Shown: positions 1 to 64,000 of the stretch, in pieces
Layout of the letters: each line of letters begins with the position of its first letter
Position numbering within the stretch: the first letter of the stretch is position 1
Assembly (NCBI GenBank): GCA_001898485.1
Contig: MKTY01000008.1
Span: 1 to 64,000 of the forward strand
Reading direction: 5' to 3'
Length of the DNA: 64,000 bases
Origin: Sphingobacteriales bacterium 46-32
Lineage (GTDB): Bacteria; Bacteroidota; Bacteroidia; Chitinophagales; Chitinophagaceae
Translations under genes and position numbers: made by a program
The notes under the pieces: model-generated
The model's input: only the letters and a program-made list of their open reading frames with translations
The model's database searches: none
Told to the model about the DNA's origin: nothing

Positions 1-232
1 CTTCCGCGTTTTCTGCGGGCAAAATTTCCCGCAGAGGGCGCAGATATACGCAGATATAACCTTCCGGTCTTTCACACCCAATCGCTGGCAAAAATGCGGC
101 AAGAACACTATTCAGATTTCAGCATGATTTACCTCGATTGAAATCTTTTATCTGCGGTCTTCCGCGTTTTCTGCGGGCAAAATTTCCCGCAGAGGGCGCA
201 GATATACGCAGATATAACCTTCCGGTCTTTCA
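1..232. repeat. 74-bp direct repeat pair with CTGCG-type palindromes
   Basis: Positions 1-74 recur unchanged at 159-232. Each copy holds an inverted repeat, TCTGCGGG (12-19) facing CCCGCAGA (28-35) around an 8-nt spacer, followed by two CGCAGAT words. A degenerate relative (GCCCGCAGAAAGCGCAG) lies near 50550. The stretch 1-345 has no convincing gene; it lies downstream of the CzcB gene, which ends at 346. Similar CTGCG-rich intergenic repeats are known from Bacteroidota genomes. Whether they act as terminators or are non-autonomous mobile repeats cannot be told here. Confidence 0.85.
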
Positions 233-345
233 AACTAATACATTCCAACAAATGTTCGCATCGCCTGGCAATTCAACCTCCAGCGCCTTAGACCGATATG
301 ATTTTACCGGTGGCTTGTGAACCACACGTTCTTTAAAGGCATTTT

Positions 346-1473
346 TTACTCCTCTGCTGCATTTTTGAGTTGAGACAGCGCCGGGTAAGGATTGCGAACA
401 ATGATCTTTTTCCCTTCCAGTTGCACTTCTTTGCTACTAATCTCTACCTGGCCGCCCTGGCGTGCTCCGGTCTCTACTGCCAGCAGACGAAAACGGCCGG
501 CACTTTCTTCCTGCAACACATATTCTGTATTGCCATACCTTACAACAGCCTCATCGGGTACTACCAGCGCATTTACATTATTGACCATAATGCGTGCATT
601 CAGAAACATGCCGGGCAACAGGCGATCTGGTTGCTTTTCAAAATGACAGTGTACCAGTGCGCTGCGATCGGCATCCACATTGCGGGTTACCAGCAGCACT
701 TCACACTCATACTCATTATCCGGTTCATCCACAAAAGTGACCATTACTTTCTGATGTGGCTTTACGCGGGCAATATCTTTTTCAAAAACCGTGAGTGCCG
801 CATGCATATCATCGGGATTGATGAGTTCAAAAAGTACATCGGCCGGATTCACGTATTTGCCAATATTCACATTTACTTTCGATACAAATCCGTTGATGGG
901 CGAGTAAACAGGTACGCTTCGTGAAATGTTGTTTTCGGTAAGCTTATCCGGATTCATGCCAATCAGCCGTAGTTTTTCGCCCAGACCTTTTACCAGCACT
1001 TTTTGTGCAGTATGATCTGCCTGTGCCTGCTGGTATACCTTATCGGCATTCACTTTGTTTTCGTTGAGCATCTTTTGCCGGGCCAGGTCCTGCTCGAGGT
1101 AAACCAGTCTTGCCTGCGCCATCAGGTAGTCCTGTTGCAGCTGCACCAGTGCAGGGTCTTCCATAATGGCAATTACTTCGCCCCGATTTACATGCATACC
1201 TGGCAGCAGTTTAGACGTCTTAAGATATCCACCCAGGGGAAAACTGACAGATACGATATTTTGCGGCGGCACATCCACCATACCATTCACCTTCAGTTCT
1301 GCATTGATTGTTTTCTTCTCTACAACACCGGTTTCAATACCGGCAGTAGCAAGCTGTGCGGAAGTCAGCTGCACAACGTCTGCCTGTATTTCTTCTTTTG
1401 CAGGTTCTTTTTTGGGTGCTGATCCGCAGGCCAGCAAAACCGTGGTGAGTATGCTAAAAATGATCGTTTTCAT
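346..1473 (-). CDS. czcB: Efflux RND periplasmic adaptor lipoprotein (CzcB/CusB type)
   Basis: Membrane-fusion (HlyD-type) subunit that should link the inner-membrane RND pump to the outer-membrane channel for heavy-metal efflux. The 375-aa protein starts with a lipoprotein signal peptide: hydrophobic residues 4-15 and lipobox LLAC with the lipidated Cys at 16. It then shows the usual barrel-sandwich/lipoyl, coiled-coil (about 105-165) and beta-barrel order; segments such as VSFPLGGYL and VYSPINGFVSKVNV are typical of CusB/CzcB adaptors. Its ATG overlaps the stop of the upstream pump gene (ATGA at 1473-1470), so the two are translationally coupled and this is the last gene of the operon. Family is sure; the symbol is by analogy. 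Confidence 0.92.
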   Translation of the reverse strand: MKTIIFSILTTVLLACGSAPKKEPAKEEIQADVVQLTSAQLATAGIETGVVEKKTINAELKVNGMVDVPPQNIVSVSFPLGGYLKTSKLLPGMHVNRGEVIAIMEDPALVQLQQDYLMAQARLVYLEQDLARQKMLNENKVNADKVYQQAQADHTAQKVLVKGLGEKLRLIGMNPDKLTENNISRSVPVYSPINGFVSKVNVNIGKYVNPADVLFELINPDDMHAALTVFEKDIARVKPHQKVMVTFVDEPDNEYECEVLLVTRNVDADRSALVHCHFEKQPDRLLPGMFLNARIMVNNVNALVVPDEAVVRYGNTEYVLQEESAGRFRLLAVETGARQGGQVEISSKEVQLEGKKIIVRNPYPALSQLKNAAEE

Positions 1474-4400
1474 TGTTTTTCTTTTCCTGTTAAGTATTCA
1501 ATTTCTACCAGGGCATCGTTATACCCTTTCAATGCATCAGCATAGCCGAGCTGGATAGTGGCTGCATTATTCATGAGTAATACCCACTCCATGTAGCTGA
1601 TTTCTCCTTTTTCAAAAGCCAGCCGGGCATGCTGTACCATTGCTGTAGCCTGCTGTCGGCCGCTGCTTTCGTAGTACTGCAGTTCCTGCTGTCTTTTACG
1701 GAAGGTTTCTTTCAGCTGCTGAAGGTTAATGCGTAACTGCTCTTCGGTGGCTGCTGTGTTCAGTTTGGTCACTTCTTCATTTACCTGACCAGCACGTATA
1801 CGCGCTTTTGTCACTTTATTAAAAAGGGGTATCCCTACACCCAGGCTCACTATGCTGAACCGGTGGCCGGCCCCATAATACGTTTGTGATATCCCATCTG
1901 TACTCTGATAACCAACAATGCTCTGATTGCTATAACCAAGCGTAAAGTCGGGAGACAGGCGAGACCGCTCCATACGGGTTTGTGCACGGGCCTGTTCTTC
2001 CTGCGACCGGCTGTACTGCAATTGCGGATGCGCCGCAGATGTACTGTCGGCCAGCAATACAGCGGTGGCGGGCATCCTTGGATCTGTATATGCCGGCAAC
2101 AGCCATTCTTCTGTATGCAGCAGCCATTGCAATTGCTGCTGAGCCATACGCAGATCGCTTTCCAACTGCTGCTGTTGCAATTTGATCTGCTGCAAAGTAG
2201 CATCGGCTGTTGTCTTCTCCAGCACATTGCTTTCGCCGGCCTGCAGGCGAAGTGTGGCCGATTGCTGAAAACGACTGTATACCGTATCCAGTCCGTGCAA
2301 TATTTCTTTTCTTTCCTGCAAATCCACCAGTTGATTGAAGGTCTGCGACACATAACGCATCAGCTCCGCTTCCTTCCATTTCACAAAATCCTGTTGCGCA
2401 CGTGCATGTACTTCGTATAACTCACGCTGGCGTTTATATACAATCGGCAGACTGAATGACTGATTAATATAAAAACGGGTGTCGCTTTGTGCACTGTTGA
2501 TATTGCCATATTCGCCGCCAATTATTGTTCTGCCAGGATCGAAAGACGCAGTCTGCAATTGTTTCCAGTAATCAGCCTGTCTGCGCTGCACCTGCAGCGA
2601 CTGGTTGGATTTTATCGCCTGCTCCTTCATTTGCTCCAGTGTAAGTACCTGCTGCGCCTGAGACATACTTGCTGCAGACAGCAACAGTAGCAGCATCGCT
2701 GTTTTGGGTACATGGCCTTTACGCAAGCGTCTCTTCTCGAGCCACTGGTACAAAATAGGTAATACAACCAGGGTAAGCAGCGTTGCTGTCACCAGGCCGC
2801 CGATCACCACCGTTGCCAGGGGACGCTGCACCTCGGCACCGGGACCATGACTAAGTGCCATGGGCAGAAATCCCAAAGAAGCTACAGCTGCCGTCATCAG
2901 CACAGGACGTAGCCTTACACGTGTTCCCTGCATAATAATGTATTTAATATCATCCGGATGCTCCTGTTTAAGCCGGTTAAATTCGGTAATAAGTACAATG
3001 CCATTTAATACCGCCACGCCAAAGAGCGCAATAAATCCCACACCTGCCGAAATACTAAAAGGCATGCCGCGTATCCATAACGCCAGTACACCTCCGATAG
3101 CAGAGAGGGGTATAGCAGTAAAAATGAGTGCTCCGTAGCGAAGTGAGCCAAAGGCGAAATAAAGCAGCAGGAATATCATGAGTAAGGCGGCAGGTACAGC
3201 TATGGATAAACGCTGCCGGGCTTCCACCAGGTTTTCAAACTGTCCGCCATATTTCACATAATATCCTGCAGAGAGTTTCAACTGATTGCCGGCCTTTTCC
3301 TGCAATTCATTTACGACCGATTCCACATCGCGGCCGCGCACATTGAAACCTACAATGATTCTTCGTTTGGCATCTTCGCGTTGTATCTGATTGGGGCCTT
3401 CTTTTATTTCTACATTGGCTACCTGATACAGCGGTACCTGCAAGCCTGCTGGTGTGGGAATCAGCAATTGCTGTACATCAGACAGATCACGTCTTCCTTC
3501 ATCGCGGAGGCGAACGGTGAGATCATAACGGCGTTCGTTTTCGTAGATGGTACCGGCCACATCGCCCGCAAAAGCAGCCCTTATGACCTGGTTCACATCC
3601 GCCACACTCATCTGGTAATGCGCCATAGCATCTCTGTTATATTTTACGATGATCTGTGGCAGCCCCGTCACTACTTCCACATAGAGATCGGTAGCTCCGC
3701 TGACTGTTTTTATGAGCGATCCAAGCCGGTGTGCATAACCCGAAAGGCTATCCAGATTTTCGCCAAAAATCTTACATACCACATCCTGACGGGCACCGCT
3801 GATAAGTTCGTTAAACCGCATCTGCACCGGAAACTGAAAACCACTTGTCATTCCCGGCACTTCTTCCAGCGCTTTACTCATTTTATCTGCCAGCTCATCA
3901 AAGCCTGATGCCGATGTCCATTCGCTGATCGGTTTCAGTGAAATAATAATATCTGTCATCTCAAGCGGCATAGGATCGGTGGGGATTTCGCTGGCACCAA
4001 CACGTGTCACTACTTTTTCTATTTCAGGAAATTTCTCTTCCAGAATACGTACAGCTTTCTGTGTGGTATTGATAGTCTCCGTGAGTGAACTACCTGTCAG
4101 CAAGCGGGCATCTACTGCAAAATCGCCTTCCTGCAATTCCGGAATAAACTCTCCGCCCAGGCGGCCAATAAGAAATACGGCTCCGGCAAAAAGTATGAGG
4201 GCCGCGCCAACCACCCATTTCGGAAAAGCAAGCGCTTTTTCGAGCAGCGGTTTATACCAGCGCTGCAATTTTTCCATGAAACGATCCGAAAAGGTTGGTT
4301 TATGCTGCAGCTTTTTGCTGAGTACAAGTGCCGACATCATTGGCACGTAGGTCAGCGAAAGAATAAATGCGCCGATAAGTGCAAAGGAAACTGTTTGAGC

Positions 4401-5840
4401 CATGGGCCGGAACATTTTTCCTTCAATACCGGTGAGTGTAAGTATGGGTAAATAAACGATCAGTATGATCACCTGGCCAAACACGGCAGAGTTCATCATT
4501 TTGCCTGCCGAGCTCTGTACCTCTGTATCCAGTTGCCGCTGATCTATACGTGAAATGCCACCCAGTGCTTTGGAATGAGAAAGCCTGTGCAGTACAGCTT
4601 CTACAATGATGACGGCGCCATCTACAATCAATCCAAAATCGAGCGCACCCAGGCTCATGAGATTACCCGATACGCCAAACATATTCATTCCAATGATAGC
4701 AAATAGCATGGCCAGTGGTATGACCGATGCCACAATCAGGCCGGCACGCAGATTACCCAGAAAGAGCACCAATACAAAAATGACGATGAGTGCACCTTCG
4801 AGCAGATTCTTTTTCACCGTACCAATTGCGTTATCGACCATCTTGGTACGATCATAAAAAGTATCCAGCACCACCCCTTCGGGCAGAGTAGTTTTTATCT
4901 GTTCAATCCTTTTTTTCACCTCATCTACGACCTGTGAGGCGTTGGCTCCTTTAAGCATCAGTACCACAGCGCCGGCTACTTCGCCTTTATCACTATACGT
5001 CATAGCGCCATAGCGTATGGCATGACCAATACGTACATCGGCCACATCTTTTATGAATACCGGTATACCCGCAGAAGTATGACGAACAAATATCTTTTCA
5101 ATATCCTGCAGTGTGCCGGCCAGTCCTTCGGTGCGTATAAAAAGAGCAGCGGGTCCTTTTTCAATGTATGCGCCGCCGGAATTCTGATTGTTTTTTTCCA
5201 GGGCAGTAAACACATCGCTGAGTGTTACATTCATGGCCTTGAGCCGCTCCGGCACTACGGCTACTTCATACTGCTTGAGGTAACCGCCAAAGCTGCTTAC
5301 ATCGGCTACACCGGGCGTACCCAGCAACTGCCGGCGAACCACCCAGTCCTGAATAGACCGCAGTTCGGTTAGGTCATATTTATGTTCATATCCTTTTTGT
5401 GGACGTAATACGTACTGGTAGATTTCGCCCAGGCCTGTGGTGGCAGGAGCCAGTTCAGGCCTGCCCGCAGTAACAGGAATTTGTTCACGCACTGCATTGA
5501 GGCGTTCAGCCACCTGCTGGCGTGCCCAGTAAATATCAGTTTCGTCATTAAATACCACCGTCACCACAGAGAGTCCGAAACGGGAGATGGAACGCATTTC
5601 CTTTAATCCCGGAATATTGGCATTGGCCTGTTCGATCGGGAACGTAACCAGCCTTTCTACTTCGGGTGCTGCTAAAGTGGGCGATACCGTAATCACCTGC
5701 ACCTGATTGCTGGTGATATCGGGCAATGCGTCGATAGGTAGTTTTCTCAGGTCCAGCACACCCCAAATAAGCAGCGCGAGTGTGCCAATACCAATGATCA
5801 GCTTATTCCTTACGGAAAAGCGAATAATTGCATTTAACAT
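1470..5840 (-). CDS. czcA: CzcA-type heavy-metal RND pump fused to a TolC-like outer membrane protein
   Basis: Proton-driven heavy-metal exporter of the HME-RND family, 1456 aa. Residues 1 to about 1040 are a complete CzcA/CusA pump. In transmembrane helix 4 the motif DFGLIVDGAV (Asp401 and Asp407) resembles the Zn/Co/Cd class (CzcA) rather than the Cu/Ag class (CusA). At residue 1049 a second signal-peptide-like stretch begins (Met, Leu run, then ASMSQAQ), followed by about 390 residues of TolC/CzcC-type outer membrane factor with long coiled coils. So pump and outer-membrane channel share one reading frame, an arrangement known in Bacteroidota; I see no stop or frameshift between them. Third gene of the operon from 8603; overlaps czcB by 4 nt. 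The exact metal is inferred. Confidence 0.93.
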   Translation of the reverse strand: MLNAIIRFSVRNKLIIGIGTLALLIWGVLDLRKLPIDALPDITSNQVQVITVSPTLAAPEVERLVTFPIEQANANIPGLKEMRSISRFGLSVVTVVFNDETDIYWARQQVAERLNAVREQIPVTAGRPELAPATTGLGEIYQYVLRPQKGYEHKYDLTELRSIQDWVVRRQLLGTPGVADVSSFGGYLKQYEVAVVPERLKAMNVTLSDVFTALEKNNQNSGGAYIEKGPAALFIRTEGLAGTLQDIEKIFVRHTSAGIPVFIKDVADVRIGHAIRYGAMTYSDKGEVAGAVVLMLKGANASQVVDEVKKRIEQIKTTLPEGVVLDTFYDRTKMVDNAIGTVKKNLLEGALIVIFVLVLFLGNLRAGLIVASVIPLAMLFAIIGMNMFGVSGNLMSLGALDFGLIVDGAVIIVEAVLHRLSHSKALGGISRIDQRQLDTEVQSSAGKMMNSAVFGQVIILIVYLPILTLTGIEGKMFRPMAQTVSFALIGAFILSLTYVPMMSALVLSKKLQHKPTFSDRFMEKLQRWYKPLLEKALAFPKWVVGAALILFAGAVFLIGRLGGEFIPELQEGDFAVDARLLTGSSLTETINTTQKAVRILEEKFPEIEKVVTRVGASEIPTDPMPLEMTDIIISLKPISEWTSASGFDELADKMSKALEEVPGMTSGFQFPVQMRFNELISGARQDVVCKIFGENLDSLSGYAHRLGSLIKTVSGATDLYVEVVTGLPQIIVKYNRDAMAHYQMSVADVNQVIRAAFAGDVAGTIYENERRYDLTVRLRDEGRRDLSDVQQLLIPTPAGLQVPLYQVANVEIKEGPNQIQREDAKRRIIVGFNVRGRDVESVVNELQEKAGNQLKLSAGYYVKYGGQFENLVEARQRLSIAVPAALLMIFLLLYFAFGSLRYGALIFTAIPLSAIGGVLALWIRGMPFSISAGVGFIALFGVAVLNGIVLITEFNRLKQEHPDDIKYIIMQGTRVRLRPVLMTAAVASLGFLPMALSHGPGAEVQRPLATVVIGGLVTATLLTLVVLPILYQWLEKRRLRKGHVPKTAMLLLLLSAASMSQAQQVLTLEQMKEQAIKSNQSLQVQRRQADYWKQLQTASFDPGRTIIGGEYGNINSAQSDTRFYINQSFSLPIVYKRQRELYEVHARAQQDFVKWKEAELMRYVSQTFNQLVDLQERKEILHGLDTVYSRFQQSATLRLQAGESNVLEKTTADATLQQIKLQQQQLESDLRMAQQQLQWLLHTEEWLLPAYTDPRMPATAVLLADSTSAAHPQLQYSRSQEEQARAQTRMERSRLSPDFTLGYSNQSIVGYQSTDGISQTYYGAGHRFSIVSLGVGIPLFNKVTKARIRAGQVNEEVTKLNTAATEEQLRINLQQLKETFRKRQQELQYYESSGRQQATAMVQHARLAFEKGEISYMEWVLLMNNAATIQLGYADALKGYNDALVEIEYLTGKEKQ

Positions 5841-5885
5841 GTAAAATTAATTTGTGCCTTAATGAGAAATGGGGTTCATATAGTC

Positions 5886-6269
5886 TCAGGCACGCCGGGG
5901 AGGCTGGAATATTTCGTAGGGAGCCCGTATGGGTTTATTGAATACGTAATGATCGGAAAACTCAGTAGTGGCCTGGTCAGGCTCGCCTATTTCAATCTGG
6001 GTTTGCGGACATTCGCAGGCGTAGTTAACCGCGACCATGCAAAATGCGGCATCACGAAAAGGAAGCTGCTTATCGCGCTGAAAATCGTCATCGACGATAA
6101 TCGGTCCTACATAATGAATCTTAATAAACGTCCAGAAGCTGATATTGGCGTCGAGTTGACGATGTTCTTTAAAATGAGACAGCAGCACAGGCGCCTTCAG
6201 CAGGTTGTCGAAGCCTGCAAAGGTGAACATGTAGATCGAGATAAGAAATATGCCGCTGATGCGCTTCAC
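5886..6269 (-). CDS. Small conserved secreted or membrane protein of the metal operon
   Basis: 127-aa protein with a hydrophobic N-terminus (residues 4-24) and a His- and Asp-rich middle (LLSHFKEHRQLD, IHYVGPIIVDDD). I recognise it only as a small protein that often lies between TonB receptors and CzcA-type pumps in Bacteroidota; its function is unknown. It sits 48 nt after the TonB receptor and 45 nt before the pump, so it is almost certainly co-transcribed. Two Cys lie near residue 85 (ACEC). The His/Asp cluster could be read as metal binding, but that is inference. The N-terminal segment may be a signal peptide or an anchor. Confidence 0.8.
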   Translation of the reverse strand: MKRISGIFLISIYMFTFAGFDNLLKAPVLLSHFKEHRQLDANISFWTFIKIHYVGPIIVDDDFQRDKQLPFRDAAFCMVAVNYACECPQTQIEIGEPDQATTEFSDHYVFNKPIRAPYEIFQPPRRA

Positions 6270-6317
6270 CGGTTAAAGGTACTAAAGCGCCGGATTATTC
6301 CACATTAAAAATTGTTC

Positions 6318-8603
6318 TCACGGCTTAATCTGCCAGCGGAGCCCTGCAAAAACCCTTAATCCCTGGTTAGGAGCATATACATACGACGGATCGAAACTGA
6401 GCGCATAGGGATTGCCGGGTGTCGCCATCACCTGTCCTGCACCATCGTATTGTACCTGCTTATCAAACGGATCGTGCGAGCGTGCAATAAGAAAAGCTGT
6501 GCTGCGTGCCGGGGTCCAGTTAAGCAGGTTTTTTACCCCGGCAAACAGTTCTACGCCGGTAACCACTCTTTTGGATAGTTGAATATTCTGAATACTCCAT
6601 ACCGGCGAGTTGGCAGCGCGGGGATCCAGTGGGGATAAAAGCGGCAGGCGCATGGGGCCATATATATTCCCTGTATAATCCACGGTAAGACCAGCTGCAG
6701 GAAAGCTATAACCCAAGGTCCAGGTACCACTCCAGTTTTCTGTAAGAACCGGCCGCTGATGTTCCCATCCCCCCTGCTGCAGCCGGCTGTGTTTCATGAC
6801 CCGCTGCATGGTAGCTCCTGCCATTCCTTTAAACCGGTGCCCGATGCTGAGTTCCATGTTTAATGTTGCTCCCTTACTGCTGGCATAGCCATTGATATTC
6901 TGGTAAATAATTTTTTGCGGGTCGGTATCATAATCGGCCAGTATCTGATTGGTAAAATGCGAATACCAGGCCGATGCATCTATCTGAAAAACGGCCCGGT
7001 TCAATTGCCAGCTGCGCGTATAGTTAAGATTGACATTATAGCTTTGCTCCGGCTTAAGCTCTTCGCGGATCTCAACCGCTCTTGCCCCCGTAAGCGCTGC
7101 ATGATCTTCCGTAAAAAGACTTACGACTCTAAAGCCCGTTCCTGCATTTACACGCAACACTTCTCGCGGTGCCAGTTGCCATTTCCATGCAATACGAGGG
7201 GTGGTGATGAGGCCATGCGCAGGATGATGATCGATCCTTACACCGGTGAGTAACCGGTGGGCTGCATTGATCTTCCATTCATCCTGTACAAAAAGACCGG
7301 GCAGCCAGTAGCGCTCCGGCCGGTTATGCCCGCTGGCTGTATCGATCGTAGCCGTGGAATTATCGTCGTACCAGTTGTAACGCAAGGCTGCACCAGCCAG
7401 CAAACTGTGCGACCTCCCCAGATTGCGGTCCCATACAAGCTGGGCAAATCCAATTCGTTGTTCGCCTTTATAAGGAACGATGCCGTAAAATGAATTCTGG
7501 TTATGGTGTGTGGCAGAAAAAGACAGATTTACCGATTCCTTCAGCGGCAACTGATACTGACCTATCAGTTCCCAGCGATTGGTATAAATACTTTCGCCAT
7601 AAATACTGTCGCCTCCCCTGAATTGTTTTGACCAGTTATTTTCTCCGCCCCAGCGGTCTTCATAAAAATAACGGGCAGCCAGCGAAGCCTTGCGTCCTTC
7701 TTTTCGTTGCCAGCTCAGTTTCTGAAATACGGAAATGCGGTGCTGCAATGCCACATCGGTAAACCCGTCGTTGTTTTTGTCGATTCGCCGGCCATAGTGA
7801 TAGTAATCGAGGCCAAGCAAATAACTTGTTTTCCTGCCGGGTTTGAGCTTAATACCTACATCGAGGTTTTTTTCCTGCCAGCTGGTCATCATGAAGTTGC
7901 CACTCAGCAACGGAGCTTTTTCAGGAGATTTGGTAATAATATTGATCAGTCCGCCAATAGCTTCTGCGCCATACAATCCGGAGGCAGGACCTTTTACAAT
8001 TTCGACCCGGTCGATGAGTTGGGTGGGTATACCGAAAAGCCCATAGACAGATGCCAGGCTGCTTACGATGGGCATACCGTCAATGGTGATCATGGTATAA
8101 GGCCCCTCCAGTCCATTAATATGAATATCACCTGTATTACAAACGCTGCAATTGAGTTGCGGGCGCACACCGTTTACCTGCTGCAGCGACTCAAAAATGC
8201 TGGGCGCTGGGTTTTTCTTAAAAAACTGCGGCGTATATACTTCTACCGGCACGGGGCTTTCCAGTTTGCTCATAGGGCGAAGGGTGCCGCTTACGACAAC
8301 AGCATCTATCTCGCGCTGCACAGGCTGCAGCAATAATGTAGCCGGCATAACGCCACTTACAGACCACAGCTGTGTATGATATCCCACGGCACTGATACGG
8401 ATCGAATCATCTGCCGGCGATAATTCCAGCCGGAAACGGCCATCGCGGCCGGTGAGCGTCTGCTTACTGCCATCCTTGCTGGTTACCTGTGCACCACCCA
8501 GCGGCTCACCATTGCCTGCATCTGCTACCCGCGATTGCACGTGGCTTTGAGCGGTTGCACACTGTATACCTGCCGACAGCAGAAGAAGTAAAAAGATTCT
8601 CAT
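6318..8603 (-). CDS. TonB-dependent receptor with CarboxypepD-like N-terminal domain
   Basis: Outer-membrane TonB-dependent receptor of 761 aa. A signal peptide (1-18, ending CATAQ) is followed by a carboxypeptidase-regulatory-like beta-sandwich (about 19-100), a plug domain (about 110-225, with VEIVKGPASGLYGAEAIGG, a classic plug motif) and a 22-strand-type barrel ending in an aromatic/basic C-terminus (FAGLRWQIKP). It is first in a metal-efflux operon, so the ligand is probably a metal or metal chelate; that is inferred from context. Upstream lie a TATATTTG promoter (8655-8662) and a large dyad (8616-8653), so metal-responsive repression is likely. Start ATG at 8603 fits the signal peptide. 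Confidence 0.92.
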   Translation of the reverse strand: MRIFLLLLLSAGIQCATAQSHVQSRVADAGNGEPLGGAQVTSKDGSKQTLTGRDGRFRLELSPADDSIRISAVGYHTQLWSVSGVMPATLLLQPVQREIDAVVVSGTLRPMSKLESPVPVEVYTPQFFKKNPAPSIFESLQQVNGVRPQLNCSVCNTGDIHINGLEGPYTMITIDGMPIVSSLASVYGLFGIPTQLIDRVEIVKGPASGLYGAEAIGGLINIITKSPEKAPLLSGNFMMTSWQEKNLDVGIKLKPGRKTSYLLGLDYYHYGRRIDKNNDGFTDVALQHRISVFQKLSWQRKEGRKASLAARYFYEDRWGGENNWSKQFRGGDSIYGESIYTNRWELIGQYQLPLKESVNLSFSATHHNQNSFYGIVPYKGEQRIGFAQLVWDRNLGRSHSLLAGAALRYNWYDDNSTATIDTASGHNRPERYWLPGLFVQDEWKINAAHRLLTGVRIDHHPAHGLITTPRIAWKWQLAPREVLRVNAGTGFRVVSLFTEDHAALTGARAVEIREELKPEQSYNVNLNYTRSWQLNRAVFQIDASAWYSHFTNQILADYDTDPQKIIYQNINGYASSKGATLNMELSIGHRFKGMAGATMQRVMKHSRLQQGGWEHQRPVLTENWSGTWTLGYSFPAAGLTVDYTGNIYGPMRLPLLSPLDPRAANSPVWSIQNIQLSKRVVTGVELFAGVKNLLNWTPARSTAFLIARSHDPFDKQVQYDGAGQVMATPGNPYALSFDPSYVYAPNQGLRVFAGLRWQIKP

Positions 8604-8615
8604 GATTATGTTTAT

Positions 8616-8653
8616 CTAAATAATATTTTAGACAAGCCTAAAATTATATTTAG
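8616..8653. promoter_or_regulatory. 38-bp dyad operator of the metal operon
   Basis: Left arm CTAAATAATATTTTAG (8616-8631) and right arm CTAAAATTATATTTAG (8638-8653) are inverted copies matching at 14 of 16 positions around a 6-nt centre. The core TTTTAGACAAGCCTAAAA (8626-8643) resembles DtxR/MntR-family metalloregulator boxes. It lies between the -7 box (8655-8662) and the ATG at 8603, just downstream of the expected transcript start, a place where a bound repressor would block transcription. The regulator is not in the window. Confidence 0.6.
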
Positions 8654-8654
8654 T

Positions 8655-8662
8655 CAAATATA
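8655..8662 (-). promoter_or_regulatory. Promoter -7 box TATATTTG of the metal operon
   Basis: On the minus strand the sequence reads TATATTTG, an exact match to the Bacteroidota -7 consensus TAnnTTTG, about 50 nt before the TonB receptor ATG. The dyad operator lies immediately downstream. Confidence 0.55.
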
Positions 8663-8711
8663 ATACTATTTATAAAAGACCCTTGCCCTCCACCGGCTTT
8701 TTTTTTGAAGG

Positions 8712-9400
8712 GAGCCAGTGACCAGCAGTTATCTCAATCCGGTTAAGTTGATTGGTGACCGTCCGCGACAGGATGATCAGCAAATATTTAAAGGTATCTA
8801 ATGGATTTGCCGTACAGGTGCTCTCTGGAAAGATATGCCCAGGCGTTATCCTGCTTATTAAACCTGCACTCGCCGGTTCCGTAAGTGGGTGAGGCAAGTC
8901 ATTGGGAAAATATCTTGCTGCACCAGCTTAGGATCTGAAGGGAAGAAGTGAGACCGATCTACCGAAATAGACCCGGACGGTAGCTCTTCAGCCGCTAAAA
9001 AGGGCGTTGAAGTCGGAAAGACAAAACAGTGCAAGGGTTCCAAGATCATGGCAATAGCAGACCGAAATGGTCTTCATGTCCTCGTTTGTACACATAAAGC
9101 AAACACGCACGAGATTTAGCTTATTGTAAAAAGCAATCGGGCCAATTTGTCTGAATAAGCATTAAACGGATCATAGCCGAACACGCCTATGATAGCAACA
9201 AAGCTGATAAAAAAACTTCGAAAACAATAAGCAGAACCGATTGCGTCACATCGTTCTAATAGAAAATCATAACTAACAAAAGACGGCCATCCCTTACGCA
9301 GTTATCATAACCGATAGTATACAGGAGATATTTTTTAAAGAAGTAAATCAGTCTTTGGATTGCCATCGCTATGAAACTAAAAATAACGATAAAAAAGAAG
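8712..9400 (+). pseudogene. Degenerate IS5-family (IS427-like) transposase
   Basis: Reading the plus strand in pieces recovers most of an IS5-type transposase in order: GDRPRQDDQQIFKGI-stop-WICRTGALWKDMPRRY (from 8754), CTRRFRKWV near 8870, a frameshifted DLKGRSETDL near 8935, then [28 protein letters not shown] and ANTHEI-stop (to 9119), then AYDSNKADKKLRKQ, IASHRSNRK and TKDGHPLRSY (to about 9310). These match the family blocks [48 protein letters not shown] and AYDSDKLDKEL. Several in-frame stops and at least one frameshift make it a dead copy. Past about 9330 the match fades. I could not define terminal inverted repeats. Positions 9400-9690 hold nothing I recognise. Confidence 0.85.
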
Positions 9401-9690
9401 GTAAAGAGTTTTCTTCTGAACGTTTGTCGTTGATTACACTACCTGATATAGCCTTCCGAATTAAACGGTAACGACAATTATTTAAAAAGTCACCACAAAC
9501 TGTTTAATAATACTACTAGGTCACTGGCGGATGAATTCGAATTTGCTGACTGGCAACTATTTTCCGATACAAGTTGCTTTCTTCGTTTTAGCGATGGGAC
9601 GGTCTATACCTGCATGTCGTTCTGTGGTACGAGAGTTTTAACTTTTTTTGTAGGCGAGACGATGTATTTTAGTTACTAAATCTTTCCAAT

Positions 9691-10230
9691 ATGAAAATAA
9701 TTTTACCTATAGTCCTGTTATTTCTTTTTACAACTACCAAAGCGCAAATTCTAAAAGGTAGTTGGATGGCGGGTGGCAGTGCGGCTTTTACTTCTACCAC
9801 TCTACCGTCTGCTGATCAAAAGACAATGTCAGTAAAACTCTCGGGCAATGCGGGGTATTTCCTAGTAAATAAACTGGCAATAGGCCTGTCTCCAGAGTTT
9901 GAGTTTACATCTTTTAGAGAAAGAGATAATCCCCGTCAACAAGGTACTGTGGCGGCAGTAGGACCGTTTATTCGCTATTACGTTTTACAAGCTGCTGCGA
10001 AAACGAATATTTTTATTGAAAGCACTTATGCGTTTGGTGTACAAAAAATCGGCAGTATCGACCGCTATACTACAGGCACACTGGCCTTTTCAACTGGGTC
10101 GGCCGTATTCTTAACCCCATCGGTGGCGTTACAATTTATTGTCGGTTATCAGGTAAGAAAAACAGAAAGGAATTTATATCCGACTATGCGGAATATCAAT
10201 GCTGGTATTGGGTTTCAGATTCATTTCTGA
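9691..10230 (+). CDS. Porin-family outer membrane beta-barrel protein
   Basis: 179-aa secreted protein with a signal peptide (1-18, ending TTKAQ) and alternating hydrophobic strands ending in IGFQIHF, a C-terminal Phe typical of outer-membrane barrels. It resembles the gene at 24251-24790 (shared layout LKGSWMAGG versus EKGDWLVGG, and LAIGLSPEF versus LAVGANVTL), so the two look like distant paralogues of the small OmpW/porin-like family. Function unknown. It lies alone inside the decayed segment 8640-10899, between a dead transposase and a truncated gene. Start ATG 9691 fits the signal peptide. Confidence 0.8.
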   Translation: MKIILPIVLLFLFTTTKAQILKGSWMAGGSAAFTSTTLPSADQKTMSVKLSGNAGYFLVNKLAIGLSPEFEFTSFRERDNPRQQGTVAAVGPFIRYYVLQAAAKTNIFIESTYAFGVQKIGSIDRYTTGTLAFSTGSAVFLTPSVALQFIVGYQVRKTERNLYPTMRNINAGIGFQIHF

Positions 10231-10231
10231 G

Positions 10232-10570
10232 TCAGTCTGGCCGTTTTAGTAATACATGTGAATAGCTGCATAGGGATGGTAGCGGATATTTCAATAAAAG
10301 TTTTGTTTTTAGTTTTTCCAGATTGCGAATTATAGGTATCCTTTCATAATAACTATATCCAAAATAGCCGGTATATGATATTACTTCAAAATCGAGACCT
10401 TCAAAGCGAAGCAGGTTTTTTTGTGTAGGCCCCAGGCACCATTTATAGTGAGCTTTAAATTTTCCATGTTTTTCATGTTTACGAAAAGGCTGAACAAAGA
10501 GTAGATTTTTTTTGCTTACGGATTCCGGTAATATGTTATTAAGGAAAGTAGGTAGCTTTCGAAGTTTTAT
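10232..10570 (-). pseudogene. 5'-truncated gene fragment, methyltransferase-like C-terminus
   Basis: On the minus strand one frame is open for 112 codons, from just after a TAG (10571-10573) to a TGA at 10232-10234, with no start codon near its beginning. The translation has strongly protein-like composition (for example NLLFVQPFRKHEKHGKF, GLDFEVISYTGYFGYSYY and a C-terminal CSYSHVLLKRP). The last block resembles the C-terminus of class I SAM-dependent methyltransferases of polysaccharide or lipid loci, but this assignment is weak. I read it as the 3' end of a gene whose 5' part was lost. Its stop lies 2 nt after the stop of the convergent barrel gene. Confidence 0.55.
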
Positions 10571-10899
10571 CTATCTTATCATTATCATACATTGGTAATA
10601 TGGCTGGGTGAGAATACTATCTTCGCGACTTCAGTTTCGCTAATCAACTCGTTCTCCGCTGATGAATAAAGACTGGAAACAAAATAAATAACAGCTTTAG
10701 TATCTTTAATCGTCAGTTGTATCAGGAAGATGGGACACCGGACATCGCCACTTGGTTTGCCTCTATCGTCAATTTAGTTAATCAGGCTAGAGGTAGCTTG
10801 TTTTTATTCGGGCCTCTGATGGGGACCACTAGGGGTTAAGCGATTCTCAGGAACTTCGTTTATTTTTGATACAGCCTCTTATAATAAATAGGATTCAGC
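10571..10899. other. Gene-free, decayed intergenic stretch
   Basis: No complete gene seen. A plus-strand frame near 10705-10840 reads protein-like for about 40 codons (including PDIATWFASIVNLVNQARG) and then stops; it has no clear start and I cannot assign it. Composition is more AT-rich than the flanking genes, like the rest of the 8.6-10.9 kb segment. Confidence 0.4.
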
Positions 10900-11736
10900 C
10901 TAGTGTGCCTTCTTTTTCTTTAAGGCATTCAGAAAAGTACGCTCTACCGTCACCAGCCAGCTATTGCGCGCCATCCGCTGCATTCTTGCATCCAGTTGCA
11001 TACGATAACCGAAGTTTACCTTGGTATTGCTGTTGAATATGAGCTGAACTGCAGGCGCCAGGTCTACATACCAGGCTTTGCGGTCGAGCGACTGCTGAGC
11101 CAGCATTTCTGCATACAGGTTGAGGTTGGTTTGCTTATAACTTTTGTAGGTGACCGGCAACACCAGGTAGCCGGCAGACAGTGAATAGTTCATAACCTGA
11201 TAGATACGCGAAGGCTGGTACAGTACTTTATCTGTACGCGATGCGTGTAATACCTGCGTATGACTCACAGAAGCAGATACCGCCAGCTTATGCCAGAGTT
11301 GCGTAGCAATTAACCCTAATTGTACCCCGTCTTTATCGCCCTGCAACGACACTTCATCGAAATGAAAAGGGCTGCGCGTATAGGCTACTTCCCCAAATAC
11401 CGCCATCCGGAAATGAGAATGCAGATTGTCGTGCGATAAGAACCGGTACTTGCCATAGAGAAATACAGACTCCCAGCGTGTATTGCTGGTATGCATATCG
11501 GCAATAGTTGCACCTGCGGCTATCATCCAGTTCTTATTCAGTCCCAGCATGACCGATGGCTGATACCGCTGCATAGAACGGTAATAAGGCCGCTGTTTAC
11601 TGATACCATTTACACTGATTCTGGTACTCAGCGAGCGTGCGGGAATGTTTGAAGCAGGCTCGGTATATACATACAATTCCTGCCCATAGGCTATACCTGT
11701 TGTAAGCAGGCTTATGAGAAATAATATTTTTTTCAT
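10900..11736 (-). CDS. Outer membrane beta-barrel protein of the metal/thiol cluster
   Basis: 278-aa secreted protein: signal peptide 1-18 (ending IAYGQ), then an N-terminal part with YVYTEPASNIPARSLSTR and many amphipathic strands. It looks like an outer-membrane barrel of the kind found beside heavy-metal genes in Bacteroidota; I know no biochemical function. It is last in the minus-strand series HYC protein - HMA/Cys-rich - HMA - TlpA - this gene, 10 nt after the TlpA gene, so co-transcription is likely. The C-terminus is Lys-rich (NALKKKKAH), so the final barrel strand must end before residue 270. Family assignment is by pattern only. Confidence 0.75.
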   Translation of the reverse strand: MKKILFLISLLTTGIAYGQELYVYTEPASNIPARSLSTRISVNGISKQRPYYRSMQRYQPSVMLGLNKNWMIAAGATIADMHTSNTRWESVFLYGKYRFLSHDNLHSHFRMAVFGEVAYTRSPFHFDEVSLQGDKDGVQLGLIATQLWHKLAVSASVSHTQVLHASRTDKVLYQPSRIYQVMNYSLSAGYLVLPVTYKSYKQTNLNLYAEMLAQQSLDRKAWYVDLAPAVQLIFNSNTKVNFGYRMQLDARMQRMARNSWLVTVERTFLNALKKKKAH

Positions 11737-11746
11737 GGTAAAAGCA

Positions 11747-12241
11747 TCATTCCTGCAACAGCCGGGCTACGGCTTCGTCCAGTGCCTTCCCTTCGAGATC
11801 AATGGCCACCACATCTCCTTTTTTATTAATCAGAAAAGTAGTGGGCAATACAGAAACATTCCAGTCAAGAATGGTCTTACCCATATTACCGGCTGCATCA
11901 TTGACCTGCAGCCAGGTGATCCTGTCTTTTGTTATAGCTTTTTTCCAGGCGCTCTTTTCCTCATCGACCGATACACTGAAAATTTCAAACCCTTTTGGTT
12001 TGTATTTGGCATACAGTTTTGCGAGGTGTTTGTTGGCAGCGCGGCAGGGCATACACCAACTGGCCCAGAAATCAAGCAACACCACTTTACCTTTTAATGA
12101 AGCCAGGCTGATGGAGTCACCATTCACGGCAGGCAGCCGGATCTGCAGGCGGGGGTCGGAAATGTTAGCCGTTTCCTGGGCCTGCACATTATACAGGAGC
12201 AGGCTTAGGCCTATTGCAGCAATGATTTTATTTAAACGCAT
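11747..12241 (-). CDS. TlpA-family thiol-disulfide oxidoreductase
   Basis: Periplasmic thioredoxin-like protein of 164 aa with a signal peptide (1-22) and the redox motif WASWCMPC (Cys63, Cys66). The rest fits the TlpA/ResA fold: VVLLDFWASWC strand, a cis-Pro segment SVLPTTFLINKKGDVV and a closing LEGK. TlpA-like proteins keep Cys of secreted metal-binding or haem proteins reduced. Here it lies between genes for secreted Cys-rich HMA proteins and an outer-membrane protein, so a role in keeping CxxC metal sites reduced is a reasonable inference. It is 10 nt upstream of the outer-membrane gene. Family certain, partner inferred. Confidence 0.9.
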   Translation of the reverse strand: MRLNKIIAAIGLSLLLYNVQAQETANISDPRLQIRLPAVNGDSISLASLKGKVVLLDFWASWCMPCRAANKHLAKLYAKYKPKGFEIFSVSVDEEKSAWKKAITKDRITWLQVNDAAGNMGKTILDWNVSVLPTTFLINKKGDVVAIDLEGKALDEAVARLLQE

Positions 12242-12255
12242 TTATATTAATTAAT

Positions 12256-12289
12256 AATGAAGAGGTGTACAGACGCACACCTCTTCATT
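12256..12289. terminator. 13-bp perfect hairpin after the HMA gene
   Basis: AATGAAGAGGTGT (12256-12268) and ACACCTCTTCATT (12277-12289) are perfect inverted copies with an 8-nt loop, in the 59-nt gap between the HMA gene and the TlpA gene (minus strand). No long T-run follows, so it may be a partial terminator or an mRNA processing/stability hairpin inside the operon. Confidence 0.6.
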
Positions 12290-12300
12290 TACAAAAACCG

Positions 12301-12852
12301 TCAGATGGTCACATGATAAACCCGGGCTTCGGCAGTAATACCCTGACCTGCACAGCAAGACGCTGCTTTGCCAGATACCACACAGGCCATCTTATGTCCA
12401 TTGGTTATTTTCTTAAACTGTTTGGCTGTGATAAACCCTTTATCCAGTACTGTAATGGTCTGCTCGCCTTCCAGCACCTGATTTTTTACATCAAGAAAGT
12501 GGAAAGCCTCTTTTCCGATCATCACATGGGCGTCATCGCCCAGTTTTACAGCATTGAACCTGCCGGTGAGCTTCAGGCTGCCTACGGAAAAACCGGCATC
12601 TTCCACTGCTTTCCGGATACCATCGATATTTACATCCTGACCGGATTTAAATACAATGGCAAAGGAAGACGTGCGTATCTCCGATTTTACAGATTCCACA
12701 TAAGGCAATTCCAGCAATGCCTTATTGATTGCATTGCTGCACATGGCACAGGTAAGACCTGTAGCCTGCAACTGGGCTGTTTTAAAATCCTGTGCACGTG
12801 TAACCAGGCTGCCCACGGTTATCAGAACCAGCAACAAAACTCTTTTCATCAT
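12301..12852 (-). CDS. Secreted heavy-metal-associated (HMA) domain protein
   Basis: 183-aa protein with a signal peptide (1-20, ending VTRAQ) followed by an HMA domain (about 24-95) whose metal site is TCAMC (Cys35, Cys38). The remaining 90 residues include a Cys pair near residue 165 (KAASCCAGQ) and no other known domain. HMA domains bind Cu(I) or similar soft metals through the CxxC pair. It lies 15 nt downstream of a second HMA gene and upstream of the TlpA gene, so it belongs to a periplasmic metal-handling cluster. Whether it is a chaperone or a sink for metal cannot be told. Start: MM at the N-terminus, either Met possible. Confidence 0.85.
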   Translation of the reverse strand: MMKRVLLLVLITVGSLVTRAQDFKTAQLQATGLTCAMCSNAINKALLELPYVESVKSEIRTSSFAIVFKSGQDVNIDGIRKAVEDAGFSVGSLKLTGRFNAVKLGDDAHVMIGKEAFHFLDVKNQVLEGEQTITVLDKGFITAKQFKKITNGHKMACVVSGKAASCCAGQGITAEARVYHVTI

Positions 12853-12867
12853 TACTAAATTTACTGA

Positions 12868-13446
12868 TTAATGAGCATCATTGCAACAGCTCTTTACGTC
12901 TGCCCTGGCTATGCTTCCTTTTTCATCTTTACAGCAGGAAGCCTTATCTGCCTTGGCTGCATCTGCCTTACCGGCACTGCAGCAACCTTTTTCTTTGCAG
13001 GCAGCAGCATCTTTACAGCATCCTTTTTCCTTGCAGTCAGCCATGTCCTTACATTTGCCGTCTTTCATATCACAACCGGCGGCACAGCATGATTTTGCTT
13101 CTGTGGCAGCGGCAGCACGGTCATATTTGCAGCAGGCGTGCAGCTTATCATAAGCCGCATCGGTAGCTTTCACATCGCGGGTGTCATAGCCTACGGCAGC
13201 AACGGCGTTCTGTATTTTGGCCAGATCGGTAGTACCGCTTTTGTAGGTCACTTTAAGCTGTTTGGCATCCTTATCCCAGTCGGCACTGGTGGCTCCTGCG
13301 CCTTTTGCTGCCTTTTCAATAGATGATTTGCACATACCGCAGTTGCCTGATACAGCTACCGTTTCAGTGGTTTTTTTTTGCGCCATGGCGCTCATGCTGA
13401 TGGTAACAGAAAGAAGAGCTATAGAGAAAAAACGAATCGTTTTCAT
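12868..13446 (-). CDS. Secreted HMA-domain protein with metallothionein-like Cys-rich tail
   Basis: 192-aa protein. Signal peptide 1-22 (ending SAMAQ), HMA domain about 26-95 with GNCGMC (Cys36, Cys39), then a low-complexity tail of about 90 residues holding 16 Cys, mostly as CC pairs, with the word CKEKGCC twice and many Ala, Lys and Asp. The tail resembles a metallothionein-like metal store attached to a periplasmic chaperone domain (inference). It lies 15 nt upstream of the other HMA gene. A 12-bp inverted repeat (13457-13468 with 13562-13573) brackets its upstream region. The first HMA half is typical; the tail is the odd part. Confidence 0.87.
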   Translation of the reverse strand: MKTIRFFSIALLSVTISMSAMAQKKTTETVAVSGNCGMCKSSIEKAAKGAGATSADWDKDAKQLKVTYKSGTTDLAKIQNAVAAVGYDTRDVKATDAAYDKLHACCKYDRAAAATEAKSCCAAGCDMKDGKCKDMADCKEKGCCKDAAACKEKGCCSAGKADAAKADKASCCKDEKGSIARADVKSCCNDAH

Positions 13447-13456
13447 ATAATTTTTT

Positions 13457-13573
13457 ATTTAGAATAAACAGATCGGGAATAAAATCACTATCCGCAGGTT
13501 TCAGCGCTGCCTGGGCATGCGGATGCGAAGCTTCACGAAGAAGCGGTTAAGCAGCGTTGTATTTATTCTAAAT
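13457..13573. repeat. 12-bp inverted repeat upstream of the HMA genes
   Basis: ATTTAGAATAAA at 13457-13468 is mirrored exactly by TTTATTCTAAAT at 13562-13573. The first arm is 11 nt before the HMA/Cys-rich ATG and the second reaches into the last codons of the HYC gene. The arms could be a pair of operator half-sites or the ends of a hairpin; nothing more can be said. Confidence 0.4.
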
Positions 13574-13960
13574 CCGGAAAACGCGGTTTTGCAAATACGT
13601 ATCCTGTCCGGAAAGTAAAGGCGGGGAATGATTATACCAGTGAGAATTAACTGGTGTATTAAAAAAATCTGCACAGAGATAAACAGAAAGTTCTGCAACA
13701 GGTGCAGACAGCTGTGTGAGCGAAAAACCGATTTGATAAGCAGCCTGCTGGTCATCGTCCAGCTTATAAACCTTCACTTCATCGTGACAGCAGCCATGCG
13801 ATTTGCTGATATGCATACCGCATTTGCCGCATTGCTTGCTTTCTGCCGCATAAAACTGCGTTGAAGCCAGCCGGTTCATACAGTAATGATAATTGACCAC
13901 CACACCGGTAGTAACCAGCAGGTATAAAACGGTCAATATGCCAACAGCTATTTTTCTCAA
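13568..13960 (-). CDS. HYC_CC_PP-type small membrane protein, TTG start
   Basis: Small protein with one N-terminal membrane segment (VGILTVLYLLVTTGVVV) followed by NYHYCMN, a CGKCG pair and HGCCHDE. This HYC...CC layout is the Bacteroidota family named HYC_CC_PP, found beside HMA and copper genes; its function is unknown, though Cys and His point to metal binding. An ATG at 13999 would give 143 aa, but an exact -7 box TATCTTTG lies downstream of that ATG at 13976-13969, so the transcript should begin near 13963. I therefore place the start at TTG 13960, giving 130 aa beginning (L/M)RKIAVGIL, which also fits the membrane segment. It is first in the minus-strand metal/thiol cluster. Confidence 0.75.
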   Translation of the reverse strand: MRKIAVGILTVLYLLVTTGVVVNYHYCMNRLASTQFYAAESKQCGKCGMHISKSHGCCHDEVKVYKLDDDQQAAYQIGFSLTQLSAPVAELSVYLCADFFNTPVNSHWYNHSPPLLSGQDTYLQNRVFRI

Positions 13961-13968
13961 GATGAAAA

Positions 13969-13976
13969 CAAAGATA
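13969..13976 (-). promoter_or_regulatory. Promoter -7 box TATCTTTG before the HYC gene
   Basis: The minus strand reads TATCTTTG, an exact TAnnTTTG match, ending 8 nt before the TTG start at 13960. It excludes the upstream ATG at 13999 as a start if this is the working promoter. Confidence 0.55.
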
Positions 13977-14046
13977 AAGCTCGGTTGTAATACCTGCAAT
14001 GATCTTTATCAATCTTAACATTTTCACCTGCGCACAGCACTGACAA

Positions 14047-16134
14047 TCAATTGACAAAGCTCCAGTAGATGCCAAAACGCATCACCAGGCCGGGATAGGG
14101 ATAGCCGGCAGATTCGATGATATTATTGGTAAACCCAAAGCCATTTTTCGTATTGGCCGTATTCAGGTTTTCTGCGCGGAAATAAAATTTAAACGATCTG
14201 ATCCGGAAATGTACATAACCGGTGATATGAGGTACCTGGTTGCGGATAGTGGTAGTATCCTGGTACTGAAAGCGGCCAAGTACAGGTGAATAGGCATCTC
14301 CTTTATAAGGCGTATGATACCTTACTTCTGCACCAAAGGCAATATTAAGATTGGGGAAGCCCAGTTTACCCTCATACCCAATCCTGTTGCGGGTAAACAC
14401 AGCCGGCAGGTTTACCGGGGCATTGCCAATCACCTGCTGCAGATATACATCGGCATGCCATTTCCAGTTGCGGCCCAGACTGATGGTCTTCTGTATGGCG
14501 ATCTGCAGCGTATTGAATACGGTACCTTCCTGAGCCAGCTCGTACCAGTTTTTGAGATAGGTATAATTGGTAAGCAGATAATAATGGCCGGAAAGCTTTA
14601 ATTGCAATGCAGGCTGATAGAGCGCTGCAGAAAGATGCAGGATATTTTCTTTTTTCAGGTCGAGGGCTGTAGCTCCAAGATAAAAACTGCTGCGATTATC
14701 GAAGACAAAAGAAGGGCGCCGGTTGGTATTCTCAAAACCGAGCTTTACATACCCGCGGCGTTTGCCCACATACCGCTGCAGACTGGCAATAGCCGAATAG
14801 TCACCGGCATTGAGACCGGCAAAATAAAGTTTGCCATTGGCCTCTATATCCCATTTCTGATTACGGGTGCGGTTGCGGTATTCGGCATGCCCGTAGATAT
14901 TGTAAAAGTTGAAGGTTCCCTTCAGGTTTTGTAACTGAAGATTCTGGTAAGCCGCTCCTACCCGGAAGAACTGCTGCAGATTCTTTTCATCGGGGTACTG
15001 ATAAATCGAAAAATCATTGAGTATTTCCCGCCATTTATCCTGTACCAGTACGGTATCGATTGGTAAGGAGAACGTAAGCCCATAATGATCTTTATAATAG
15101 GTTGAATCGCCTACATAGTCACGGAAATTGTATTTGTGCTGGGCAAGCTGGAAAGTATGCTCAAAACGGAGCCGGGGAAAAAACAGTGGCACCACACTGG
15201 AGTCGGTTACCAGTGAATCTTTGCGGCCCAGGTCATACTGCTGGCGGAGCAGCACGGTAAAATCGCTGTACCGGTTGCCAGTACCCACATCGGTCGAAAA
15301 GAAATTGGAACCATATACAGGGTCGCCGCCCAGCTTGGTATTGATATTGAACCGGTCCTTATATACCGGATCGTTGAGAAAATCAGCCGTATCCAGTATA
15401 CCCCCATTCTCTCCTACCTGCAGCTTATTGCCCTGCAGTATGAGGTAGGCGTTGTATCGCTTCTTTACCGACTGATACCAGGAGGTGAGCAGGTAATTGT
15501 TATGATTCGATTTCTGGTTTTTAAAAAAACCGGGTGAGTTGATCAGGCGGTACTGAAACAGGAAATTCCAGTTTGGTTTAATGTTTTGCGTGTGTACGAT
15601 CTCAATGATCTGTTCGGCTCTTGAAGCGATCTGGTAATTGAGTTCGGAATAAGGCCTGGTGGTATTAAAGAAACGGGCTTTATCGGTTGTCCACTTATAA
15701 ATATCAAATGCATGAAAGCCCGGATCCCAGCCAGACTGCATCAATGGATCAAACAAAAGAGAACGGGCAGCGGTACCATTATTGCCTAACCATATATAGG
15801 TAGCTGGTAAGGGAAAGCGCAGCGAGTAATCGTTGATCGACGAATCGAGGAGATAATTGCGCGTAGAGTCAAGATACCTGAAACGGATGGTAATAGAATC
15901 TTCGTTATTGTCGCGCCGCTTAAGACTGTCTGTATTAGCCCCTCCCGACATACTACGTCCAAAACTACGCAGACGCCCGCCGGCACCCCGCAATACCGGA
16001 TTTTGCGCCAGGAGTGCATCACTGATACCCAGCAGCAGGACCAGCATTACAACGACCTGCCAGTGCCGATGGGCAGCTGAACGGTTGTTTTTTTTATTTA
16101 AGAATGACAGATATTGACTGTGGTAGTTGGCCAT
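14047..16134 (-). CDS. Putative porin (Bacteroidota large outer-membrane barrel)
   Basis: 695-aa outer-membrane protein. An unusually long N-terminal region precedes the hydrophobic signal core (VVVMLVLLLGISDALLAQ, about residues 27-44); an internal start nearer the core is possible, but I see no Met there before the core itself. The mature part has many aromatic beta-strands and matches the Bacteroidota putative-porin family (for example TYIWLGNNGTAARSLLFDP near the N-terminus and a C-terminal RFGIYWSFVN barrel strand). No plug or TonB region is present, so it is a pore or structural barrel rather than a TonB receptor. It lies 99 nt after the purine nucleoside phosphorylase gene. Substrate unknown. 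Confidence 0.82.
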   Translation of the reverse strand: MANYHSQYLSFLNKKNNRSAAHRHWQVVVMLVLLLGISDALLAQNPVLRGAGGRLRSFGRSMSGGANTDSLKRRDNNEDSITIRFRYLDSTRNYLLDSSINDYSLRFPLPATYIWLGNNGTAARSLLFDPLMQSGWDPGFHAFDIYKWTTDKARFFNTTRPYSELNYQIASRAEQIIEIVHTQNIKPNWNFLFQYRLINSPGFFKNQKSNHNNYLLTSWYQSVKKRYNAYLILQGNKLQVGENGGILDTADFLNDPVYKDRFNINTKLGGDPVYGSNFFSTDVGTGNRYSDFTVLLRQQYDLGRKDSLVTDSSVVPLFFPRLRFEHTFQLAQHKYNFRDYVGDSTYYKDHYGLTFSLPIDTVLVQDKWREILNDFSIYQYPDEKNLQQFFRVGAAYQNLQLQNLKGTFNFYNIYGHAEYRNRTRNQKWDIEANGKLYFAGLNAGDYSAIASLQRYVGKRRGYVKLGFENTNRRPSFVFDNRSSFYLGATALDLKKENILHLSAALYQPALQLKLSGHYYLLTNYTYLKNWYELAQEGTVFNTLQIAIQKTISLGRNWKWHADVYLQQVIGNAPVNLPAVFTRNRIGYEGKLGFPNLNIAFGAEVRYHTPYKGDAYSPVLGRFQYQDTTTIRNQVPHITGYVHFRIRSFKFYFRAENLNTANTKNGFGFTNNIIESAGYPYPGLVMRFGIYWSFVN

Positions 16135-16232
16135 GTCGGGGATGCACTGGTTTATCGCATGGGGAGCCAGGCTACTGGTTCCTGCGCGAGCGCAAATTAC
16201 TGCGGCAGAGGCAGATTCTGGGTTTAAAATTG

Positions 16233-17057
16233 TTAAATGGTCCTGACCAGCTCTTTAAACAATAGAGCCAGCTTGGGCTCGGCTTCTTTGGCTGCTGCCA
16301 GCACTTCTTCATGAGTAATCACATTCTCTTCTTCACGAATACCAATGTCGGTTACCACACTGGCCGCAAAAACATCGAGCCCCATATGTACGGCGGCAAT
16401 GGTTTCCTGAACGGTGCTCATGCCTACCACATCGCCTCCGGCAACGTGAATCAGTTTATATTCGGCCCGGGTTTCAAAAGTTGGTCCGGTCACTGCTACA
16501 TACACTCCTTCTTTCAAATCAAACCCGTTTTCTGCGCCTATAGCTTTTGCTGTATGAATGAGTTGTTTTTTATAAGGCTCACTCATATCCGGAAAACGCG
16601 GACCGAGTTCTGCAATGTTTTTACCGATCAGCGGGTTGGGGGTGAAAAAGCTCACATGGTCTCGGATGATCATAATATCACCTACATTAAAACCGGGGTT
16701 CACAGCGCCGGCTGCGTTTGACAACAGAACCGTTTTTACACCCAGGTATTTCATCACCCTAACAGGAAAGACCACTTCCTGCGGACTGTATCCTTCGTAA
16801 TAATGAAAACGGCCAGCCATGGCTACTACTTTTTTACCAGCCAGTTCGCCAAAAATGAGACGGCCGCTATGTCCTTCCACCGTTGATACGGGGAAATGAG
16901 GTATCTCGCCATAGGGCACTTCTGCTTCTATTGTTATTTCCCGGGTAAAATTGCCCAGGCCGCTGCCCAGCACAATGCCTACTTCGGGTATTGCAGCATA
17001 ACGTGTCTTCAGATAGCTGACTGTCTCCTGGATTTGCTGAAGGATCGGCGAACTCAT
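16233..17057 (-). CDS. punA: Purine-nucleoside phosphorylase
   Basis: Cytoplasmic trimeric-type purine nucleoside phosphorylase (274 aa), which splits inosine or guanosine with phosphate into base and ribose-1-phosphate for purine salvage. Visible family marks: VGIVLGSGLGNF (phosphate loop, about 27-38), the His of GRFHYYEG, LLSNAAGAVNP, VAVTGPTFETRAEY and the base-binding GGDVVGMSTVQE. Full family length. A promoter box TATATTTG lies at 17084-17077, about 19 nt upstream of the ATG. An AMP nucleosidase at 35935 acts in the same purine network. Confidence 0.95.
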   Translation of the reverse strand: MSSPILQQIQETVSYLKTRYAAIPEVGIVLGSGLGNFTREITIEAEVPYGEIPHFPVSTVEGHSGRLIFGELAGKKVVAMAGRFHYYEGYSPQEVVFPVRVMKYLGVKTVLLSNAAGAVNPGFNVGDIMIIRDHVSFFTPNPLIGKNIAELGPRFPDMSEPYKKQLIHTAKAIGAENGFDLKEGVYVAVTGPTFETRAEYKLIHVAGGDVVGMSTVQETIAAVHMGLDVFAASVVTDIGIREEENVITHEEVLAAAKEAEPKLALLFKELVRTI

Positions 17058-17076
17058 ATTTTTCGTTTCAATTGGG

Positions 17077-17084
17077 CAAATATA
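17077..17084 (-). promoter_or_regulatory. Promoter -7 box TATATTTG of the phosphorylase gene
   Basis: Exact TAnnTTTG match on the minus strand, 19 nt before the ATG at 17057; no operator seen. Confidence 0.55.
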
Positions 17085-17106
17085 GGTTTTGCACTACAAT
17101 TGCCCG

Positions 17107-17919
17107 TTACTCTTTGGGGTACCGCGCAAACGATGCCGGCTCATCGGTGATCAGGTGCCGGTAAACCGGATGCGCCAGCACCTCTTCATACTCCATGAAG
17201 CGACCATTTACTTTTACCCGATGCCAAACCAGCCTGATACCATGACTGTAATCTACATACCAGTCAACATGACCTGTATAGAGCGGCTGAATAGGTTTGC
17301 CATCAGCACGATGCCAGCCGTAGATAGCCACCCGGTGACCCCTCTGACCCTGCAGCAGCCGGAGACTTACTACCACATCCTTCTTGATTCCCGCAATCAA
17401 TCCCTCTCGCCCCTGACGTTGTCCTTCTATGATAAGATGATGCTGCCACATAGTGGGTGTACTATCGCGGAAGGCATACATGGGCACCGGCTCCAGTTTT
17501 ACTTTCGCCGCATTATAAATAGCGTCTACCAGTCGTGGCGTAGGCAGATAGCAATGAAAACTATCTGCAATACGCTGCCCGGCCATTGGCGTAAGCGGTA
17601 TGCGGGCCCAGTTATCCGAAGGCCCGATTGCCAGATAGTCTGCGGTCACATAAAAAATAGCTGACAGTTTTTGCCCACTAACACTGTCTGTTATTAGCAC
17701 AGGCACTGGTACCAGCTTTCGTAACCGGTCGGGTATGTTGCCTGCCAGTATCTCCGAAGCGGCCAGTGAATCGCGCTGCTGCCAGCTCCAGGCAGCAGCC
17801 TTTGCATAAAAGGCAGCACCTGTAAGGGATTGGCCATGGCGGGCAATGGGCAGTTGCGGTCTGGAGCCAACACAGCCAGTAAGGAGTATCGCCAGGAGAA
17901 AAAAAGTGAATCGTTGCAT
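17107..17919 (-). CDS. Lipoprotein of unknown function
   Basis: 270-aa protein with a lipoprotein signal peptide: hydrophobic 5-13 and lipobox LTGC with Cys16. The mature part reads as a globular, mixed alpha/beta protein with no motif that I can assign; near the C-terminus it has HVDWYVDYSHGIRLVW and KVNGRFMEYEEVL. The DYSHGIRL block, with its conserved-looking Asp and His, hints at an enzyme or carbohydrate-binding fold, but I know no named family. It lies 49 nt upstream of the phosphorylase gene on the same strand and diverges from sucC. No clear promoter was seen upstream. Confidence 0.7.
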   Translation of the reverse strand: MQRFTFFLLAILLTGCVGSRPQLPIARHGQSLTGAAFYAKAAAWSWQQRDSLAASEILAGNIPDRLRKLVPVPVLITDSVSGQKLSAIFYVTADYLAIGPSDNWARIPLTPMAGQRIADSFHCYLPTPRLVDAIYNAAKVKLEPVPMYAFRDSTPTMWQHHLIIEGQRQGREGLIAGIKKDVVVSLRLLQGQRGHRVAIYGWHRADGKPIQPLYTGHVDWYVDYSHGIRLVWHRVKVNGRFMEYEEVLAHPVYRHLITDEPASFARYPKE

Positions 17920-17987
17920 GTATTAAAAATAGGTAAATGAACCGGCTGTGCACCCATTTTAAGACGTCAACCGAAGCCGAAATCACC

Positions 17988-17995
17988 TATCTTCG
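17988..17995 (+). promoter_or_regulatory. Promoter -7 box TATCTTCG of sucC
   Basis: TATCTTCG is a one-base variant of TAnnTTTG seen before several genes in this window. It ends 16 nt before the sucC ATG and lies downstream of an earlier in-frame ATG at 17937, so it supports the start at 18012. Confidence 0.5.
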
Positions 17996-18011
17996 CCGAA
18001 ATTTTTTGCTC

Positions 18012-19223
18012 ATGAATCTTCACGAATACCAGGCCAAAGAACTACTGAAGAAATATAATGTACCCGTACAGGAAGGTTTTGCCTGCACCAGTGTGCAGGA
18101 AGCAGAAGAAGCCTACCGCCAGATCAAAACACAAACGGGCAGCAAGTTTGCCGTAGTTAAAGCACAGATCCACGCCGGCGGGCGGGGAAAAGGAGCCATC
18201 AGGGAAAATGGCATGAATGGAGTAAAAGTAGCCAAGTCGCTTGAAGACGTTCAGGATATAGCCGGTAAACTGCTGGGCGGTACCCTGGTGACTATTCAAA
18301 CAGGTCCTGCCGGTAAAGTAGTCAACAAAGTGCTGGTAGCACAGGATATGTACTACGATGGCCCAAGCGAGCGTAAAGAATTTTATCTTTCTATACTGCT
18401 GGATCGCAGCAAGGGACAAAACGTGATCATGTACAGTACTGAGGGCGGTATGAATATTGAAGATGTGGCGCATGACACTCCCGAAAAAATATTTAAAGAG
18501 TGGGTTCACCCATCTGGCGGACTGCAGGCTTTCCAGGCGCGCAAGATCGCCTTTAACCTGGGACTGACCGGCGAAGCTTTCAAAAACTGTGTAAAGTTTG
18601 TAACCAATCTCTATAATGCTTATGTAGGTGCAGATTGCTCTATGCTGGAGATTAACCCCCTGTTCAAGGCATCTGACGATAAGATTATTGCAGTAGACTG
18701 CAAGATGAATCTCGATGACAATGCACTTACCCGTCATCCCGATCTCGCAGCGCTTCGCGATGTAACCGAAGAAGACCCTACAGAAGTAGAAGCCGGCAAA
18801 TACAATCTCAACTTTGTGAAGCTTGATGGCAATGTGGGTTGTATGGTAAATGGTGCCGGTCTGGCCATGGCCACCATGGATATGATCAAACTGAGTGGTG
18901 GTGAGCCTGCCAACTTCCTGGACGTAGGCGGTACAGCCAATGCTCAAACCGTGGAAGCTGGTTTTAAAATCATCATGAAAGATCCTGCGGTAAAAGCCAT
19001 CCTGATCAACATTTTTGGAGGTATCGTACGCTGCGACCGGGTAGCTGCAGGCGTTATTGAAGCCTATAAAAATCTCGGCAATATCAATATACCCATCATC
19101 GTGCGTCTGCAGGGCACCAATGCCGAAGAAGCAAAAAAACTGATCGACGAAAGCGGGCTGAAAGTACAAAGCGCGATTCTGCTGAGTGAAGCAGCTGAGC
19201 TGGTAAAAAAAGCCGTTGCTTAA
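18012..19223 (+). CDS. sucC: Succinate--CoA ligase (ADP-forming), beta subunit
   Basis: Beta subunit of succinyl-CoA synthetase in the TCA cycle (403 aa): converts succinyl-CoA and ADP to succinate and ATP together with SucD. The N-terminus MNLHEYQAKELLKKYNVPV and the block KAQIHAGGRGKG (ATP-grasp) are diagnostic; further marks are LEINPL, GLAMATMDMIK with GGEPANFLDVGGTA, and INIFGGIVRCD near the C-terminus. I take ATG 18012, not the in-frame ATG at 17937, because family members begin MNLHEYQ and the promoter box lies between the two. sucD is not adjacent, which differs from the sucCD operon of many bacteria but is common in this phylum. A strong terminator follows. Confidence 0.96.
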   Translation: MNLHEYQAKELLKKYNVPVQEGFACTSVQEAEEAYRQIKTQTGSKFAVVKAQIHAGGRGKGAIRENGMNGVKVAKSLEDVQDIAGKLLGGTLVTIQTGPAGKVVNKVLVAQDMYYDGPSERKEFYLSILLDRSKGQNVIMYSTEGGMNIEDVAHDTPEKIFKEWVHPSGGLQAFQARKIAFNLGLTGEAFKNCVKFVTNLYNAYVGADCSMLEINPLFKASDDKIIAVDCKMNLDDNALTRHPDLAALRDVTEEDPTEVEAGKYNLNFVKLDGNVGCMVNGAGLAMATMDMIKLSGGEPANFLDVGGTANAQTVEAGFKIIMKDPAVKAILINIFGGIVRCDRVAAGVIEAYKNLGNINIPIIVRLQGTNAEEAKKLIDESGLKVQSAILLSEAAELVKKAVA

Positions 19224-19244
19224 CTAATATAATCTCACTTCTTT

Positions 19245-19276
19245 AAAGCCCTGGCCTTCCGGTCAGGGCTTTTTTA
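19245..19276 (+). terminator. Rho-independent terminator after sucC
   Basis: AAGCCCTG-GCC ... GGT-CAGGGCTT forms a GC-rich stem around TTCC, followed by a T-run, 22 nt past the sucC stop. Confidence 0.85.
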
Positions 19277-19367
19277 CGTTTATAGCTGATAAAAACACCG
19301 TTGGTTTACCAGAAAAAAACGATAAAAATCTGTTGAAAAAGCGTTGGAAAGGGGGTACGGCGGGATG

Positions 19368-19375
19368 TAGCTTCG
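19368..19375 (+). promoter_or_regulatory. Promoter -7 box TAGCTTCG, 4 nt before the SymE-like ATG
   Basis: TAGCTTCG is followed by TAAC and then the ATG at 19380, the same 4-nt spacing seen at three other genes. It implies a transcript with almost no leader and supports ATG 19380 as the start. Confidence 0.5.
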
Positions 19376-19379
19376 TAAC

Positions 19380-19847
19380 ATGACAAGACCAGTTCATCAT
19401 TTACACGGAGTTTATTCTCTTGGCCTGATAGGCGTCAAGTACGTTCCCAAATCGAAGAAACCTGTACGCCCTCCCCGCAAGAGTGCCCGGCAGCGAATGC
19501 TCGAAGAGGAGCCTGTACTGGAAGCCGCCATTGATGTGGATCTAAAGCCCAGATCCCTCAAAATTCAGCCCTTAATTCGTTGCAGTCTGTTTAAGGATAC
19601 GCGGGTTCCCGAAATCCGTTTTAGTGGCAAATGGTTAGAAAAACTGGGTTTTACCGAAAAGAAACGGATCCGCATCCTGCCTTCTAAAGAACAGCTTATT
19701 CTTCAGCTCGAAGAGTTTGAAGATCCGGAGAATCCGGAAGGGGCCGTCTCTACAGAAAATGCTTTCTTTCTTCCACAGATAAGTCCGCATCCTATTGAGA
19801 ACCTGAAGGCCGGCGCATCAACAGCATGCGCCCCTTCAACTTCTTAA
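19380..19847 (+). CDS. SymE-like type I toxin family protein
   Basis: 155-aa protein whose residues about 76-110 match the SymE toxin domain: VPEIRFSGKWLEKLGF followed by a basic strand KRIRILPSKEQLILQL. SymE (E. coli) is an AbrB-like SOS-induced protein described as an RNA endonuclease or nucleoid-binding toxin, silenced by the antisense RNA SymR. This homologue carries an extra N-terminal region of about 70 basic residues (VPKSKKPVRPPRKS) and an acidic tail. It stands alone between terminated sucC and a candidate structured RNA. No antisense promoter is evident over its 5' end, so control by antisense RNA is unproven. Domain sure; toxicity inferred. Confidence 0.75.
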   Translation: MTRPVHHLHGVYSLGLIGVKYVPKSKKPVRPPRKSARQRMLEEEPVLEAAIDVDLKPRSLKIQPLIRCSLFKDTRVPEIRFSGKWLEKLGFTEKKRIRILPSKEQLILQLEEFEDPENPEGAVSTENAFFLPQISPHPIENLKAGASTACAPSTS

Positions 19848-19904
19848 AGTAATACACCTCCATCAACCCTTTACCACATACCCTTTACCTATAATTCAAC
19901 ATTC

Positions 19905-20027
19905 TTTATGAGACCGCTGGCTTCTAAACAGTGTTCCTGAATCCCAACTGGATAGCCCGGCAGAATCCGGTTCATTGCCTAACCAATACCATCCAGCGAT
20001 CTCATAAATGCTGCCGGGCTTTTTTTC
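19905..20027 (+). ncRNA. Candidate pseudoknotted structured RNA with its own terminator
   Basis: P1: TTTATGAGACCGCTGG (19905-19920) pairs with CCAGCGATCTCATAAA (19993-20008), 15 of 16 bases. Inside, P2: AACTGGAT (19946-19953) pairs with ATCCGGTT (19965-19972, one G-U), leaving an 11-nt loop. The first 10 nt of that loop, AGCCCGGCAG (19954-19963), are perfectly complementary to CTGCCGGGCT (20011-20020), which starts 2 nt after P1 and runs into TTTTTTT. So helices A-B-A'-B' interleave as a pseudoknot, and the last helix doubles as a terminator. A short ATTG/CAAT hairpin (19974-19987) is also possible. It lies 57 nt after the SymE-like gene and 74 nt before gluQRS. I do not recognise a named RNA family. 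Confidence 0.6.
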
Positions 20028-20099
20028 AGATAAAGAATCAGTACCCTTCCGTTGCTTTCAATAACACAAATGAAGTAAATTGCTTTATAACTATTTGTA

Positions 20100-21017
20100 T
20101 TGACAAGCTATCATAGTATCCGTGAATATCCATCCCGTATTCTTACCCGGCTGGCCCCTACTCCCAGCGGGTTCCTGCATCTGGGTAATATTCTTTCCTT
20201 TGCGCTCACCGCCTATTTTGCCGAACGTACCGGCGCCCGCATCCTGCTTCGCATCGATGACATGGATCAATTGAGAGTTGAAAAAAAGTATGTAGACGAT
20301 ATTTTCGACACATTAGCTTTTATGGGGCTGCCATGGGATCAAGGACCGGCAAATTATACAGATTATGCACAGCAGCATACCCAACGGCTGCGTATGCCGC
20401 ATTATGAGCAGGCTTTAACACAGCTGGCAGAGGCAGGTCATATTTTTGCCTGTACCTGCTCACGCTCGCAACTGGCCCAACTGCCAGCGGGCAGCGGATA
20501 CCCCGGCACCTGTGAGCATAAAAAACTGCCGCTCGATACACCTGATGCCAGCTGGCGCATCAAAACATATAAGAACAGGACATTAACCGTACAGCGTCTG
20601 GGCACATCGCCCGTCAGTCTGCCACTACCTGCATCCATGCATGGTTTTGTAGTCCGGAAAAAAGATGGCGACCCGGCTTATCAGCTTACATCGCTTCTCG
20701 ATGATCAACTGGCAGGAACTGATCTGATTGTACGGGGCATCGATCTCTGGCCCAGCACCTGGGCACAACTCTACCTGGCAAGCCTGCTGCGGATACAAAG
20801 CTTTGAAGAAACAAGCTTTATTCACCATCCCTTGTTGTTGGGAACAATGGGGCAAAAACTCAGCAAATCTGCCGGCGATACCTCTATCCTTCAACTGCGT
20901 CAGATGGGCTGGTCAACTGCTGAGATTTATACACAGATCACTTCGCTGCTGGGATTTGAAAAGAAAGCCGGCAGCTGGCAGGAACTGGCTATGCTGGCAA
21001 CACGGTTGTTTGCATGA
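20100..21017 (+). CDS. gluQRS: Glutamyl-Q tRNA(Asp) synthetase
   Basis: Truncated glutamyl-tRNA-synthetase homologue (305 aa) lacking the anticodon-binding domain; such proteins attach glutamate to the queuosine base of tRNA(Asp). Marks: RLAPTPSGFLHLGN (HIGH motif), the Zn-type Cys cluster ACTCSR...YPGTC, IVRGIDLW, and KLSKSAGD (KMSKS). Start chosen at TTG 20100: the frame has a stop at 20088-20090 and no ATG or GTG before the HIGH motif, and TTG gives the usual short lead of about 20 residues. It follows the candidate structured RNA by 74 nt, so that RNA might be its leader. QueA, another queuosine gene, is at 42992. Confidence 0.88.
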   Translation: MTSYHSIREYPSRILTRLAPTPSGFLHLGNILSFALTAYFAERTGARILLRIDDMDQLRVEKKYVDDIFDTLAFMGLPWDQGPANYTDYAQQHTQRLRMPHYEQALTQLAEAGHIFACTCSRSQLAQLPAGSGYPGTCEHKKLPLDTPDASWRIKTYKNRTLTVQRLGTSPVSLPLPASMHGFVVRKKDGDPAYQLTSLLDDQLAGTDLIVRGIDLWPSTWAQLYLASLLRIQSFEETSFIHHPLLLGTMGQKLSKSAGDTSILQLRQMGWSTAEIYTQITSLLGFEKKAGSWQELAMLATRLFA

Positions 21018-21035
21018 TTTTATTCTCTTTTACTG

Positions 21036-21043
21036 CAACTTTG
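21036..21043 (+). promoter_or_regulatory. Promoter -7 box CAACTTTG, 4 nt before the ATG
   Basis: CAACTTTG (one base off TAnnTTTG) ends 4 nt before ATG 21048; a TTTG that could be the -33 element lies at 21009-21012, 23 nt upstream. Confidence 0.45.
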
Positions 21044-21047
21044 CACC

Positions 21048-21512
21048 ATGTCCGGTTTACTACAATCCATGACCGCTGAGCAGTTTCTATTCTTTACAGA
21101 AACGGCTATCCCCTTATTTGCCCGTAACAAAATACAGAATGGCGACTGGCCGGCAGAAACAGCAACAGAAAATGCAACGAAAGCATTTCAGCAACTCCTC
21201 CCAAACGGAAAGCATACGCCCGGCCATTTCTTTTACAGCATCATTTATCAGCAACAGATGGTGGGTTATTGCTGGTATGCTATTGAAAACAGCGCTCCGC
21301 ACACTCTTTATCTTTATGAAATCTGGATTCAGGATAACAAACGCGACCTCGGACTTGGCTCTTCCGTAATGCAGGAATTAGCGGCCATTGGCCGAGAGCA
21401 GGGCGTGTCACATATCCGCTTACACGTATTTGGCATCAATCAGCGCGCCCTGCCTTTTTATGAGCGGCTGGGGTTTAAGGTAACAGATTATCAGCTCGCC
21501 CTCACATTATAA
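21048..21512 (+). CDS. GNAT-family N-acetyltransferase
   Basis: 154-aa acetyltransferase of the GNAT fold, which moves an acetyl group from acetyl-CoA to an amine; the substrate is unknown. The C-terminal half carries the family core: LYEIWIQDNKRDLGLGSSVMQEL (acetyl-CoA-binding loop, about 95-115), then HIRLHVFGINQRALPFYERLGFKV, the usual motif B. It starts 30 nt after gluQRS but has its own promoter box, so it may be both read through and started separately. A second, unrelated GNAT gene lies at 23529. Confidence 0.88.
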   Translation: MSGLLQSMTAEQFLFFTETAIPLFARNKIQNGDWPAETATENATKAFQQLLPNGKHTPGHFFYSIIYQQQMVGYCWYAIENSAPHTLYLYEIWIQDNKRDLGLGSSVMQELAAIGREQGVSHIRLHVFGINQRALPFYERLGFKVTDYQLALTL

Positions 21513-21587
21513 ACCTACTGCCAGCCAACATTCATACGCCTTTATGCAATTCATGACATAGCCGCATCTGGTTAATAAACCACTGCT

Positions 21588-23498
21588 ATGACACGATTGC
21601 TGACCACAGTTCTATGCCTTTGTGCCGTCAATTTTCTTGCTGCCCAAAAAAACACGGTCAATATTCCTTCGCGGATAAATAAAGTAACCGTTTTTCAAAA
21701 GGGAGCACAGATTGAGCGCCTGGCCAGCCAGACCCTGCAGCCGGGAAAATATACCCTTGTATTCAACGGACTCTCCTCACAGCTGGAAGACCAAAGCATT
21801 CAACTGAAAGCCGAAGGAAAAATCACTGTACTCTCTGTAACACGCCAACAGAATTTTATCAAACAGCAACAGGTAAATGACCAGATAAAAGAGCAGGAAC
21901 AGCAGCAGCAGGACTGGATAGAAAAAATTGCCGCAGAAGATAATCTGAAAACAGTACTGGACCAGGAGGAGCAATTGCTGCTAAAAAATCAACAGATAAA
22001 AGGCGAGCAGGCCACGCTGAAGGCAACTGAACTGAAAGAAGCGGCCGATTTTCAGCGCAACCGGCTCACAACGCTTTATAAAGAACGGAGTGATGTGCTG
22101 GCACGTAAAGCCCGGCTACAGGCATCTCTTCAGAAAACCGTGCAGCAGCTGACAGCCCTGCATCAGAAAAAAGATCTGTCAACAAGCGATATACTGGCCA
22201 CAGTAGAAATAAAAGAAGCCGGCCCGATAAAATTTAAGCTGAGCTACCTGGTAAAAGAGGCTTACTGGCAGGCGGCCTATGATATACGTGTTGCCAATAT
22301 CACCCAGCCGCTGGCCCTGCAAATGAAAGCAATCATCAGTCAGCATTCAGGCGAAGACTGGCAGGAAGTTAAGCTGTCACTCTCTTCGGGCAATCCGCAG
22401 CAAAACGGCGAAAAGCCTGTAATGAGTCCCTGGCCTTTGCGGTTTTATTATCCGGAACCAGCTTCGATCCGCATTCGGGGTATTTCTTCTATTGCTTCCG
22501 GCAACAACACGGGTATGACGACCATAAGTGGTGTGGTGACCGGACCGGATGGTCTGCCCCTGGGTTTTGCCTCCGTTATGGGCAAGGGTTCATCGGCAGG
22601 TACTACTGCCGATGAGCGGGGACTCTTTACGCTCAATTTACCCGCTTCAGTGAGTACAATTGTAGTAAGTTCTGTCGGCTATAACAGTACCGAGATCGCC
22701 GCTAAACCTGGTTTTAACCGCATTATGCTCCAACCCTCTTCTGCTGAGCTGAGTGAAGTGGTCGTCACGGCGCTGGGAATAAACCGCAGTGGCGATTATA
22801 GCTATGAACCGGATGATTGGCGCGGCAAATCCAATCGCACTACACGCAAACAGGCCCCCACTGGTATTTTAACGAATGTAAATTATCAGCCCACCACCAC
22901 TGTCTTTGAAATACAGGAGCCCTTTAGCGTACCCAGCGACAGTCAGCAGTATCGTGCACATATCCAGGATTTTGATGTGCCCGCCGTTTATGAATACTAT
23001 GCCGCTCCCAAACTGGATCCTTATGCTTACCTCACTGCAAAAGTCAGCAACTGGCAGGAGCTGAATCTTATTTCCGGAGAAGCCAGTTTGTTTTTCGAGG
23101 GCAGCTTCCTGGGCAATTCATGGCTTGATCTCAATAATGCCGATGATACGCTGCAATTATCATTAGGTCGCGATAATGGCATTCAACTCAAACGAACATT
23201 GCTCAAAGAGTTCAGCACCAAAAAACTGCTGGGCAGTAATCGTACAGATACCCGCCAGTACGAAATCACCGTGCGCAACAATAAGCAATACCCGGTTAAT
23301 ATCGTTGTGGAGGATCAGTTTCCGGTTTCTACATCCAAAGACATTGAAATAGATCGTGTAGGAGACAAATCAGGCAAACTGGATGAAGAAACCCAACAGG
23401 TCACCTGGCAATTGCAACTGGAGCCCCGCAAAGATGCGGCTGTACGTATAGGCTACTCCGTTAAATATCCCAAAAACAAAGTGGTGCGACTGGATTAA
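21588..23498 (+). CDS. MuiA/DUF4139-family protein with inserted CarboxypepD-like domain
   Basis: 636-aa secreted protein (signal peptide 1-19, ending FLAAQ). Residues about 28-125 fit DUF4140 (RINKVTVFQKGAQIER...), followed by a long Gln/Glu-rich coiled coil (about 85-195) and DUF4139 (about 200 to the end, GPIKFKLSYLVKEAYW...). This is the mucoidy-inhibitor MuiA family, function unknown. Within DUF4139, residues about 311-395 are a carboxypeptidase-regulatory-like module: GVVTGPDGLPLGFASV, a glycine turn and STIVVSSVGYN, ending LSEVVVTALGI, which is how TonB receptor N-domains look. The insertion shows no frameshift or stop. The protein is probably periplasmic or envelope-bound. Confidence 0.85.
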   Translation: MTRLLTTVLCLCAVNFLAAQKNTVNIPSRINKVTVFQKGAQIERLASQTLQPGKYTLVFNGLSSQLEDQSIQLKAEGKITVLSVTRQQNFIKQQQVNDQIKEQEQQQQDWIEKIAAEDNLKTVLDQEEQLLLKNQQIKGEQATLKATELKEAADFQRNRLTTLYKERSDVLARKARLQASLQKTVQQLTALHQKKDLSTSDILATVEIKEAGPIKFKLSYLVKEAYWQAAYDIRVANITQPLALQMKAIISQHSGEDWQEVKLSLSSGNPQQNGEKPVMSPWPLRFYYPEPASIRIRGISSIASGNNTGMTTISGVVTGPDGLPLGFASVMGKGSSAGTTADERGLFTLNLPASVSTIVVSSVGYNSTEIAAKPGFNRIMLQPSSAELSEVVVTALGINRSGDYSYEPDDWRGKSNRTTRKQAPTGILTNVNYQPTTTVFEIQEPFSVPSDSQQYRAHIQDFDVPAVYEYYAAPKLDPYAYLTAKVSNWQELNLISGEASLFFEGSFLGNSWLDLNNADDTLQLSLGRDNGIQLKRTLLKEFSTKKLLGSNRTDTRQYEITVRNNKQYPVNIVVEDQFPVSTSKDIEIDRVGDKSGKLDEETQQVTWQLQLEPRKDAAVRIGYSVKYPKNKVVRLD

Positions 23499-23516
23499 AG
23501 ACTGTAAACACTGAAT

Positions 23517-23524
23517 TAGCTTTG
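23517..23524 (+). promoter_or_regulatory. Promoter -7 box TAGCTTTG, 4 nt before the ATG
   Basis: Exact TAnnTTTG match ending 4 nt before ATG 23529; the preceding stop is at 23498. Confidence 0.55.
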
Positions 23525-23528
23525 CAAC

Positions 23529-24011
23529 ATGGAAATAAAGATTCGTCCCATAGCACCCGGCGACAATCCTTCGCTGGCCCGTATCATACGCGATTCGCTG
23601 TCAGAGTTTGGTGCCAATAAACCAGGCACGGTTTATTATGATCCTACCACTGACCATTTATATGAATTATTCCGTGAGCCGCGATCCGGCTATTTTGTTG
23701 CAGAACAGGATGGACAGTTGCTGGGTGGTGCCGGCATTTTTCCTACAGCAGGTCTGCCTGCCGATACCTGCGAGCTGGTGAAAATGTATTTGGTGCCCGC
23801 AGCACGGGGCAAAGGTCTTGGCCGCATGTTAGTAGATCACAGTATGGAACAGGCCAGGTCTGCCGGTTTTTCGCAGGTATATCTTGAAACCATGCCCGAA
23901 CTGAAACAGGCACTCGCCATGTATGCACGCCTTGGGTTTGAATATATAGATCAGCCAATGGGAAATTCCGGCCACACCGGCTGCAGCCTTTGGATGCTTC
24001 GTACACTTTAA
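23529..24011 (+). CDS. GNAT-family N-acetyltransferase
   Basis: 160-aa GNAT acetyltransferase, substrate unknown. Marks: ELVKMYLVPAARGKGLGRMLVDHSM (the acetyl-CoA pyrophosphate loop R-G-K-G-L-G near residue 97) and VYLETMPELKQALAMYARLGFEYI (C-terminal family block). Full length for the family. It starts 30 nt after the MuiA-like gene but has its own leaderless-type promoter, and it is followed by a perfect 11-bp terminator hairpin. No functional link with the neighbours is evident. Confidence 0.9.
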   Translation: MEIKIRPIAPGDNPSLARIIRDSLSEFGANKPGTVYYDPTTDHLYELFREPRSGYFVAEQDGQLLGGAGIFPTAGLPADTCELVKMYLVPAARGKGLGRMLVDHSMEQARSAGFSQVYLETMPELKQALAMYARLGFEYIDQPMGNSGHTGCSLWMLRTL

Positions 24012-24013
24012 AT

Positions 24014-24047
24014 AAAACGGGTGCAGCCGATGCCGCACCCGTTTTAT
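24014..24047. terminator. 11-bp perfect terminator hairpin
   Basis: AAAACGGGTGC (24014-24024) and GCACCCGTTTT (24035-24045) are exact inverted copies, starting 3 nt after the acetyltransferase stop. The A and T ends on both sides would let it act in either direction. Confidence 0.85.
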
Positions 24048-24062
24048 TATAGAAAAATCATA

Positions 24063-24240
24063 TCGCAAAGGCGCAAAGCGAATTAAGGACGCAAAGGCGC
24101 AAAGCAGATGAAGGACGCAAAGCGGATGAAGAACGCAAAGAAATCATTAGCACACCAACATATTAGCAAATCAGCACATTCCGGTCCTATCTTCAAATTT
24201 TCAAATCTTCAAATCGCCAATAGCACATTCTATTTCGCAC
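24063..24240. repeat. GCAAAG-type tandem words and an AGCACA/CAAAT repeat cluster
   Basis: 24063-24142 repeats GACGCAAAG/GGCGCAAAG words with AAT/GAT-GAAG spacers about six times. 24147-24182 holds CATTAGCACACCAACATATT and AATCAGCACATTC, relatives of the repeat at 50344-50381 and 50676-50696. 24190-24222 repeats TCTTCAAAT. No gene lies here. Such mixtures of short repeats are typical of intergenic gaps in this group. Confidence 0.75.
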
Positions 24241-24250
24241 ATCATTTACA

Positions 24251-24790
24251 CTATCGTCCGCGCAGACGCTCAACCTGACGCTTATGCAGATATACCTGGA
24301 AGCCTACATTCATAGCAAAACCACCGCCACCGGGCAAACTGTTGTACTTGGTATGATCGTAGCCGAGCACTGCATCGAGAGACACATGACTGCTTAGGAA
24401 AATGGCAGCACCGCCACCGAGAAAATAGTTGGTACCATTATTAGTGGAAGAGGTATTATTCACTTTTGTCTTCGAACTGATAAAATTAAAATTGCCCTGC
24501 ACAATCGGACGTACATTGGCGCTGGTAAAATAATAGCGCACGTATGGTCCGAGGCCAAATGCTGTGGTTTTGATCAGTCCTTCTTTTGTATAACTGAGTG
24601 TAACATTGGCGCCCACTGCCAGGTTTTTGATTATAAATGCCGCTGCGTTGGGGGTCAGTGATATCCGGGTGTTATTGTCAGATGTATTTAGGTTAAAACT
24701 TCCACCTACCAGCCAGTCGCCTTTTTCCGTTTGAGCCCATGCCGGTGCTGTAAATGCTGCCAGCATCATAATCAGGATTGTCTTTTTCAT
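24251..24790 (-). CDS. Porin-family outer membrane beta-barrel protein
   Basis: 179-aa secreted protein (from ATG 24790): signal peptide ending APAWAQ, then EKGDWLVGGSF and eight or so amphipathic strands; ends with FAMNVGFQVYLHKRQVERLRGR, so a basic tail follows the last barrel strand. Probably an 8-stranded outer-membrane barrel of unknown function, paralogous in layout to 9691-10230. I reject the longer start at 24811 because the promoter box TATCTTTG (24816-24809) overlaps it and the signal peptide starts at MKKT. It is 45 nt downstream of the SprT-like gene but has its own promoter. Confidence 0.85.
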   Translation of the reverse strand: MKKTILIMMLAAFTAPAWAQTEKGDWLVGGSFNLNTSDNNTRISLTPNAAAFIIKNLAVGANVTLSYTKEGLIKTTAFGLGPYVRYYFTSANVRPIVQGNFNFISSKTKVNNTSSTNNGTNYFLGGGAAIFLSSHVSLDAVLGYDHTKYNSLPGGGGFAMNVGFQVYLHKRQVERLRGR

Positions 24791-24808
24791 AAAGGTTGTT
24801 TTAGAACA

Positions 24809-24816
24809 CAAAGATA
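24809..24816 (-). promoter_or_regulatory. Promoter -7 box TATCTTTG
   Basis: Exact TAnnTTTG on the minus strand, 18 nt before the ATG at 24790; it sits between the SprT-like stop (24836) and the barrel gene. Confidence 0.55.
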
Positions 24817-24835
24817 ATAAAGCCTTTATGAAAGT

Positions 24836-25462
24836 TCAGCTAAGCGGCCACACTTCATACACCGGACTAAAAAGATAGAGTTTGCCGGTTTTCACTTCCA
24901 GGCACCGGAAGCGCTTGCGCAGTCGTTCACCTTTCTGAAAGATGCGTCCGTCTGCCGTGCGAAACAATGCCTGCGGCGGCAACTCTTCTACAAGTTTTAA
25001 CTGGGCATCCTTCTTATTGGTATCATACCGGCGCAGTACACGCATTAATCCTTCCTCGGCACAGGTACTTGCCCCCGGGTTATGCAGCGAGCGCAGCAAT
25101 TCGTCTTTTATATCGGCCGGAAAAACTTCCTGTGTAAGAAACCGGGCCAGCAGCCGGCCATAAATGTTTTTCCATTCCCGGCCGTGTGCCGATACGGCAT
25201 GTCCATGCTGCTCGAAGGTGAGTAAATGGGCCAGTTCATGCAGCAGTGTTATAAGGAAAGAATAGGGGTTCAGATTGCCATTGACGCTGATGCGGTGGTT
25301 GCTGCTGGCCGTACGGTGACGGTAATCGCCCAGAATTGATTTCCGCTCCCGGGCTACTGTAAGATGCACTTTGTGTTGCTGCAAAAATTCGAGCACCGCC
25401 GGATAAGTGTCCGGCGGCAGGAATGCCTGCAACTCTCCCATCGGTACTTCTTTCTTAGCCAT
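24836..25462 (-). CDS. SprT-like zinc metalloprotease-fold protein
   Basis: 208-aa protein with the zinc motif LLHELAHLL (His75, Glu76, His79) and a downstream HGREWKNIYGRLL block, as in SprT/Spartan-like domains. In eukaryotes Spartan degrades DNA-protein crosslinks; bacterial SprT proteins remain uncharacterised, so the role is open. The C-terminal part (FQKGERLRKRFRCLEVKTGKLYLFSP) reads like the small beta-domain that ends this family. Its start overlaps the upstream AtpI-like gene by 8 nt, so the two are translationally coupled; it is the last gene of the 26954-24836 operon. Confidence 0.88.
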   Translation of the reverse strand: MAKKEVPMGELQAFLPPDTYPAVLEFLQQHKVHLTVARERKSILGDYRHRTASSNHRISVNGNLNPYSFLITLLHELAHLLTFEQHGHAVSAHGREWKNIYGRLLARFLTQEVFPADIKDELLRSLHNPGASTCAEEGLMRVLRRYDTNKKDAQLKLVEELPPQALFRTADGRIFQKGERLRKRFRCLEVKTGKLYLFSPVYEVWPLS

Positions 25463-25856
25463 TCTTTTTCTGCTTCAGCAGCTGCAGCAATGCACGAACT
25501 TCTATGACGGTATATACTACATAAAGTCCCATGCAGGCAATGAGTGCGGGTTTATTGACCTTATCGCGTACTGCTATGATATAGGCAAACGCGGCAACGG
25601 CGATAACAAAAAATTTAATAATAAAGCCGGCGTATACCGACCGCACAAAAACATTGGGATTGGGATCATCGAAGCTGCGGCGCGTCAGTATAAAAGAAAT
25701 CAGGATCACCAGAAACACTATAAAGTTTCCGGTGATCAGCACCCGCGTATCCAGGCCCTTTTGAGTGAGCCAGGAATTGGCCAGTAAAAAACCGGCATTC
25801 AGTAATAAAAATAAAACAAAGAGGGGTCGAAGGGGTTTGAAATGGTCATTTCTCAT
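25455..25856 (-). CDS. Small four-helix membrane protein (AtpI-operon type)
   Basis: 133-aa membrane protein with four predicted helices (about 9-29, 38-57, 71-93, 101-122). In Bacteroidota a protein of this kind usually follows AtpZ/AtpI and precedes atpB in the ATP synthase operon; that is how I identify it, with no conserved catalytic residues to check. It overlaps the AtpZ-like gene upstream by 11 nt and the SprT-like gene downstream by 8 nt. No ATP synthase subunit genes follow here, which is unusual for this pair. The function is probably assembly- or ion-related, by inference only. Confidence 0.7.
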   Translation of the reverse strand: MRNDHFKPLRPLFVLFLLLNAGFLLANSWLTQKGLDTRVLITGNFIVFLVILISFILTRRSFDDPNPNVFVRSVYAGFIIKFFVIAVAAFAYIIAVRDKVNKPALIACMGLYVVYTVIEVRALLQLLKQKKNG

Positions 25857-26082
25857 TATCGCCAGTATTTCCAGTTTGCCGGATCAGTTTATAAAATATC
25901 AATCCTATTACCAGCAAAGGTAATACAGAAGCAAACAACGGCGATACATGCAGCCATTGATCGGTTTTAAGCCCAATAAAAACGGCTCCGCCAATGGCAA
26001 CCAGCAGCTGCATCCCTAACCCCATATAGCGCATCCAGCCATTAGGATCACTGGAGTATGGCTTCTTTTTCGGCTTTTCCAT
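25846..26082 (-). CDS. AtpZ/AtpI-family small membrane protein
   Basis: 78-aa protein with two membrane helices: WMRYMGLGMQLLVAIGGAVFIGLKTDQWL and SPLFASVLPLLVIGLIFYKLI. The G-x-G-M-Q-L/G layout of helix 1 and the two-helix plan match AtpZ/AtpI proteins, which help insert Mg2+ or assemble the c-ring of F-type ATP synthase. The true start is ATG 26082 (MEKPKKKPY...), not 26139, because the longer N-terminus is just the end of the bactofilin gene in another frame. It overlaps bactofilin by 35 nt. Confidence 0.82.
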   Translation of the reverse strand: MEKPKKKPYSSDPNGWMRYMGLGMQLLVAIGGAVFIGLKTDQWLHVSPLFASVLPLLVIGLIFYKLIRQTGNTGDNEK

Positions 26083-26482
26083 TTCGCTGACTGGCCTCCA
26101 GTACGGGTGTGGCGGCTCCGCCCATATGACACTGACCATTGAACGTGGCAGAAGGTTCTACCTGCAGTTTGCCTGCATAGATGTTACCGTTCACGGTACA
26201 GTCGCCGCGTAATTGAAGAAGATCCTTTACTTTGATATTTCCGGCTACTTTACCAATTACATCGGCCTGCAGGCCGGTAATATCACCTTCCACGGCACCA
26301 TTGGCGCCTACTACAACCTTGGCCGTGCTATGAATATTGCCTACAATGGTGCCATCTATACGAAGATCACTGTTGCTATGAATATCGCCTTTGAGCGTGG
26401 TGCCGGCACCAATGAGTGTAGTGCCATTGCCAGCGCTGGTTTTTTCAGGTTGCATGTCGGTTTTGTTTTTGGAGTTAAACAT
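26048..26482 (-). CDS. Bactofilin
   Basis: 144-aa polymer-forming cytoskeletal protein of the bactofilin (DUF583) family. Its core, about residues 20-110, is a run of short beta-helix turns with the family rhythm: GTTLKGDIHSNSDLRIDG, TIVGNIHSTAKVVVGANG, VEGDI, GKVAGNIKVKDLLQLRG, VNGNIYAGKLQVEP. Flexible ends flank the core. Start ATG 26482 is chosen because family members begin with a short polar tail (MFNSKNK); the in-frame ATG at 26509 would overextend it. Bactofilins usually work with LytM/M23 peptidases in cell shape; here the gene upstream is a short M23-N-terminus homologue. Confidence 0.92.
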   Translation of the reverse strand: MFNSKNKTDMQPEKTSAGNGTTLIGAGTTLKGDIHSNSDLRIDGTIVGNIHSTAKVVVGANGAVEGDITGLQADVIGKVAGNIKVKDLLQLRGDCTVNGNIYAGKLQVEPSATFNGQCHMGGAATPVLEASQRNGKAEKEAILQ

Positions 26483-26561
26483 AGATATTTGGGTTTTACA
26501 AAAAGTCAATCCTGATCAACCACCACTCTGCTCCTGATAGCCGGGCTATCTTACCAATTGC

Positions 26562-26954
26562 TCAATCATCTGAAATATCATCGGGCGGCATTTGCAACTG
26601 AACGGTATCCAGCGCTGCTGCGTCGCCCCGCAACACTTTACGCACATTTTCAATATAACCTTCCTGATATTGTACCTGCTTTTCCAGCGCATCGGCCCGG
26701 TATTTCAACTGCCGGTATTCGCGCCCAACCCGTAAATCGTCGTATCCGGGGATATAGTATTTTAACGGCGTAAAAACAATCAGGGCCACAGTCAGGCCCA
26801 CTAACACCACAAAAATTGTGCACAAACCGACATAAACGCTCAGGCGGGACAATTTAAAAGTGACCACTTCTTCATACGTATCATCATTCATCACCACCAA
26901 ACGGTAGCGGTTCCGAAGCCGTTTTAGTGTAGATGATTCATCAAGTTTTGCCAT
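26562..26954 (-). CDS. Membrane-anchored homologue of the M23 peptidase N-terminus, no peptidase domain
   Basis: 130-aa protein: basic N-terminus RLRNRYRLVVMNDDTYEE, one membrane helix (about 38-62), VFTPLKYYIPGY and a periplasmic coiled coil (about 75-105). This layout is that of Bacteroidota M23 (LytM) cell-wall peptidases that sit next to bactofilin, but the protein stops at about 130 residues, where the peptidase would begin. No zinc motif (HxxxD, HxH) is present and the following 80 nt cannot hold it. The truncated form may be a genuine bactofilin-binding anchor, as the N-terminal tail of such peptidases binds bactofilin in other bacteria (established for LmdC). Its role here is inferred. 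Confidence 0.75.
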   Translation of the reverse strand: MAKLDESSTLKRLRNRYRLVVMNDDTYEEVVTFKLSRLSVYVGLCTIFVVLVGLTVALIVFTPLKYYIPGYDDLRVGREYRQLKYRADALEKQVQYQEGYIENVRKVLRGDAAALDTVQLQMPPDDISDD

Positions 26955-26973
26955 AGTCGGGATTTATGGTGGC

Positions 26974-26981
26974 TAAAGGTA
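26974..26981 (-). promoter_or_regulatory. Promoter -7 box TACCTTTA of the bactofilin operon
   Basis: One base off TAnnTTTG, 19 nt before ATG 26954; it would serve the five-gene operon down to 24836. Confidence 0.4.
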
Positions 26982-27098
26982 AGAAAATGAGCGAGGTTTC
27001 GCACTATTACAGAACTCCCAAACACTGAAAAAAATTGCCCTACTTTTATACTAAAATATTTGAAATTCAGTTATTAAGGACTTAGTTTGCGCCACACC

Positions 27099-30000
27099 AT
27101 GTTATCTTTTCGCCATACAGCCTTCCGGTTTCTGATTCCACTGCTGCTTAGTGTACTGGCTACCACTGCTTTTGGTCAGTATGGCTTCTCTTTTGACATC
27201 AAAAAACCAAAAGAGTTCGAGAATCGGGTATTGCGCTCTGAAAAACCGCAGAAAAAATTTACTGCCCCCCGTCGCTTCATCCAGAATACCGTCTCACATT
27301 ACAATTATTTTTTTAATGCCAACAATAAACTGAATGAGGTCATCAGCCGGGCCAAACTTTCATTTAAGGAAGACTACGCCCGGTTGCTCCCCTTTTATAA
27401 CTACAGCCTCGATGTAACAGCTGCCGACAGCCTCGAGCTCGATTCGGTTTCCTTCAAAGCCCAGACCGGCATTGTACTCCATGATCTGCGCAGCGACTGG
27501 GCCGACAATCTCTATCTGCTCTGGGGTGCCAGTTATTATCTAAAAAAACAATTTGACTCAGCATACCTGATGTTTCAGTTTATCAACTATGCCTTTGCTA
27601 CCAAAGAAAAGGATGGTTATTATCTGACAATCGGAAGTGCCCGCGATGGCAATAGCGCTAACAGCATTGCCACCAAAGAAAAAAACTCACTGCCCCGGCG
27701 ACTTTTCAGTGAGCCACCCAGCCGCAACGATGCTTTTATCTGGCAGGTACGCAATTACCTGATGCAGGACAAATATGCGGAAGCATCCAGTCTTATACTG
27801 GCACTCAGAAATGATACCGCATTCCCATCGCGGCTGCGCAAAGACCTGGAAGAAGTACAGGCCTATTATTTTTACCGGCAAAAGGCATGGGACAGCACCG
27901 CTGCCCACCTGGAACTGGCGCTGGACAATGCTACCAATAAACAGGAACGCGCCCGCTGGGAATACCTGCTGGGACAGCTTTATGAAAAACAGGGCCGGCT
28001 GGAACAGTCTGCCGATTTTTATGGTAAAGCTATTGCCCATACTACCGACCCGATCATGGATGTATATGCCCGCCTGGGTCTGGTGAGGGTTGATAAGGAA
28101 GAAGGAGTGGATGCCATTGCAAAAAATATCGCCTCCCTGGAGCGCATGGCAAAACGGGACAAGTATGTTGACTACCGCGACATCATCTACTACATGGCGG
28201 CACAAATGGAACTTGAACGCAACAACACTGATGCCGCTATAAACCTGTTGCTAAAAAGTACACGCTATATCAGCAACAACCAGGAGCAACGCAATAAAGC
28301 ATTTTTGCAACTGGCTGATCTCTGTTATAACCAACGGCTTTACCGCCCCGCCCGCAATTTTTACGACAGCGTACAGCTCGGCGATCCGGGTATTACCGAT
28401 CCCGATGCCATCATGGCCCGAAAAGCAGTATTGATCAGAGTAGTCAATGACCTCGATGTACTGCACCGGCAGGACAGTGCCCAATACCTGGCCAGCCTCC
28501 CTGAAGATGAACGTCGCGGCATTGTACGTAAGATCGCACGACAGTTAAGACGCCAGCAGGGACTGAAAGAAGAAGAAGGCATTGTAAGTACAGGCTCTAC
28601 CCTGAATCCGCAACAACAAAACGCCACCAGTCTTTTCTCCGATAACAAAAAGGGTGAATGGTATTTCTATAATGCCACATTGAGACAAAGGGGGCAGACA
28701 GAATTTAAAACCCGTTGGGGCACCCGCCCCAATACAGACAACTGGCGGCGCAGCGCAGCACAGGCCGCAGGACTACGCAACAGTCAGAATGAAAATATGG
28801 ATCCGGTTAAGTCCGGGGCCTATTCCGGCATTAATACAGGCGCTATCAGCACAGAAATTACTTTCGATGCGCTATATGACCGGCTTCCTCTTACGGAAGA
28901 AAAGATGAAACAATCGCAGGATTCTGTGATGAATGCACTGTTCAGCCTGGGCAACACCCTGGTACAGGAGCTCGATGACTGCCGTACCGGTACAGACACC
29001 CTCGAATCATTGCGGATGCGCTTCCCTGACCATCCCAAAATGGACCAGGTATTGTTCAGCCTTTATTATTGCTATCGTAAAAACGGCGAAAATCTCAAAG
29101 CCACTGCGGTGAAACAGCTGATGAATGAAAACTTCAGTCACAGCAACCTCACAGCTATCGTCACCACTGGTAAAGACCCGCAGGGTAAAAGCCGCAATGA
29201 CGAAGCCACACGCGCCTACGAGCGTGTATATGATCAGTTTATCGAAGGCAATTTTACTGACGCCATAGCGCAGAAGAAGAAACTCGACAGCACTTATGGC
29301 CGCACTTTCTGGACACCGCAATTATTGTATATAGAAGCTGTATACTATATAAAACAACGCGAAGACTCCACAGCAAAGGTTGTTTTACGCAATATCATCA
29401 GCCAGTTTGCGGGTCAGCCTCTTGCCGAAAAAGCCACAACCATGCTCGATGTGCTGAATCGCCGTGCCGAGATTGAAGAGGAATTGCGCAACCTGGTCAT
29501 CGTAATGCCTGCAGAAGATACTGCCAGAAAAGTGGCACCTCCTGTCACCTACAATCCGCCACCGCAGGTTGTTACTCCTCCTCCAACCGATACTGTTGCT
29601 GCTGAACCGGTCAAAAAACCGCTGCAGAAACCCGTATCGGCCATACCGGACTCAGGCTCTACCCGTGCACTTCGTGATACCGCCCAAAAAGGACGCACTA
29701 CAGCCGATTCTATGCTCAACAAACCCGCTGTACAACTGCAAACACTCAGTTATCAGTATAATGCTACTGCACCTCATTACGTAGTCATACTGCTCAATAA
29801 GGTAGACCCTGTGTTTGTACGCGAAGCCCGCAATGCTTTTGCGATTTATAACCGCAACAACTATTCTGGCAAGCCACTGGAAGCCGAACTGCTTGATATG
29901 GATGCAGACAACCGCTTAATCCTTATTAATCCGTTTGTAAATGCAGAAGAAGCCCTGGCCTATGTGGACCGAGCCCGTCCCAAAACGCCCACTGAAATAC

Positions 30001-30131
30001 TGCCCTGGCTGCGCGGCGGCAAATACAGCTTCCTGATCATTTCGGCACCTAACCTTGAATTGCTCAAAAACTACAAGGACATAGACAAATACAAACAGTT
30101 CCTGGACAAGAACTTGCCCGGTAAGTTCTGA
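27099..30131 (+). CDS. porW: Type IX secretion accessory protein, PorW/SprE type, with TPR
   Basis: About 1010-aa secreted protein with a signal peptide (1-27, ending TAFGQ) but no lipobox Cys. The N-terminal third carries tetratricopeptide-like repeats in the range 40-460 (for example SHYNYFFNANNKLNEVISRAK, YLLGQLYEKQGRLEQSADFYGKAI). The C-terminal about 120 residues fit the PorW/SprE C-domain: HYVVILLNKVDPVFVREARNAF, then ILINPFVNAEEALAYVDRA. PorW (SprE) is needed for type IX secretion and gliding in this phylum and contacts the PorKLMN motor. I prefer ATG 27099 over the TTG at 27087, since TTTG there belongs to the promoter. Other type IX genes are not in the window. Confidence 0.86.
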   Translation: MLSFRHTAFRFLIPLLLSVLATTAFGQYGFSFDIKKPKEFENRVLRSEKPQKKFTAPRRFIQNTVSHYNYFFNANNKLNEVISRAKLSFKEDYARLLPFYNYSLDVTAADSLELDSVSFKAQTGIVLHDLRSDWADNLYLLWGASYYLKKQFDSAYLMFQFINYAFATKEKDGYYLTIGSARDGNSANSIATKEKNSLPRRLFSEPPSRNDAFIWQVRNYLMQDKYAEASSLILALRNDTAFPSRLRKDLEEVQAYYFYRQKAWDSTAAHLELALDNATNKQERARWEYLLGQLYEKQGRLEQSADFYGKAIAHTTDPIMDVYARLGLVRVDKEEGVDAIAKNIASLERMAKRDKYVDYRDIIYYMAAQMELERNNTDAAINLLLKSTRYISNNQEQRNKAFLQLADLCYNQRLYRPARNFYDSVQLGDPGITDPDAIMARKAVLIRVVNDLDVLHRQDSAQYLASLPEDERRGIVRKIARQLRRQQGLKEEEGIVSTGSTLNPQQQNATSLFSDNKKGEWYFYNATLRQRGQTEFKTRWGTRPNTDNWRRSAAQAAGLRNSQNENMDPVKSGAYSGINTGAISTEITFDALYDRLPLTEEKMKQSQDSVMNALFSLGNTLVQELDDCRTGTDTLESLRMRFPDHPKMDQVLFSLYYCYRKNGENLKATAVKQLMNENFSHSNLTAIVTTGKDPQGKSRNDEATRAYERVYDQFIEGNFTDAIAQKKKLDSTYGRTFWTPQLLYIEAVYYIKQREDSTAKVVLRNIISQFAGQPLAEKATTMLDVLNRRAEIEEELRNLVIVMPAEDTARKVAPPVTYNPPPQVVTPPPTDTVAAEPVKKPLQKPVSAIPDSGSTRALRDTAQKGRTTADSMLNKPAVQLQTLSYQYNATAPHYVVILLNKVDPVFVREARNAFAIYNRNNYSGKPLEAELLDMDADNRLILINPFVNAEEALAYVDRARPKTPTEILPWLRGGKYSFLIISAPNLELLKNYKDIDKYKQFLDKNLPGKF

Positions 30132-30241
30132 TACCTTTCTTTTGCTTTAGGAAAAAATTAATTGCCGGCAGCCGCCAGCCGGATCAGATTTTGTTAATTT
30201 CGGTTTGCTGAAAAATGGGCCTGGCCCTTATACATCTAACT

Positions 30242-32659
30242 ATGAAAAAAGCTGTTCGTATTTTCTGGCGCCTCTTCCTGATCGGTTTTGGCGGTTTTGT
30301 ACTCCTGATTATCCTCGCCAATTTTGGTGTATTTGGTAAAATGCCATCACTGAAAGAGCTGGAAAACCCCGCTATTCAGCAGGCTTCGGAAGTCTTTGCT
30401 ATTGATGGCACGCTGATGGGTAAATATTATACTGAGCGCGGCAACCGCAGCAATGTGAAATACCGCGACATTTCACCCAATGTGATCAACGCCCTGGTAG
30501 CTACCGAGGACGAACGCTTTTACGATCACTCCGGCATTGACACCAAATCTACCCTTCGGGCTGTATTTACAATGGGTCGCCAGGGTGGCGGCAGTACCAT
30601 CACCCAGCAACTGGCCAAGGCCCTGCTCGATCAGGGCAGCAAGAACTTCCTGAACAGGATGGTAGAAAAACTCAAGGAATGGATCATTGCGGTAAAACTG
30701 GAACGCAATTTCACCAAAGAAGAAATAATCACGCTTTATCTGAATGCCGTTCCTTTTGGCGATAATGTATACGGTATCCGCAATGCTGCCCGTACATTTT
30801 TCCAGAAAGAACCCGATCGCCTCAAAGTTGAGGAAGCAGCGGTACTCATCGGCATGCTCAAAGGGAATTTCATTTACAATCCCCGACGCAACCCCAAAGC
30901 AGCCCTGGAGCGCCGTAATGTGGTCCTCAACCAAATGGTAGTAAACGGAAAACTCAGTGAAGCCGAAGCCGACAAACTGAAAAAGACACCCATCAATCTC
31001 AATTATAACAAGCTGAATGAGAATACCGGTTATGCCCCTTATTTCCGCGAAATATTAAAAGATGAAGTACGCAATGCCCTCAAAGGACTCGAAAAGCCCG
31101 ATGGCGGCTCGTATGATATCTATCGGGATGGTCTCAAGATCTATACCACCATCAACCCTCGTATGCAGGAATATGCCGAAGAAGCCGTAGCCATGCAGCT
31201 GCCTATTCTCCAAAAAAATCTCAACGCACTTTCCTATATCCGCAATGGCAGTGTATGGAAAAACCATGAAGATGTGTTGCAAAAGCAGATGAAGGCGAGT
31301 GACCGCTGGCGCAACCTGGCCGATGACGGACTGAGCGATAAAGAAATCAAAGCTACTTTCTATCAGAAGGTGCCCATGAAAGTATTTGCCTGGAATTCCA
31401 GGCTCGAAAAAGATACTGTAATGACTCCTTATGACTCCATCAAATACCATCGCCAGATGATTCAGACCTCCTTTATGGTGATGGATCCGGTGACGGGTGA
31501 AGTCAAAGCCTGGGTAGGCGGCATCAACTTCAAAACCTTCAAGTTTGATCATGCCAATATCAATACAAAACGACAGGTAGGATCAACGATCAAACCCCTG
31601 TTGTATATGCAGGCTATGGAAGACCGCGGGTTTGGCCCCGAGACCGAAGTAGTGGATCAGCAGCAGGATTTTGGCAACAAACAACTGGTACCTGCCACGT
31701 CCAAAAAGTGCAGTGGGCAAACCATGACCATGGCGAGTGCACTGGCCTATTCACGAAACTGTGCTACGGCTTATATCATGAAAGAAGTAGGCCCCCGGGC
31801 TTTCGCTGATTTCCTGAACAGCAAGCTGAATATACCTACCAAAATAGAACCCTACCCTTCTATTGCACTCGGCGCCTGCGATCTTTCCCTGTTTGAAATG
31901 ATGTGGGCCTATACCGTATTTGCCGGCAACGGTTTTACTACCAAACCTTATTTCATCAACCGGATTGAAGACCGTAATGGCAATGTGATAAAACGCTTTG
32001 ACTATAGCGTAAACCGCAAGGAAGCCACCAGCGAGGCCACGGCTTACAAAATGGCCCGCATGATGGAAGGCACGGTCAACTTTGGTACTGCCCGCGGACT
32101 GATGAGCCGCCTGGGTGCTGCCGAGATGGCGGGCAAAACAGGTACTACCAACGATAATGCCGATGCCTGGTACATGGGTTATACTCCGCAGTTGCTGGCC
32201 GGAACCTGGGTAGGCTGCGACGATCGTTTTATCCGCAACGAAGGTGCCGGTGGCTTTGGTGGTGCAGCAGCACGCCCCATTTGGGAAGCCTTTTTTGCCA
32301 AAGTATATGCAGACAAAACCCTGGGTATTGACCGATCGGCGCGTTTTGTAAAACCGGCACAACTCGAAAACGAGATTAACAGTGCTGAAAACATTCCCAG
32401 CGACTTACAGTTTGAACCACCTGCACAAGGCGAAGACCAGGGAATTGGTAACCCTGATGATTACATGAAAATCCCTACCGATTCCAAACCTTTTGTAGAC
32501 GACAATGTACCTCAACCCAAAAAAGACACTGCAAAAGGCCCTGAAAAAAAAACGGAGGCCACTAAGCCAATCGGATCGCCGGTAGAAGAACCCAAAAAGA
32601 AAAAAGGGTTTCTGAATAAACTGTTCGGAAAAAAAGATAAGGACAAAAACAAAAATTAG
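30242..32659 (+). CDS. mrcA: Penicillin-binding protein 1A (bifunctional PBP)
   Basis: 805-aa class A PBP. One membrane anchor (about 7-29), then the glycosyltransferase domain with catalytic Glu89 (ATEDERFYDHSGID) and GGGSTITQQLAK, a linker, then the transpeptidase: SxxK at Ser448 (RQVGSTIKPL), SRN (AYSRNCATAY) and KTG (MAGKTGTTND). It polymerises and crosslinks peptidoglycan at the outer face of the inner membrane. The Lys/Pro-rich tail (last 90 residues) is long and low-complexity. ATG 30242 is chosen over 30215 because the anchor begins at MKKAVR. It lies 111 nt after porW; a strong terminator follows. Confidence 0.95.
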   Translation: MKKAVRIFWRLFLIGFGGFVLLIILANFGVFGKMPSLKELENPAIQQASEVFAIDGTLMGKYYTERGNRSNVKYRDISPNVINALVATEDERFYDHSGIDTKSTLRAVFTMGRQGGGSTITQQLAKALLDQGSKNFLNRMVEKLKEWIIAVKLERNFTKEEIITLYLNAVPFGDNVYGIRNAARTFFQKEPDRLKVEEAAVLIGMLKGNFIYNPRRNPKAALERRNVVLNQMVVNGKLSEAEADKLKKTPINLNYNKLNENTGYAPYFREILKDEVRNALKGLEKPDGGSYDIYRDGLKIYTTINPRMQEYAEEAVAMQLPILQKNLNALSYIRNGSVWKNHEDVLQKQMKASDRWRNLADDGLSDKEIKATFYQKVPMKVFAWNSRLEKDTVMTPYDSIKYHRQMIQTSFMVMDPVTGEVKAWVGGINFKTFKFDHANINTKRQVGSTIKPLLYMQAMEDRGFGPETEVVDQQQDFGNKQLVPATSKKCSGQTMTMASALAYSRNCATAYIMKEVGPRAFADFLNSKLNIPTKIEPYPSIALGACDLSLFEMMWAYTVFAGNGFTTKPYFINRIEDRNGNVIKRFDYSVNRKEATSEATAYKMARMMEGTVNFGTARGLMSRLGAAEMAGKTGTTNDNADAWYMGYTPQLLAGTWVGCDDRFIRNEGAGGFGGAAARPIWEAFFAKVYADKTLGIDRSARFVKPAQLENEINSAENIPSDLQFEPPAQGEDQGIGNPDDYMKIPTDSKPFVDDNVPQPKKDTAKGPEKKTEATKPIGSPVEEPKKKKGFLNKLFGKKDKDKNKN

Positions 32660-32680
32660 AAACCGCATTATTCTCATAGA

Positions 32681-32711
32681 AAACCGGGTGCCGGAAAGGG
32701 CCCGGTTTTTT
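32681..32711 (+). terminator. Terminator after the PBP1A gene
   Basis: AAACCGGG (32681-32688) and CCCGGTTT (32701-32708) pair around a 12-nt loop and run into a T-tract. Confidence 0.8.
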
Positions 32712-32825
32712 GTTTGCCGTCCCCGTGCAGTTGGCCCCCTTTTTTCAACCGTTCACCGGCAGGCTTTTTGCACATATCCCAATTCCCCCTACCTTCATTC
32801 TATCATTCTATCTAAAAAACACCTC

Positions 32826-33536
32826 ATGAAGAAATTATTACTGATGATAGCCACACTGGGCTACCTGAGTGCACAGGCTCAAACGGCTGAAGAAATTGTT
32901 GGAAAATACTCCCAGGCCCTGGGTGGTCTCCAGGCTTTCAACAACGTGAAAACATTGAAAATGTCTGGCTCTATCACCGTTCAGGGTATGGAACTTCCGA
33001 TCACCGTACAGGTGATCAACGGAAAGGCCGTACGCAGCGATGTGGAAGTGATGGGAACCGCTGTAATCAGCTCTTATAAAGATGGTAAAGGCTGGAAACA
33101 AAATCAATTTGCAGGCGCCCCAGATCCTACCGATGTAACGGAAGGCGAACTGGCCGACCTGAAAGCACAGGCTAATGCTTCAAGTATCTTAATGGACTAT
33201 AAAGCCCGTGGTCACAAAATCGAAATGGCCGGAAAAGAAACGGTAGATGGCGTTGAAACATTTAAAATCAAACTTACACAGGGCGATACGCAAAAACCGA
33301 CCACCTTCTACATCAGTACTAAAGACTATGCGCTTATCAAATCGGTAGCCAATATGGAATTGATGGGGCAAAGCATGGATGTGGAAACCTTTTATTCTGA
33401 TCTGAAAGACGTAAATGGCCTCAAGTTTTTCACCACACGTACCCAGAAAGCAGATGGCGAAGAGTTTCAGTCAGTAAAATTTGATAAGATCGAAGTGAAC
33501 GTACCGATTGACGAGAAAATTTTTGATAAACCCTGA
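32826..33536 (+). CDS. Secreted protein, LolA/lipoprotein-sorting-like fold
   Basis: 236-aa secreted protein with a signal peptide (1-18, ending LSAQAQ). The mature part (AEEIVGKYSQALGGLQAFNNVKTLKMSGSI...) resembles Bacteroidota outer-membrane lipoprotein-sorting-protein-like proteins (LolA-type half-barrel), with WKQNQF and TFYISTKDYALIKSV strands. Similar proteins carry lipoproteins or sense processed peptides, but the function here is unknown. ATG 32826 is chosen, not the frame's earlier ATG at 32688, because the signal peptide starts there. It is transcribed separately, between two terminators. Confidence 0.82.
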   Translation: MKKLLLMIATLGYLSAQAQTAEEIVGKYSQALGGLQAFNNVKTLKMSGSITVQGMELPITVQVINGKAVRSDVEVMGTAVISSYKDGKGWKQNQFAGAPDPTDVTEGELADLKAQANASSILMDYKARGHKIEMAGKETVDGVETFKIKLTQGDTQKPTTFYISTKDYALIKSVANMELMGQSMDVETFYSDLKDVNGLKFFTTRTQKADGEEFQSVKFDKIEVNVPIDEKIFDKP

Positions 33537-33564
33537 TAACAGGCGCTTATTTTAAATAAATGTA

Positions 33565-33595
33565 AAACCCGGCCTGATATGCCGGGTTTTCTTTT
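33565..33595 (+). terminator. Terminator hairpin after 33536
   Basis: AAACCCGGC and GCCGGGTTT pair around CTGATAT and are followed by TCTTTTG; placed 29 nt past the stop. Confidence 0.8.
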
Positions 33596-33673
33596 GCCTG
33601 TTGCACGAGCAATTTTAGCCTATTATTATCTAAAATGGTAAACCCGGGCCGGACTGCGCTGTTTCAGATAGTG

Positions 33674-33681
33674 TAATTTTG
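33674..33681 (+). promoter_or_regulatory. Promoter -7 box TAATTTTG of cysE-cysM
   Basis: Exact TAnnTTTG match ending 24 nt before ATG 33706. It rules out the TTG at 33679, which lies inside it. Confidence 0.55.
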
Positions 33682-33705
33682 CTTTCTATTCAGAAACCGG
33701 CCAGC

Positions 33706-34518
33706 ATGAACCCTTCCTTTTATAAAAAAATTTATCAGAAACAACAGGGCATCGAACAGGTTCCGCCCAATGAACGTATTGCCGGTTGGGCCAATCAATT
33801 GCTGCAGTTGCTTTATCCGGAACGATCAGACAGTTTTCCCGCTTCTGCCGATATGGTTGAAAAAGAGTTTGAGCGGCTCGCACGCGAGCTCACTATATTA
33901 TTCGAAGCCACCCGCGCCTGTGGCCCCTGCGATCATGCAGAAAAAGCACGGCAGTTTTTTGATACTGTACCGGAACTGTTGCGCATCATGGATACAGATA
34001 TCCAGGCCATCCTGGCCGGCGATCCGGCTGCACAAAGCCAATTTGAAGTAATCCGCGCCTATCCGGGTTTTTATGCTATTGCTATTTTCCGGATAGCACA
34101 TATGCTATTACAACTCGACATTCCCATATTACCCCGGATCCTGACCGAGCATGCCCACTCCGCCACAGGTATCGACATACACCCGGGAGCAACAATAGGT
34201 GAACACTTTTTTATCGACCATGGCACCGGTATTGTTATAGGAGAAACCACCGTAATCGGGCATCATGTAAAATTGTATCAGGGTGTGACACTGGGTGCAT
34301 TGAGTGTAGATAAAAGTATGGCCAATACCAAACGTCATCCCACTGTAGAAGATCATTGCATCATTTACTCCGGAGCTACCATACTCGGAGGAGATACTGT
34401 GATCGGGCATCACAGCATTGTAGGCGGTAACGTATGGCTTACGCGCAGCATAGCGCCTTATTCAACCGTATATCACAAACCTGAAATAGAAGTGGTAGAT
34501 CAACAAATCAATCTGTAA
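33706..34518 (+). CDS. cysE: Serine O-acetyltransferase
   Basis: 270-aa cytoplasmic enzyme that makes O-acetylserine from serine and acetyl-CoA, first step of cysteine synthesis. The N-terminal helical domain (about 1-125) is followed by an alpha-helix with EVIRAYPGFYAIAIFRIAH and a left-handed beta-helix of hexapeptide repeats: GIDIHPGATIGEHFFIDHGTGIVIGETTVIGHHV and GATILGGDTVIGHHSIVGG. The acetyl-CoA-type His-Asp region (FIDHGTG) is intact. It shares an operon with cysM, which starts 2 nt after its stop. The residue string CGPCDH in the N-domain is an odd Cys pair that might tie it to redox control (speculative). Confidence 0.93.
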   Translation: MNPSFYKKIYQKQQGIEQVPPNERIAGWANQLLQLLYPERSDSFPASADMVEKEFERLARELTILFEATRACGPCDHAEKARQFFDTVPELLRIMDTDIQAILAGDPAAQSQFEVIRAYPGFYAIAIFRIAHMLLQLDIPILPRILTEHAHSATGIDIHPGATIGEHFFIDHGTGIVIGETTVIGHHVKLYQGVTLGALSVDKSMANTKRHPTVEDHCIIYSGATILGGDTVIGHHSIVGGNVWLTRSIAPYSTVYHKPEIEVVDQQINL

Positions 34519-34520
34519 GT

Positions 34521-35393
34521 ATGGCAACTATTGCAGACCTCGTAGGCAACACGCCGATGGTAGAACTTCAGCAACTCAATCCTTATAAACACATCCGTAT
34601 ATACGCCAAACTGGAAGGCAACAACCCGGGCGGCAGTGTCAAAGACCGTCCTGCGCTCAACATGATCCGTTCGGCGGTGGAGCGTGGCGATATAAAACCG
34701 GGCATGAAACTCATTGAAGCCACCAGTGGCAATACCGGCATTGCCCTTGCCATGATTGCCCGTTTATATGGCCTGGAAATAGAGCTCATTATGCCGGCCA
34801 GCAGTACCCGTGAGCGTACGCTTACCATGGAAGCCTATGGCGCCAAAGTGATCCTGCTGGAGAGTATCGAAGCCTGCCGCGATTATGCAGAAGAGCAGGC
34901 TGCAACCGGCCGTTATCATATTCTCAATCAATTTGCCAATCCCGACAACTACATGGCACATTACAAGTCGACTGGCCCGGAGATCTGGCGCGACACACAG
35001 CAGGGCATCACTCATTTTGTGAGCAGCATGGGTACTACAGGTACCATCATGGGCTGCTCGCGTTATCTGAAAGAAGTAAACCCTGCTATCCAGATCGTAG
35101 GTTGCCAGCCTACGGAAGAATCATCTATCCCCGGCATCCGTCGATGGCCTGCCGCTTACCTTCCCAAAATATTCGAACCGGAGCGGGTAGACAGGGTGCT
35201 GGATGTATCGCAGGCGGAAGCCACTGAAATGAGCCGGAGACTGGCCAAAGAAGAAGGCATTTTTGCCGGCATGAGCAGCGGAGGAGCCGCCACAGCAGCT
35301 ATACGTCTGGCCAGCGAACTCTCGTCTGGAGTAATCGTATTTATTGCCTGCGACCGGGGAGACCGTTATCTGAGCAGCGATTTGTTTGGGTAA
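34521..35393 (+). CDS. cysM: Cysteine synthase B (O-acetylserine sulfhydrylase)
   Basis: 290-aa PLP enzyme: O-acetylserine plus sulfide (or thiosulfate, for the CysM type) gives cysteine. Marks: GNTPMVEL at the start, the PLP lysine in GGSVKDRPA (Lys41), the phosphate loop TSGNTGIALA and MGTTGTIMG. Only 2 nt separate it from the cysE stop, so the two form an operon sharing substrate. The short length and the missing C-terminal extension fit CysM rather than the longer CysK. The gene runs to 35393 and faces a convergent HsdR-N gene 10 nt away. Confidence 0.93.
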   Translation: MATIADLVGNTPMVELQQLNPYKHIRIYAKLEGNNPGGSVKDRPALNMIRSAVERGDIKPGMKLIEATSGNTGIALAMIARLYGLEIELIMPASSTRERTLTMEAYGAKVILLESIEACRDYAEEQAATGRYHILNQFANPDNYMAHYKSTGPEIWRDTQQGITHFVSSMGTTGTIMGCSRYLKEVNPAIQIVGCQPTEESSIPGIRRWPAAYLPKIFEPERVDRVLDVSQAEATEMSRRLAKEEGIFAGMSSGGAATAAIRLASELSSGVIVFIACDRGDRYLSSDLFG

Positions 35394-35403
35394 ATAATTG
35401 TTG

Positions 35404-35850
35404 TCATACATTGCCGGCCCAGCCAGGCAATGTATTGAGCAAAACAAGGTCATGCCCTTTTTTTTCCCAGCCATATGCCGCGTGGCCATTGGTTATTACC
35501 AGCAACCCTACCGGCACTGCCAGGTGATAACGCAGCAGCTGTTGCAACACCTGGTTATCCAGCACTACCGAAGGAGCTTTACACTCTACCATCATCCAGG
35601 GTTCGTGGGCTTTATTATACACGAGGATATCGAAACGTTTATTGAGCTCACCCAGCCTGATCGTCTTTTCCTGTGCTATCAGCGATGGCGGATAATGCAG
35701 CGCCTGTACCAGGTATTGAATAAAGTTCTGACGCACCCATTCTTCCGGCGTCAGAACCAGCCAGCGGCGGCGAAGGCGATCAAAGATCAGTTCCCGTCCT
35801 TTTTCGCGTTTTACCATAAAATCCGGGACCGGATACTCAATAGATAGCAT
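35404..35850 (-). CDS. Stand-alone HsdR N-terminal-like nuclease-fold domain protein
   Basis: 148-aa protein consisting of a type I restriction enzyme R-subunit N-terminal-like domain (HSDR_N_2 type). The PD-(D/E)xK-like core reads RFDILVYNKAHEPWMMVECKAP, with Asp and the Glu-x-Lys triad intact. There is no helicase motor and there are no hsdM or hsdS genes nearby, so it is not a restriction system by context. It is common as a single gene in Bacteroidota; the function is unknown. It is convergent with cysM. Confidence 0.85.
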   Translation of the reverse strand: MLSIEYPVPDFMVKREKGRELIFDRLRRRWLVLTPEEWVRQNFIQYLVQALHYPPSLIAQEKTIRLGELNKRFDILVYNKAHEPWMMVECKAPSVVLDNQVLQQLLRYHLAVPVGLLVITNGHAAYGWEKKGHDLVLLNTLPGWAGNV

Positions 35851-35934
35851 GCTTCAAAAGTAATTGATTAAATTGCGAAATGGCGCACCAGCCCGGCAAA
35901 TGCTTACCGGGTCTGTGCACCGCCTATCAGACAG

Positions 35935-36705
35935 ATGAAGACAAAACAAGAAATAGTAGAAAACTGGCTCCCCCGCTACACGGGCGAGAACCTGGAAAAT
36001 TTTGGTAAGTATATTCTCCTTACCAACTTCAGCAATTACGTAACCATGTTTGCTGAATGGAACAAAGTACCTGTCATTGGCCTGGGACGCCCCATGCAAT
36101 GTGCCACTGCCGACGACATCACCATCATCAACTTTGGTATGGGCAGCCCCACTGCCGCCACTGTTATGGACCTGCTGACCGCTATTGAACCCAAGGCTGT
36201 TTTATTTCTCGGAAAATGCGGCGGTCTGAAAAAAAGGAACAAACTCGGCGATCTTATTCTGCCCATTGCTGCTATCAGAGGCGAAGGAACCTCCAACGAC
36301 TACCTGCCTGCAGAGGTTCCGGCACTCCCTGCCTTTGCCTTGCAAAAAGCAGTATCCACCACCATCCGCGATTACAGCGTCGACTACTGGACCGGTGTGG
36401 TATACACCACCAACCGTCGTGTGTGGGAACATGATGAAGTCTTTAAAGAATACCTGCAAAAAGTACGGGCCTATGCCATTGACATGGAAACTGCTACCAT
36501 TTTCACCGTTGGCTTTTACAACAAGATTCCCACCGGAGCGCTGCTGCTGGTAAGTGATCAGCCAATGATTCCGGAAGGCGTAAAAACAGAAGAGAGCGAT
36601 AAATCAGTAACCGCACAATATGTAGAAAAACATTTGCATATCGGCATCGACTCTCTCAAACAGCTGATCAATGACGGCCTTACGGTGCGTCATCTGAAGT
36701 TTTAA
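35935..36705 (+). CDS. amn: AMP nucleosidase
   Basis: 256-aa nucleosidase of the Amn/phosphorylase-like superfamily (short form): AMP plus water gives adenine and ribose-5-phosphate. Visible family blocks: TIINFGMGSPTAATVMDLL (phosphate and ribose site), VLFLGKCGGL, RAYAIDMETATIF (base recognition with catalytic Glu) and GALLLVSDQPM. It lacks the N-terminal regulatory domain of the E. coli enzyme, which is normal for the short Bacteroidota form. ATG 35935 is the first Met in frame after a gap. Purine salvage partner of the phosphorylase at 16233. Confidence 0.9.
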   Translation: MKTKQEIVENWLPRYTGENLENFGKYILLTNFSNYVTMFAEWNKVPVIGLGRPMQCATADDITIINFGMGSPTAATVMDLLTAIEPKAVLFLGKCGGLKKRNKLGDLILPIAAIRGEGTSNDYLPAEVPALPAFALQKAVSTTIRDYSVDYWTGVVYTTNRRVWEHDEVFKEYLQKVRAYAIDMETATIFTVGFYNKIPTGALLLVSDQPMIPEGVKTEESDKSVTAQYVEKHLHIGIDSLKQLINDGLTVRHLKF

Positions 36706-36718
36706 AAACCCTGTATGT

Positions 36719-37102
36719 ATGAATACAAAACTGCTCCTGGTATTGAGTGCTGTTTTTGTGCTCACTATCTCTGCCGAGCGCTGCTCCGGCAACAGTAAGG
36801 AACCCGCCAGATATAAGGGAAAACTGGAGATTAAAGGCATTTGTATGAACTACACACTTAGCCTGCTGGAGGGTAAGATAGATACCACGCTCATCAATTC
36901 CAGCTGGACAGATGAGACAACCGGCAAAACATACAGCCAGGTATTTGGGCTGGGTAATCCCTGCCGGTTTCCTGATACGATCAAAGAAGGCGATGAGTTT
37001 TATTTCTACATAGACTCCAGCAAACAGGAAAACTGCGCCGTGTGTATGGCCTATTACCCAACACCATCGCGTAAGCTATCCATAAAAGTAGTACCCAAAT
37101 AA
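36719..37102 (+). CDS. Small secreted Cys-containing protein
   Basis: 127-aa protein with a signal peptide (about 1-20; [14 protein letters not shown], where Cys22 could be a weak lipobox site) and a mature part with Cys in GICMNYT, GNPCRF and [10 protein letters not shown]. Sequence character is that of a small periplasmic or surface protein; no family is recognised. It overlaps the ABC ATPase gene by one nucleotide (its TAA and the next ATG share the A) and starts 13 nt after amn, so the three are probably co-transcribed. Its link to the transporter is positional only. Confidence 0.65.
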
Positions 37103-38796
37103 TGGAGCCGCTGCTGCGTATAGACAATCTTACGCTTTCTTTTCATACAGAAAATGGCACTACCCGGGCGCTGGAGCAGGTCAGCTTCAGCGTGTCTGCC
37201 GGTGAAGTGGTGGCCTTGGTGGGCGAATCAGGCTCCGGCAAATCCGTAACATCACTTTCCATTTTACAATTACTCCCACCTCATACTGCCCGATACGAAG
37301 AGGGCGCTATATATTTTTCTGAAGGCAGCAGGCCAGTTCTCAACCTGCTAACCCTTCCTGAAAAAGAGCTGCAGAAAATACGCGGACATCATATTGCCAT
37401 GATCTTCCAGGAGCCCATGACATCGCTTAACCCGGTCATGACCTGCGGGCGGCAGGTAATGGAAGCGCTGCGTATGCACAAAAAACTGAGTTATAAGGAG
37501 GCCCGGGAACAAACGCTCAACTGGTTTGCCAAAGTAAAACTCCCCGACCCGCAACATACCTTTCAGAAATACCCGCATCAGCTGAGCGGAGGGCAGAAAC
37601 AACGGGTCATGATAGCTCTGGCGATGTGCTGCGAACCGAAGCTGCTCATCTGCGATGAACCGACCACTGCACTGGACGTAACCGTACAAAAAACAATCCT
37701 CGAGCTGCTGAAGGAACTGCAACAGCAAACAGGTATGGGTATCATCTTTATCACACACGACCTGGGAGTGGTGGCAGAAATCGCAGACCGCACCATCGTG
37801 ATGCTGAAAGGGAAAATTGTAGAAGAAAATACCGTCAGGGAAATTTTCCACCACCCCGTACATCCGTATACGCGTGGTCTGCTGGCCTGCCGGCCTGTGT
37901 TGCATGAAAAAGGAAAAAGACTTCCTGTAGTGGCCGATTTTCTTGCCGGCAATCACAGTCCGATTAATCAGACCAGTATTATTCAACCGCCTGTCTCTTC
38001 AGAAGTGCTGATAAAGGCCGATAAACTATCTGTCTGGTACCCCACCCGGCGATCGTGGCTGGGTACACCTCTTGCCTATACCAAAGCAGTTGACGAAGTG
38101 AGTTTCGATATCTATAAAGGAGAAGTACTCGGCCTTGTTGGTGAAAGCGGATGCGGTAAAACCACTTTAGGACGCACACTACTGCGGCTAATCGAACCAA
38201 CCAGCGGTCATCTGTATTATAAAGAGGAAGACATCAGCTGCATTTCGGGCAACCGCCTGCGTCCTTTAAGAAAAGAGATACAACTGGTTTTCCAGGACCC
38301 GTTTTCATCACTCAATCCACGCTTACCTGTGGGGCCTGCCATTGCAGAACCGCTGCAGGTACATTATCCTGCCTTCAATGCGCAGCAGCGGAGAGAGCGG
38401 GTGATGGAGCTGCTTGAAAAAGTGGGGTTAAATGCAACGCACTACAACCGTTACCCGCATGAGTTTTCCGGAGGGCAAAGACAACGGATTGTTATTGCCC
38501 GTGCGCTGGCTCTCAATCCGTCCTTCCTGGTTTGCGATGAATCGGTATCGGCTCTCGATGTAAGCGTACAGGCCCAGGTTCTCAACCTGCTCAACGATCT
38601 GCGTGCAGAATTTGGATTTACGGTTGTATTCATCTCACACGATCTTTCGGTGGTGCGCTACATCAGCGACCGGATAATGGTCATGTACAAAGGAAAAATT
38701 GAAGAGAGCGGCCCTGCCACACAGGTATACCAGCATCCGCAATCGGCTTATACACAAAGACTGATTGCTGCCATACCTGCAGGCATTCCTGTTTGA
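37102..38796 (+). CDS. Double-cassette peptide ABC transporter ATPase (DppD-DppF type)
   Basis: 564-aa protein with two complete ABC ATPase domains. First: Walker A GESGSGKS (residue 41), signature LSGGQKQRV, Walker [13 protein letters not shown]. Second: Walker A GESGCGKT (residue 347), signature [24 protein letters not shown]. Each is followed by the oligopeptide-transporter C-terminal region ([16 protein letters not shown]). Such fused OppDF/DppDF proteins power peptide or nickel uptake; the permease and binding protein are not in the window. In the second domain, Walker B ends in ESVSALD instead of EPTSALD, still with the catalytic Glu. Confidence 0.93.
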
Positions 38797-41700
38797 TCAA
38801 TCCCCTTCCTCATCAACAATGCCGGGCACTACTTCGTCCGAATCATTATCTGTTTCGCTATCAAAAAATTCACGGCCGCTTCTGCGATGGCTGTATATAA
38901 GACGCTTGAGTTCCTTAGCCAGCTGAGTTGCCACCGGTTCATCTTCTTTTAACCGGGTAGTACCCAGCCTGCTGAGACGAAACGGCGATTGCGCACTCCA
39001 TGACCGGTCATAATAATAATATTCGCTGCTCTCATCCTCACTCTCTTCAATATCTGCAAAGGCAAACTTCTTCTCGTCGGCCGGTAGCAACCCTACTGAC
39101 CCCAGATACCAGGTAAGATCATCTTTTTTCTTTTTATACTTAAAGAAATAGACATACCCTTTTTTCCCTTTAACCTTTGCCTGCAAACGACTCAGATACA
39201 CCACTGAATCGGGTTTTGAATAAGAGGAAGCTGCACTAATCAGCTTACTGCGTCCCAGTTCGATATGGTTATTGTAACGTGCAGGGAATTTATCCAGCTG
39301 TTTTATTTTCTTCAACCCATTATACAGATCGTAGCGATACTCATCGAGGCTGGCAAAATAAGTAAGCATGGTATCGGGGATACTCTTCTTATTGCGCAGC
39401 AGCAGCAGCGTAGTGGTATACTTCAGTTGTTTATCCGCAGATGCCAGCATTTGCTGCATCAGTGTTGGCACGGCAGGTTTACTGTCCCAGAACGGCATTA
39501 ACAGACGGGCATATAACTGCAGATCATCGTTGCCCGGGTCTTTATCGCCATCATTGTAGCGGTTATATCCGTTGCCGGTTTCATCATCTCTTTTCTTTTC
39601 TGCTTCCTTAATGGATTTTTGTTTCTCGAGAATGGCCTGTTTGCGCACCTCCTGTTTGGCTTCCAGCAGAAACTTGCTGTAGTAGCTTTCATAATCGGCA
39701 GGCTTCAGCTGGTTACTGTCAACCATTTCTGCCATCAGCATCATCAGCACATCTTTATAATCGCCGAGGTTGATCAATGGCAACAGATCGGTGAGTACAG
39801 TTTTGGTTAGCTGCAATGAATCATACAGGTTGCCCATAAAATTGCCGCCGAAATAAGGCCGGTCGCCTCCTCTGCTGTTACGTATGGTATAATTACCATA
39901 CTCGTTCCACGAATTGGATGCAGCGCCCAGTACCGGTGGTTCTGCGGTTACGATATCTCTGAACCTGCCGATGGCATATTTTGTCTTTTGCTGTACCAGG
40001 CTGTTGAGTGCTGCCAGTTGAATGTCGAGGGTATCATTGGCCGCCTGGTAGATTTTAACCAGCGCATCTGTGGCAGCAGGCGTTTGTATTCTGCGCAGCT
40101 TGCCAATCAGTTCTTTTTTGGTGTCGAGATATTTCTTTTCGCTCCAGCTCAATGAGCCGATCGATTGTATCAATTGAGGCAGATCGGTAGAATCGACCCG
40201 CAGGTAACTTAATCCGCCTGCCGCTCGCTTACGGGCAGTACTGTCTCCTTTCAGAAAATCGTCGAAGAACAGTTTTGATTTTTTGGTGAAAGGATCATAC
40301 GCGGTAAGGGTATCGGACGGGGTGAAGCTATCAAAGAAATTACGCAAAAAACTACTCGGCTGACTGAGTGTATCCAGCTGGGCAGACAACCCAAACCCAA
40401 CTCCTTTTCTATAATAATTTTTAACCCATAACAGTCGGCTGCTGGCGGTGTCTGACAACTGGCTTTCCCAAACTCTGTATCCGTTTGGCAGATCATATTT
40501 CTTTTTGCTGCGTACAATCCAGGTCGTATCGCTGCCTGCCGGATATATGGCTTCTTTTTCAAGAACCGTTGTATCATCTACCTCCATATAACGGCCCACT
40601 TTATAGAAATTCACGAAGATGCGCTCACCGGTGGTATCGTTGCGAATGATCTTGCTTTTAAATACACCACCATTCATTACACGTTCCATTTCATCTTCAT
40701 CATCTCCTCCGCCATACCCATAATTGTATTGGGGCAGTTCCATTTTTTCTTTGGCTGCCTCAGGAAATACCGGGCTCATCACAGAAAAATTGAGCGTGGT
40801 ATCTACCCGTTTTACCGCGGCTGGGTATTGGTAGGGTTTGATGGTAAACGAACGCATGAAATGATCGAGTGCCGGTCCGTTCTTTTTACCGCAGGCTATA
40901 AGGGTGTAGTAATGCGGGCCTTCGATGATAAATCGTACCTGGTAAAAACGACCATTTTTATCTTTATAGGTGGCGTCGAGCGAAGGATAGCCCTGCCATT
41001 TGCCCATCTTTCTGGTCAATTGTTTGTCCATATATTCAGAAGCGCCAAAGCTTTCCTCCATCAGCTGCAGATCAAAGCTGTCTTCTTCGGCAAAATTGTG
41101 GTTATGGATATCAGACCGGATGATCCGGAAAAAATTGCCGTTCGCAACATCTGCCGCGTCGTATATCCAGCTACCGTCATTACCGGTAAAGGGGTCATGC
41201 GGCATATCGGCCACAAAGCCTCCCATCGGCGCCGTGATTTTTTTCCATTGAGCCGGGGCAGGTACTGACTTGAATTCTTTGAGCTGAATACTATTGAAAA
41301 AGCGGGAAGCTTCTTCTCCCTTGCTCACATATTCGCCGGTACCGCTCATCTTGAAAACAATTACTTCAAACGGGGTAACAAAAATATTGTAGCGCTGTAT
41401 ATCACCACGGCGTGTGCGATTGGTAATATCCAGCCCCTGGTAACCGTTGCGCGTAATATTGGTGCGTGTCAGAATTTTGCCGGGTATGTTTTCGTAAAGC
41501 AGGCTGTCTACTATATGGCGTACGCGATCAGTGGAGTGACTCCAGAGCCAGGCATTCGTCATTACACGTGTGACCATGTAATAACTGCCGTTGGCCATAT
41601 CAGCATACTGCTCCTGCGATATCCCATTTTGTTCCCCAAAACGGTAGAACCTGCCGGGGATATCTACTCTATATACACCATCCTCTGCTGTTTGCGTGGA

Positions 41701-42651
41701 GAATACTACAGGTACCCGCAATTTCTCTACCTGGTTTTTGTGCTGGCTATCGCGATCTATCATTTTTACGGGGCGCAGGCGATAACCGCTGGCACGAAGA
41801 ATTTCGATCACGCCTCTTTGCCCGGGCAAATGTGCAGCGCCCACTCCTACAAACAGCGACTGGCCGGTACGCAAAATAGAATCGATATTGCCTGCCTGTA
41901 TTTCATTTCGGCGATACAGAAATTTTTCATCAAATGCCTGACTGAAACTGTTTACTTTATTGATCGAGTCGAGCCAGTCGAGGTTGCCGCTGCGATAGGC
42001 TTCCTGGAGACGGCCGGAAGAGAAGCTTCCTTCATTATCGTAACTGCGCTCTTTCCGGTCTTTTTCTTTGGCGGCATCCTTGTATGCTTCTGCCATCAGC
42101 TTCATACTTTCTGCATACTGCTCTACGCCTGCCACCTTTTTGCCCCAGCGCTTACCGCACTGGTAAATGTACATATCGAGGTAGGTATCTTCTTCAAAAT
42201 CGTTTGATTCATCGCCATAAGTCCGGTACAGCAGATTATTGATAGCAGACGGGTTGCTGTAAAGAGCACGTTCTATTTTTTTATCGTATTTATAAAATTT
42301 AAGTGTGCTCTGTGTAAGGTAATCGCCGGGAGGGGAAAAGAAGTCGCTGCCCCGCGAGCGTTGATAACGTTCGGTTTCCAGGTCGTAGCGGGTCATATCT
42401 TCCTGCCACGATTCGGGGTTTGTTTCCAGTGCCACCACATCGGCCTGCTGTATACCCAGGTAAAATGAGTCTGCCAGGTGAAAAGCCAGTTTGCTGCTCA
42501 CGTGCATGGTACCAAAGAGGTATGAAGGTTTTTTGAGGCCATTGCCGGTAATTTCCCACAACAGTCCCTGATACTTTTTGTTTTTCAGGCGGGGGGCCTG
42601 GGCGCTTACCAGGCAGGGCAGCAATAAGAGGAGGAGTAGGGTTCGTTTCAT
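38797..42651 (-). CDS. Giant TraB/GumN-family protein
   Basis: 1284-aa secreted protein: signal peptide 1-17 (ending CLVSAQ), then a TraB/GumN domain (about 24-290) with PSYLFGTMHVS, ALETNPESW and FVGVGAAHLPGQRG as in family members. About 1000 further residues are not of a family I recognise; they include beta-rich blocks and a helical stretch about 850-1090 that might be armadillo-like. The TraB/GumN domain is a probable metal-dependent protease (erythromycin esterase-like fold) in other work. ATG 42651 is chosen over 42696 because the signal peptide begins at MKRTLLL. Its stop abuts the ABC ATPase stop (shared TGATCA). The acidic tail is DNDSDEVVP...EEGD. Confidence 0.85.
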   Translation of the reverse strand: MKRTLLLLLLLPCLVSAQAPRLKNKKYQGLLWEITGNGLKKPSYLFGTMHVSSKLAFHLADSFYLGIQQADVVALETNPESWQEDMTRYDLETERYQRSRGSDFFSPPGDYLTQSTLKFYKYDKKIERALYSNPSAINNLLYRTYGDESNDFEEDTYLDMYIYQCGKRWGKKVAGVEQYAESMKLMAEAYKDAAKEKDRKERSYDNEGSFSSGRLQEAYRSGNLDWLDSINKVNSFSQAFDEKFLYRRNEIQAGNIDSILRTGQSLFVGVGAAHLPGQRGVIEILRASGYRLRPVKMIDRDSQHKNQVEKLRVPVVFSTQTAEDGVYRVDIPGRFYRFGEQNGISQEQYADMANGSYYMVTRVMTNAWLWSHSTDRVRHIVDSLLYENIPGKILTRTNITRNGYQGLDITNRTRRGDIQRYNIFVTPFEVIVFKMSGTGEYVSKGEEASRFFNSIQLKEFKSVPAPAQWKKITAPMGGFVADMPHDPFTGNDGSWIYDAADVANGNFFRIIRSDIHNHNFAEEDSFDLQLMEESFGASEYMDKQLTRKMGKWQGYPSLDATYKDKNGRFYQVRFIIEGPHYYTLIACGKKNGPALDHFMRSFTIKPYQYPAAVKRVDTTLNFSVMSPVFPEAAKEKMELPQYNYGYGGGDDEDEMERVMNGGVFKSKIIRNDTTGERIFVNFYKVGRYMEVDDTTVLEKEAIYPAGSDTTWIVRSKKKYDLPNGYRVWESQLSDTASSRLLWVKNYYRKGVGFGLSAQLDTLSQPSSFLRNFFDSFTPSDTLTAYDPFTKKSKLFFDDFLKGDSTARKRAAGGLSYLRVDSTDLPQLIQSIGSLSWSEKKYLDTKKELIGKLRRIQTPAATDALVKIYQAANDTLDIQLAALNSLVQQKTKYAIGRFRDIVTAEPPVLGAASNSWNEYGNYTIRNSRGGDRPYFGGNFMGNLYDSLQLTKTVLTDLLPLINLGDYKDVLMMLMAEMVDSNQLKPADYESYYSKFLLEAKQEVRKQAILEKQKSIKEAEKKRDDETGNGYNRYNDGDKDPGNDDLQLYARLLMPFWDSKPAVPTLMQQMLASADKQLKYTTTLLLLRNKKSIPDTMLTYFASLDEYRYDLYNGLKKIKQLDKFPARYNNHIELGRSKLISAASSYSKPDSVVYLSRLQAKVKGKKGYVYFFKYKKKKDDLTWYLGSVGLLPADEKKFAFADIEESEDESSEYYYYDRSWSAQSPFRLSRLGTTRLKEDEPVATQLAKELKRLIYSHRRSGREFFDSETDNDSDEVVPGIVDEEGD

Positions 42652-42859
42652 ACAATTCCTATGATTCATTTTGGAGACAATTACACAGCCAGTCACTTCC
42701 CAACCGGCGCATCAATATCTGGCAGGCAGTGTTTTAGGTGGGCTGGATGGTAAATTACCACCGATTTGGGGTATTAACGGGAAAAAAGAGCAAAAAGTCT
42801 GACAAACAGCCTGAATCAAAAAATTATACACCCCTCTGGGGGTTATCTGGTTAATTTTG

Positions 42860-42867
42860 TACCTTTG
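42860..42867 (+). promoter_or_regulatory. Promoter -7 box TACCTTTG before queA
   Basis: Exact TAnnTTTG match about 125 nt upstream of the queA start, giving an unusually long leader for this window. Confidence 0.5.
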
Positions 42868-42888
42868 CACGCTTTAAAAGCTGTCCGC

Positions 42889-42963
42889 ATGACCAGGCCC
42901 GGTGCCGTAAGACCGGGGATGGATGCACGCTCCCCAGGTATCTTCTACCGGTTTGAGTCATGA
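42889..42963 (+). other. Possible 24-codon leader reading frame before queA
   Basis: ATG 42889 opens a 24-codon frame ending TGA at 42961-42963, 28 nt before the queA ATG. Its codons lie across two GC-rich hairpins: CCCGGT/ACCGGG (about 42897-42916) and GGGG/CCCC near 42915-42935. It could be a leader peptide or just chance; the leader region as a whole looks structured. Confidence 0.2.
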
Positions 42964-42991
42964 GACCTTATATAAAATTGTCAATAAACTC

Positions 42992-44041
42992 ATGAAGCTT
43001 TCACAATTCCGTTTCGACCTGCCCCTCAATCTGATTGCCCAAAATCCTGCGAAAAAAAGAGAAGATGCGCGTATGATGGTGGTACACCGTCACACCGGTC
43101 AGATCGAAAACAAACACTTTCGCGACATCCTCGACTACTTCGATGACAAGGATGTATTTGTAGTTAACAACACGAAAGTTTTTCCCGCAAGGATGTATGG
43201 CCGCAAGGAAAAAACTGGTGCAAAAATCGAGGTCTTCCTGCTGCGCGAACTGAACAAACCCAATCGCCTCTGGGATGTGATTGTTGATCCTGCCCGTAAG
43301 ATCCGCGTGGGCAACAAACTGTACTTTGGAGATCAGGAAGACCTGGTAGCCGAAGTAATTGACAATACGACCAGCCGCGGCCGCACCATCCGTTTCCTCT
43401 GGGAAGGTTCTGAAGAAGGCTTTCGTGAGCAACTGGAAAAACTGGGCGAAACACCGCTTCCCAAGTATATAAAGCGCAAGCCTGATGAGGAAGATAAAGA
43501 GCGCTACCAGACCGTATATGCCAAACACGAAGGTGCAGTAGCTGCGCCTACAGCCGGCCTGCACTTCAGCCGCGAGCTCATCAAACGGCTTGAGATTAAA
43601 GGTGTGCGTTTTGCTGAAGTAACCCTTCATACCGGCCTCGGTACCTTCCGCCCCATTGAAGTGGAAGATCTGAGCAAACACAAAATGGATGCAGAATACT
43701 ATCGTATAGAAGACAATGCCTGCAAGATTGTGAATCGTGCCAAAGAATATGGCCATCGTATCTGCTCTATCGGCACCACCACTATGCGCGCACTGGAATC
43801 TTCTTTCACCGCGCAAAAACTGCTGAAACCCTCTGAAGGATGGACCAACATGTTTATCCATCCTCCTTACGAGTTTAATATTGCCGATTCGCTGGTGACC
43901 AATTTTCATTTACCCAAAACCAGCCTGCTGATCATGACCTGTGCTTTTGCCGGTTATGAACTCACCATGGAGGCTTATAAAAAAGCCATCAAGGACAAAT
44001 ACCGTTTCTTCAGCTATGGCGACGCCCTGCTGATTATCTAA
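42992..44041 (+). CDS. queA: S-adenosylmethionine:tRNA ribosyltransferase-isomerase
   Basis: 349-aa cytoplasmic enzyme that transfers the ribosyl group of SAM to 7-aminomethyl-7-deazaguanine in tRNA, late in queuosine synthesis. Marks: [20 protein letters not shown] at the start, [58 protein letters not shown], and [18 protein letters not shown]. Full length. ATG 42992 is chosen over 42923 because the family starts at MKLSxFxF. The leader is about 125 nt (see promoter at 42860). gluQRS at 20100 acts on the same modified base. Confidence 0.94.
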
Positions 44042-44064
44042 ATAAGCCGTTCTCTGCTATTTTG

Positions 44065-44098
44065 AATGCCCTGCCACCCGGCGGGGCATTTCTTTTTC
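44065..44098 (+). terminator. Terminator after queA
   Basis: AATGCCCTGCC and GGCGGGGCATT pair over 11 bp (one T-G) around ACCC and run into TTCTTTTT, 24 nt past the queA stop. Confidence 0.85.
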
Positions 44099-44150
44099 CA
44101 GCATATATATTACCACTAAAAATCAATCACATACACTTAATAACCTGCAC

Positions 44151-44181
44151 TTTGAGCAAAGCCGCCAAAACCTTACCTTTG
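44151..44181 (+). promoter_or_regulatory. Promoter TTTG-19-TACCTTTG of the SPT-like gene
   Basis: -33 element TTTG (44151-44154) and -7 element TACCTTTG (44174-44181) with a 19-nt spacer: the full Bacteroidota consensus. The ATG is 35 nt downstream of the -7 box. Confidence 0.7.
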
Positions 44182-44215
44182 CGCAGTTTTATCCACTCAA
44201 TAACAATTCCATAAT

Positions 44216-45475
44216 ATGGCAGATATTTTCGAAAGACTTCTGAAACATGCCGGCCCTATTGGTCAGCATCGTGAGCGTGCACATGGTTATTTCGCCTTTC
44301 CAAAGCTGGAAGGTGAAATTGGCTCAAGAATGAAATTTCGCGGACAGGAAATGATTGTATGGAGCCTCAACAACTATCTGGGGCTGGCCAATCACCCCGA
44401 GGTAAGAAAAGCCGATGCAGATGCAGCACAGCAGTTTGGACTGGCGCTGCCCATGGGCGCCCGTATGATGAGTGGCAACAGTAACTACCATGAGCAACTG
44501 GAAGCCGAGCTGGCTGCTTTCGAACATAAAGAAGATGCTATTCTGCTAAACTTTGGCTACCAGGGTATGGTAAGCCTGATTGACGTGCTTTGTGGCCGTC
44601 ACGATGTAATCGTATACGATGCAGAAAGCCATGCCTGTATCATTGATGGTTTGCGCCTGCATCCGGGTCACCGTTATGTTTTTAAACACAACGACCTCGA
44701 AGATTTTGAAAAACAATTGCAACGTGCCACTGCCCTTATTGAAAAGCAAAAATCCGGCGGTATTCTCGTGATTACCGAAGGCGTATTCGGAATGGCAGGT
44801 GACCAGGGCCGTCTGAAAGAAATAGCCGAACTGAAAAAGAAATATGAGTTTCGTTTACTCGTAGATGATGCGCATGGTTTCGGCACACTCGGAAAAACAG
44901 GTGCCGGCGTCGGAGAAGAACAGGGCGTACAGGATCAGATCGATCTCTACTTCTCCACTTTTGCCAAATCGATGGCGTCTATAGGAGCGTTCATTGCAGG
45001 CGACCGCAAGATCATTGACTATATCCGTTACAATATCCGCTCTCAGATCTTTGCCAAAAGTCTGCCCATGCCACTGGTAATCGGCAACCTCAAACGCCTG
45101 GAACTGTTACGTACGCAACCCGCCCTCAAAGAAAAACTGTGGGAGAATGCACTTAAACTGCAAAGTGGCCTGAAAGAACGCGGATTTGATATCGGCAAAA
45201 CAGATTCGGTGGTAACACCCGTATACATGAAAGGAGGTGTGGAAGAAGCTACAGCCATGGTGATGGACCTGCGCGAAAACTATCACATCTTCTGCTCTAT
45301 TGTGGTATACCCCGTAATTCCGAAAGGACATATCATTTATCGCCTTATTCCAACTGCAGCCCACACAGATGCAGATATCCAGGCTACACTGGAAGCATTC
45401 TCAGCCACCAAGAAAAAGCTGGACGCCGGCGAATACAAAGCAGAAGCAATCCCCGATATGGCGGAATCAAGATAA
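44216..45475 (+). CDS. AONS-family PLP enzyme, probably serine palmitoyltransferase type
   Basis: 419-aa alpha-oxoamine synthase: a PLP enzyme condensing an amino acid with an acyl-CoA. PLP lysine Lys251 lies in FAKSMASIGAF; other marks are WSLNNYLGLANHP, YDAESHACIIDG, VITEGVFGMAGDQG and VDDAHGFGTLG. Bacteroidota use such enzymes as serine palmitoyltransferase for sphingolipids (or a cysteate variant for sulfonolipids). The usual GSR before the GN motif reads GAR (MGARMMSGNSNYH), so a different amino-acid or acyl preference is possible, and KBL (threonine degradation) cannot be ruled out. Strong promoter, strong terminator; monocistronic. Confidence 0.82.
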   Translation: MADIFERLLKHAGPIGQHRERAHGYFAFPKLEGEIGSRMKFRGQEMIVWSLNNYLGLANHPEVRKADADAAQQFGLALPMGARMMSGNSNYHEQLEAELAAFEHKEDAILLNFGYQGMVSLIDVLCGRHDVIVYDAESHACIIDGLRLHPGHRYVFKHNDLEDFEKQLQRATALIEKQKSGGILVITEGVFGMAGDQGRLKEIAELKKKYEFRLLVDDAHGFGTLGKTGAGVGEEQGVQDQIDLYFSTFAKSMASIGAFIAGDRKIIDYIRYNIRSQIFAKSLPMPLVIGNLKRLELLRTQPALKEKLWENALKLQSGLKERGFDIGKTDSVVTPVYMKGGVEEATAMVMDLRENYHIFCSIVVYPVIPKGHIIYRLIPTAAHTDADIQATLEAFSATKKKLDAGEYKAEAIPDMAESR

Positions 45476-45500
45476 TAAAGACAGAATACTGTCGTAAAAG

Positions 45501-45533
45501 AAAAAGAGAACGTCATTACGTTCTCTTTTTTTA
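45501..45533 (+). terminator. Terminator after the SPT-like gene
   Basis: AAAGAGAACGT and ACGTTCTCTTT pair over 11 bp around CATT and continue into a T-run. Confidence 0.88.
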
Positions 45534-45627
45534 TCCCTGTACTAATCAGAATTAAGTTGATGGCAGCCGTAACTGCTATTGCGGACAGCTATGATTTGAT
45601 GATAAAAGAATACCTGAAAAAAAAGAA

Positions 45628-45718
45628 CCTCCCGAATGAAATCCGGGAGGGCCCTAATCAAAAACCATTAACCATTAAACCTTATCCTATGAAAATTCAC
45701 AGGCAATATCGGCAATAA
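45628..45718. other. Hairpin and 9-codon frame resembling a lost SusC/TonB leader
   Basis: In the gap 45476-45911, CCTCCCGAAT (45628-45637) and ATCCGGGAGG (45641-45650) form a hairpin around GAA. An AACCATTAACCATTAAACC stretch follows, then ATG at 45689 opens a 9-codon frame ending TAA at 45718. In this phylum such AACCAT-rich runs often precede SusC-like genes, so this may be the residue of a deleted gene's leader, or a terminator acting on the minus strand, where a T-run follows the hairpin. Confidence 0.35.
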
Positions 45719-45832
45719 AGAATTAACACAAAACTTTTTGCCATTTTTTTTTGCTGAAAGTGTCAAAAAAACACCATTTATTGACTGGTCTCAATGTTAT
45801 AACGTTAATTAATGATATATCCGGTTAAACTA

Positions 45833-45863
45833 TTTGCTTGCGCAAACGTTTGTCTAACTTTCG
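45833..45863 (+). promoter_or_regulatory. ubiX promoter with CAAACGTTTG operator in its spacer
   Basis: TTTG (45833-45836) and TAACTTTC (45855-45862) flank 18 nt that contain the perfect palindrome CAAACGTTTG (45843-45852). The palindrome has the AAACGTTT core of LacI-family operators. A protein bound there would cover both promoter elements, so repression is the simple reading. The -7 box deviates by one base. Confidence 0.45.
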
Positions 45864-45911
45864 TTGTTATCCTTCAGTAATTAGCAGAATTTTACATTCA
45901 GAATATTATTT

Positions 45912-46478
45912 ATGAAGAAAATAGTCGTAGCCATTACCGGAGCCAGCGGTTCCATTTATGCCCGCCAGGTATTGCGGAAACTGGAATTACTGAAAGAACA
46001 CTGGTCGGCTGTGGATATCGTGATGACAGAAAATGCACGCCAGGTATGGCAAACAGAACTGGATGATGACAGCTATTCAAGGCTTCCGTTTCGGGCCTAT
46101 TCCACACAGGATTTTCTGGCCCCCTTCGCTTCCGGTTCGGGCCAATACGATACCATGATCATTGTGCCCTGCTCTATGGGCGTTCTGGGCCGGATTGCAG
46201 GCGGCATTTCCAACGATCTCATTACGCGGGCTGCCGATGTGGTGCTGAAAGAAAGACGCCGGCTTATTTGTGTAGTGCGCGACACTCCTTACAACCTCAT
46301 TCATATCCGTAATATGGAAACGGTGACACAGGCCGGCGGCATTATCTGCCCTGCCACTCCTTCCTTTTACAGCAAACCCAAAACGCTGGAGGATGTAGCA
46401 GCCACTGTTGTAGACCGGGTGCTGGACCTGGCAGGTCTGCCGGTAAAAACATTCCGCTGGGGCAGCAACGAAGATTAA
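45912..46478 (+). CDS. ubiX: Flavin prenyltransferase
   Basis: 188-aa UbiX-family enzyme that prenylates FMN to make the cofactor of UbiD decarboxylases. Family marks: VVAITGASGSIYARQVL (FMN-binding loop), IVPCSMGVLGRIAGGISNDLITRAADVVLKERR, LICVVRDTPYNLIHIRNM, CPATPSFYSKP. No UbiD gene is adjacent. The ATG follows the promoter and operator by about 50 nt. Its stop overlaps the convergent chitinase stop by 4 nt. Confidence 0.93.
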   Translation: MKKIVVAITGASGSIYARQVLRKLELLKEHWSAVDIVMTENARQVWQTELDDDSYSRLPFRAYSTQDFLAPFASGSGQYDTMIIVPCSMGVLGRIAGGISNDLITRAADVVLKERRRLICVVRDTPYNLIHIRNMETVTQAGGIICPATPSFYSKPKTLEDVAATVVDRVLDLAGLPVKTFRWGSNED

Positions 46479-47578
46479 GGATGCAGTGTACTATAGATTT
46501 TATCAAGCAATCCGCCACTGGTTATATCAAGAGTTAGCTCCCAAAACATAATTCCATTGAGGCCTTTCTCTTTTACATACTTTGTTTTGGCAGCAACGGA
46601 GTTCATATCATCGTAGGTGGCAAATATTTTCTCTTTGGGATTATAGGCATACGCGGCTCCGGCCTCTTTATCCTGGAAAAACCGGTACCCCTTTTCTGTT
46701 GTAATCGTGCTCCTGAAAATGGAATAAGGCACAAAACTTTTAAATTTCCCCGACTGGTAAAGTCCATTGTTTGTCCCGTCTACCTGCTCCCAGGTACGGG
46801 CATAAAAAGCTGCACCAATCACCACTTTGCTGAGCGGGAATCCAATACCGGCCAGATACTTCACAGCCTGATCGGCACTCTCCACCTGTTTAGATGTGGA
46901 GTAAAGCGGCGTATGATGGCCTGTAACAGTACTGAAACCGTTTACGAGATCATAGCTCATGAGATTTACACGGTCAATAAGTGGAGCCAGTTTATCCCAT
47001 TCCACTGCCTGCTCCAGAAAAACGGGGAAACCACCGGCTGCAAAACTGATCTCATTGTTTTTGCCCAGACTATCTCGCAATGCTTTTACAAGAGCGGTAA
47101 AATTGGGCCTGTCTTCTTCGCGGTAAGGATGCCCCGGATGCCCCGGAATGGCAGGATACTCCCAGTCGAGGTCTATACCGTCTGTTTTAAAATAGTTATT
47201 GATCTCTTTCACGGAAGAAGCAAAGTCGAGCCGTCCCTGCCCGGTAGCAAAGACATCAGAGCAGGGTTTACAACCACCCCAGCCACCCAGCGACAACATA
47301 ACTTTCAGTACAGGGTTACGTTTTTTCATCGACACCAGTTTATGGATAGTGGCGGTATCACCGGCATTATCTACATTGAGCCGGTTGCCTTTGAGATGGC
47401 AGAAACTATAAATGATATGGGTGAGTTTTTCTACCGGGTAGCTATCTATCTGGTTCACATTGCCGGAATAATAGGCAATGACCGTAACAGGTGCGCCACC
47501 CTTCTGTGCACACGCAGCGATCGGACAAATATACAAGAGGCAGAAGAGACAGCTTAACGGCAGAAAAATCGCACGCAT
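46475..47578 (-). CDS. Secreted chitinase-like protein, GH18
   Basis: 367-aa secreted hydrolase with signal peptide (about 1-24; a possible lipobox IAAC at Cys23) and a GH18 barrel. The catalytic motif DGIDLDWE is present with Asp133, Asp136, Asp138 and Glu140; SLGGWGG is the other family block. GH18 enzymes cut chitin or bacterial N-acetylglucosamine chains. It has no carbohydrate-binding module. Two Cys in GGCKPCSD may form a disulfide near the active site. Member of the phylum's usual polysaccharide tool kit; substrate not determined. Confidence 0.93.
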   Translation of the reverse strand: MRAIFLPLSCLFCLLYICPIAACAQKGGAPVTVIAYYSGNVNQIDSYPVEKLTHIIYSFCHLKGNRLNVDNAGDTATIHKLVSMKKRNPVLKVMLSLGGWGGCKPCSDVFATGQGRLDFASSVKEINNYFKTDGIDLDWEYPAIPGHPGHPYREEDRPNFTALVKALRDSLGKNNEISFAAGGFPVFLEQAVEWDKLAPLIDRVNLMSYDLVNGFSTVTGHHTPLYSTSKQVESADQAVKYLAGIGFPLSKVVIGAAFYARTWEQVDGTNNGLYQSGKFKSFVPYSIFRSTITTEKGYRFFQDKEAGAAYAYNPKEKIFATYDDMNSVAAKTKYVKEKGLNGIMFWELTLDITSGGLLDKIYSTLHP

Positions 47579-47895
47579 AATCTTTTTTTATCGAGGTGTA
47601 AAAAAAATGAAGAATGTAATGGTAAAATAGGACTTTCCCGTCAACCTTCCTGCAAAACAGTTGTTAGCATTGCAGAATCCTGACTGAGACAGGAAAAATA
47701 ACCATTTAACAAATTAACATTGCCTGTTGTCAGGATTATTGCGTGGAATGGAATCAAATAATGACTTTTACGGGAATTCTCATTTATATTTACCGCATAA
47801 CAGGCCAGGCGTAATGCAGGATTGTTATTGGCAACAATATTTCCTGCCGCTTTGCCCTTTGCCACTACCTGCAACATCCTTTGCCTATAATAAAA
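47579..47895. other. Intergenic gap before the Crp/Fnr gene
   Basis: No gene seen in 317 nt. A possible minus-strand frame (47641-47877) has no family signature and I do not trust it. The dyad ATTGTT-ATTGGC-AACAAT (47821-47838) lies about 60 nt before the regulator start and may be its operator. ATCCTTTG (47876-47883) is a weak -7 candidate. Confidence 0.4.
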
Positions 47896-48516
47896 ATGTC
47901 TTTACTAAAACAACCTTTCGAAGATCGCTGGTCGAAATATGGTGGCCATTCACCGATTAGCCTTTTTTTTCATCACATTCATCCTATCAGCCAGGAGGCG
48001 ATTGCGCGCATTGATGCCAGCACGTTCCCTTTACATGCCGCACGCGGAGAGATGATCTTTAAACCTGGCAGTAAAGGCGACCGCCTGTACCTGATCCTGA
48101 AAGGAGTAGTAAGGGGCTATATTGTAGAAGACGGGAAGGAGATCACTACATGGATCAATGAAGAGAACGAAATTATAGGTACTATCAGAAATCTGGGCCT
48201 GGCGGGACCTTCGGAAGAATCTATTCAGGCTATCGAAAACTGCGAACTGATCGGCATGCCTTACGAACTGGTAGAAGAATTATATACCACCTATCCCGAG
48301 TCAAATATTGTAGGCCGCAAAGTTCTGGAAGACAGCTACCGTGCTGCCGAAGAGCGGGCTTATATTTCCCGGATACCTGCTGCCGAGCGCAGATACAAGC
48401 GCCTGGTAGAAACCCGCCCCAACCTGGCCAATCGGATTCCATTGAAATACATCGCCTCTTATCTGGGTATTACACTCGAAACATTAAGCCGTATCCGCAA
48501 CCGCCGCTCTATTTAG
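47896..48516 (+). CDS. Crp/Fnr-family transcriptional regulator
   Basis: 206-aa regulator. Residues about 25-125 form a cyclic-nucleotide-binding beta-roll (HAARGEMIFKPGSKGDRLYLILKGVVRGY...ENEIIGTI), and the C-terminal about 60 residues a winged helix with IPLKYIASYLGITLETLSRIR (recognition helix). There is no Cys cluster for an iron-sulfur site, so this is not a classic Fnr. The binding-loop Arg is not obvious, so the ligand is uncertain. ATG 47896 is chosen because the start at 47881 (TTG) would overlap a promoter-like box. Transcribed alone and followed by a terminator. Confidence 0.9.
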   Translation: MSLLKQPFEDRWSKYGGHSPISLFFHHIHPISQEAIARIDASTFPLHAARGEMIFKPGSKGDRLYLILKGVVRGYIVEDGKEITTWINEENEIIGTIRNLGLAGPSEESIQAIENCELIGMPYELVEELYTTYPESNIVGRKVLEDSYRAAEERAYISRIPAAERRYKRLVETRPNLANRIPLKYIASYLGITLETLSRIRNRRSI

Positions 48517-48548
48517 CCATTTTTCTATACAGACAATCTTATTTGCAG

Positions 48549-48570
48549 AGCCGCTGTATAGCGGCTTTTG
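48549..48570 (+). terminator. Terminator after the Crp/Fnr gene
   Basis: AGCCGCT (48549-48555) and AGCGGCT (48560-48566) pair around GTAT, followed by TTTG. Confidence 0.75.
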
Positions 48571-48677
48571 TTATTTATCAAGAATAAGCACCCGATGATC
48601 AAGCTTAATTTTTAAGGCAGTTGCGACCTGCTACTTTGCAGTTGCAATTCATTATTACATCAATAAAAATTAACGTC

Positions 48678-49145
48678 ATGAAAACGATCAGTTACCGGAT
48701 TCTTACCGGATGTATGGCGCTGCTTTTGATCAGTAGCGTGCTGATGAGTTATACCACATACAGAGGCGGAGAAGGATTTGAAGTATTTCTAAACAACAAA
48801 CTCGTTGTTCAGCTTTTTGGTAAAAACATGAACGGCGCCAGTACCCTTTACCTGGAGCCCGGCGTGAATAATGAAATCAGCATTCGCTATCATCATTGCG
48901 GAAAGACTGGTAAATCGCGCAGGATAGATATAAAAAATGAAAAGGGAGAAATCGTCAAAACCTGGCGTTTTGCCGATAATGCCACTCCAGGTAATGCCAT
49001 GAAATTCAAAATAAATGAAGCCCCCGGCCTTAAACTCCTGGCGGGCCAGGTTCGCTGGAGTATTTATTACACCTCAAGTGAATTACCCGATGGCCGTCAG
49101 CTGGCTCTACTGGCCAACGGCAGTGCAGCTACTGCCAGGCGCTAG
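48678..49145 (+). CDS. Secreted protein of unknown function
   Basis: 155-aa protein with a signal peptide (about 1-27, CMALLLISSVLMSYTTYRG) and a mature part of about 125 residues in a beta-sandwich-like pattern: GEGFEVFLNNKLVVQLFGKNMNGASTLYLEP, then HHCGKTGKSRRIDIKNEKGEIVKTWRF. I do not know the family; small proteins like this occur in Chitinophagaceae. ATG 48678 is chosen over 48621 because the signal sequence begins at MKTISY. Terminators lie on both sides, so it is monocistronic. A Lys-rich and His/Cys patch (HHCGKTGKSRR) is the only distinctive part. Confidence 0.75.
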   Translation: MKTISYRILTGCMALLLISSVLMSYTTYRGGEGFEVFLNNKLVVQLFGKNMNGASTLYLEPGVNNEISIRYHHCGKTGKSRRIDIKNEKGEIVKTWRFADNATPGNAMKFKINEAPGLKLLAGQVRWSIYYTSSELPDGRQLALLANGSAATARR

Positions 49146-49156
49146 CGCATTGCGAC

Positions 49157-49181
49157 AGGCCGGCATGGCCGGCCTTTTTTT
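49157..49181 (+). terminator. Strong terminator hairpin
   Basis: AGGCCGGC (49157-49164) and GCCGGCCT (49168-49175) pair around ATG, followed by T6. Confidence 0.9.
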
Positions 49182-49311
49182 AGTTCCCCTTCCTTATCAC
49201 CTGTCTGCTACAGCTTCCACTCAACTGAACTCTCCATTCAGCAATTCATACAGTTTTGGCTTCTGCAGGAAAGCGGCATCCCGTTTTTTTGCCATACAAA
49301 AATCAACAGCC

Positions 49312-50112
49312 ATGACAATATCTTTTTTTAAACAAACGCTGACAGGTATCTTTCTGGGCTCCTTTCTGCTGCTCACAGCCTCTTCATGCAAAAAAGAAAA
49401 AGACAGTAAGCCTGATACACCCGGCAATACAATCCGCCTCGCCGAAGTAAAAAATGATGACCGGCAGGTCAATTTTTTCTACGATGGTACAGGCCGTGTA
49501 AATAAAGTAATCGTAAAAAGCGACCTGAATCTCAGCGATGAGACCATGGAGTTTCAGGTTTCTTACCAGGGCAACCAACTGGCCAAACTCAGTGCAACCA
49601 ACGGCGATGAACTGATACCTGTATACGAAAACGGTAACATAGTACGGGCAGATTACTATATGGCCGACACCCGGGTAGCATATACTACTTATCATTATGA
49701 AGCCAATCAACTCAAACGCGTTATCATATACGTTGGCAGCCAGCCGGATTATGAACCTTTTCTTGGATTTGACTTTGAATACAATACTACAGGCAGCGTA
49801 AGCAGAACGGTTGCGTTTGTGCGCAATAACATACCGGGTCAGCTTAAACGCAGCGGTCACGTAGATTTCACCTACGATGATCAGACCAATCCGCTGTTTC
49901 AACACCGGCAGTTGCTTTCACTGTTCTGGGAAAGCGTTTCTTCCCATAATATTTTGCAGGAAAATCACTTCGACGCACTGCTGAACCAATCCGATCGCTT
50001 CGCCTATAACTACACTTACAATAGCAACGGCCTGCCCGAAAGAGCCACTATTACCATGGGACTGCCCGGTCAACCAACCAGCACCAGCAACCTGATTTAT
50101 CGCTATCAATAA
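49312..50112 (+). CDS. Lipoprotein with YD-repeat-like strands
   Basis: 266-aa protein beginning at ATG 49312 with a hydrophobic signal core and a probable lipidation Cys at 26 (TASSCKKEKD). The mature part is beta-rich and repeats strands such as QVNFFYDGTGRVNKVIVK, FDFEYNTTGSVSRTVAFV and FAYNYTYNSNGLPERATI, akin to the RHS/YD-type strands of many Bacteroidota surface lipoproteins. I do not know a function. The frame is open upstream to 49015, but that part is the previous gene in another frame. It stands alone. Confidence 0.78.
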   Translation: MTISFFKQTLTGIFLGSFLLLTASSCKKEKDSKPDTPGNTIRLAEVKNDDRQVNFFYDGTGRVNKVIVKSDLNLSDETMEFQVSYQGNQLAKLSATNGDELIPVYENGNIVRADYYMADTRVAYTTYHYEANQLKRVIIYVGSQPDYEPFLGFDFEYNTTGSVSRTVAFVRNNIPGQLKRSGHVDFTYDDQTNPLFQHRQLLSLFWESVSSHNILQENHFDALLNQSDRFAYNYTYNSNGLPERATITMGLPGQPTSTSNLIYRYQ

Positions 50113-50343
50113 AATCTGTCATGAGCAATTGTACCATATCTGCAGACAACCGCAGGGCTTGTACAAAGCCGACGCCCTCCTGTAGCAAAACCGCCTGCAT
50201 CCCTAGCAGGCGGGATATGGTTTTTGTACCCGGTAACCCGGAAACAAGGCTTACTAACCAGCCCGCACAACAGCAAGACATTATCCATGATTTTGTACAA
50301 AGGCTGGAGCGCAGTATTGTGAAAAACAGCGGAAGCTGATGTC

Positions 50344-50696
50344 AGAATGTGCTGGTGTGCTAATTTGCTGATGTGCTAATGGGTTTCGTGATTTGACAAT
50401 TTGAAGATTGACGATGAAAGGAGAAAAGATAGAATAACCGTATGCTGTAAAACATCTTAAAACAGCTCCTTGCTGACAGTGATTCAGGATTAAAGGCATG
50501 GAGAGAATTGTGTATGTAAGTCTTCACCATCTTCGGGAAATATTGCCCGCAGAAAGCGCAGCCTATCGCCGGTGAAAAATTTACAATACGGGCCTAAATC
50601 TTACTGAAATTTTAGCTGCATCATTACCGCATTTTTCAATCGTTCGCTATGCAGCATTGTTTAGTTTATTAACCCATTAGCACACCAGCACATTCT
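50344..50696. repeat. 353-bp gap bracketed by 21-bp perfect inverted repeats
   Basis: The 21 bases 50344-50364 are exactly mirrored at 50676-50696 (core GTGCTGGTGTGCTAAT). The left side carries a second, imperfect copy (TTGCTGATGTGCTAATGGG) whose last bases match the CCC before the right copy. Inside are a degenerate CTGCG-type repeat near 50550 and no gene. A relative lies at 24147-24182. The layout suggests a non-autonomous mobile repeat or paired copies of one intergenic repeat. The stretch 50113-50343 before it has no gene I trust. Confidence 0.7.
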
Positions 50697-50765
50697 CTCT
50701 CCCGGCCGCACATACTTTTTTCGTTACCCATTCGTTATATCCGTAAGCAGACCCTACGCATATTC

Positions 50766-51620
50766 ATGAAAAAACTGGCATTCCTGTTACTATTGATCCC
50801 CATGGGCAGCATGGCCCAGAACTTCCATCTTTCTACCCGCCTGGGCATAATGTCATATCAGGGTGATCTCAAAGCCAAATCACTCTCACTGTCCCAGAGT
50901 AAATTTATGGGCTCACTGGGTGTGCGGTACGATCTTACTGAGCACCTTGCCTTACGTTCTTACCTGACTCTGGGCGGTTTGCGGGCCGATGACAAAAAAG
51001 GAACAGCCTCTATGAAAATGCGTAACCTTAATTTCTCCAGCAGCATCTTTGAATGGGAAGCCGGTCTGCACTACAGTATACTCGACCTGAATTATCACTG
51101 GTGGACGCCCTATGTGTATGCCGGTATTGCCCTTTATCATTTTAAGCCGCGAACCAAAGATGAAAACGGTGAAAAGGTTTTTCTTCAGCCACTTTCTACC
51201 GAAGGCCAGGGCGTAGTAGCCGGCGTTGATAAATACAAGCTCACTCAACTCAATATCCCCCTCGGCATCGGTGCAGAGCGCATGCTCAATGAAGATATGC
51301 GGGTAGGCCTTGAAATGGGCTATCGCAAATTATTTACCGATCACCTCGACGACGTAAGCGGCAACTATGCAGACCAGTCGGTCCTTTTTGCTGCAAAAGG
51401 GCAACAGGCTGTCGACCTCGCCTATAGAGGCGATGAGGTAGGCGCTGGCCCCTATCCCGCTGCGGGTGCCACCCGTGGCAACAGCAAAAACAAAGACGGC
51501 TATTTCTACATAGCCGCCACCTTCACTCTACGTTTTTACTTTGACAAATACAAACAGATTGCCGGACTGCCGGGATCAAAAAGAAGTAAAAAAGTAGGTT
51601 GTCCGGCCAATAGGTTTTAA
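50766..51620 (+). CDS. DUF6089-type outer membrane protein
   Basis: 284-aa protein with signal peptide (1-18, ending GSMAQ) and an eight-stranded-barrel-like layout: FHLSTRLGIMSYQGDLK, FEWEAGLHYSILDLNYHWWTPYVYAGIALYHFKP, LGIGAERMLNEDMRVGLEMGYRKLFTDHLDDVSGNY. These blocks match DUF6089 proteins, which resemble the type IX secretion ring protein PorG. Whether it is PorG-like in function cannot be decided. The tail after the last strand is basic (GSKRSKKVGCPANRF), so the barrel ends before residue 265. Monocistronic by context. Confidence 0.82.
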   Translation: MKKLAFLLLLIPMGSMAQNFHLSTRLGIMSYQGDLKAKSLSLSQSKFMGSLGVRYDLTEHLALRSYLTLGGLRADDKKGTASMKMRNLNFSSSIFEWEAGLHYSILDLNYHWWTPYVYAGIALYHFKPRTKDENGEKVFLQPLSTEGQGVVAGVDKYKLTQLNIPLGIGAERMLNEDMRVGLEMGYRKLFTDHLDDVSGNYADQSVLFAAKGQQAVDLAYRGDEVGAGPYPAAGATRGNSKNKDGYFYIAATFTLRFYFDKYKQIAGLPGSKRSKKVGCPANRF

Positions 51621-51639
51621 GAGAAAGGTATAATGGGTG

Positions 51640-51737
51640 TAAAAGTTTAAAAGTATAAAGAGTTTAAAGAGTGCATAAACCTCCTTAAACCCTTTATACT
51701 TTTAAACCTTTAAACTTTTATACTTTTATACTTTTTT
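51640..51737. repeat. AT-rich inverted repeat between convergent genes
   Basis: TAAAAGTTTAAAAGTATAAAG (51640 onward) is mirrored, with an extra 7-nt TTTAAAC-type insert, by TTTATACTTTTAAACC...AAACTTTTATAC up to about 51737. It lies between the ends of a plus-strand and a minus-strand gene; the long A/T arms could stop transcription from both sides. Confidence 0.6.
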
Positions 51738-51739
51738 AG

Positions 51740-52741
51740 TCAACTCTTCTTCACCAATTCCAGCTTTGCCAGTTCATCACTGATAAAACTGATTTCATCT
51801 GCATTCAACTTTACATTAACTGCAGCGGCATTCTGAACGGCCTGTTCTTTATTGCGTGCACCTGCCAGTGCGATAGTAATACCAGGCTGCTCGACTGTCC
51901 AGCGCAATACCAGTTGACTGAGCGAGGCATTTTTCTCTTTTGCCAATGGTCGCAGCTTATCCAAAAATGCATTGGTGCGCGCAAGATTTTCTGGTGAAAA
52001 GAAATGAATCCCTGCGCGGTGATCACCGGCCGCAAACTGATGACCCGGCTGCATTTTACCTGTCAGCAATCCTCGCTCCAGCGGGCTGTATGCGAGTATC
52101 GCCAGCCCATGCTGCAGGCAGAAAGGCACAACAGCCGTTTCTATCTGACGCTTGACCATACTATAGGGCACCTGGTCTGATACCAGCGGTACATACTTTA
52201 ATGCTTCCGCCAGTTGTATTTCATTATAGTTACATACGCCGGCATGGCGCACTTTACCCTGACTGATCAGTTGCGCAACTGCTTCCATTGATTCCTGGAT
52301 AGGAGTGGTAACATCGGGCCAGTGTATCTGATACAGATCAATATAATCTGTACCCAGCCGGCGCAGACTGTCTTCGCATTCTTTTATAATACTCTCTTTG
52401 CCGGCATACTTGTAAATATCAATTTCCTGCCCCTGGTTATTACGGCTATGAAATGCGAAATCACCTTTGGCCAGATCCCAGCGCATCCCAAACTTGGTTA
52501 TGATCTGCACCTTATCTCTCTGCAGCCCTTTGATGGCTTCTCCGACAATCTCTTCACTCTCACCCTGTCCATAAATGGGTGCAGTGTCAATACTGGTTAC
52601 GCCCATATCCCAGGAAGCGCGGATTGCTTCAATCGCGTCGCGTCTTTCTGTACCACCCCACATCCATCCTCCCGCGGCCCATGCCCCAAAGGTGATGACA
52701 GATAACTGCAGATCAGATTTGCCTAATTTTCTGTATTCCAT
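51740..52741 (-). CDS. Aldo/keto reductase
   Basis: 333-aa NAD(P)H-dependent aldo/keto reductase of the (alpha/beta)8-barrel family, acting on an unknown carbonyl. Catalytic marks: SIDTAPIYGQGESEE (Asp, Tyr), ITKFGMRW (Lys), DLYQIHWPD (His). The C-terminal AGARNKEQAVQNAAAV is the cofactor-phosphate site. Length and order are normal. Resembles AKR11-type or general-stress homologues. Monocistronic; 76 nt separate it from the EamA gene end. Confidence 0.92.
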   Translation of the reverse strand: MEYRKLGKSDLQLSVITFGAWAAGGWMWGGTERRDAIEAIRASWDMGVTSIDTAPIYGQGESEEIVGEAIKGLQRDKVQIITKFGMRWDLAKGDFAFHSRNNQGQEIDIYKYAGKESIIKECEDSLRRLGTDYIDLYQIHWPDVTTPIQESMEAVAQLISQGKVRHAGVCNYNEIQLAEALKYVPLVSDQVPYSMVKRQIETAVVPFCLQHGLAILAYSPLERGLLTGKMQPGHQFAAGDHRAGIHFFSPENLARTNAFLDKLRPLAKEKNASLSQLVLRWTVEQPGITIALAGARNKEQAVQNAAAVNVKLNADEISFISDELAKLELVKKS

Positions 52742-52817
52742 GTCCTGATTTTTTGAGATAGTGAATAAGACGCTAAGATACCATCAATATTTTCAGCAAG
52801 CGTCGCCGGACAATACA

Positions 52818-53744
52818 TTATCGGAAAGACGCTTTAAGAAGCAGCCAGTTGGCCAGTATAATACCGGCAAAAATGATCAGCATACTCCATACATGCAGGC
52901 TGGTAAACTGCTCATGCAGAAAAACGGCCGCCTCCAGGCTGCTGAAAACGGGTATGAGGTTCCCAAACAATGCTGTGCGGCCGGCACCCAGCGATGAAAG
53001 GGCTTTATTCCAGCATAGAAAACTAATAACGGATGTACCAATACCCAGGTAAAGAATAATGGCAAGCAGTGAGCCGTTCCACGCAATCCTCTCTCCATGT
53101 ACCAGGTCCCAGCTGAGGAAAGGTATCAGCAGCAATGTGCCAATAAAGAAAAGCATGAAAAGAAAGGTAATGGGCGACAACCCTGTGGGTTTACGTCTCA
53201 CCAGGATATTGTAAACCGCAAAAGAAAAAGCGGCCAGCAGTATCCAGCCATCGCCGGCAGTAAACCGGAAATGCAGTAGATGATTTAAGTCGCCATGCGA
53301 AAGCAGCAATAATACTCCACTCAGACAGAGTGCCAGTCCCCACAACTTGAAACTGTCGAGTTTTTCTTTCAGGAAAATGCGCGCCAGTAAAATCGCCATG
53401 ACGGGTGATGAGGTTGTACCAATCAGGGCCAGGTTAATGGCACTCGTATAATGAGCACCTATATACACAAATGTGTTGAAGAGTGTAATACCAGCAAGGG
53501 CGGTCCAGAATAAATATCCCAGTGCAGGACGCACCTGTTTCCACTCTCTCCGCACCGCACGTATTGCAAAAGGAAACAATACGACAGTAGCTGTAAACCA
53601 GCGATAGAAAGCCAGGCTGCCAGGCGGTATCTGATGGATCACGCCACGTGCCACCACAAAATTGCCCGACCATATCACAACAGCCAGCAATGCCAGGCCA
53701 ATGCCCAGCAATGCTTCATTATTCTGACTGTTATTATTGCCCAT
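52818..53744 (-). CDS. EamA/DMT-family transporter
   Basis: 308-aa inner-membrane protein with ten predicted helices in two EamA halves (helix pair 1: IGLALLAVVIWSGNFVVARGVI; second half: GDGWILLAAFSFAVYNILVRRK). It ends AGIILANWLLL. The family exports amino acids, metabolites or drugs; the substrate cannot be read from sequence. ATG 53744 is chosen over 53792 because the membrane region starts soon after MGNNNSQ, and the promoter box TATCTTCG (53759-53752) overlaps the longer start. It diverges from the CoA-transferase gene. Confidence 0.9.
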   Translation of the reverse strand: MGNNNSQNNEALLGIGLALLAVVIWSGNFVVARGVIHQIPPGSLAFYRWFTATVVLFPFAIRAVRREWKQVRPALGYLFWTALAGITLFNTFVYIGAHYTSAINLALIGTTSSPVMAILLARIFLKEKLDSFKLWGLALCLSGVLLLLSHGDLNHLLHFRFTAGDGWILLAAFSFAVYNILVRRKPTGLSPITFLFMLFFIGTLLLIPFLSWDLVHGERIAWNGSLLAIILYLGIGTSVISFLCWNKALSSLGAGRTALFGNLIPVFSSLEAAVFLHEQFTSLHVWSMLIIFAGIILANWLLLKASFR

Positions 53745-53751
53745 GCGGCTG

Positions 53752-53759
53752 CGAAGATA
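53752..53759 (-). promoter_or_regulatory. Promoter -7 box TATCTTCG of the EamA gene
   Basis: One-base variant of TAnnTTTG on the minus strand, 7 nt before ATG 53744; a very short leader. Confidence 0.5.
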
Positions 53760-53856
53760 GGCTGTAGGCGCCATTTGCAGCCAGCCCTGCAAAACCCGGT
53801 TGACACCTGTCAGCCGCCTACCTAAGCCTGATCAGTTATTATAAAGGCATAGTTTA

Positions 53857-53864
53857 TAGCTTTG
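53857..53864 (+). promoter_or_regulatory. Promoter -7 box TAGCTTTG, 4 nt before the ATG
   Basis: Exact TAnnTTTG match ending 4 nt before ATG 53869, the same geometry as at 19380, 21048 and 23529. Confidence 0.55.
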
Positions 53865-53868
53865 CCAT

Positions 53869-55155
53869 ATGAACCAAACACCCGTTTACCAGACAGCTGC
53901 CGAAGCACTGTCTGTAGTACAGTCAGGTCAGCGGATTTTCGTACAGGGCAGTGCGCAAACGCCCACTTTTTTGCTGAAGGCCCTGGCTGCAGAAGCTCCC
54001 CGCCTGCGCCATGTAGAGCTGGTATCGATTACCGTATTCGGAGATGTGCAGGTAGATAAGCCGGCCTTCGCTGAAAGTTTTCATTTCAATTCCCTGTTTG
54101 TATCAGCAAGTATCCGGCAGGCCGTACAGGAAGGCATGGCCGATTATGTACCTGTATTCCTGAGCGAAATACCCGAACTGTTCAAACGCAATATACTGCC
54201 GCTTGATGCGGCCCTGGTACAGGTTTCTCCGCCGGATAAACATGGGTACTGTTCGCTTGGGCTTTCTGTTGACATTGCGCGCTCTGCCGTCAATACGGCC
54301 CGGTATGTAATTGCCCAGGTAAACCCGCAGGTGCCGCGTACGCATGGTGATGGACTCATTCATTGCAGCCAGTTCAGCAGCATGGTCTATTGCGATGCTC
54401 CTTTATATGAAAACAACTATGCATCACGCGTCACTGATATTGAAAACAGAATTGCCCGTCATGTAGCCGATCTCATCGAAGATCGCAGCACACTGCAGAT
54501 GGGCATTGGCGCCATTCCGGACGCCGTTCTGAAAGCCCTGTCCGGACATAAAGACCTGGGAGTGCATACCGAAATGTGCTCAGACGGTATCATTGATCTG
54601 GTCGAAAAAAATGTGATCAACAACCGGTACAAACTGATCCATCCGCATAAGACAGTAACAGCCTTTGCGCTGGGCAGCCGCCGGCTGTATGATTATGTAG
54701 ACGACAACCCGGCGTTCAACTTCCTTGACATCGATTACGTCAACGATCCGCATATCATACGCCGCAATCCGCGGATGGTCTCTATTAACAGCGCTATTGA
54801 AATTGATCTTACCGGTCAGGTTTGTGCCGACTCCATTGGTACTTATCAGTATTCCGGAGTAGGTGGTCAAATGGATTTTATGCGTGGTGCTGCCCTGAGC
54901 GAAGGAGGTAAACCCATTATTGCACTTCCATCGCGCACCAACAAAGGTATATCGCGGATTGTACCTTTCCTGAAACCAGGTGCCGGAGTGGTCACCACCC
55001 GTGCACATATGCACTATGTAGTTACCGAATATGGTGTTGCCTATTTGTTTGGTAAAAATTTCCGCCAGCGCGCAAAAGCTCTGATAGATATTGCTCATCC
55101 CGATGACCGCGAAGAACTGGAAAGAGCCTGTGTGGAACGGTTCAAAAGGTTCTGA
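53869..55155 (+). CDS. Acetyl-CoA hydrolase/CoA-transferase family protein
   Basis: 428-aa family I CoA-transferase-like enzyme (acetyl-CoA hydrolase/transferase or 4-hydroxybutyrate CoA-transferase). The catalytic Glu is Glu235 in GVHTEMCSDGIIDLVE; other marks are LQMGIGAIPDAVL and GVGGQMDFMRGAALSEGGKPI. It probably moves CoA between acetate, succinate or 4-hydroxybutyrate; the acyl pair is not set by sequence. The start at 53869 sits directly behind its -7 box, so the mRNA should be leaderless. It is followed by a repeat cluster, not by a metabolic partner. Confidence 0.9.
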   Translation: MNQTPVYQTAAEALSVVQSGQRIFVQGSAQTPTFLLKALAAEAPRLRHVELVSITVFGDVQVDKPAFAESFHFNSLFVSASIRQAVQEGMADYVPVFLSEIPELFKRNILPLDAALVQVSPPDKHGYCSLGLSVDIARSAVNTARYVIAQVNPQVPRTHGDGLIHCSQFSSMVYCDAPLYENNYASRVTDIENRIARHVADLIEDRSTLQMGIGAIPDAVLKALSGHKDLGVHTEMCSDGIIDLVEKNVINNRYKLIHPHKTVTAFALGSRRLYDYVDDNPAFNFLDIDYVNDPHIIRRNPRMVSINSAIEIDLTGQVCADSIGTYQYSGVGGQMDFMRGAALSEGGKPIIALPSRTNKGISRIVPFLKPGAGVVTTRAHMHYVVTEYGVAYLFGKNFRQRAKALIDIAHPDDREELERACVERFKRF

Positions 55156-55173
55156 ACGGTTAATATTTGCGGC

Positions 55174-55288
55174 GCGCAATGGTGTAGCGACGCGCGATGG
55201 TGTAACGATGCACAATGGTGTAGCGACGCATTGCAATGCGTCGCTACAATGAACAATACGTCGCTACAATGAACAATACGTCGCTACC
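55174..55288. repeat. GTAGCGACG repeat cluster with 30-bp perfect palindrome
   Basis: Three imperfect 18-bp units (55174-55191, 55192-55209, 55210-55227; type GCGCAATGGTGTAGCGAC), then a perfect 30-bp palindrome at 55219-55248 with arms TGTAGCGACGCATTG and CAATGCGTCGCTACA, then a 20-bp unit TCGCTACAATGAACAATACG twice (55241-55280). A last TCGCTACC overlaps the end of the amidase gene and supplies its TAG stop (55284-55286). Confidence 0.9.
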
Positions 55289-57038
55289 GTACCGCGTCCT
55301 TCTGGCAGGATTGTAAAAAATCTTTTATTCCCTGAACGATTTTGTCTGCAATATCCTGCTGAAATTTCTCTTCGAGGATCAGCGCTTCTTCTTCAGGATT
55401 ACTGATAAAAAGCATTTCCACAAGTGCATTGGGGTATTCTATTGGACTATTGAGCATGAAATTGAAGCTACCGGTATTGCCATATTCCTTTAAACCCAGT
55501 TCCAGCATTCGTTTATAAATCAGGTGGCTGAGCGGACGAAATCCAATGTACCGGTAAAATGTACCGGTGCCGCCTACATTCACGGGGTCTGCAGATGAGT
55601 TGAGGTGTATGCTGATGAGCAGGTCGGGCATACTATCGCGGTACATCAGTATGCGCTCTTTATTGTCTACAAATTGTTCTGTTTGCCGCGTCATTATTAC
55701 ATGAGCGCCGTAGTACTGCAATGCTTTCTTGAGTTTGAGCGATACAGCCAGCGCCAGTTCCTTTTCAATACTTCCCGTGGGTCCGCCTGCCCCCGTATTA
55801 CTACCGCCATGGCCTGCATCGATGGCAATACGCAGATGACGCAAATCGAGTTGTTGCGGCTGCCGTCGCACCTGTATATTGAGGCGGTTGCCGGTATAAA
55901 ATATACGATGCCCCCAGTGCTGCTGATGGCGAAGATCAATTGTAATACGTACTACTTCATCTTCCAGTTGCTCATAGGAGACATTTTTGATCTCGCTGGT
56001 ATTTTCAAACTGGGTGATCCAGTTGGTATTGATGGTAGCACCAAACACATCCACTACAATCCGTGAGGGGTCTACCAGTTGCATAGACTGATAAGGCAGC
56101 CGGGCATCAAGTGCTACTGTTACATAATCACTCGCTGAGTCGCCATACACCCGCCAGTTACCTGTAAGCGATTTGGGCGGCAGGTAGCCGGGCGGTACCG
56201 GTTCCACTACATCGTCAGGAATATAAGCGGTGCGGTATGGGGTAAGCTGTACGCGGTACAGATCATTTACCTTACCCGTAACCTGTAATACAATAGATGA
56301 ATCTATATAGCCGATTTTAGCGCCTCCCAACCTGTCCTCCCCTGTTCCATACAGCAGATGAGCCAGTCTTCCGCGGGTAATGATCATTCCCTGTTTTTGC
56401 GAATTCAGTATGCTGATAGTTTGATCAGCCCTTCGGGTAACGGTATTGCCGCTACTGTCTTTTACAAAGAAAGGGATTCGTAAAGAGGCGAAAGAATCTG
56501 TTGGGCGAACGGTGTACTCACCCTGATATATACCCGGCATTGGCTGCGATGGTCCTGTGGGCAACTCGTACAACGGAATAGAATCAATCGCATATACGCG
56601 GGCGCCGGGTAATGCTCTTACACGGAACCGCAACTTATCACCGGCCCGCACCAGCAGGTTGCCGGCAGGATTTACTTCAACAGAAGCGATACCGAGTGTC
56701 TTTACCGTATCTGGTGCTGTGGCCGGTACGTAGCGGAAAGTAACCAGCCGGGCAATGGTATTGGCGCCGGAGCGTGCCAGCAGATTAAACTGATTATCGC
56801 CTGGCTTCAGATTGAGTTCATAGGCAAAGCCGCCCGAAGAATATACTTTAACTGCGCTGCCATTGATTGTCAGTTCGCATCCCTTACAGGTGCTGCCAGA
56901 AATAAACTGACGGGCATTTTTCACAACTGTTGACTCCCTTACCGGTTGCACGAGTTTCACAAATGGACGCGGATTGCTTTGCGACCAAACCATACTGCTT
57001 ATCAACAATGCTGCGGTTACTACTATTGGTTTTACCAT
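55284..57038 (-). CDS. N-acetylmuramoyl-L-alanine amidase (Amidase_3)
   Basis: 584-aa secreted amidase that cuts the lactyl-Ala bond of peptidoglycan. Signal peptide 1-20; N-terminal about 400 residues of beta-rich modules, including an SH3-like stretch around KIGYIDSSIVLQVTGKVNDLYRVQL; then the catalytic domain with zinc ligands in AIDAGHGGSNTG (His), KELALAVSLKLK (Glu) and SIHLNSSADP (His) and the catalytic Glu in ALVEMLFISNPEE. ATG 57038 is chosen over the GTG at 57044. The stop codon comes from a dispersed repeat, so the last residues (DAVR) may be repeat-derived. Faces cls, same strand, upstream. Confidence 0.92.
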   Translation of the reverse strand: MVKPIVVTAALLISSMVWSQSNPRPFVKLVQPVRESTVVKNARQFISGSTCKGCELTINGSAVKVYSSGGFAYELNLKPGDNQFNLLARSGANTIARLVTFRYVPATAPDTVKTLGIASVEVNPAGNLLVRAGDKLRFRVRALPGARVYAIDSIPLYELPTGPSQPMPGIYQGEYTVRPTDSFASLRIPFFVKDSSGNTVTRRADQTISILNSQKQGMIITRGRLAHLLYGTGEDRLGGAKIGYIDSSIVLQVTGKVNDLYRVQLTPYRTAYIPDDVVEPVPPGYLPPKSLTGNWRVYGDSASDYVTVALDARLPYQSMQLVDPSRIVVDVFGATINTNWITQFENTSEIKNVSYEQLEDEVVRITIDLRHQQHWGHRIFYTGNRLNIQVRRQPQQLDLRHLRIAIDAGHGGSNTGAGGPTGSIEKELALAVSLKLKKALQYYGAHVIMTRQTEQFVDNKERILMYRDSMPDLLISIHLNSSADPVNVGGTGTFYRYIGFRPLSHLIYKRMLELGLKEYGNTGSFNFMLNSPIEYPNALVEMLFISNPEEEALILEEKFQQDIADKIVQGIKDFLQSCQKDAVR

Positions 57039-57075
57039 GGGCACTTCATCTTAAAACCATAAAATTACCGATTTT

Positions 57076-57105
57076 ATACAGGCAGAAAGGCCTGTATCCT
57101 TTTTT
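57076..57105 (+). terminator. Hairpin with T-run on the plus strand between cls and the amidase gene
   Basis: ATACAGGC (57076-57083) and GCCTGTAT (57090-57097) pair over 8 bp, followed by CC and T7 on the plus strand. Both adjacent genes are on the minus strand, so it would stop antisense transcription, or act only as a structure in the amidase leader. Confidence 0.5.
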
Positions 57106-57121
57106 TAACGATTGCAGAAAT

Positions 57122-58567
57122 CTATAAAAGCGGAGATACTAAACGGGCAATTTTTTCCACTATCTCCCTGTAAAGCGCCCGTTGCGCCCAGCTTGCCGGA
57201 TCTATACGGGTGGCATGCTGCAGATCGGCAAAAAAAGTTTCCCGCAGAGAAGCGGCAATGGCCGTATCGTAAACAAATGCATTCACTTCAAAATTCAATT
57301 CAAAGCTCCGGTAATCCATATTGGCTGATCCTATTACAGCCAGCTTACCATCGGTCACCATCGTTTTGGCATGAATAAATCCTTTCTTATAGAGATAAAT
57401 CTCAACGCCCGCATCCAGCAAATCGCCATAATAAGAACGGGCAGCTGCATTGACGAGTTTACTGTCTGAGATACCGGGCACCAGCAACTTTACCTGCAAT
57501 CCGCTGAGCGCAGCAATACTCAATGCCTCCAGCATACTTTCGCCCGGAATAAAATAAGGAGTAGTGATCAGAATCTCTTTCTCTGCCAGGTATACTGCCT
57601 GCAATAAAGAATACAGGATACTGGGTTGATTGGAATCGGGGCCGCTGGCAGCTATCTGTACCAGTGTATTATTTGCCTCCAGACTGGGAGGCATAAACAG
57701 CATTTCATCTGCAGCCAGTGCCTCACCCGAGCAAAAGCGCCAGTCGCATAAAAAAAGATATTGCAGATAATACACGCCCGGGCCATCTATACGCAAATGG
57801 GTATCACGCCAGTAAAGCGGACTGTCTGGGGTATTGATATATTTATCGCTCACATTTATGCCCCCGGTAAAAGCAGTTTGCCCATCTACAATCACCACCT
57901 TGCGGTGATTGCGGTAGTTAAGCCTGTTGGCCAGCAGCAGGATCAAAACCTTATGAAACGGAAACGCCTGTACACCGGCCGCTTTCAGCTTTGGCACAAG
58001 TTTTTTACGGATTCGGCGACTGCCAAAATCGTCATAGATAAATCGCACGGCCACTCCTTCTCTGGCTTTCCGCATCAGCAGCTCTGCCAGCTGCTGACCG
58101 ATTGCATCATTCTCATAGATGTAATATTCAATATGAATATGGTGACGGGCTTCGCTGATGGCTTTCAGCATTTCGGGAAATTTTTCTTCGCCATTCAGCA
58201 ATACTTTTACGTGATTGTGCCCTGTGAGCTGACTGTGCAGATCGCGGGTAAGAAATGATGCCAGCTCCCGGTTATGCTGCAATACGCCGGCACTCTGCCG
58301 AAGACTTTCATCAGCATAAGACGAAATATGTTCCCGCAGCCCGCTCAGCAATTGCTCATCGGCCAGCAATTTGCTGTTATACAATTTTCTTTTGCGGTAA
58401 TTAATACCAAAGGAAAAGTAGAAGACCATACCTATTACCGGAAAAAAGATTACAAACAGCAGGTAGGCCATGGTTTTGGTAACGCTGCGTGTATCATAAA
58501 TGATCCGCAGGCATACCAGCACCAGAATGGTGATATAAACGATCTCGATCAGTAATATCCAGTTCAT
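57122..58567 (-). CDS. cls: Cardiolipin synthase (phospholipase D family)
   Basis: 481-aa membrane enzyme that makes cardiolipin from two phosphatidylglycerols. Two N-terminal helices (about 2-22 and 36-56) anchor it; the two HKD motifs are NHRKVVIVDGQTAFTGGIN (first) and FIHAKTMVTDGKLAVIGSANMD (second). FIYDDFGSRRIRKKL lies between strands of the first PLD domain. Length and order are those of bacterial ClsA. Start ATG at 58567. The amidase gene follows 83 nt downstream, past a hairpin. Confidence 0.94.
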   Translation of the reverse strand: MNWILLIEIVYITILVLVCLRIIYDTRSVTKTMAYLLFVIFFPVIGMVFYFSFGINYRKRKLYNSKLLADEQLLSGLREHISSYADESLRQSAGVLQHNRELASFLTRDLHSQLTGHNHVKVLLNGEEKFPEMLKAISEARHHIHIEYYIYENDAIGQQLAELLMRKAREGVAVRFIYDDFGSRRIRKKLVPKLKAAGVQAFPFHKVLILLLANRLNYRNHRKVVIVDGQTAFTGGINVSDKYINTPDSPLYWRDTHLRIDGPGVYYLQYLFLCDWRFCSGEALAADEMLFMPPSLEANNTLVQIAASGPDSNQPSILYSLLQAVYLAEKEILITTPYFIPGESMLEALSIAALSGLQVKLLVPGISDSKLVNAAARSYYGDLLDAGVEIYLYKKGFIHAKTMVTDGKLAVIGSANMDYRSFELNFEVNAFVYDTAIAASLRETFFADLQHATRIDPASWAQRALYREIVEKIARLVSPLL

Positions 58568-58661
58568 ATCCGCCTCAAGTTAAGGCGAATATGCTAAAAG
58601 TAAATCGTCAGCTGCCAACATCCGGCATTACCCGTTTTAACATCTGCCAGGCCCCGCAAAA

Positions 58662-58669
58662 TAGATTTG
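58662..58669 (+). promoter_or_regulatory. Promoter -7 box TAGATTTG of the small protein gene
   Basis: Exact TAnnTTTG match, 26 nt before ATG 58696. It lies inside the longer open frame that begins at 58591, so it argues for the shorter start. Confidence 0.5.
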
Positions 58670-58695
58670 GCATCCCGGTTGTTGGTATATCGGGT

Positions 58696-58983
58696 ATGAA
58701 AGAAACACATTTTTATATAGTACTGCAATTAAAGACGCCGGAAGGCTTTGAGCCCTTTGGAAAATTTTTTGTAAGCAGCAGCCGGGCGCAGGCGGAAGAG
58801 TTGTTTGGAAAACTATTGTGTCGCCCGAGAGGTACAGATGGCGATGTACTGCAACTCGACCTGGTGGAGACCGGCAATGGGCTGCCGCATAACCTGCAGG
58901 TGCTTAGCTGTAACCTGGATGATATGGCCGAAAACTGCCGTATCATCATCCGGGAATGTTTCAAATTCAGGAATCTGGAATAA
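58696..58983 (+). CDS. Small conserved hypothetical protein
   Basis: 95-aa protein (MKETHFYIVLQLKTPEGFEP...) with two beta-strands, a central GRPRGTDGDVLQLDLVETGNG and a C-terminal ENCRIIIRECFKFRNLE. I recognise it as a small protein found in relatives but know no function; no signal peptide or membrane segment. I choose ATG 58696 over 58591 because the protein-like part begins there and an exact -7 box lies between the two. It is convergent with a histidine kinase gene, 4 nt away. Confidence 0.65.
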   Translation: MKETHFYIVLQLKTPEGFEPFGKFFVSSSRAQAEELFGKLLCRPRGTDGDVLQLDLVETGNGLPHNLQVLSCNLDDMAENCRIIIRECFKFRNLE

Positions 58984-58987
58984 CTGA

Positions 58988-60319
58988 TCAGGCCAGTTGC
59001 TGTAAAGGAAAACTGGCCTGCAGTTCGCATCCACGTCCGGGCGAACTTTTGATATGAAGCGCTCCCTGAAACAATTCAAGGCGGCTCCTGATATTTTTCA
59101 TCCCTGTGCCTTCAGGCTGGATGTGTACATCAAATCCGCGACCATTGTCGCTGATGCGTACCAGTGCATTTTCTTCGCTGGCTTCAATCCGGATGGAAAT
59201 AGCCGAGGCCGCAGCATGTTTGATAATGTTATTGACCTGCTCCTGCACTATCCGGTATACCATCAGCTTTTGCTCTTCATCGAGCAACTGATCGGCCTCT
59301 TCTGCCACCAGTACAGAAAACTCCACCGATTTCACCCGGGTAATATAACGGATAAGCGAAGCAATCGCATCTTTGAGCAGCTGCTCTTCAAAACGGGGTG
59401 GCTTCAGGTTGGCCGATAGCTGCCTGATCTCCTGCACCGACATGTCGAGCATTTCCTTAATGCGGGCAGCCAGTGCATCCGTGTCTTTCCCCCCTTGCTG
59501 CAAAGAGCCGGCATAGAGAGTTGCCACACTCAGCATCTGGGCAATATTATCGTGCAGCTCCTCTGCCCAGCGGTTACGTTCTTTCTCTTCTGCATTGATT
59601 ACAGAGCGGGTGAGTTCCATTTTTTGCAGCAGCTGCTGACGGTGATATTCCCGCTCCAGCAAGCGAAATTCAGTCATATCATGAATAGCGCCGATAACTC
59701 CGTAGGCGGTACCCCAGTCATCTTTCAGAATATACACGCTATGTAATACATGCCGGACCTGGCCGGTGATGGTCAGGGCACGGTATTCTTCACGCCAGTA
59801 ATTAATACCGGCTTTCATTGCTCCATCAAATTGTTGCAATACCCGCTGCAAATCGTCGGGATGAATATGTGTTTCCCAGAAACGGCGGGCATCATAGATT
59901 GTTTTGTTATTGGTAATACCCAGTATCTGGCGCATGGTAGCATTGAAGATCACTTTGTCTTCGCGGATATTATACTCATAGATGCCTTCTTTGGTTGCCG
60001 TGACGAGGGCATCATTTTTTTTCTCCATGATCTTGTATTCTTCCAGCGTACGTATAAGCCGTTTATACATAGAGCGGCTGAGGATGAGAAGAAAAAGAGT
60101 GGATAACAGCACAAAGAAAATACCCTTGTACTGTTCTATTTCCTGCATACGTTCGGTATTGCCGGCTGCAATACGGGCAGCCAGCTGGCCGCTGAAAACG
60201 ATCCATAAAATTCCAAAAATGAGATAGGCAAGACTAAGTCTTACAGGAACCGGAATTCGGGCAAACATGTGCTGGTATTTGGCGGTAAAAAGAGGAAAGG
60301 CCTGACCGAATTTAATCAT
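58988..60319 (-). CDS. PAS-domain sensor histidine kinase, orphan
   Basis: 443-aa kinase: two N-terminal membrane helices (about 25-46 and 66-82), a coiled linker, one PAS domain (about 98-215, with VIFNATMRQILGITNN and YWREEYRALTITGQVRHVLHSVY), then a HisKA_3 dimerisation domain with His256 in ELHDNIAQML, and an ATPase domain (SDNGRGFDVH, GTGMKNIRSRLELFQGAL). This is the NarL/LuxR-partner type. No response regulator is adjacent, so its partner must lie elsewhere. The periplasmic part between the helices is only about 20 residues. Confidence 0.92.
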   Translation of the reverse strand: MIKFGQAFPLFTAKYQHMFARIPVPVRLSLAYLIFGILWIVFSGQLAARIAAGNTERMQEIEQYKGIFFVLLSTLFLLILSRSMYKRLIRTLEEYKIMEKKNDALVTATKEGIYEYNIREDKVIFNATMRQILGITNNKTIYDARRFWETHIHPDDLQRVLQQFDGAMKAGINYWREEYRALTITGQVRHVLHSVYILKDDWGTAYGVIGAIHDMTEFRLLEREYHRQQLLQKMELTRSVINAEEKERNRWAEELHDNIAQMLSVATLYAGSLQQGGKDTDALAARIKEMLDMSVQEIRQLSANLKPPRFEEQLLKDAIASLIRYITRVKSVEFSVLVAEEADQLLDEEQKLMVYRIVQEQVNNIIKHAAASAISIRIEASEENALVRISDNGRGFDVHIQPEGTGMKNIRSRLELFQGALHIKSSPGRGCELQASFPLQQLA

Positions 60320-60383
60320 TCAGTTTTTATTTTACAATACCAGCTGCCAATATACCCTCATCAGGCTATAAAAAATCGGCCTG

Positions 60384-61265
60384 TCACCCAAACTGAACAG
60401 ACGTCATGTTAAGCGAACCGGCTACCAGCTGGTCATTAAAAAACTCCGGCGTTTCCTGTTGTTGCTGCAGGCCCAGTGCATACATGAGCGGATAATAATG
60501 GTCGGGCGTGGGTACGGCCAGCAGGGCCGACTTGCTCAGCTTTTCATATTCGATCAGGGCCCGGTGATCACCCGCACTGATCTTTTGTTTGAACAGTTCG
60601 TGCATTTCTATGGCCCAGTCAAAACCAAAACCAGGCTGCTCCAGTTTATCCCAGGCAATGAGGCGAAGATTATGCACCATATTTCCGCTGCCGATAATAA
60701 GCACCCCTTTCCTGCGTAATGCGGCCAGCTCTTTGGCCAGCTCATAATGCCAGGCCGCAGGCTTCGCATAGTCAATGCTCAACTGCAACACAGGAATTTT
60801 CGCGTCGGGAAACATATGACGCACCACCGTCCATGCACCATGGTCGAGGCCCCAGTCATGGTCAAGACCTACCTGGGTGCTGCTGATGAGGCTACGGGTT
60901 TCTTCGGCCAGGGCAGGCATACCCGGAGCCGGATATTGCACGTCAAACAACTCCTGCGGAAAACCGCCAAAGTCATGAATCGTTCGCGGGTGCTCCATGG
61001 CTGTAATATGTGTGCCCCTGGTAAGCCAGTGAGCTGAGATCACCAGTACAGCTGCTGGCACGGGCATCTGCGCGGCACGGCGGGCCCATTCCTGGCTAAA
61101 TGTATTATGCTCAATGCCATTCATGGGCGAACCATGACCTATAAAAAGGACGGGCATTGGCTTTTCCTGCTCTTTCAACCCATCCGTAAACTTCTTAAAA
61201 CCTGCAAGCGTTCCCATAGTTACAATCCCTCCGGTTAATGTTTGTATGAATTTACGTCGACTCAT
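60384..61265 (-). CDS. ygiD: 4,5-DOPA dioxygenase-type extradiol enzyme, Tat signal
   Basis: 293-aa protein of the LigB/YgiD dioxygenase family; metal site His in FIGHGSPMNGIEHN and ISAHWLTRGTHI, plus DHDWGLDHGAW. The N-terminus MSRRKFIQTL with a hydrophobic run after it is a twin-arginine (Tat) signal, so the enzyme should be exported folded, which is unusual for the cytoplasmic E. coli YgiD. An operator palindrome (61297-61312) sits over its promoter, so it is likely regulated. The substrate is a catechol, by family only. Confidence 0.85.
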   Translation of the reverse strand: MSRRKFIQTLTGGIVTMGTLAGFKKFTDGLKEQEKPMPVLFIGHGSPMNGIEHNTFSQEWARRAAQMPVPAAVLVISAHWLTRGTHITAMEHPRTIHDFGGFPQELFDVQYPAPGMPALAEETRSLISSTQVGLDHDWGLDHGAWTVVRHMFPDAKIPVLQLSIDYAKPAAWHYELAKELAALRRKGVLIIGSGNMVHNLRLIAWDKLEQPGFGFDWAIEMHELFKQKISAGDHRALIEYEKLSKSALLAVPTPDHYYPLMYALGLQQQQETPEFFNDQLVAGSLNMTSVQFG

Positions 61266-61271
61266 GCAGTG

Positions 61272-61312
61272 TAAAGGTACGGTATTTTCAACAAATCAAT
61301 GTTTAAACATTG
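61272..61312 (-). promoter_or_regulatory. ygiD promoter and 16-bp palindromic operator
   Basis: CAATGTTTAAACATTG (61297-61312) is a perfect 16-bp palindrome. On the minus strand the -7 box TACCTTTA (61279-61272) follows it, and the TTG of its right half falls where the -33 element should be. The geometry suits a dimeric repressor (TetR- or MarR-like) that blocks ygiD. Confidence 0.6.
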
Positions 61313-61446
61313 TTATAAGATCCGCCGCAGCCGGATCGTGAAAAACCGCATTTTCCCCTTTCGTAAACTTACCATGCAAATTGAGTAGTTATGATATTGC
61401 GCCTCATTGATTTTTGGTGCAGCTTTGTATCTGCAAACGAACGTCT

Positions 61447-61653
61447 ATGCAACTCATGATGTATATCGGTAATGATCTTATAGAATCGGTTACCGTAAAC
61501 CAGGAAAGTCTTCGCGTGCCGGGTTACCTGGGTAGCTTCAAACGCAACCTGAAGGTAAAGTATCGCGAGTTGATTCAGCAATATCCTGATCCCCCTGAGT
61601 TTCTGGTGGTGGAGCCAACGCCCATGCCTGTGGAACACCGCAAAGCAAGTTAA
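61447..61653 (+). CDS. Small conserved protein of unknown function
   Basis: 68-aa protein (MQLMMYIGNDLIESVTVN...) with LRVPGYLGSFKRNLKVKYRELIQQYPDPPEFLVVE. Basic helix, Pro-rich tail, no Cys. I recognise it as a small Chitinophagaceae-type protein, with no known role. ATG 61447 is chosen over 61414 because the conserved-looking part begins at MQLMM. It is transcribed apart from ygiD (divergent) and is followed by a strong bidirectional terminator. The frame is short, so some chance remains that it is not real. Confidence 0.6.
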   Translation: MQLMMYIGNDLIESVTVNQESLRVPGYLGSFKRNLKVKYRELIQQYPDPPEFLVVEPTPMPVEHRKAS

Positions 61654-61680
61654 CGTACAAGGAGTCCTGCCATGCCCATA

Positions 61681-61710
61681 AAATAACCCCGGTAATTGCC
61701 GGGGTTATTT
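61681..61710. terminator. 12-bp perfect bidirectional terminator
   Basis: AAATAACCCCGG (61681-61692) and CCGGGGTTATTT (61699-61710) pair around TAATTG, between two convergent genes. Confidence 0.88.
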
Positions 61711-61734
61711 ATTTACTGAGGATGTCTTGCTGGT

Positions 61735-63621
61735 TTATATCTTTCCTACACTACGCTCAACGAAAGCTGTCAGCGCCGGTCCTTTCAGCAATCCCTGATT
61801 GAGCAGGGCCAGGTCATACGCATGCTGAATCATATCTGCCTGCTGCTCCTGCGGAGCGCCCAGAATACGGCCGATAAGCGGGTGATTGGCATTCACGGTC
61901 ACTTTGTAGTTATCGGGCATAGATCCGTAAAACTGCATGCCGCCGCCGCCCAGTTTGGCCATATCCTTCATACGCCGCATCCACTCTTCCATGGTAATGG
62001 TTACAGGCAGTGCTTCGGCCGGCAGACTTTCGATCTGCACCTGCATGCTGGCATTATTGATCGTTTTGTCAAAAAGCTCTTTTACCTGGTTGCGTTCTTC
62101 TTCGCTGAGCTGATGAACCGGTTCCTCACCTTTCTCTATTAATTTATCCAGCACATCCGCATCCACACGCTTAAGGCTGGTTTTTTCCAGCTTTTGCTCG
62201 AGATGTGAGAGAAAGTGTGTGTCAATAGGCGAGTTCATCAGCAGCACATCGTATCCTTTTCTGGCAGCAGCCTGAATATAACTGTCCTGCGATTGCGGAT
62301 CATGGCTGTACAGATATACCAGTGTCTCGTTTTTGTCTGTCTGAAAATCTTTCACTTTGGCCTGGTATTCTGCCAGTGTGAAATGCTGATTGGCTGTATT
62401 GGTAAGCAGTAAAAAGTCTTTGGCTTTTTCATAAAATTTCTCGTCCGATATAGCGCCATACTTCACAAACAGACCGATATCGTTCCATTTCTCTTCATAC
62501 CCTTTCCGGTCTTTTACAAACAATTCATTGAGCTTATCGGCAACTTTGCGGGAGATATAGCTGTTGATCTTTTTCACATTGCTGTCGGCCTGCAAAAAAG
62601 AACGGCTTACATTGAGGGGAATATCCGGCGAATCGATTACGCCATGCAGCAGCAGCAGGAATTCCGGCACAATGTCTTTCACTTCATCTGTAATGAATAC
62701 CTGGCGGCTAAAGAGTTTGATCTTGTTTTTCTGTATTTCAAAATCATTTTTCACTTTGGGGAAATACAGTACACCTGTAAGATTAAATGGATAATCCACA
62801 TTGAGGTGTATCCAGAACAAGGGATCATCGGCAAAGGGATAGAGTTCGCGGTAAAAGTTGAGATAATCTTCATCCTTCAGTTCAGCCGGCGCCTTTACCC
62901 AAACAGGTGTGGTATTGTTGATGATATTGTCGACCTCAACTGTTTTATATTTTGGTTTACCTGTTTCATCTTCGCCATCGGGTTCTGTCTGGCTGCGTGT
63001 ACCAAACTGTACCGGCACAGGCAGGAATTTGGCATACTTATCCAGTATAGCCTGTATACGGCTATTATCGAGAAACTCTTCTGATTCGGCATTAATATAC
63101 AGGATCACATCAGTGCCGCGGGTCGTACGCGTGCCGGAGGTGATTTCAAAGCTGGTGCTTCCATCGCAGGTCCATTGAGCGGGCTCTGCACCATCCTGGT
63201 AGCTGAGGGTTTGTATTTCCACTTTGTCGGCCACCATAAACGCAGAATAAAAACCCAGGCCAAACCGTCCGATGATCTCATTGGCATCTTTGGCTTCCCT
63301 GAATTTTTCCATGAACTCTGTGGCTCCTGAAAAAGCGACCTGGTTGATATATTTTTTGATCTCTTCTGCAGTCATACCAATTCCATTATCGGAAATGGTA
63401 ATGGTCCTGGCAGCTGCATCCACTGCAACCTTTACACGGATATCGCCCAGCTCCTGTGCATAATGACCGAGTGTGGCAAGGCGGCGTATCTTCTGGCTGG
63501 CGTCTACGGCATTGCTAACCAGCTCCCGTAAAAAGATTTCGTTGTCGGAATAGAGGAATTTTTTAATGATCGGAAATATGTTTTCCGTATTGATGGAAAT
63601 GGTGCCTTTTTCCTGTACCAT
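61735..63621 (-). CDS. htpG: Hsp90-family chaperone HtpG
   Basis: 628-aa cytoplasmic ATP-driven chaperone. The N-terminal GHKL ATPase shows FLRELVSNAVDASQKIRRL, ITISDNGIGMTAEEIKKYINQVAFSGATEF and NEIIGRFGLGFYSAFMVADKV; the middle domain has LYFPKVKNDFEIQKNKIKLFSRQVFITDE and LPLNVSRSFLQAD; the C-terminal dimerisation domain closes it. Length and order are those of HtpG. Start ATG 63621; the promoter region upstream is short and shows no clear heat-shock element. Confidence 0.96.
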   Translation of the reverse strand: MVQEKGTISINTENIFPIIKKFLYSDNEIFLRELVSNAVDASQKIRRLATLGHYAQELGDIRVKVAVDAAARTITISDNGIGMTAEEIKKYINQVAFSGATEFMEKFREAKDANEIIGRFGLGFYSAFMVADKVEIQTLSYQDGAEPAQWTCDGSTSFEITSGTRTTRGTDVILYINAESEEFLDNSRIQAILDKYAKFLPVPVQFGTRSQTEPDGEDETGKPKYKTVEVDNIINNTTPVWVKAPAELKDEDYLNFYRELYPFADDPLFWIHLNVDYPFNLTGVLYFPKVKNDFEIQKNKIKLFSRQVFITDEVKDIVPEFLLLLHGVIDSPDIPLNVSRSFLQADSNVKKINSYISRKVADKLNELFVKDRKGYEEKWNDIGLFVKYGAISDEKFYEKAKDFLLLTNTANQHFTLAEYQAKVKDFQTDKNETLVYLYSHDPQSQDSYIQAAARKGYDVLLMNSPIDTHFLSHLEQKLEKTSLKRVDADVLDKLIEKGEEPVHQLSEEERNQVKELFDKTINNASMQVQIESLPAEALPVTITMEEWMRRMKDMAKLGGGGMQFYGSMPDNYKVTVNANHPLIGRILGAPQEQQADMIQHAYDLALLNQGLLKGPALTAFVERSVGKI

Positions 63622-63728
63622 AGAATAAACTGTTTAAACTGATTAAAAGAATCAACCAGGTTTATCAATAGCTGTTCCAAACCGGCAAAATTGCCAGATT
63701 GACAGGGAAAAGGCAATCGGGACGGTCG

Positions 63729-64000
63729 TCAGGAAAGGGAGTGGGTCCAGGTAAGTCGGTTCTGGTCATCCTGCAGGCGGGTACAGGTAAAGAAGAAGCT
63801 GCTTATAAAAGGCATTTTAATAGCGTCGTCGCCGATGCTTAAATGAAAGCTACCTTTCATATAGGCTTCAATGGCCGACAGCTCGAGCAGCTCTCCGTCT
63901 GGCAGATCAACATGTTCTGTTTCGGAATACGGGCGGTAGGCCAGTTTCTCTACCAGCTCGCGGGTAAAGTTGAAATGGTCGAGGCTTACACTTACATCCA
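63729..64000 (-). CDS. C-terminal part of a protein gene cut by the window edge
   Basis: The minus strand is open from the window end to a TGA at 63729-63731, about 90 codons; the visible part reads SLDHFNFTRELVEKLAYRPYSE, then ELLELSAIEAYMKGSFHLS, then PFISSFFFTCTRLQDDQN. The composition is protein-like and it is not a shadow of another frame. No family is recognised from this part; the N-terminus lies beyond 64000. Confidence 0.6.
   Translation of the reverse strand, partial: DVSVSLDHFNFTRELVEKLAYRPYSETEHVDLPDGELLELSAIEAYMKGSFHLSIGDDAIKMPFISSFFFTCTRLQDDQNRLTWTHSLS

Follow-up and report, generated by a model that had tools for sequence, protein, structure and literature searches.

Which gene, if any, is served by the structured RNA that lies between a SymE-like toxin gene and gluQRS in Sphingobacteriales bacterium 46-32? 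We analysed a stretch of 64,000 nucleotides from this genome (G000; 5.49 Mb, 27 contigs), referred to here as the window. Along its + strand, to which all features below belong, the order is sucC, an intrinsic terminator-like site (19245–19272; a 12-pair stem with a U-rich tail), a SymE-like open reading frame (ORF1), the RNA element and a GluQRS-like gene. No tRNA or tmRNA was found in the window.

ORF1 (19380–19847, 155 aa) matches Pfam PF08845 SymE_toxin with an E-value of 6.1e-6 and 26.7 bits, under the gathering score of 29 bits, and judged from its sequence the protein is related to the SymE toxin but divergent. A related genome of the same genus, G001, keeps 133 of the 155 residues. A candidate promoter (TTG, ~20 nt, TAGCTTCG; 19344–19375) precedes the ORF, whose start lies only a few bases past the promoter box (19344–19379), so that the SymE-like mRNA may be nearly leaderless. 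The GluQRS-like gene (20100–21017, 305 aa, TTG start likely) encodes a protein whose best family is TIGR03838 GluQRS, with 189.9 bits, below the cut-off of 276.7.

The preliminary description placed three complementary pairs between these two genes, two of them interleaved in the order A-B-A'-B', and this arrangement (19905–20020) is borne out exactly. The 5' arm of the closing stem, A (19905–19920), pairs with the 3' arm, A' (19993–20008), at 15 of 16 positions, the exception being C19914 opposite A19999; the pairing was recovered in the motif scan and in a duplex test. Inside it lies an inner hairpin of 8 bp, one of them G-U, which was read from the sequence and appears in the fold with the B strands open (19946–19953 with 19965–19972). 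The pseudoknot helix is formed by B (19954–19963), which is the exact reverse complement of B' (20011–20020). The following U-run, a possible transcript end (T7, 20020–20026), takes its first T from the last base of B', leaving six T after the helix. Between the inner hairpin and A', a small 4-bp hairpin (19974–19987) is weakly indicated by the fold with B open; its sequence is identical in G001.

Arrangements of this kind were scored by their stacking energy over all A-B-A'-B' combinations in which A' lies at most 5 nt before B'. The element reaches -50.8 kcal/mol (local 250 nt), and none of 2000 dinucleotide shuffles is as good, the best reaching -32.3. It is also the strongest such arrangement in the window (250-nt tiles, both strands), the runner-up having -38.4. 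The motif scan also picked out a group of A+T-rich repeats of the TAAAAGTTTAAA type, some inverted and some direct, at 51553–51728. The ordinary minimum free energy (MFE) z-score is modest (-2.05 on the + strand; -1.73 on the minus strand) because an ordinary fold cannot include the pseudoknot, and the element is missing from a simple hairpin terminator scan since its loop is too long. The B word GCCCGGCAG occurs four times in the window (both strands) versus 0.51 expected. One extra copy, at 19485–19493, sits inside ORF1 and is probably due to chance, as one base differs in G001.

With the B strands open, the best nested fold (-27.9) combines stem A with two small hairpins and the inner hairpin, whose 11-nt loop holds B; the best nested alternative reaches -33.0. 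Closing the B helix would contribute a further -25 or so in stacking, not counting a pseudoknot penalty, so that by this estimate from stacking energies the knot is probably the most stable state. Ten pairs in an 11-nt loop would be sterically tight, so the inner hairpin and the full-length B helix may not fully coexist. Within 19848–20099, other partners of B and B' reach at best -13.1 and -12.0, respectively, versus -22.1 and -21.1 with each other. As no other segment there pairs comparably with either strand, the element is not the usual either-or attenuator.

We compared three genomes of the genus, G000 (window), G001 and G002, and all three contain a structured RNA with the loop-tail pseudoknot. 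The RNA of G001 is identical to that of the window at 113 of 116 bases; fourfold sites of four flanking genes (sucC in part) are 70–81% identical. The three differences (columns 10, 19 and 25) leave every kept pair in A, B and the inner hairpin untouched. Upstream of A, the G001 spacer is scrambled (39 of 55 aligned bases identical; lengths 57 versus 89 nt). The conserved spacer before gluQRS (20027–20099) matches the RNA in conservation, with 75 of 77 aligned bases of 20021–20099 identical, and contains no convincing promoter. A coding reading of the element was rejected: G001 has a 2-nt deletion that interrupts the 62-codon open frame of the window, and the open frames of 78 and 97 codons in G002 have no Pfam match at E <= 1.

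G002 is more distant, its GluQRS being 58% identical to that of the window, and has the same gene order of sucC, short ORF, element and gluQRS. The intergenic regions show no overall alignment (83 of 500 shuffles score as well), and the only words of at least 8 bases common to both are two 9-base words in the same order, GCCCGGCAG of B and GCTGCCGGG of B' (20010–20018). The closing stem has a different sequence yet still pairs: in G002 (locus L026), 1297–1308 and 1408–1419 form 11 bp with one bulge, ending 4 nt before B', and this stem appears in the unprompted MFE fold. The G002 arrangement scores -42.1, which none of 2000 shuffles reaches, but the best shuffle has -41.4. In a looser duplex test of A with A', 10 of 500 shuffles do as well in G002 and 0 of 500 in the window. 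Four unrelated loci (L040, L041, L052 and L061; 309 kb, one strand) also reach -42 or better, and the G002 score alone is therefore not unique; position and the identity of B and B' carry the weight. The G002 fold is a branched junction from which the inner hairpin is absent, so this hairpin is weakly supported, and there is no U-run after B', the sequence there being ATTCGTGG. The ORF in the SymE-like position of G002 (L026 1033–1281) encodes a basic protein of 82 aa that matches nothing in Pfam or NCBIfam; BLASTP gives no clear similarity either (E 0.85), and by this measure the gene is replaced or diverged.

The preliminary description had named homologues without compensatory changes as evidence against the structure. 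Such changes were found in the one homologue that is informative. Because the score lies beyond the shuffles, the RNA is nearly identical in G001 and A is re-paired in G002 around the same B and B', the pseudoknot very probably exists and has been conserved.

The covariance search suggested at the same time was run: the window RNA has no match among Rfam 15 families at the gathering score, and covariance model R1 finds only G000 and G001 among 394 genomes of the bacterial family and misses G002. BLASTN of the window RNA in 59 relatives and in the genus yields no wider homologues, other matches in G000 being pieces of 18–28 nt. The G002 element, searched against 393 genomes, matches 13 besides G002 in pieces of 19–33 nt; six of these 13 were read and by eye are coding-like sequence or nothing alike. 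The exact B/B' pattern occurs in nine of 147 genomes, three of which are those of the genus, and five of the six others were read as plain hairpins or coding sequence (the G125 locus was left out). A GluQRS scan of genome contigs returned five loci, namely two known relatives and three distant proteins. At 11 gluQRS and 27 sucC loci outside the genus we found nothing alike on the gene strand at a threshold of -38 (the upstream flank of L027 is short). The motif at sucC locus L089 (-41.4) is a repeat-type hairpin of unrelated sequence, and that at L030 (-38.6) lies downstream of gluQRS and is not alike.

How is the element transcribed? For the scans we used TTG/TAnnTTTG, which we take to be the promoter consensus. 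The candidate ORF promoter is found at a matching position ahead of the short ORF in G000, G001 and G002, with scores of 8–9 out of 10. The pattern was written from those three sites and shuffled background has a mean of 1.7 sites per 941 nt; with background sites so common, the evidence rests on the conserved place. Promoter words were also tried as a locus marker and rejected, as the search found the general promoter shape instead. In none of the three genomes did the 95 nt preceding B contain an exact TAnnTTTG box, and boxes before A in the window have two mismatches at best; the lack of a promoter-like box right before A is observed, but is a weak sign. The conserved ORF promoter and the lack of an exact box before B weakly favour co-transcription with the short ORF. 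One promoter-like site of score 8 touches the spacer before gluQRS, with its first box at 20094 and its second at 20117, inside gluQRS. Since 20021–20099 is as conserved in G001 as the RNA, an independent gluQRS promoter is conceivable.

The reading that we prefer, and to which we give somewhat less than an even chance, is that of a conserved, pseudoknotted, non-coding cis element of ~120 nt that terminates the SymE-like transcript and controls how much transcription continues into gluQRS. Transcription would begin at the promoter of the SymE-like ORF and continue through the ORF. The closing stem A-A' would form first and bring loop strand B beside the newly made B'; the B-B' helix would then close next to the U-run, halt RNA polymerase and leave a folded 3' end. 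Polymerase would reach gluQRS when the knot fails to form; alternatively, the gene would have its own weak promoter within 20027–20099. Of this, the pairing, its conservation and the exchanged closing stem of one homologue are observed, and we infer co-transcription, termination, the dependence of termination on A and the control of gluQRS. The earlier proposal that the last helix acts as a terminator could hold in two of the three genomes: a G+C-rich helix followed by a U-run is present in G000 and G001, but not in G002, where termination is for this reason not a conserved feature. Against the cis reading, homologues are few, being confined to three genomes of one genus. If it is true, a pseudoknot-dependent terminator would couple RNA folding to the expression of a tRNA-modification gene.

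A second group of RNAs bears on the alternatives. Kawano et al. observed in 2007 that sequences ahead of some SymE starts are conserved at the nucleotide level, and suspected that RNA is the regulator there (PMC1891008). At six of 17 SymE-like loci of other genera we found a conserved RNA directly before the toxin start, arranged in the order A, B, T-loop-like hairpin, A', B' and U-rich tail; the hairpin (GG-UGNRAGU-CC) directly follows B, and its loop resembles a T-loop as judged by its bases. Two-sided changes occur at seven of nine B/B' pairs among six seed sequences (0 of 500 shuffles), and at eight of nine in alignment A7 (11 sequences), which leans on the seed because six of its 11 sequences are the seed and it was fitted to the structure of covariance model R2. 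Helix A has no covariation count and is supported by duplex energy. R2 has strong matches (E <= 1e-5) at 12 places in 11 of the 394 genomes, and at E <= 0.5 it matches 39, these E-values being rough. Only the strong matches were taken as members; the 28 genomes with weaker matches only (~18–26 bits) were set aside, three weaker-match loci being inspected. Eleven of the 12 member places were read (G193:C209 was left out).

Seven of these 11 places precede SymE-like genes, two guanylate kinase genes and one a nucleotidyltransferase-like ORF, and one has no ATG ORF of at least 50 aa within ~260 nt. Two of the SymE-like proteins and one guanylate kinase were tested against Pfam; the second guanylate kinase and the nucleotidyltransferase-like ORF were named by eye. 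The loci examined, all in other genera, are L040–L044, L046 and L122–L132 (SymE-like, guanylate kinase and other loci). A' runs antisense to the start of the toxin gene at five of the seven SymE loci (0 of 300 shuffles) but not at the other two (43 and 236 of 300). Complementarity to the guanylate kinase starts is marginal (7 and 8 of 300), and to the nucleotidyltransferase-like ORF there is none (81 of 300). A' also pairs upstream of B beyond shuffles at nine of the 11 loci (at most 4 of 500; L128 17 of 500, L131 89 of 500). The strict motif scan recovers crossing A and B helices in L043, L044, L046, L130, L131 and L132, does not show them in L041, L042, L128 and L129, and at L040 chose a toxin-start hairpin instead. 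An exact TAnnTTTG box stands in the 95 nt before B at seven of the 11 loci, versus 23 of 658 background windows, and by reading it seems to sit just before A. In L130 and L132 the RNA lies ~70 nt before the guanylate kinase genes, with an TAAATTTG box before A and an TTCCTTTTT end.

The family RNA has no Rfam 15 match at E <= 0.5, and no tRNA or tmRNA was found at the 11 loci. One strict family motif had no match in viral contigs and one family member had none in plasmids. No title among the literature matches listed (open-licence papers) describes the window RNA or the family RNA, and the group of knotted SymE-leader RNAs is apparently undescribed. A strongly covarying family without an Rfam 15 match would give a testable answer to how some non-enterobacterial SymE-like toxins may be silenced.

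The main rival to the cis terminator sees the window RNA as free-standing and trans-acting, ~120 nt long from A to the U-run, and as a divergent relative of this family that lacks the T-loop; we regard this as possible but unlikely. The order A-B-A'-B'-U-run is that of the family, with crossing helices and B' 0–5 nt after A', the neighbour is SymE-like, and B/B' are of the same sequence type, close to GCCTGGCAG/CTGCTGGGC in G079 and CCCGGCAG/CTGCCGGG in G005. Covariance model R3, which was built without the window RNA, scores that RNA highest of all hits in the 64 kb, at 20.7 bits (E 6e-4) against 14.7 for the runner-up, and gives its G001 counterpart 19.6 bits. By analogy with the seven of 11 family loci that have their own promoter box, the window RNA might be free-standing as well; it has no exact box, a feature not universal in the family either, and those before its A carry two mismatches. 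R2 finds no match in G000 at E <= 0.5 when searched genome-wide, ~20 bits is weak on that scale, and neither R2 nor R3 recognises the G002 element beyond chance. The T-loop-like hairpin motif has no match in the window at up to two mismatches, the R3 alignment skipping that region, and the RNA lies 3', not 5', of the SymE-like ORF. Because it lacks this hairpin, has a degenerate box, an A' that does not match the ORF1 start and a reversed order, because the G002 element goes unrecognised and because matches of ~18–26 bits are all that 28 genomes have in the R2 search, we did not file the window RNA in the family. A broader proposal assigns it, as a diverged member, to a new class of pseudoknot RNAs in this bacterial family that would be free-standing. 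Their A' would pair either with A, acting as an upstream copy of a start-codon region, or with a SymE-like toxin gene next to it, at the start of that gene. The B-B' helix would double as the terminator, one knot both ending the RNA and deciding whether the toxin start is covered, and in the window the device would be re-used to gate gluQRS. We consider this doubtful.

The remaining explanations are improbable to differing degrees. A riboswitch-like leader of gluQRS that senses a ligand or a tRNA, which would suit a strongly conserved (in G001) pseudoknot with a terminator-like end before a tRNA-modification gene, is improbable: no alternative anti-terminator pairing was found in 19848–20099, no Rfam family matches, and none of 11 gluQRS loci outside the genus has an upstream A-B-A'-B' of -38 or better in the fetched flank. 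Pairing between the window RNA and the start of gluQRS is at chance level (148 of 300 shuffles). The preliminary description also raised an RNA antitoxin of the neighbouring SymE-like ORF, prompted by the neighbourhood; SymE is RNA-controlled in E. coli (PMC1891008), and RNAs of a similar kind in other genomes are antisense to the symE start. The suggestion is not supported here: pairing with the ORF1 start is at chance level, being equalled in 63 of 300 shuffles for the whole RNA and in 283 of 300 for A', and the element is kept in G002, whose short ORF has no SymE, Pfam or NCBIfam match. An antitoxin is very improbable. An ordinary terminator, a chance inverted repeat or the end of a mobile element finds parallels in the strong simple hairpins with similar G+C-rich words of other genomes of the bacterial family and in the four unrelated loci with motifs of -42 or better. 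Such an origin nevertheless seems highly improbable for an element that 0 of 2000 shuffles equal, that is kept in three genomes with one stem replaced, that is not multi-copy (the other G000 matches being 18–28-nt pieces) and that has no plasmid or phage match.

How does the element compare with known systems? In type III toxin-antitoxin systems, ToxI is an H-type pseudoknot RNA beside a toxin gene. The window RNA is likewise an H-type pseudoknot by a toxin-like gene, but unlike ToxI it is not upstream of the ORF. 6S RNA shares the long closing stem and open interior, but none of the three genus genomes matches RF00013 or RF01685 at E <= 10 and the G002 element is a branched junction. As in the SymE/SymR pair of E. 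coli, a SymE-like protein stands beside a candidate regulatory RNA; SymR, however, is antisense and overlaps symE (PMC1891008), whereas the window RNA is downstream on the same strand, has chance-level complementarity and so lacks the type I feature of an RNA complementary to the toxin mRNA start. The T-loop family (A6, A7) differs in its T-loop-like hairpin, its frequent own promoter box and an A' that is antisense in five of seven SymE loci, none of which the window RNA has.

Shigella belongs to a different phylum from the organism of the window, and the gene upstream of gluQ-rs there, dksA, is unrelated to the one in the window. In Shigella flexneri, gluQ-rs lacks its own promoter: it shares a transcript with dksA, and an intergenic terminator restrains it, which is a precedent for the cis reading preferred here (PMC3542578). 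That terminator is a simple hairpin overlapping the predicted start (PMC3542578), whereas the window has a two-helix pseudoknot ~80 nt upstream. The general plan is nevertheless the same in both, with gluQRS behind another gene and a terminator-like RNA structure between the two (PMC3542578).
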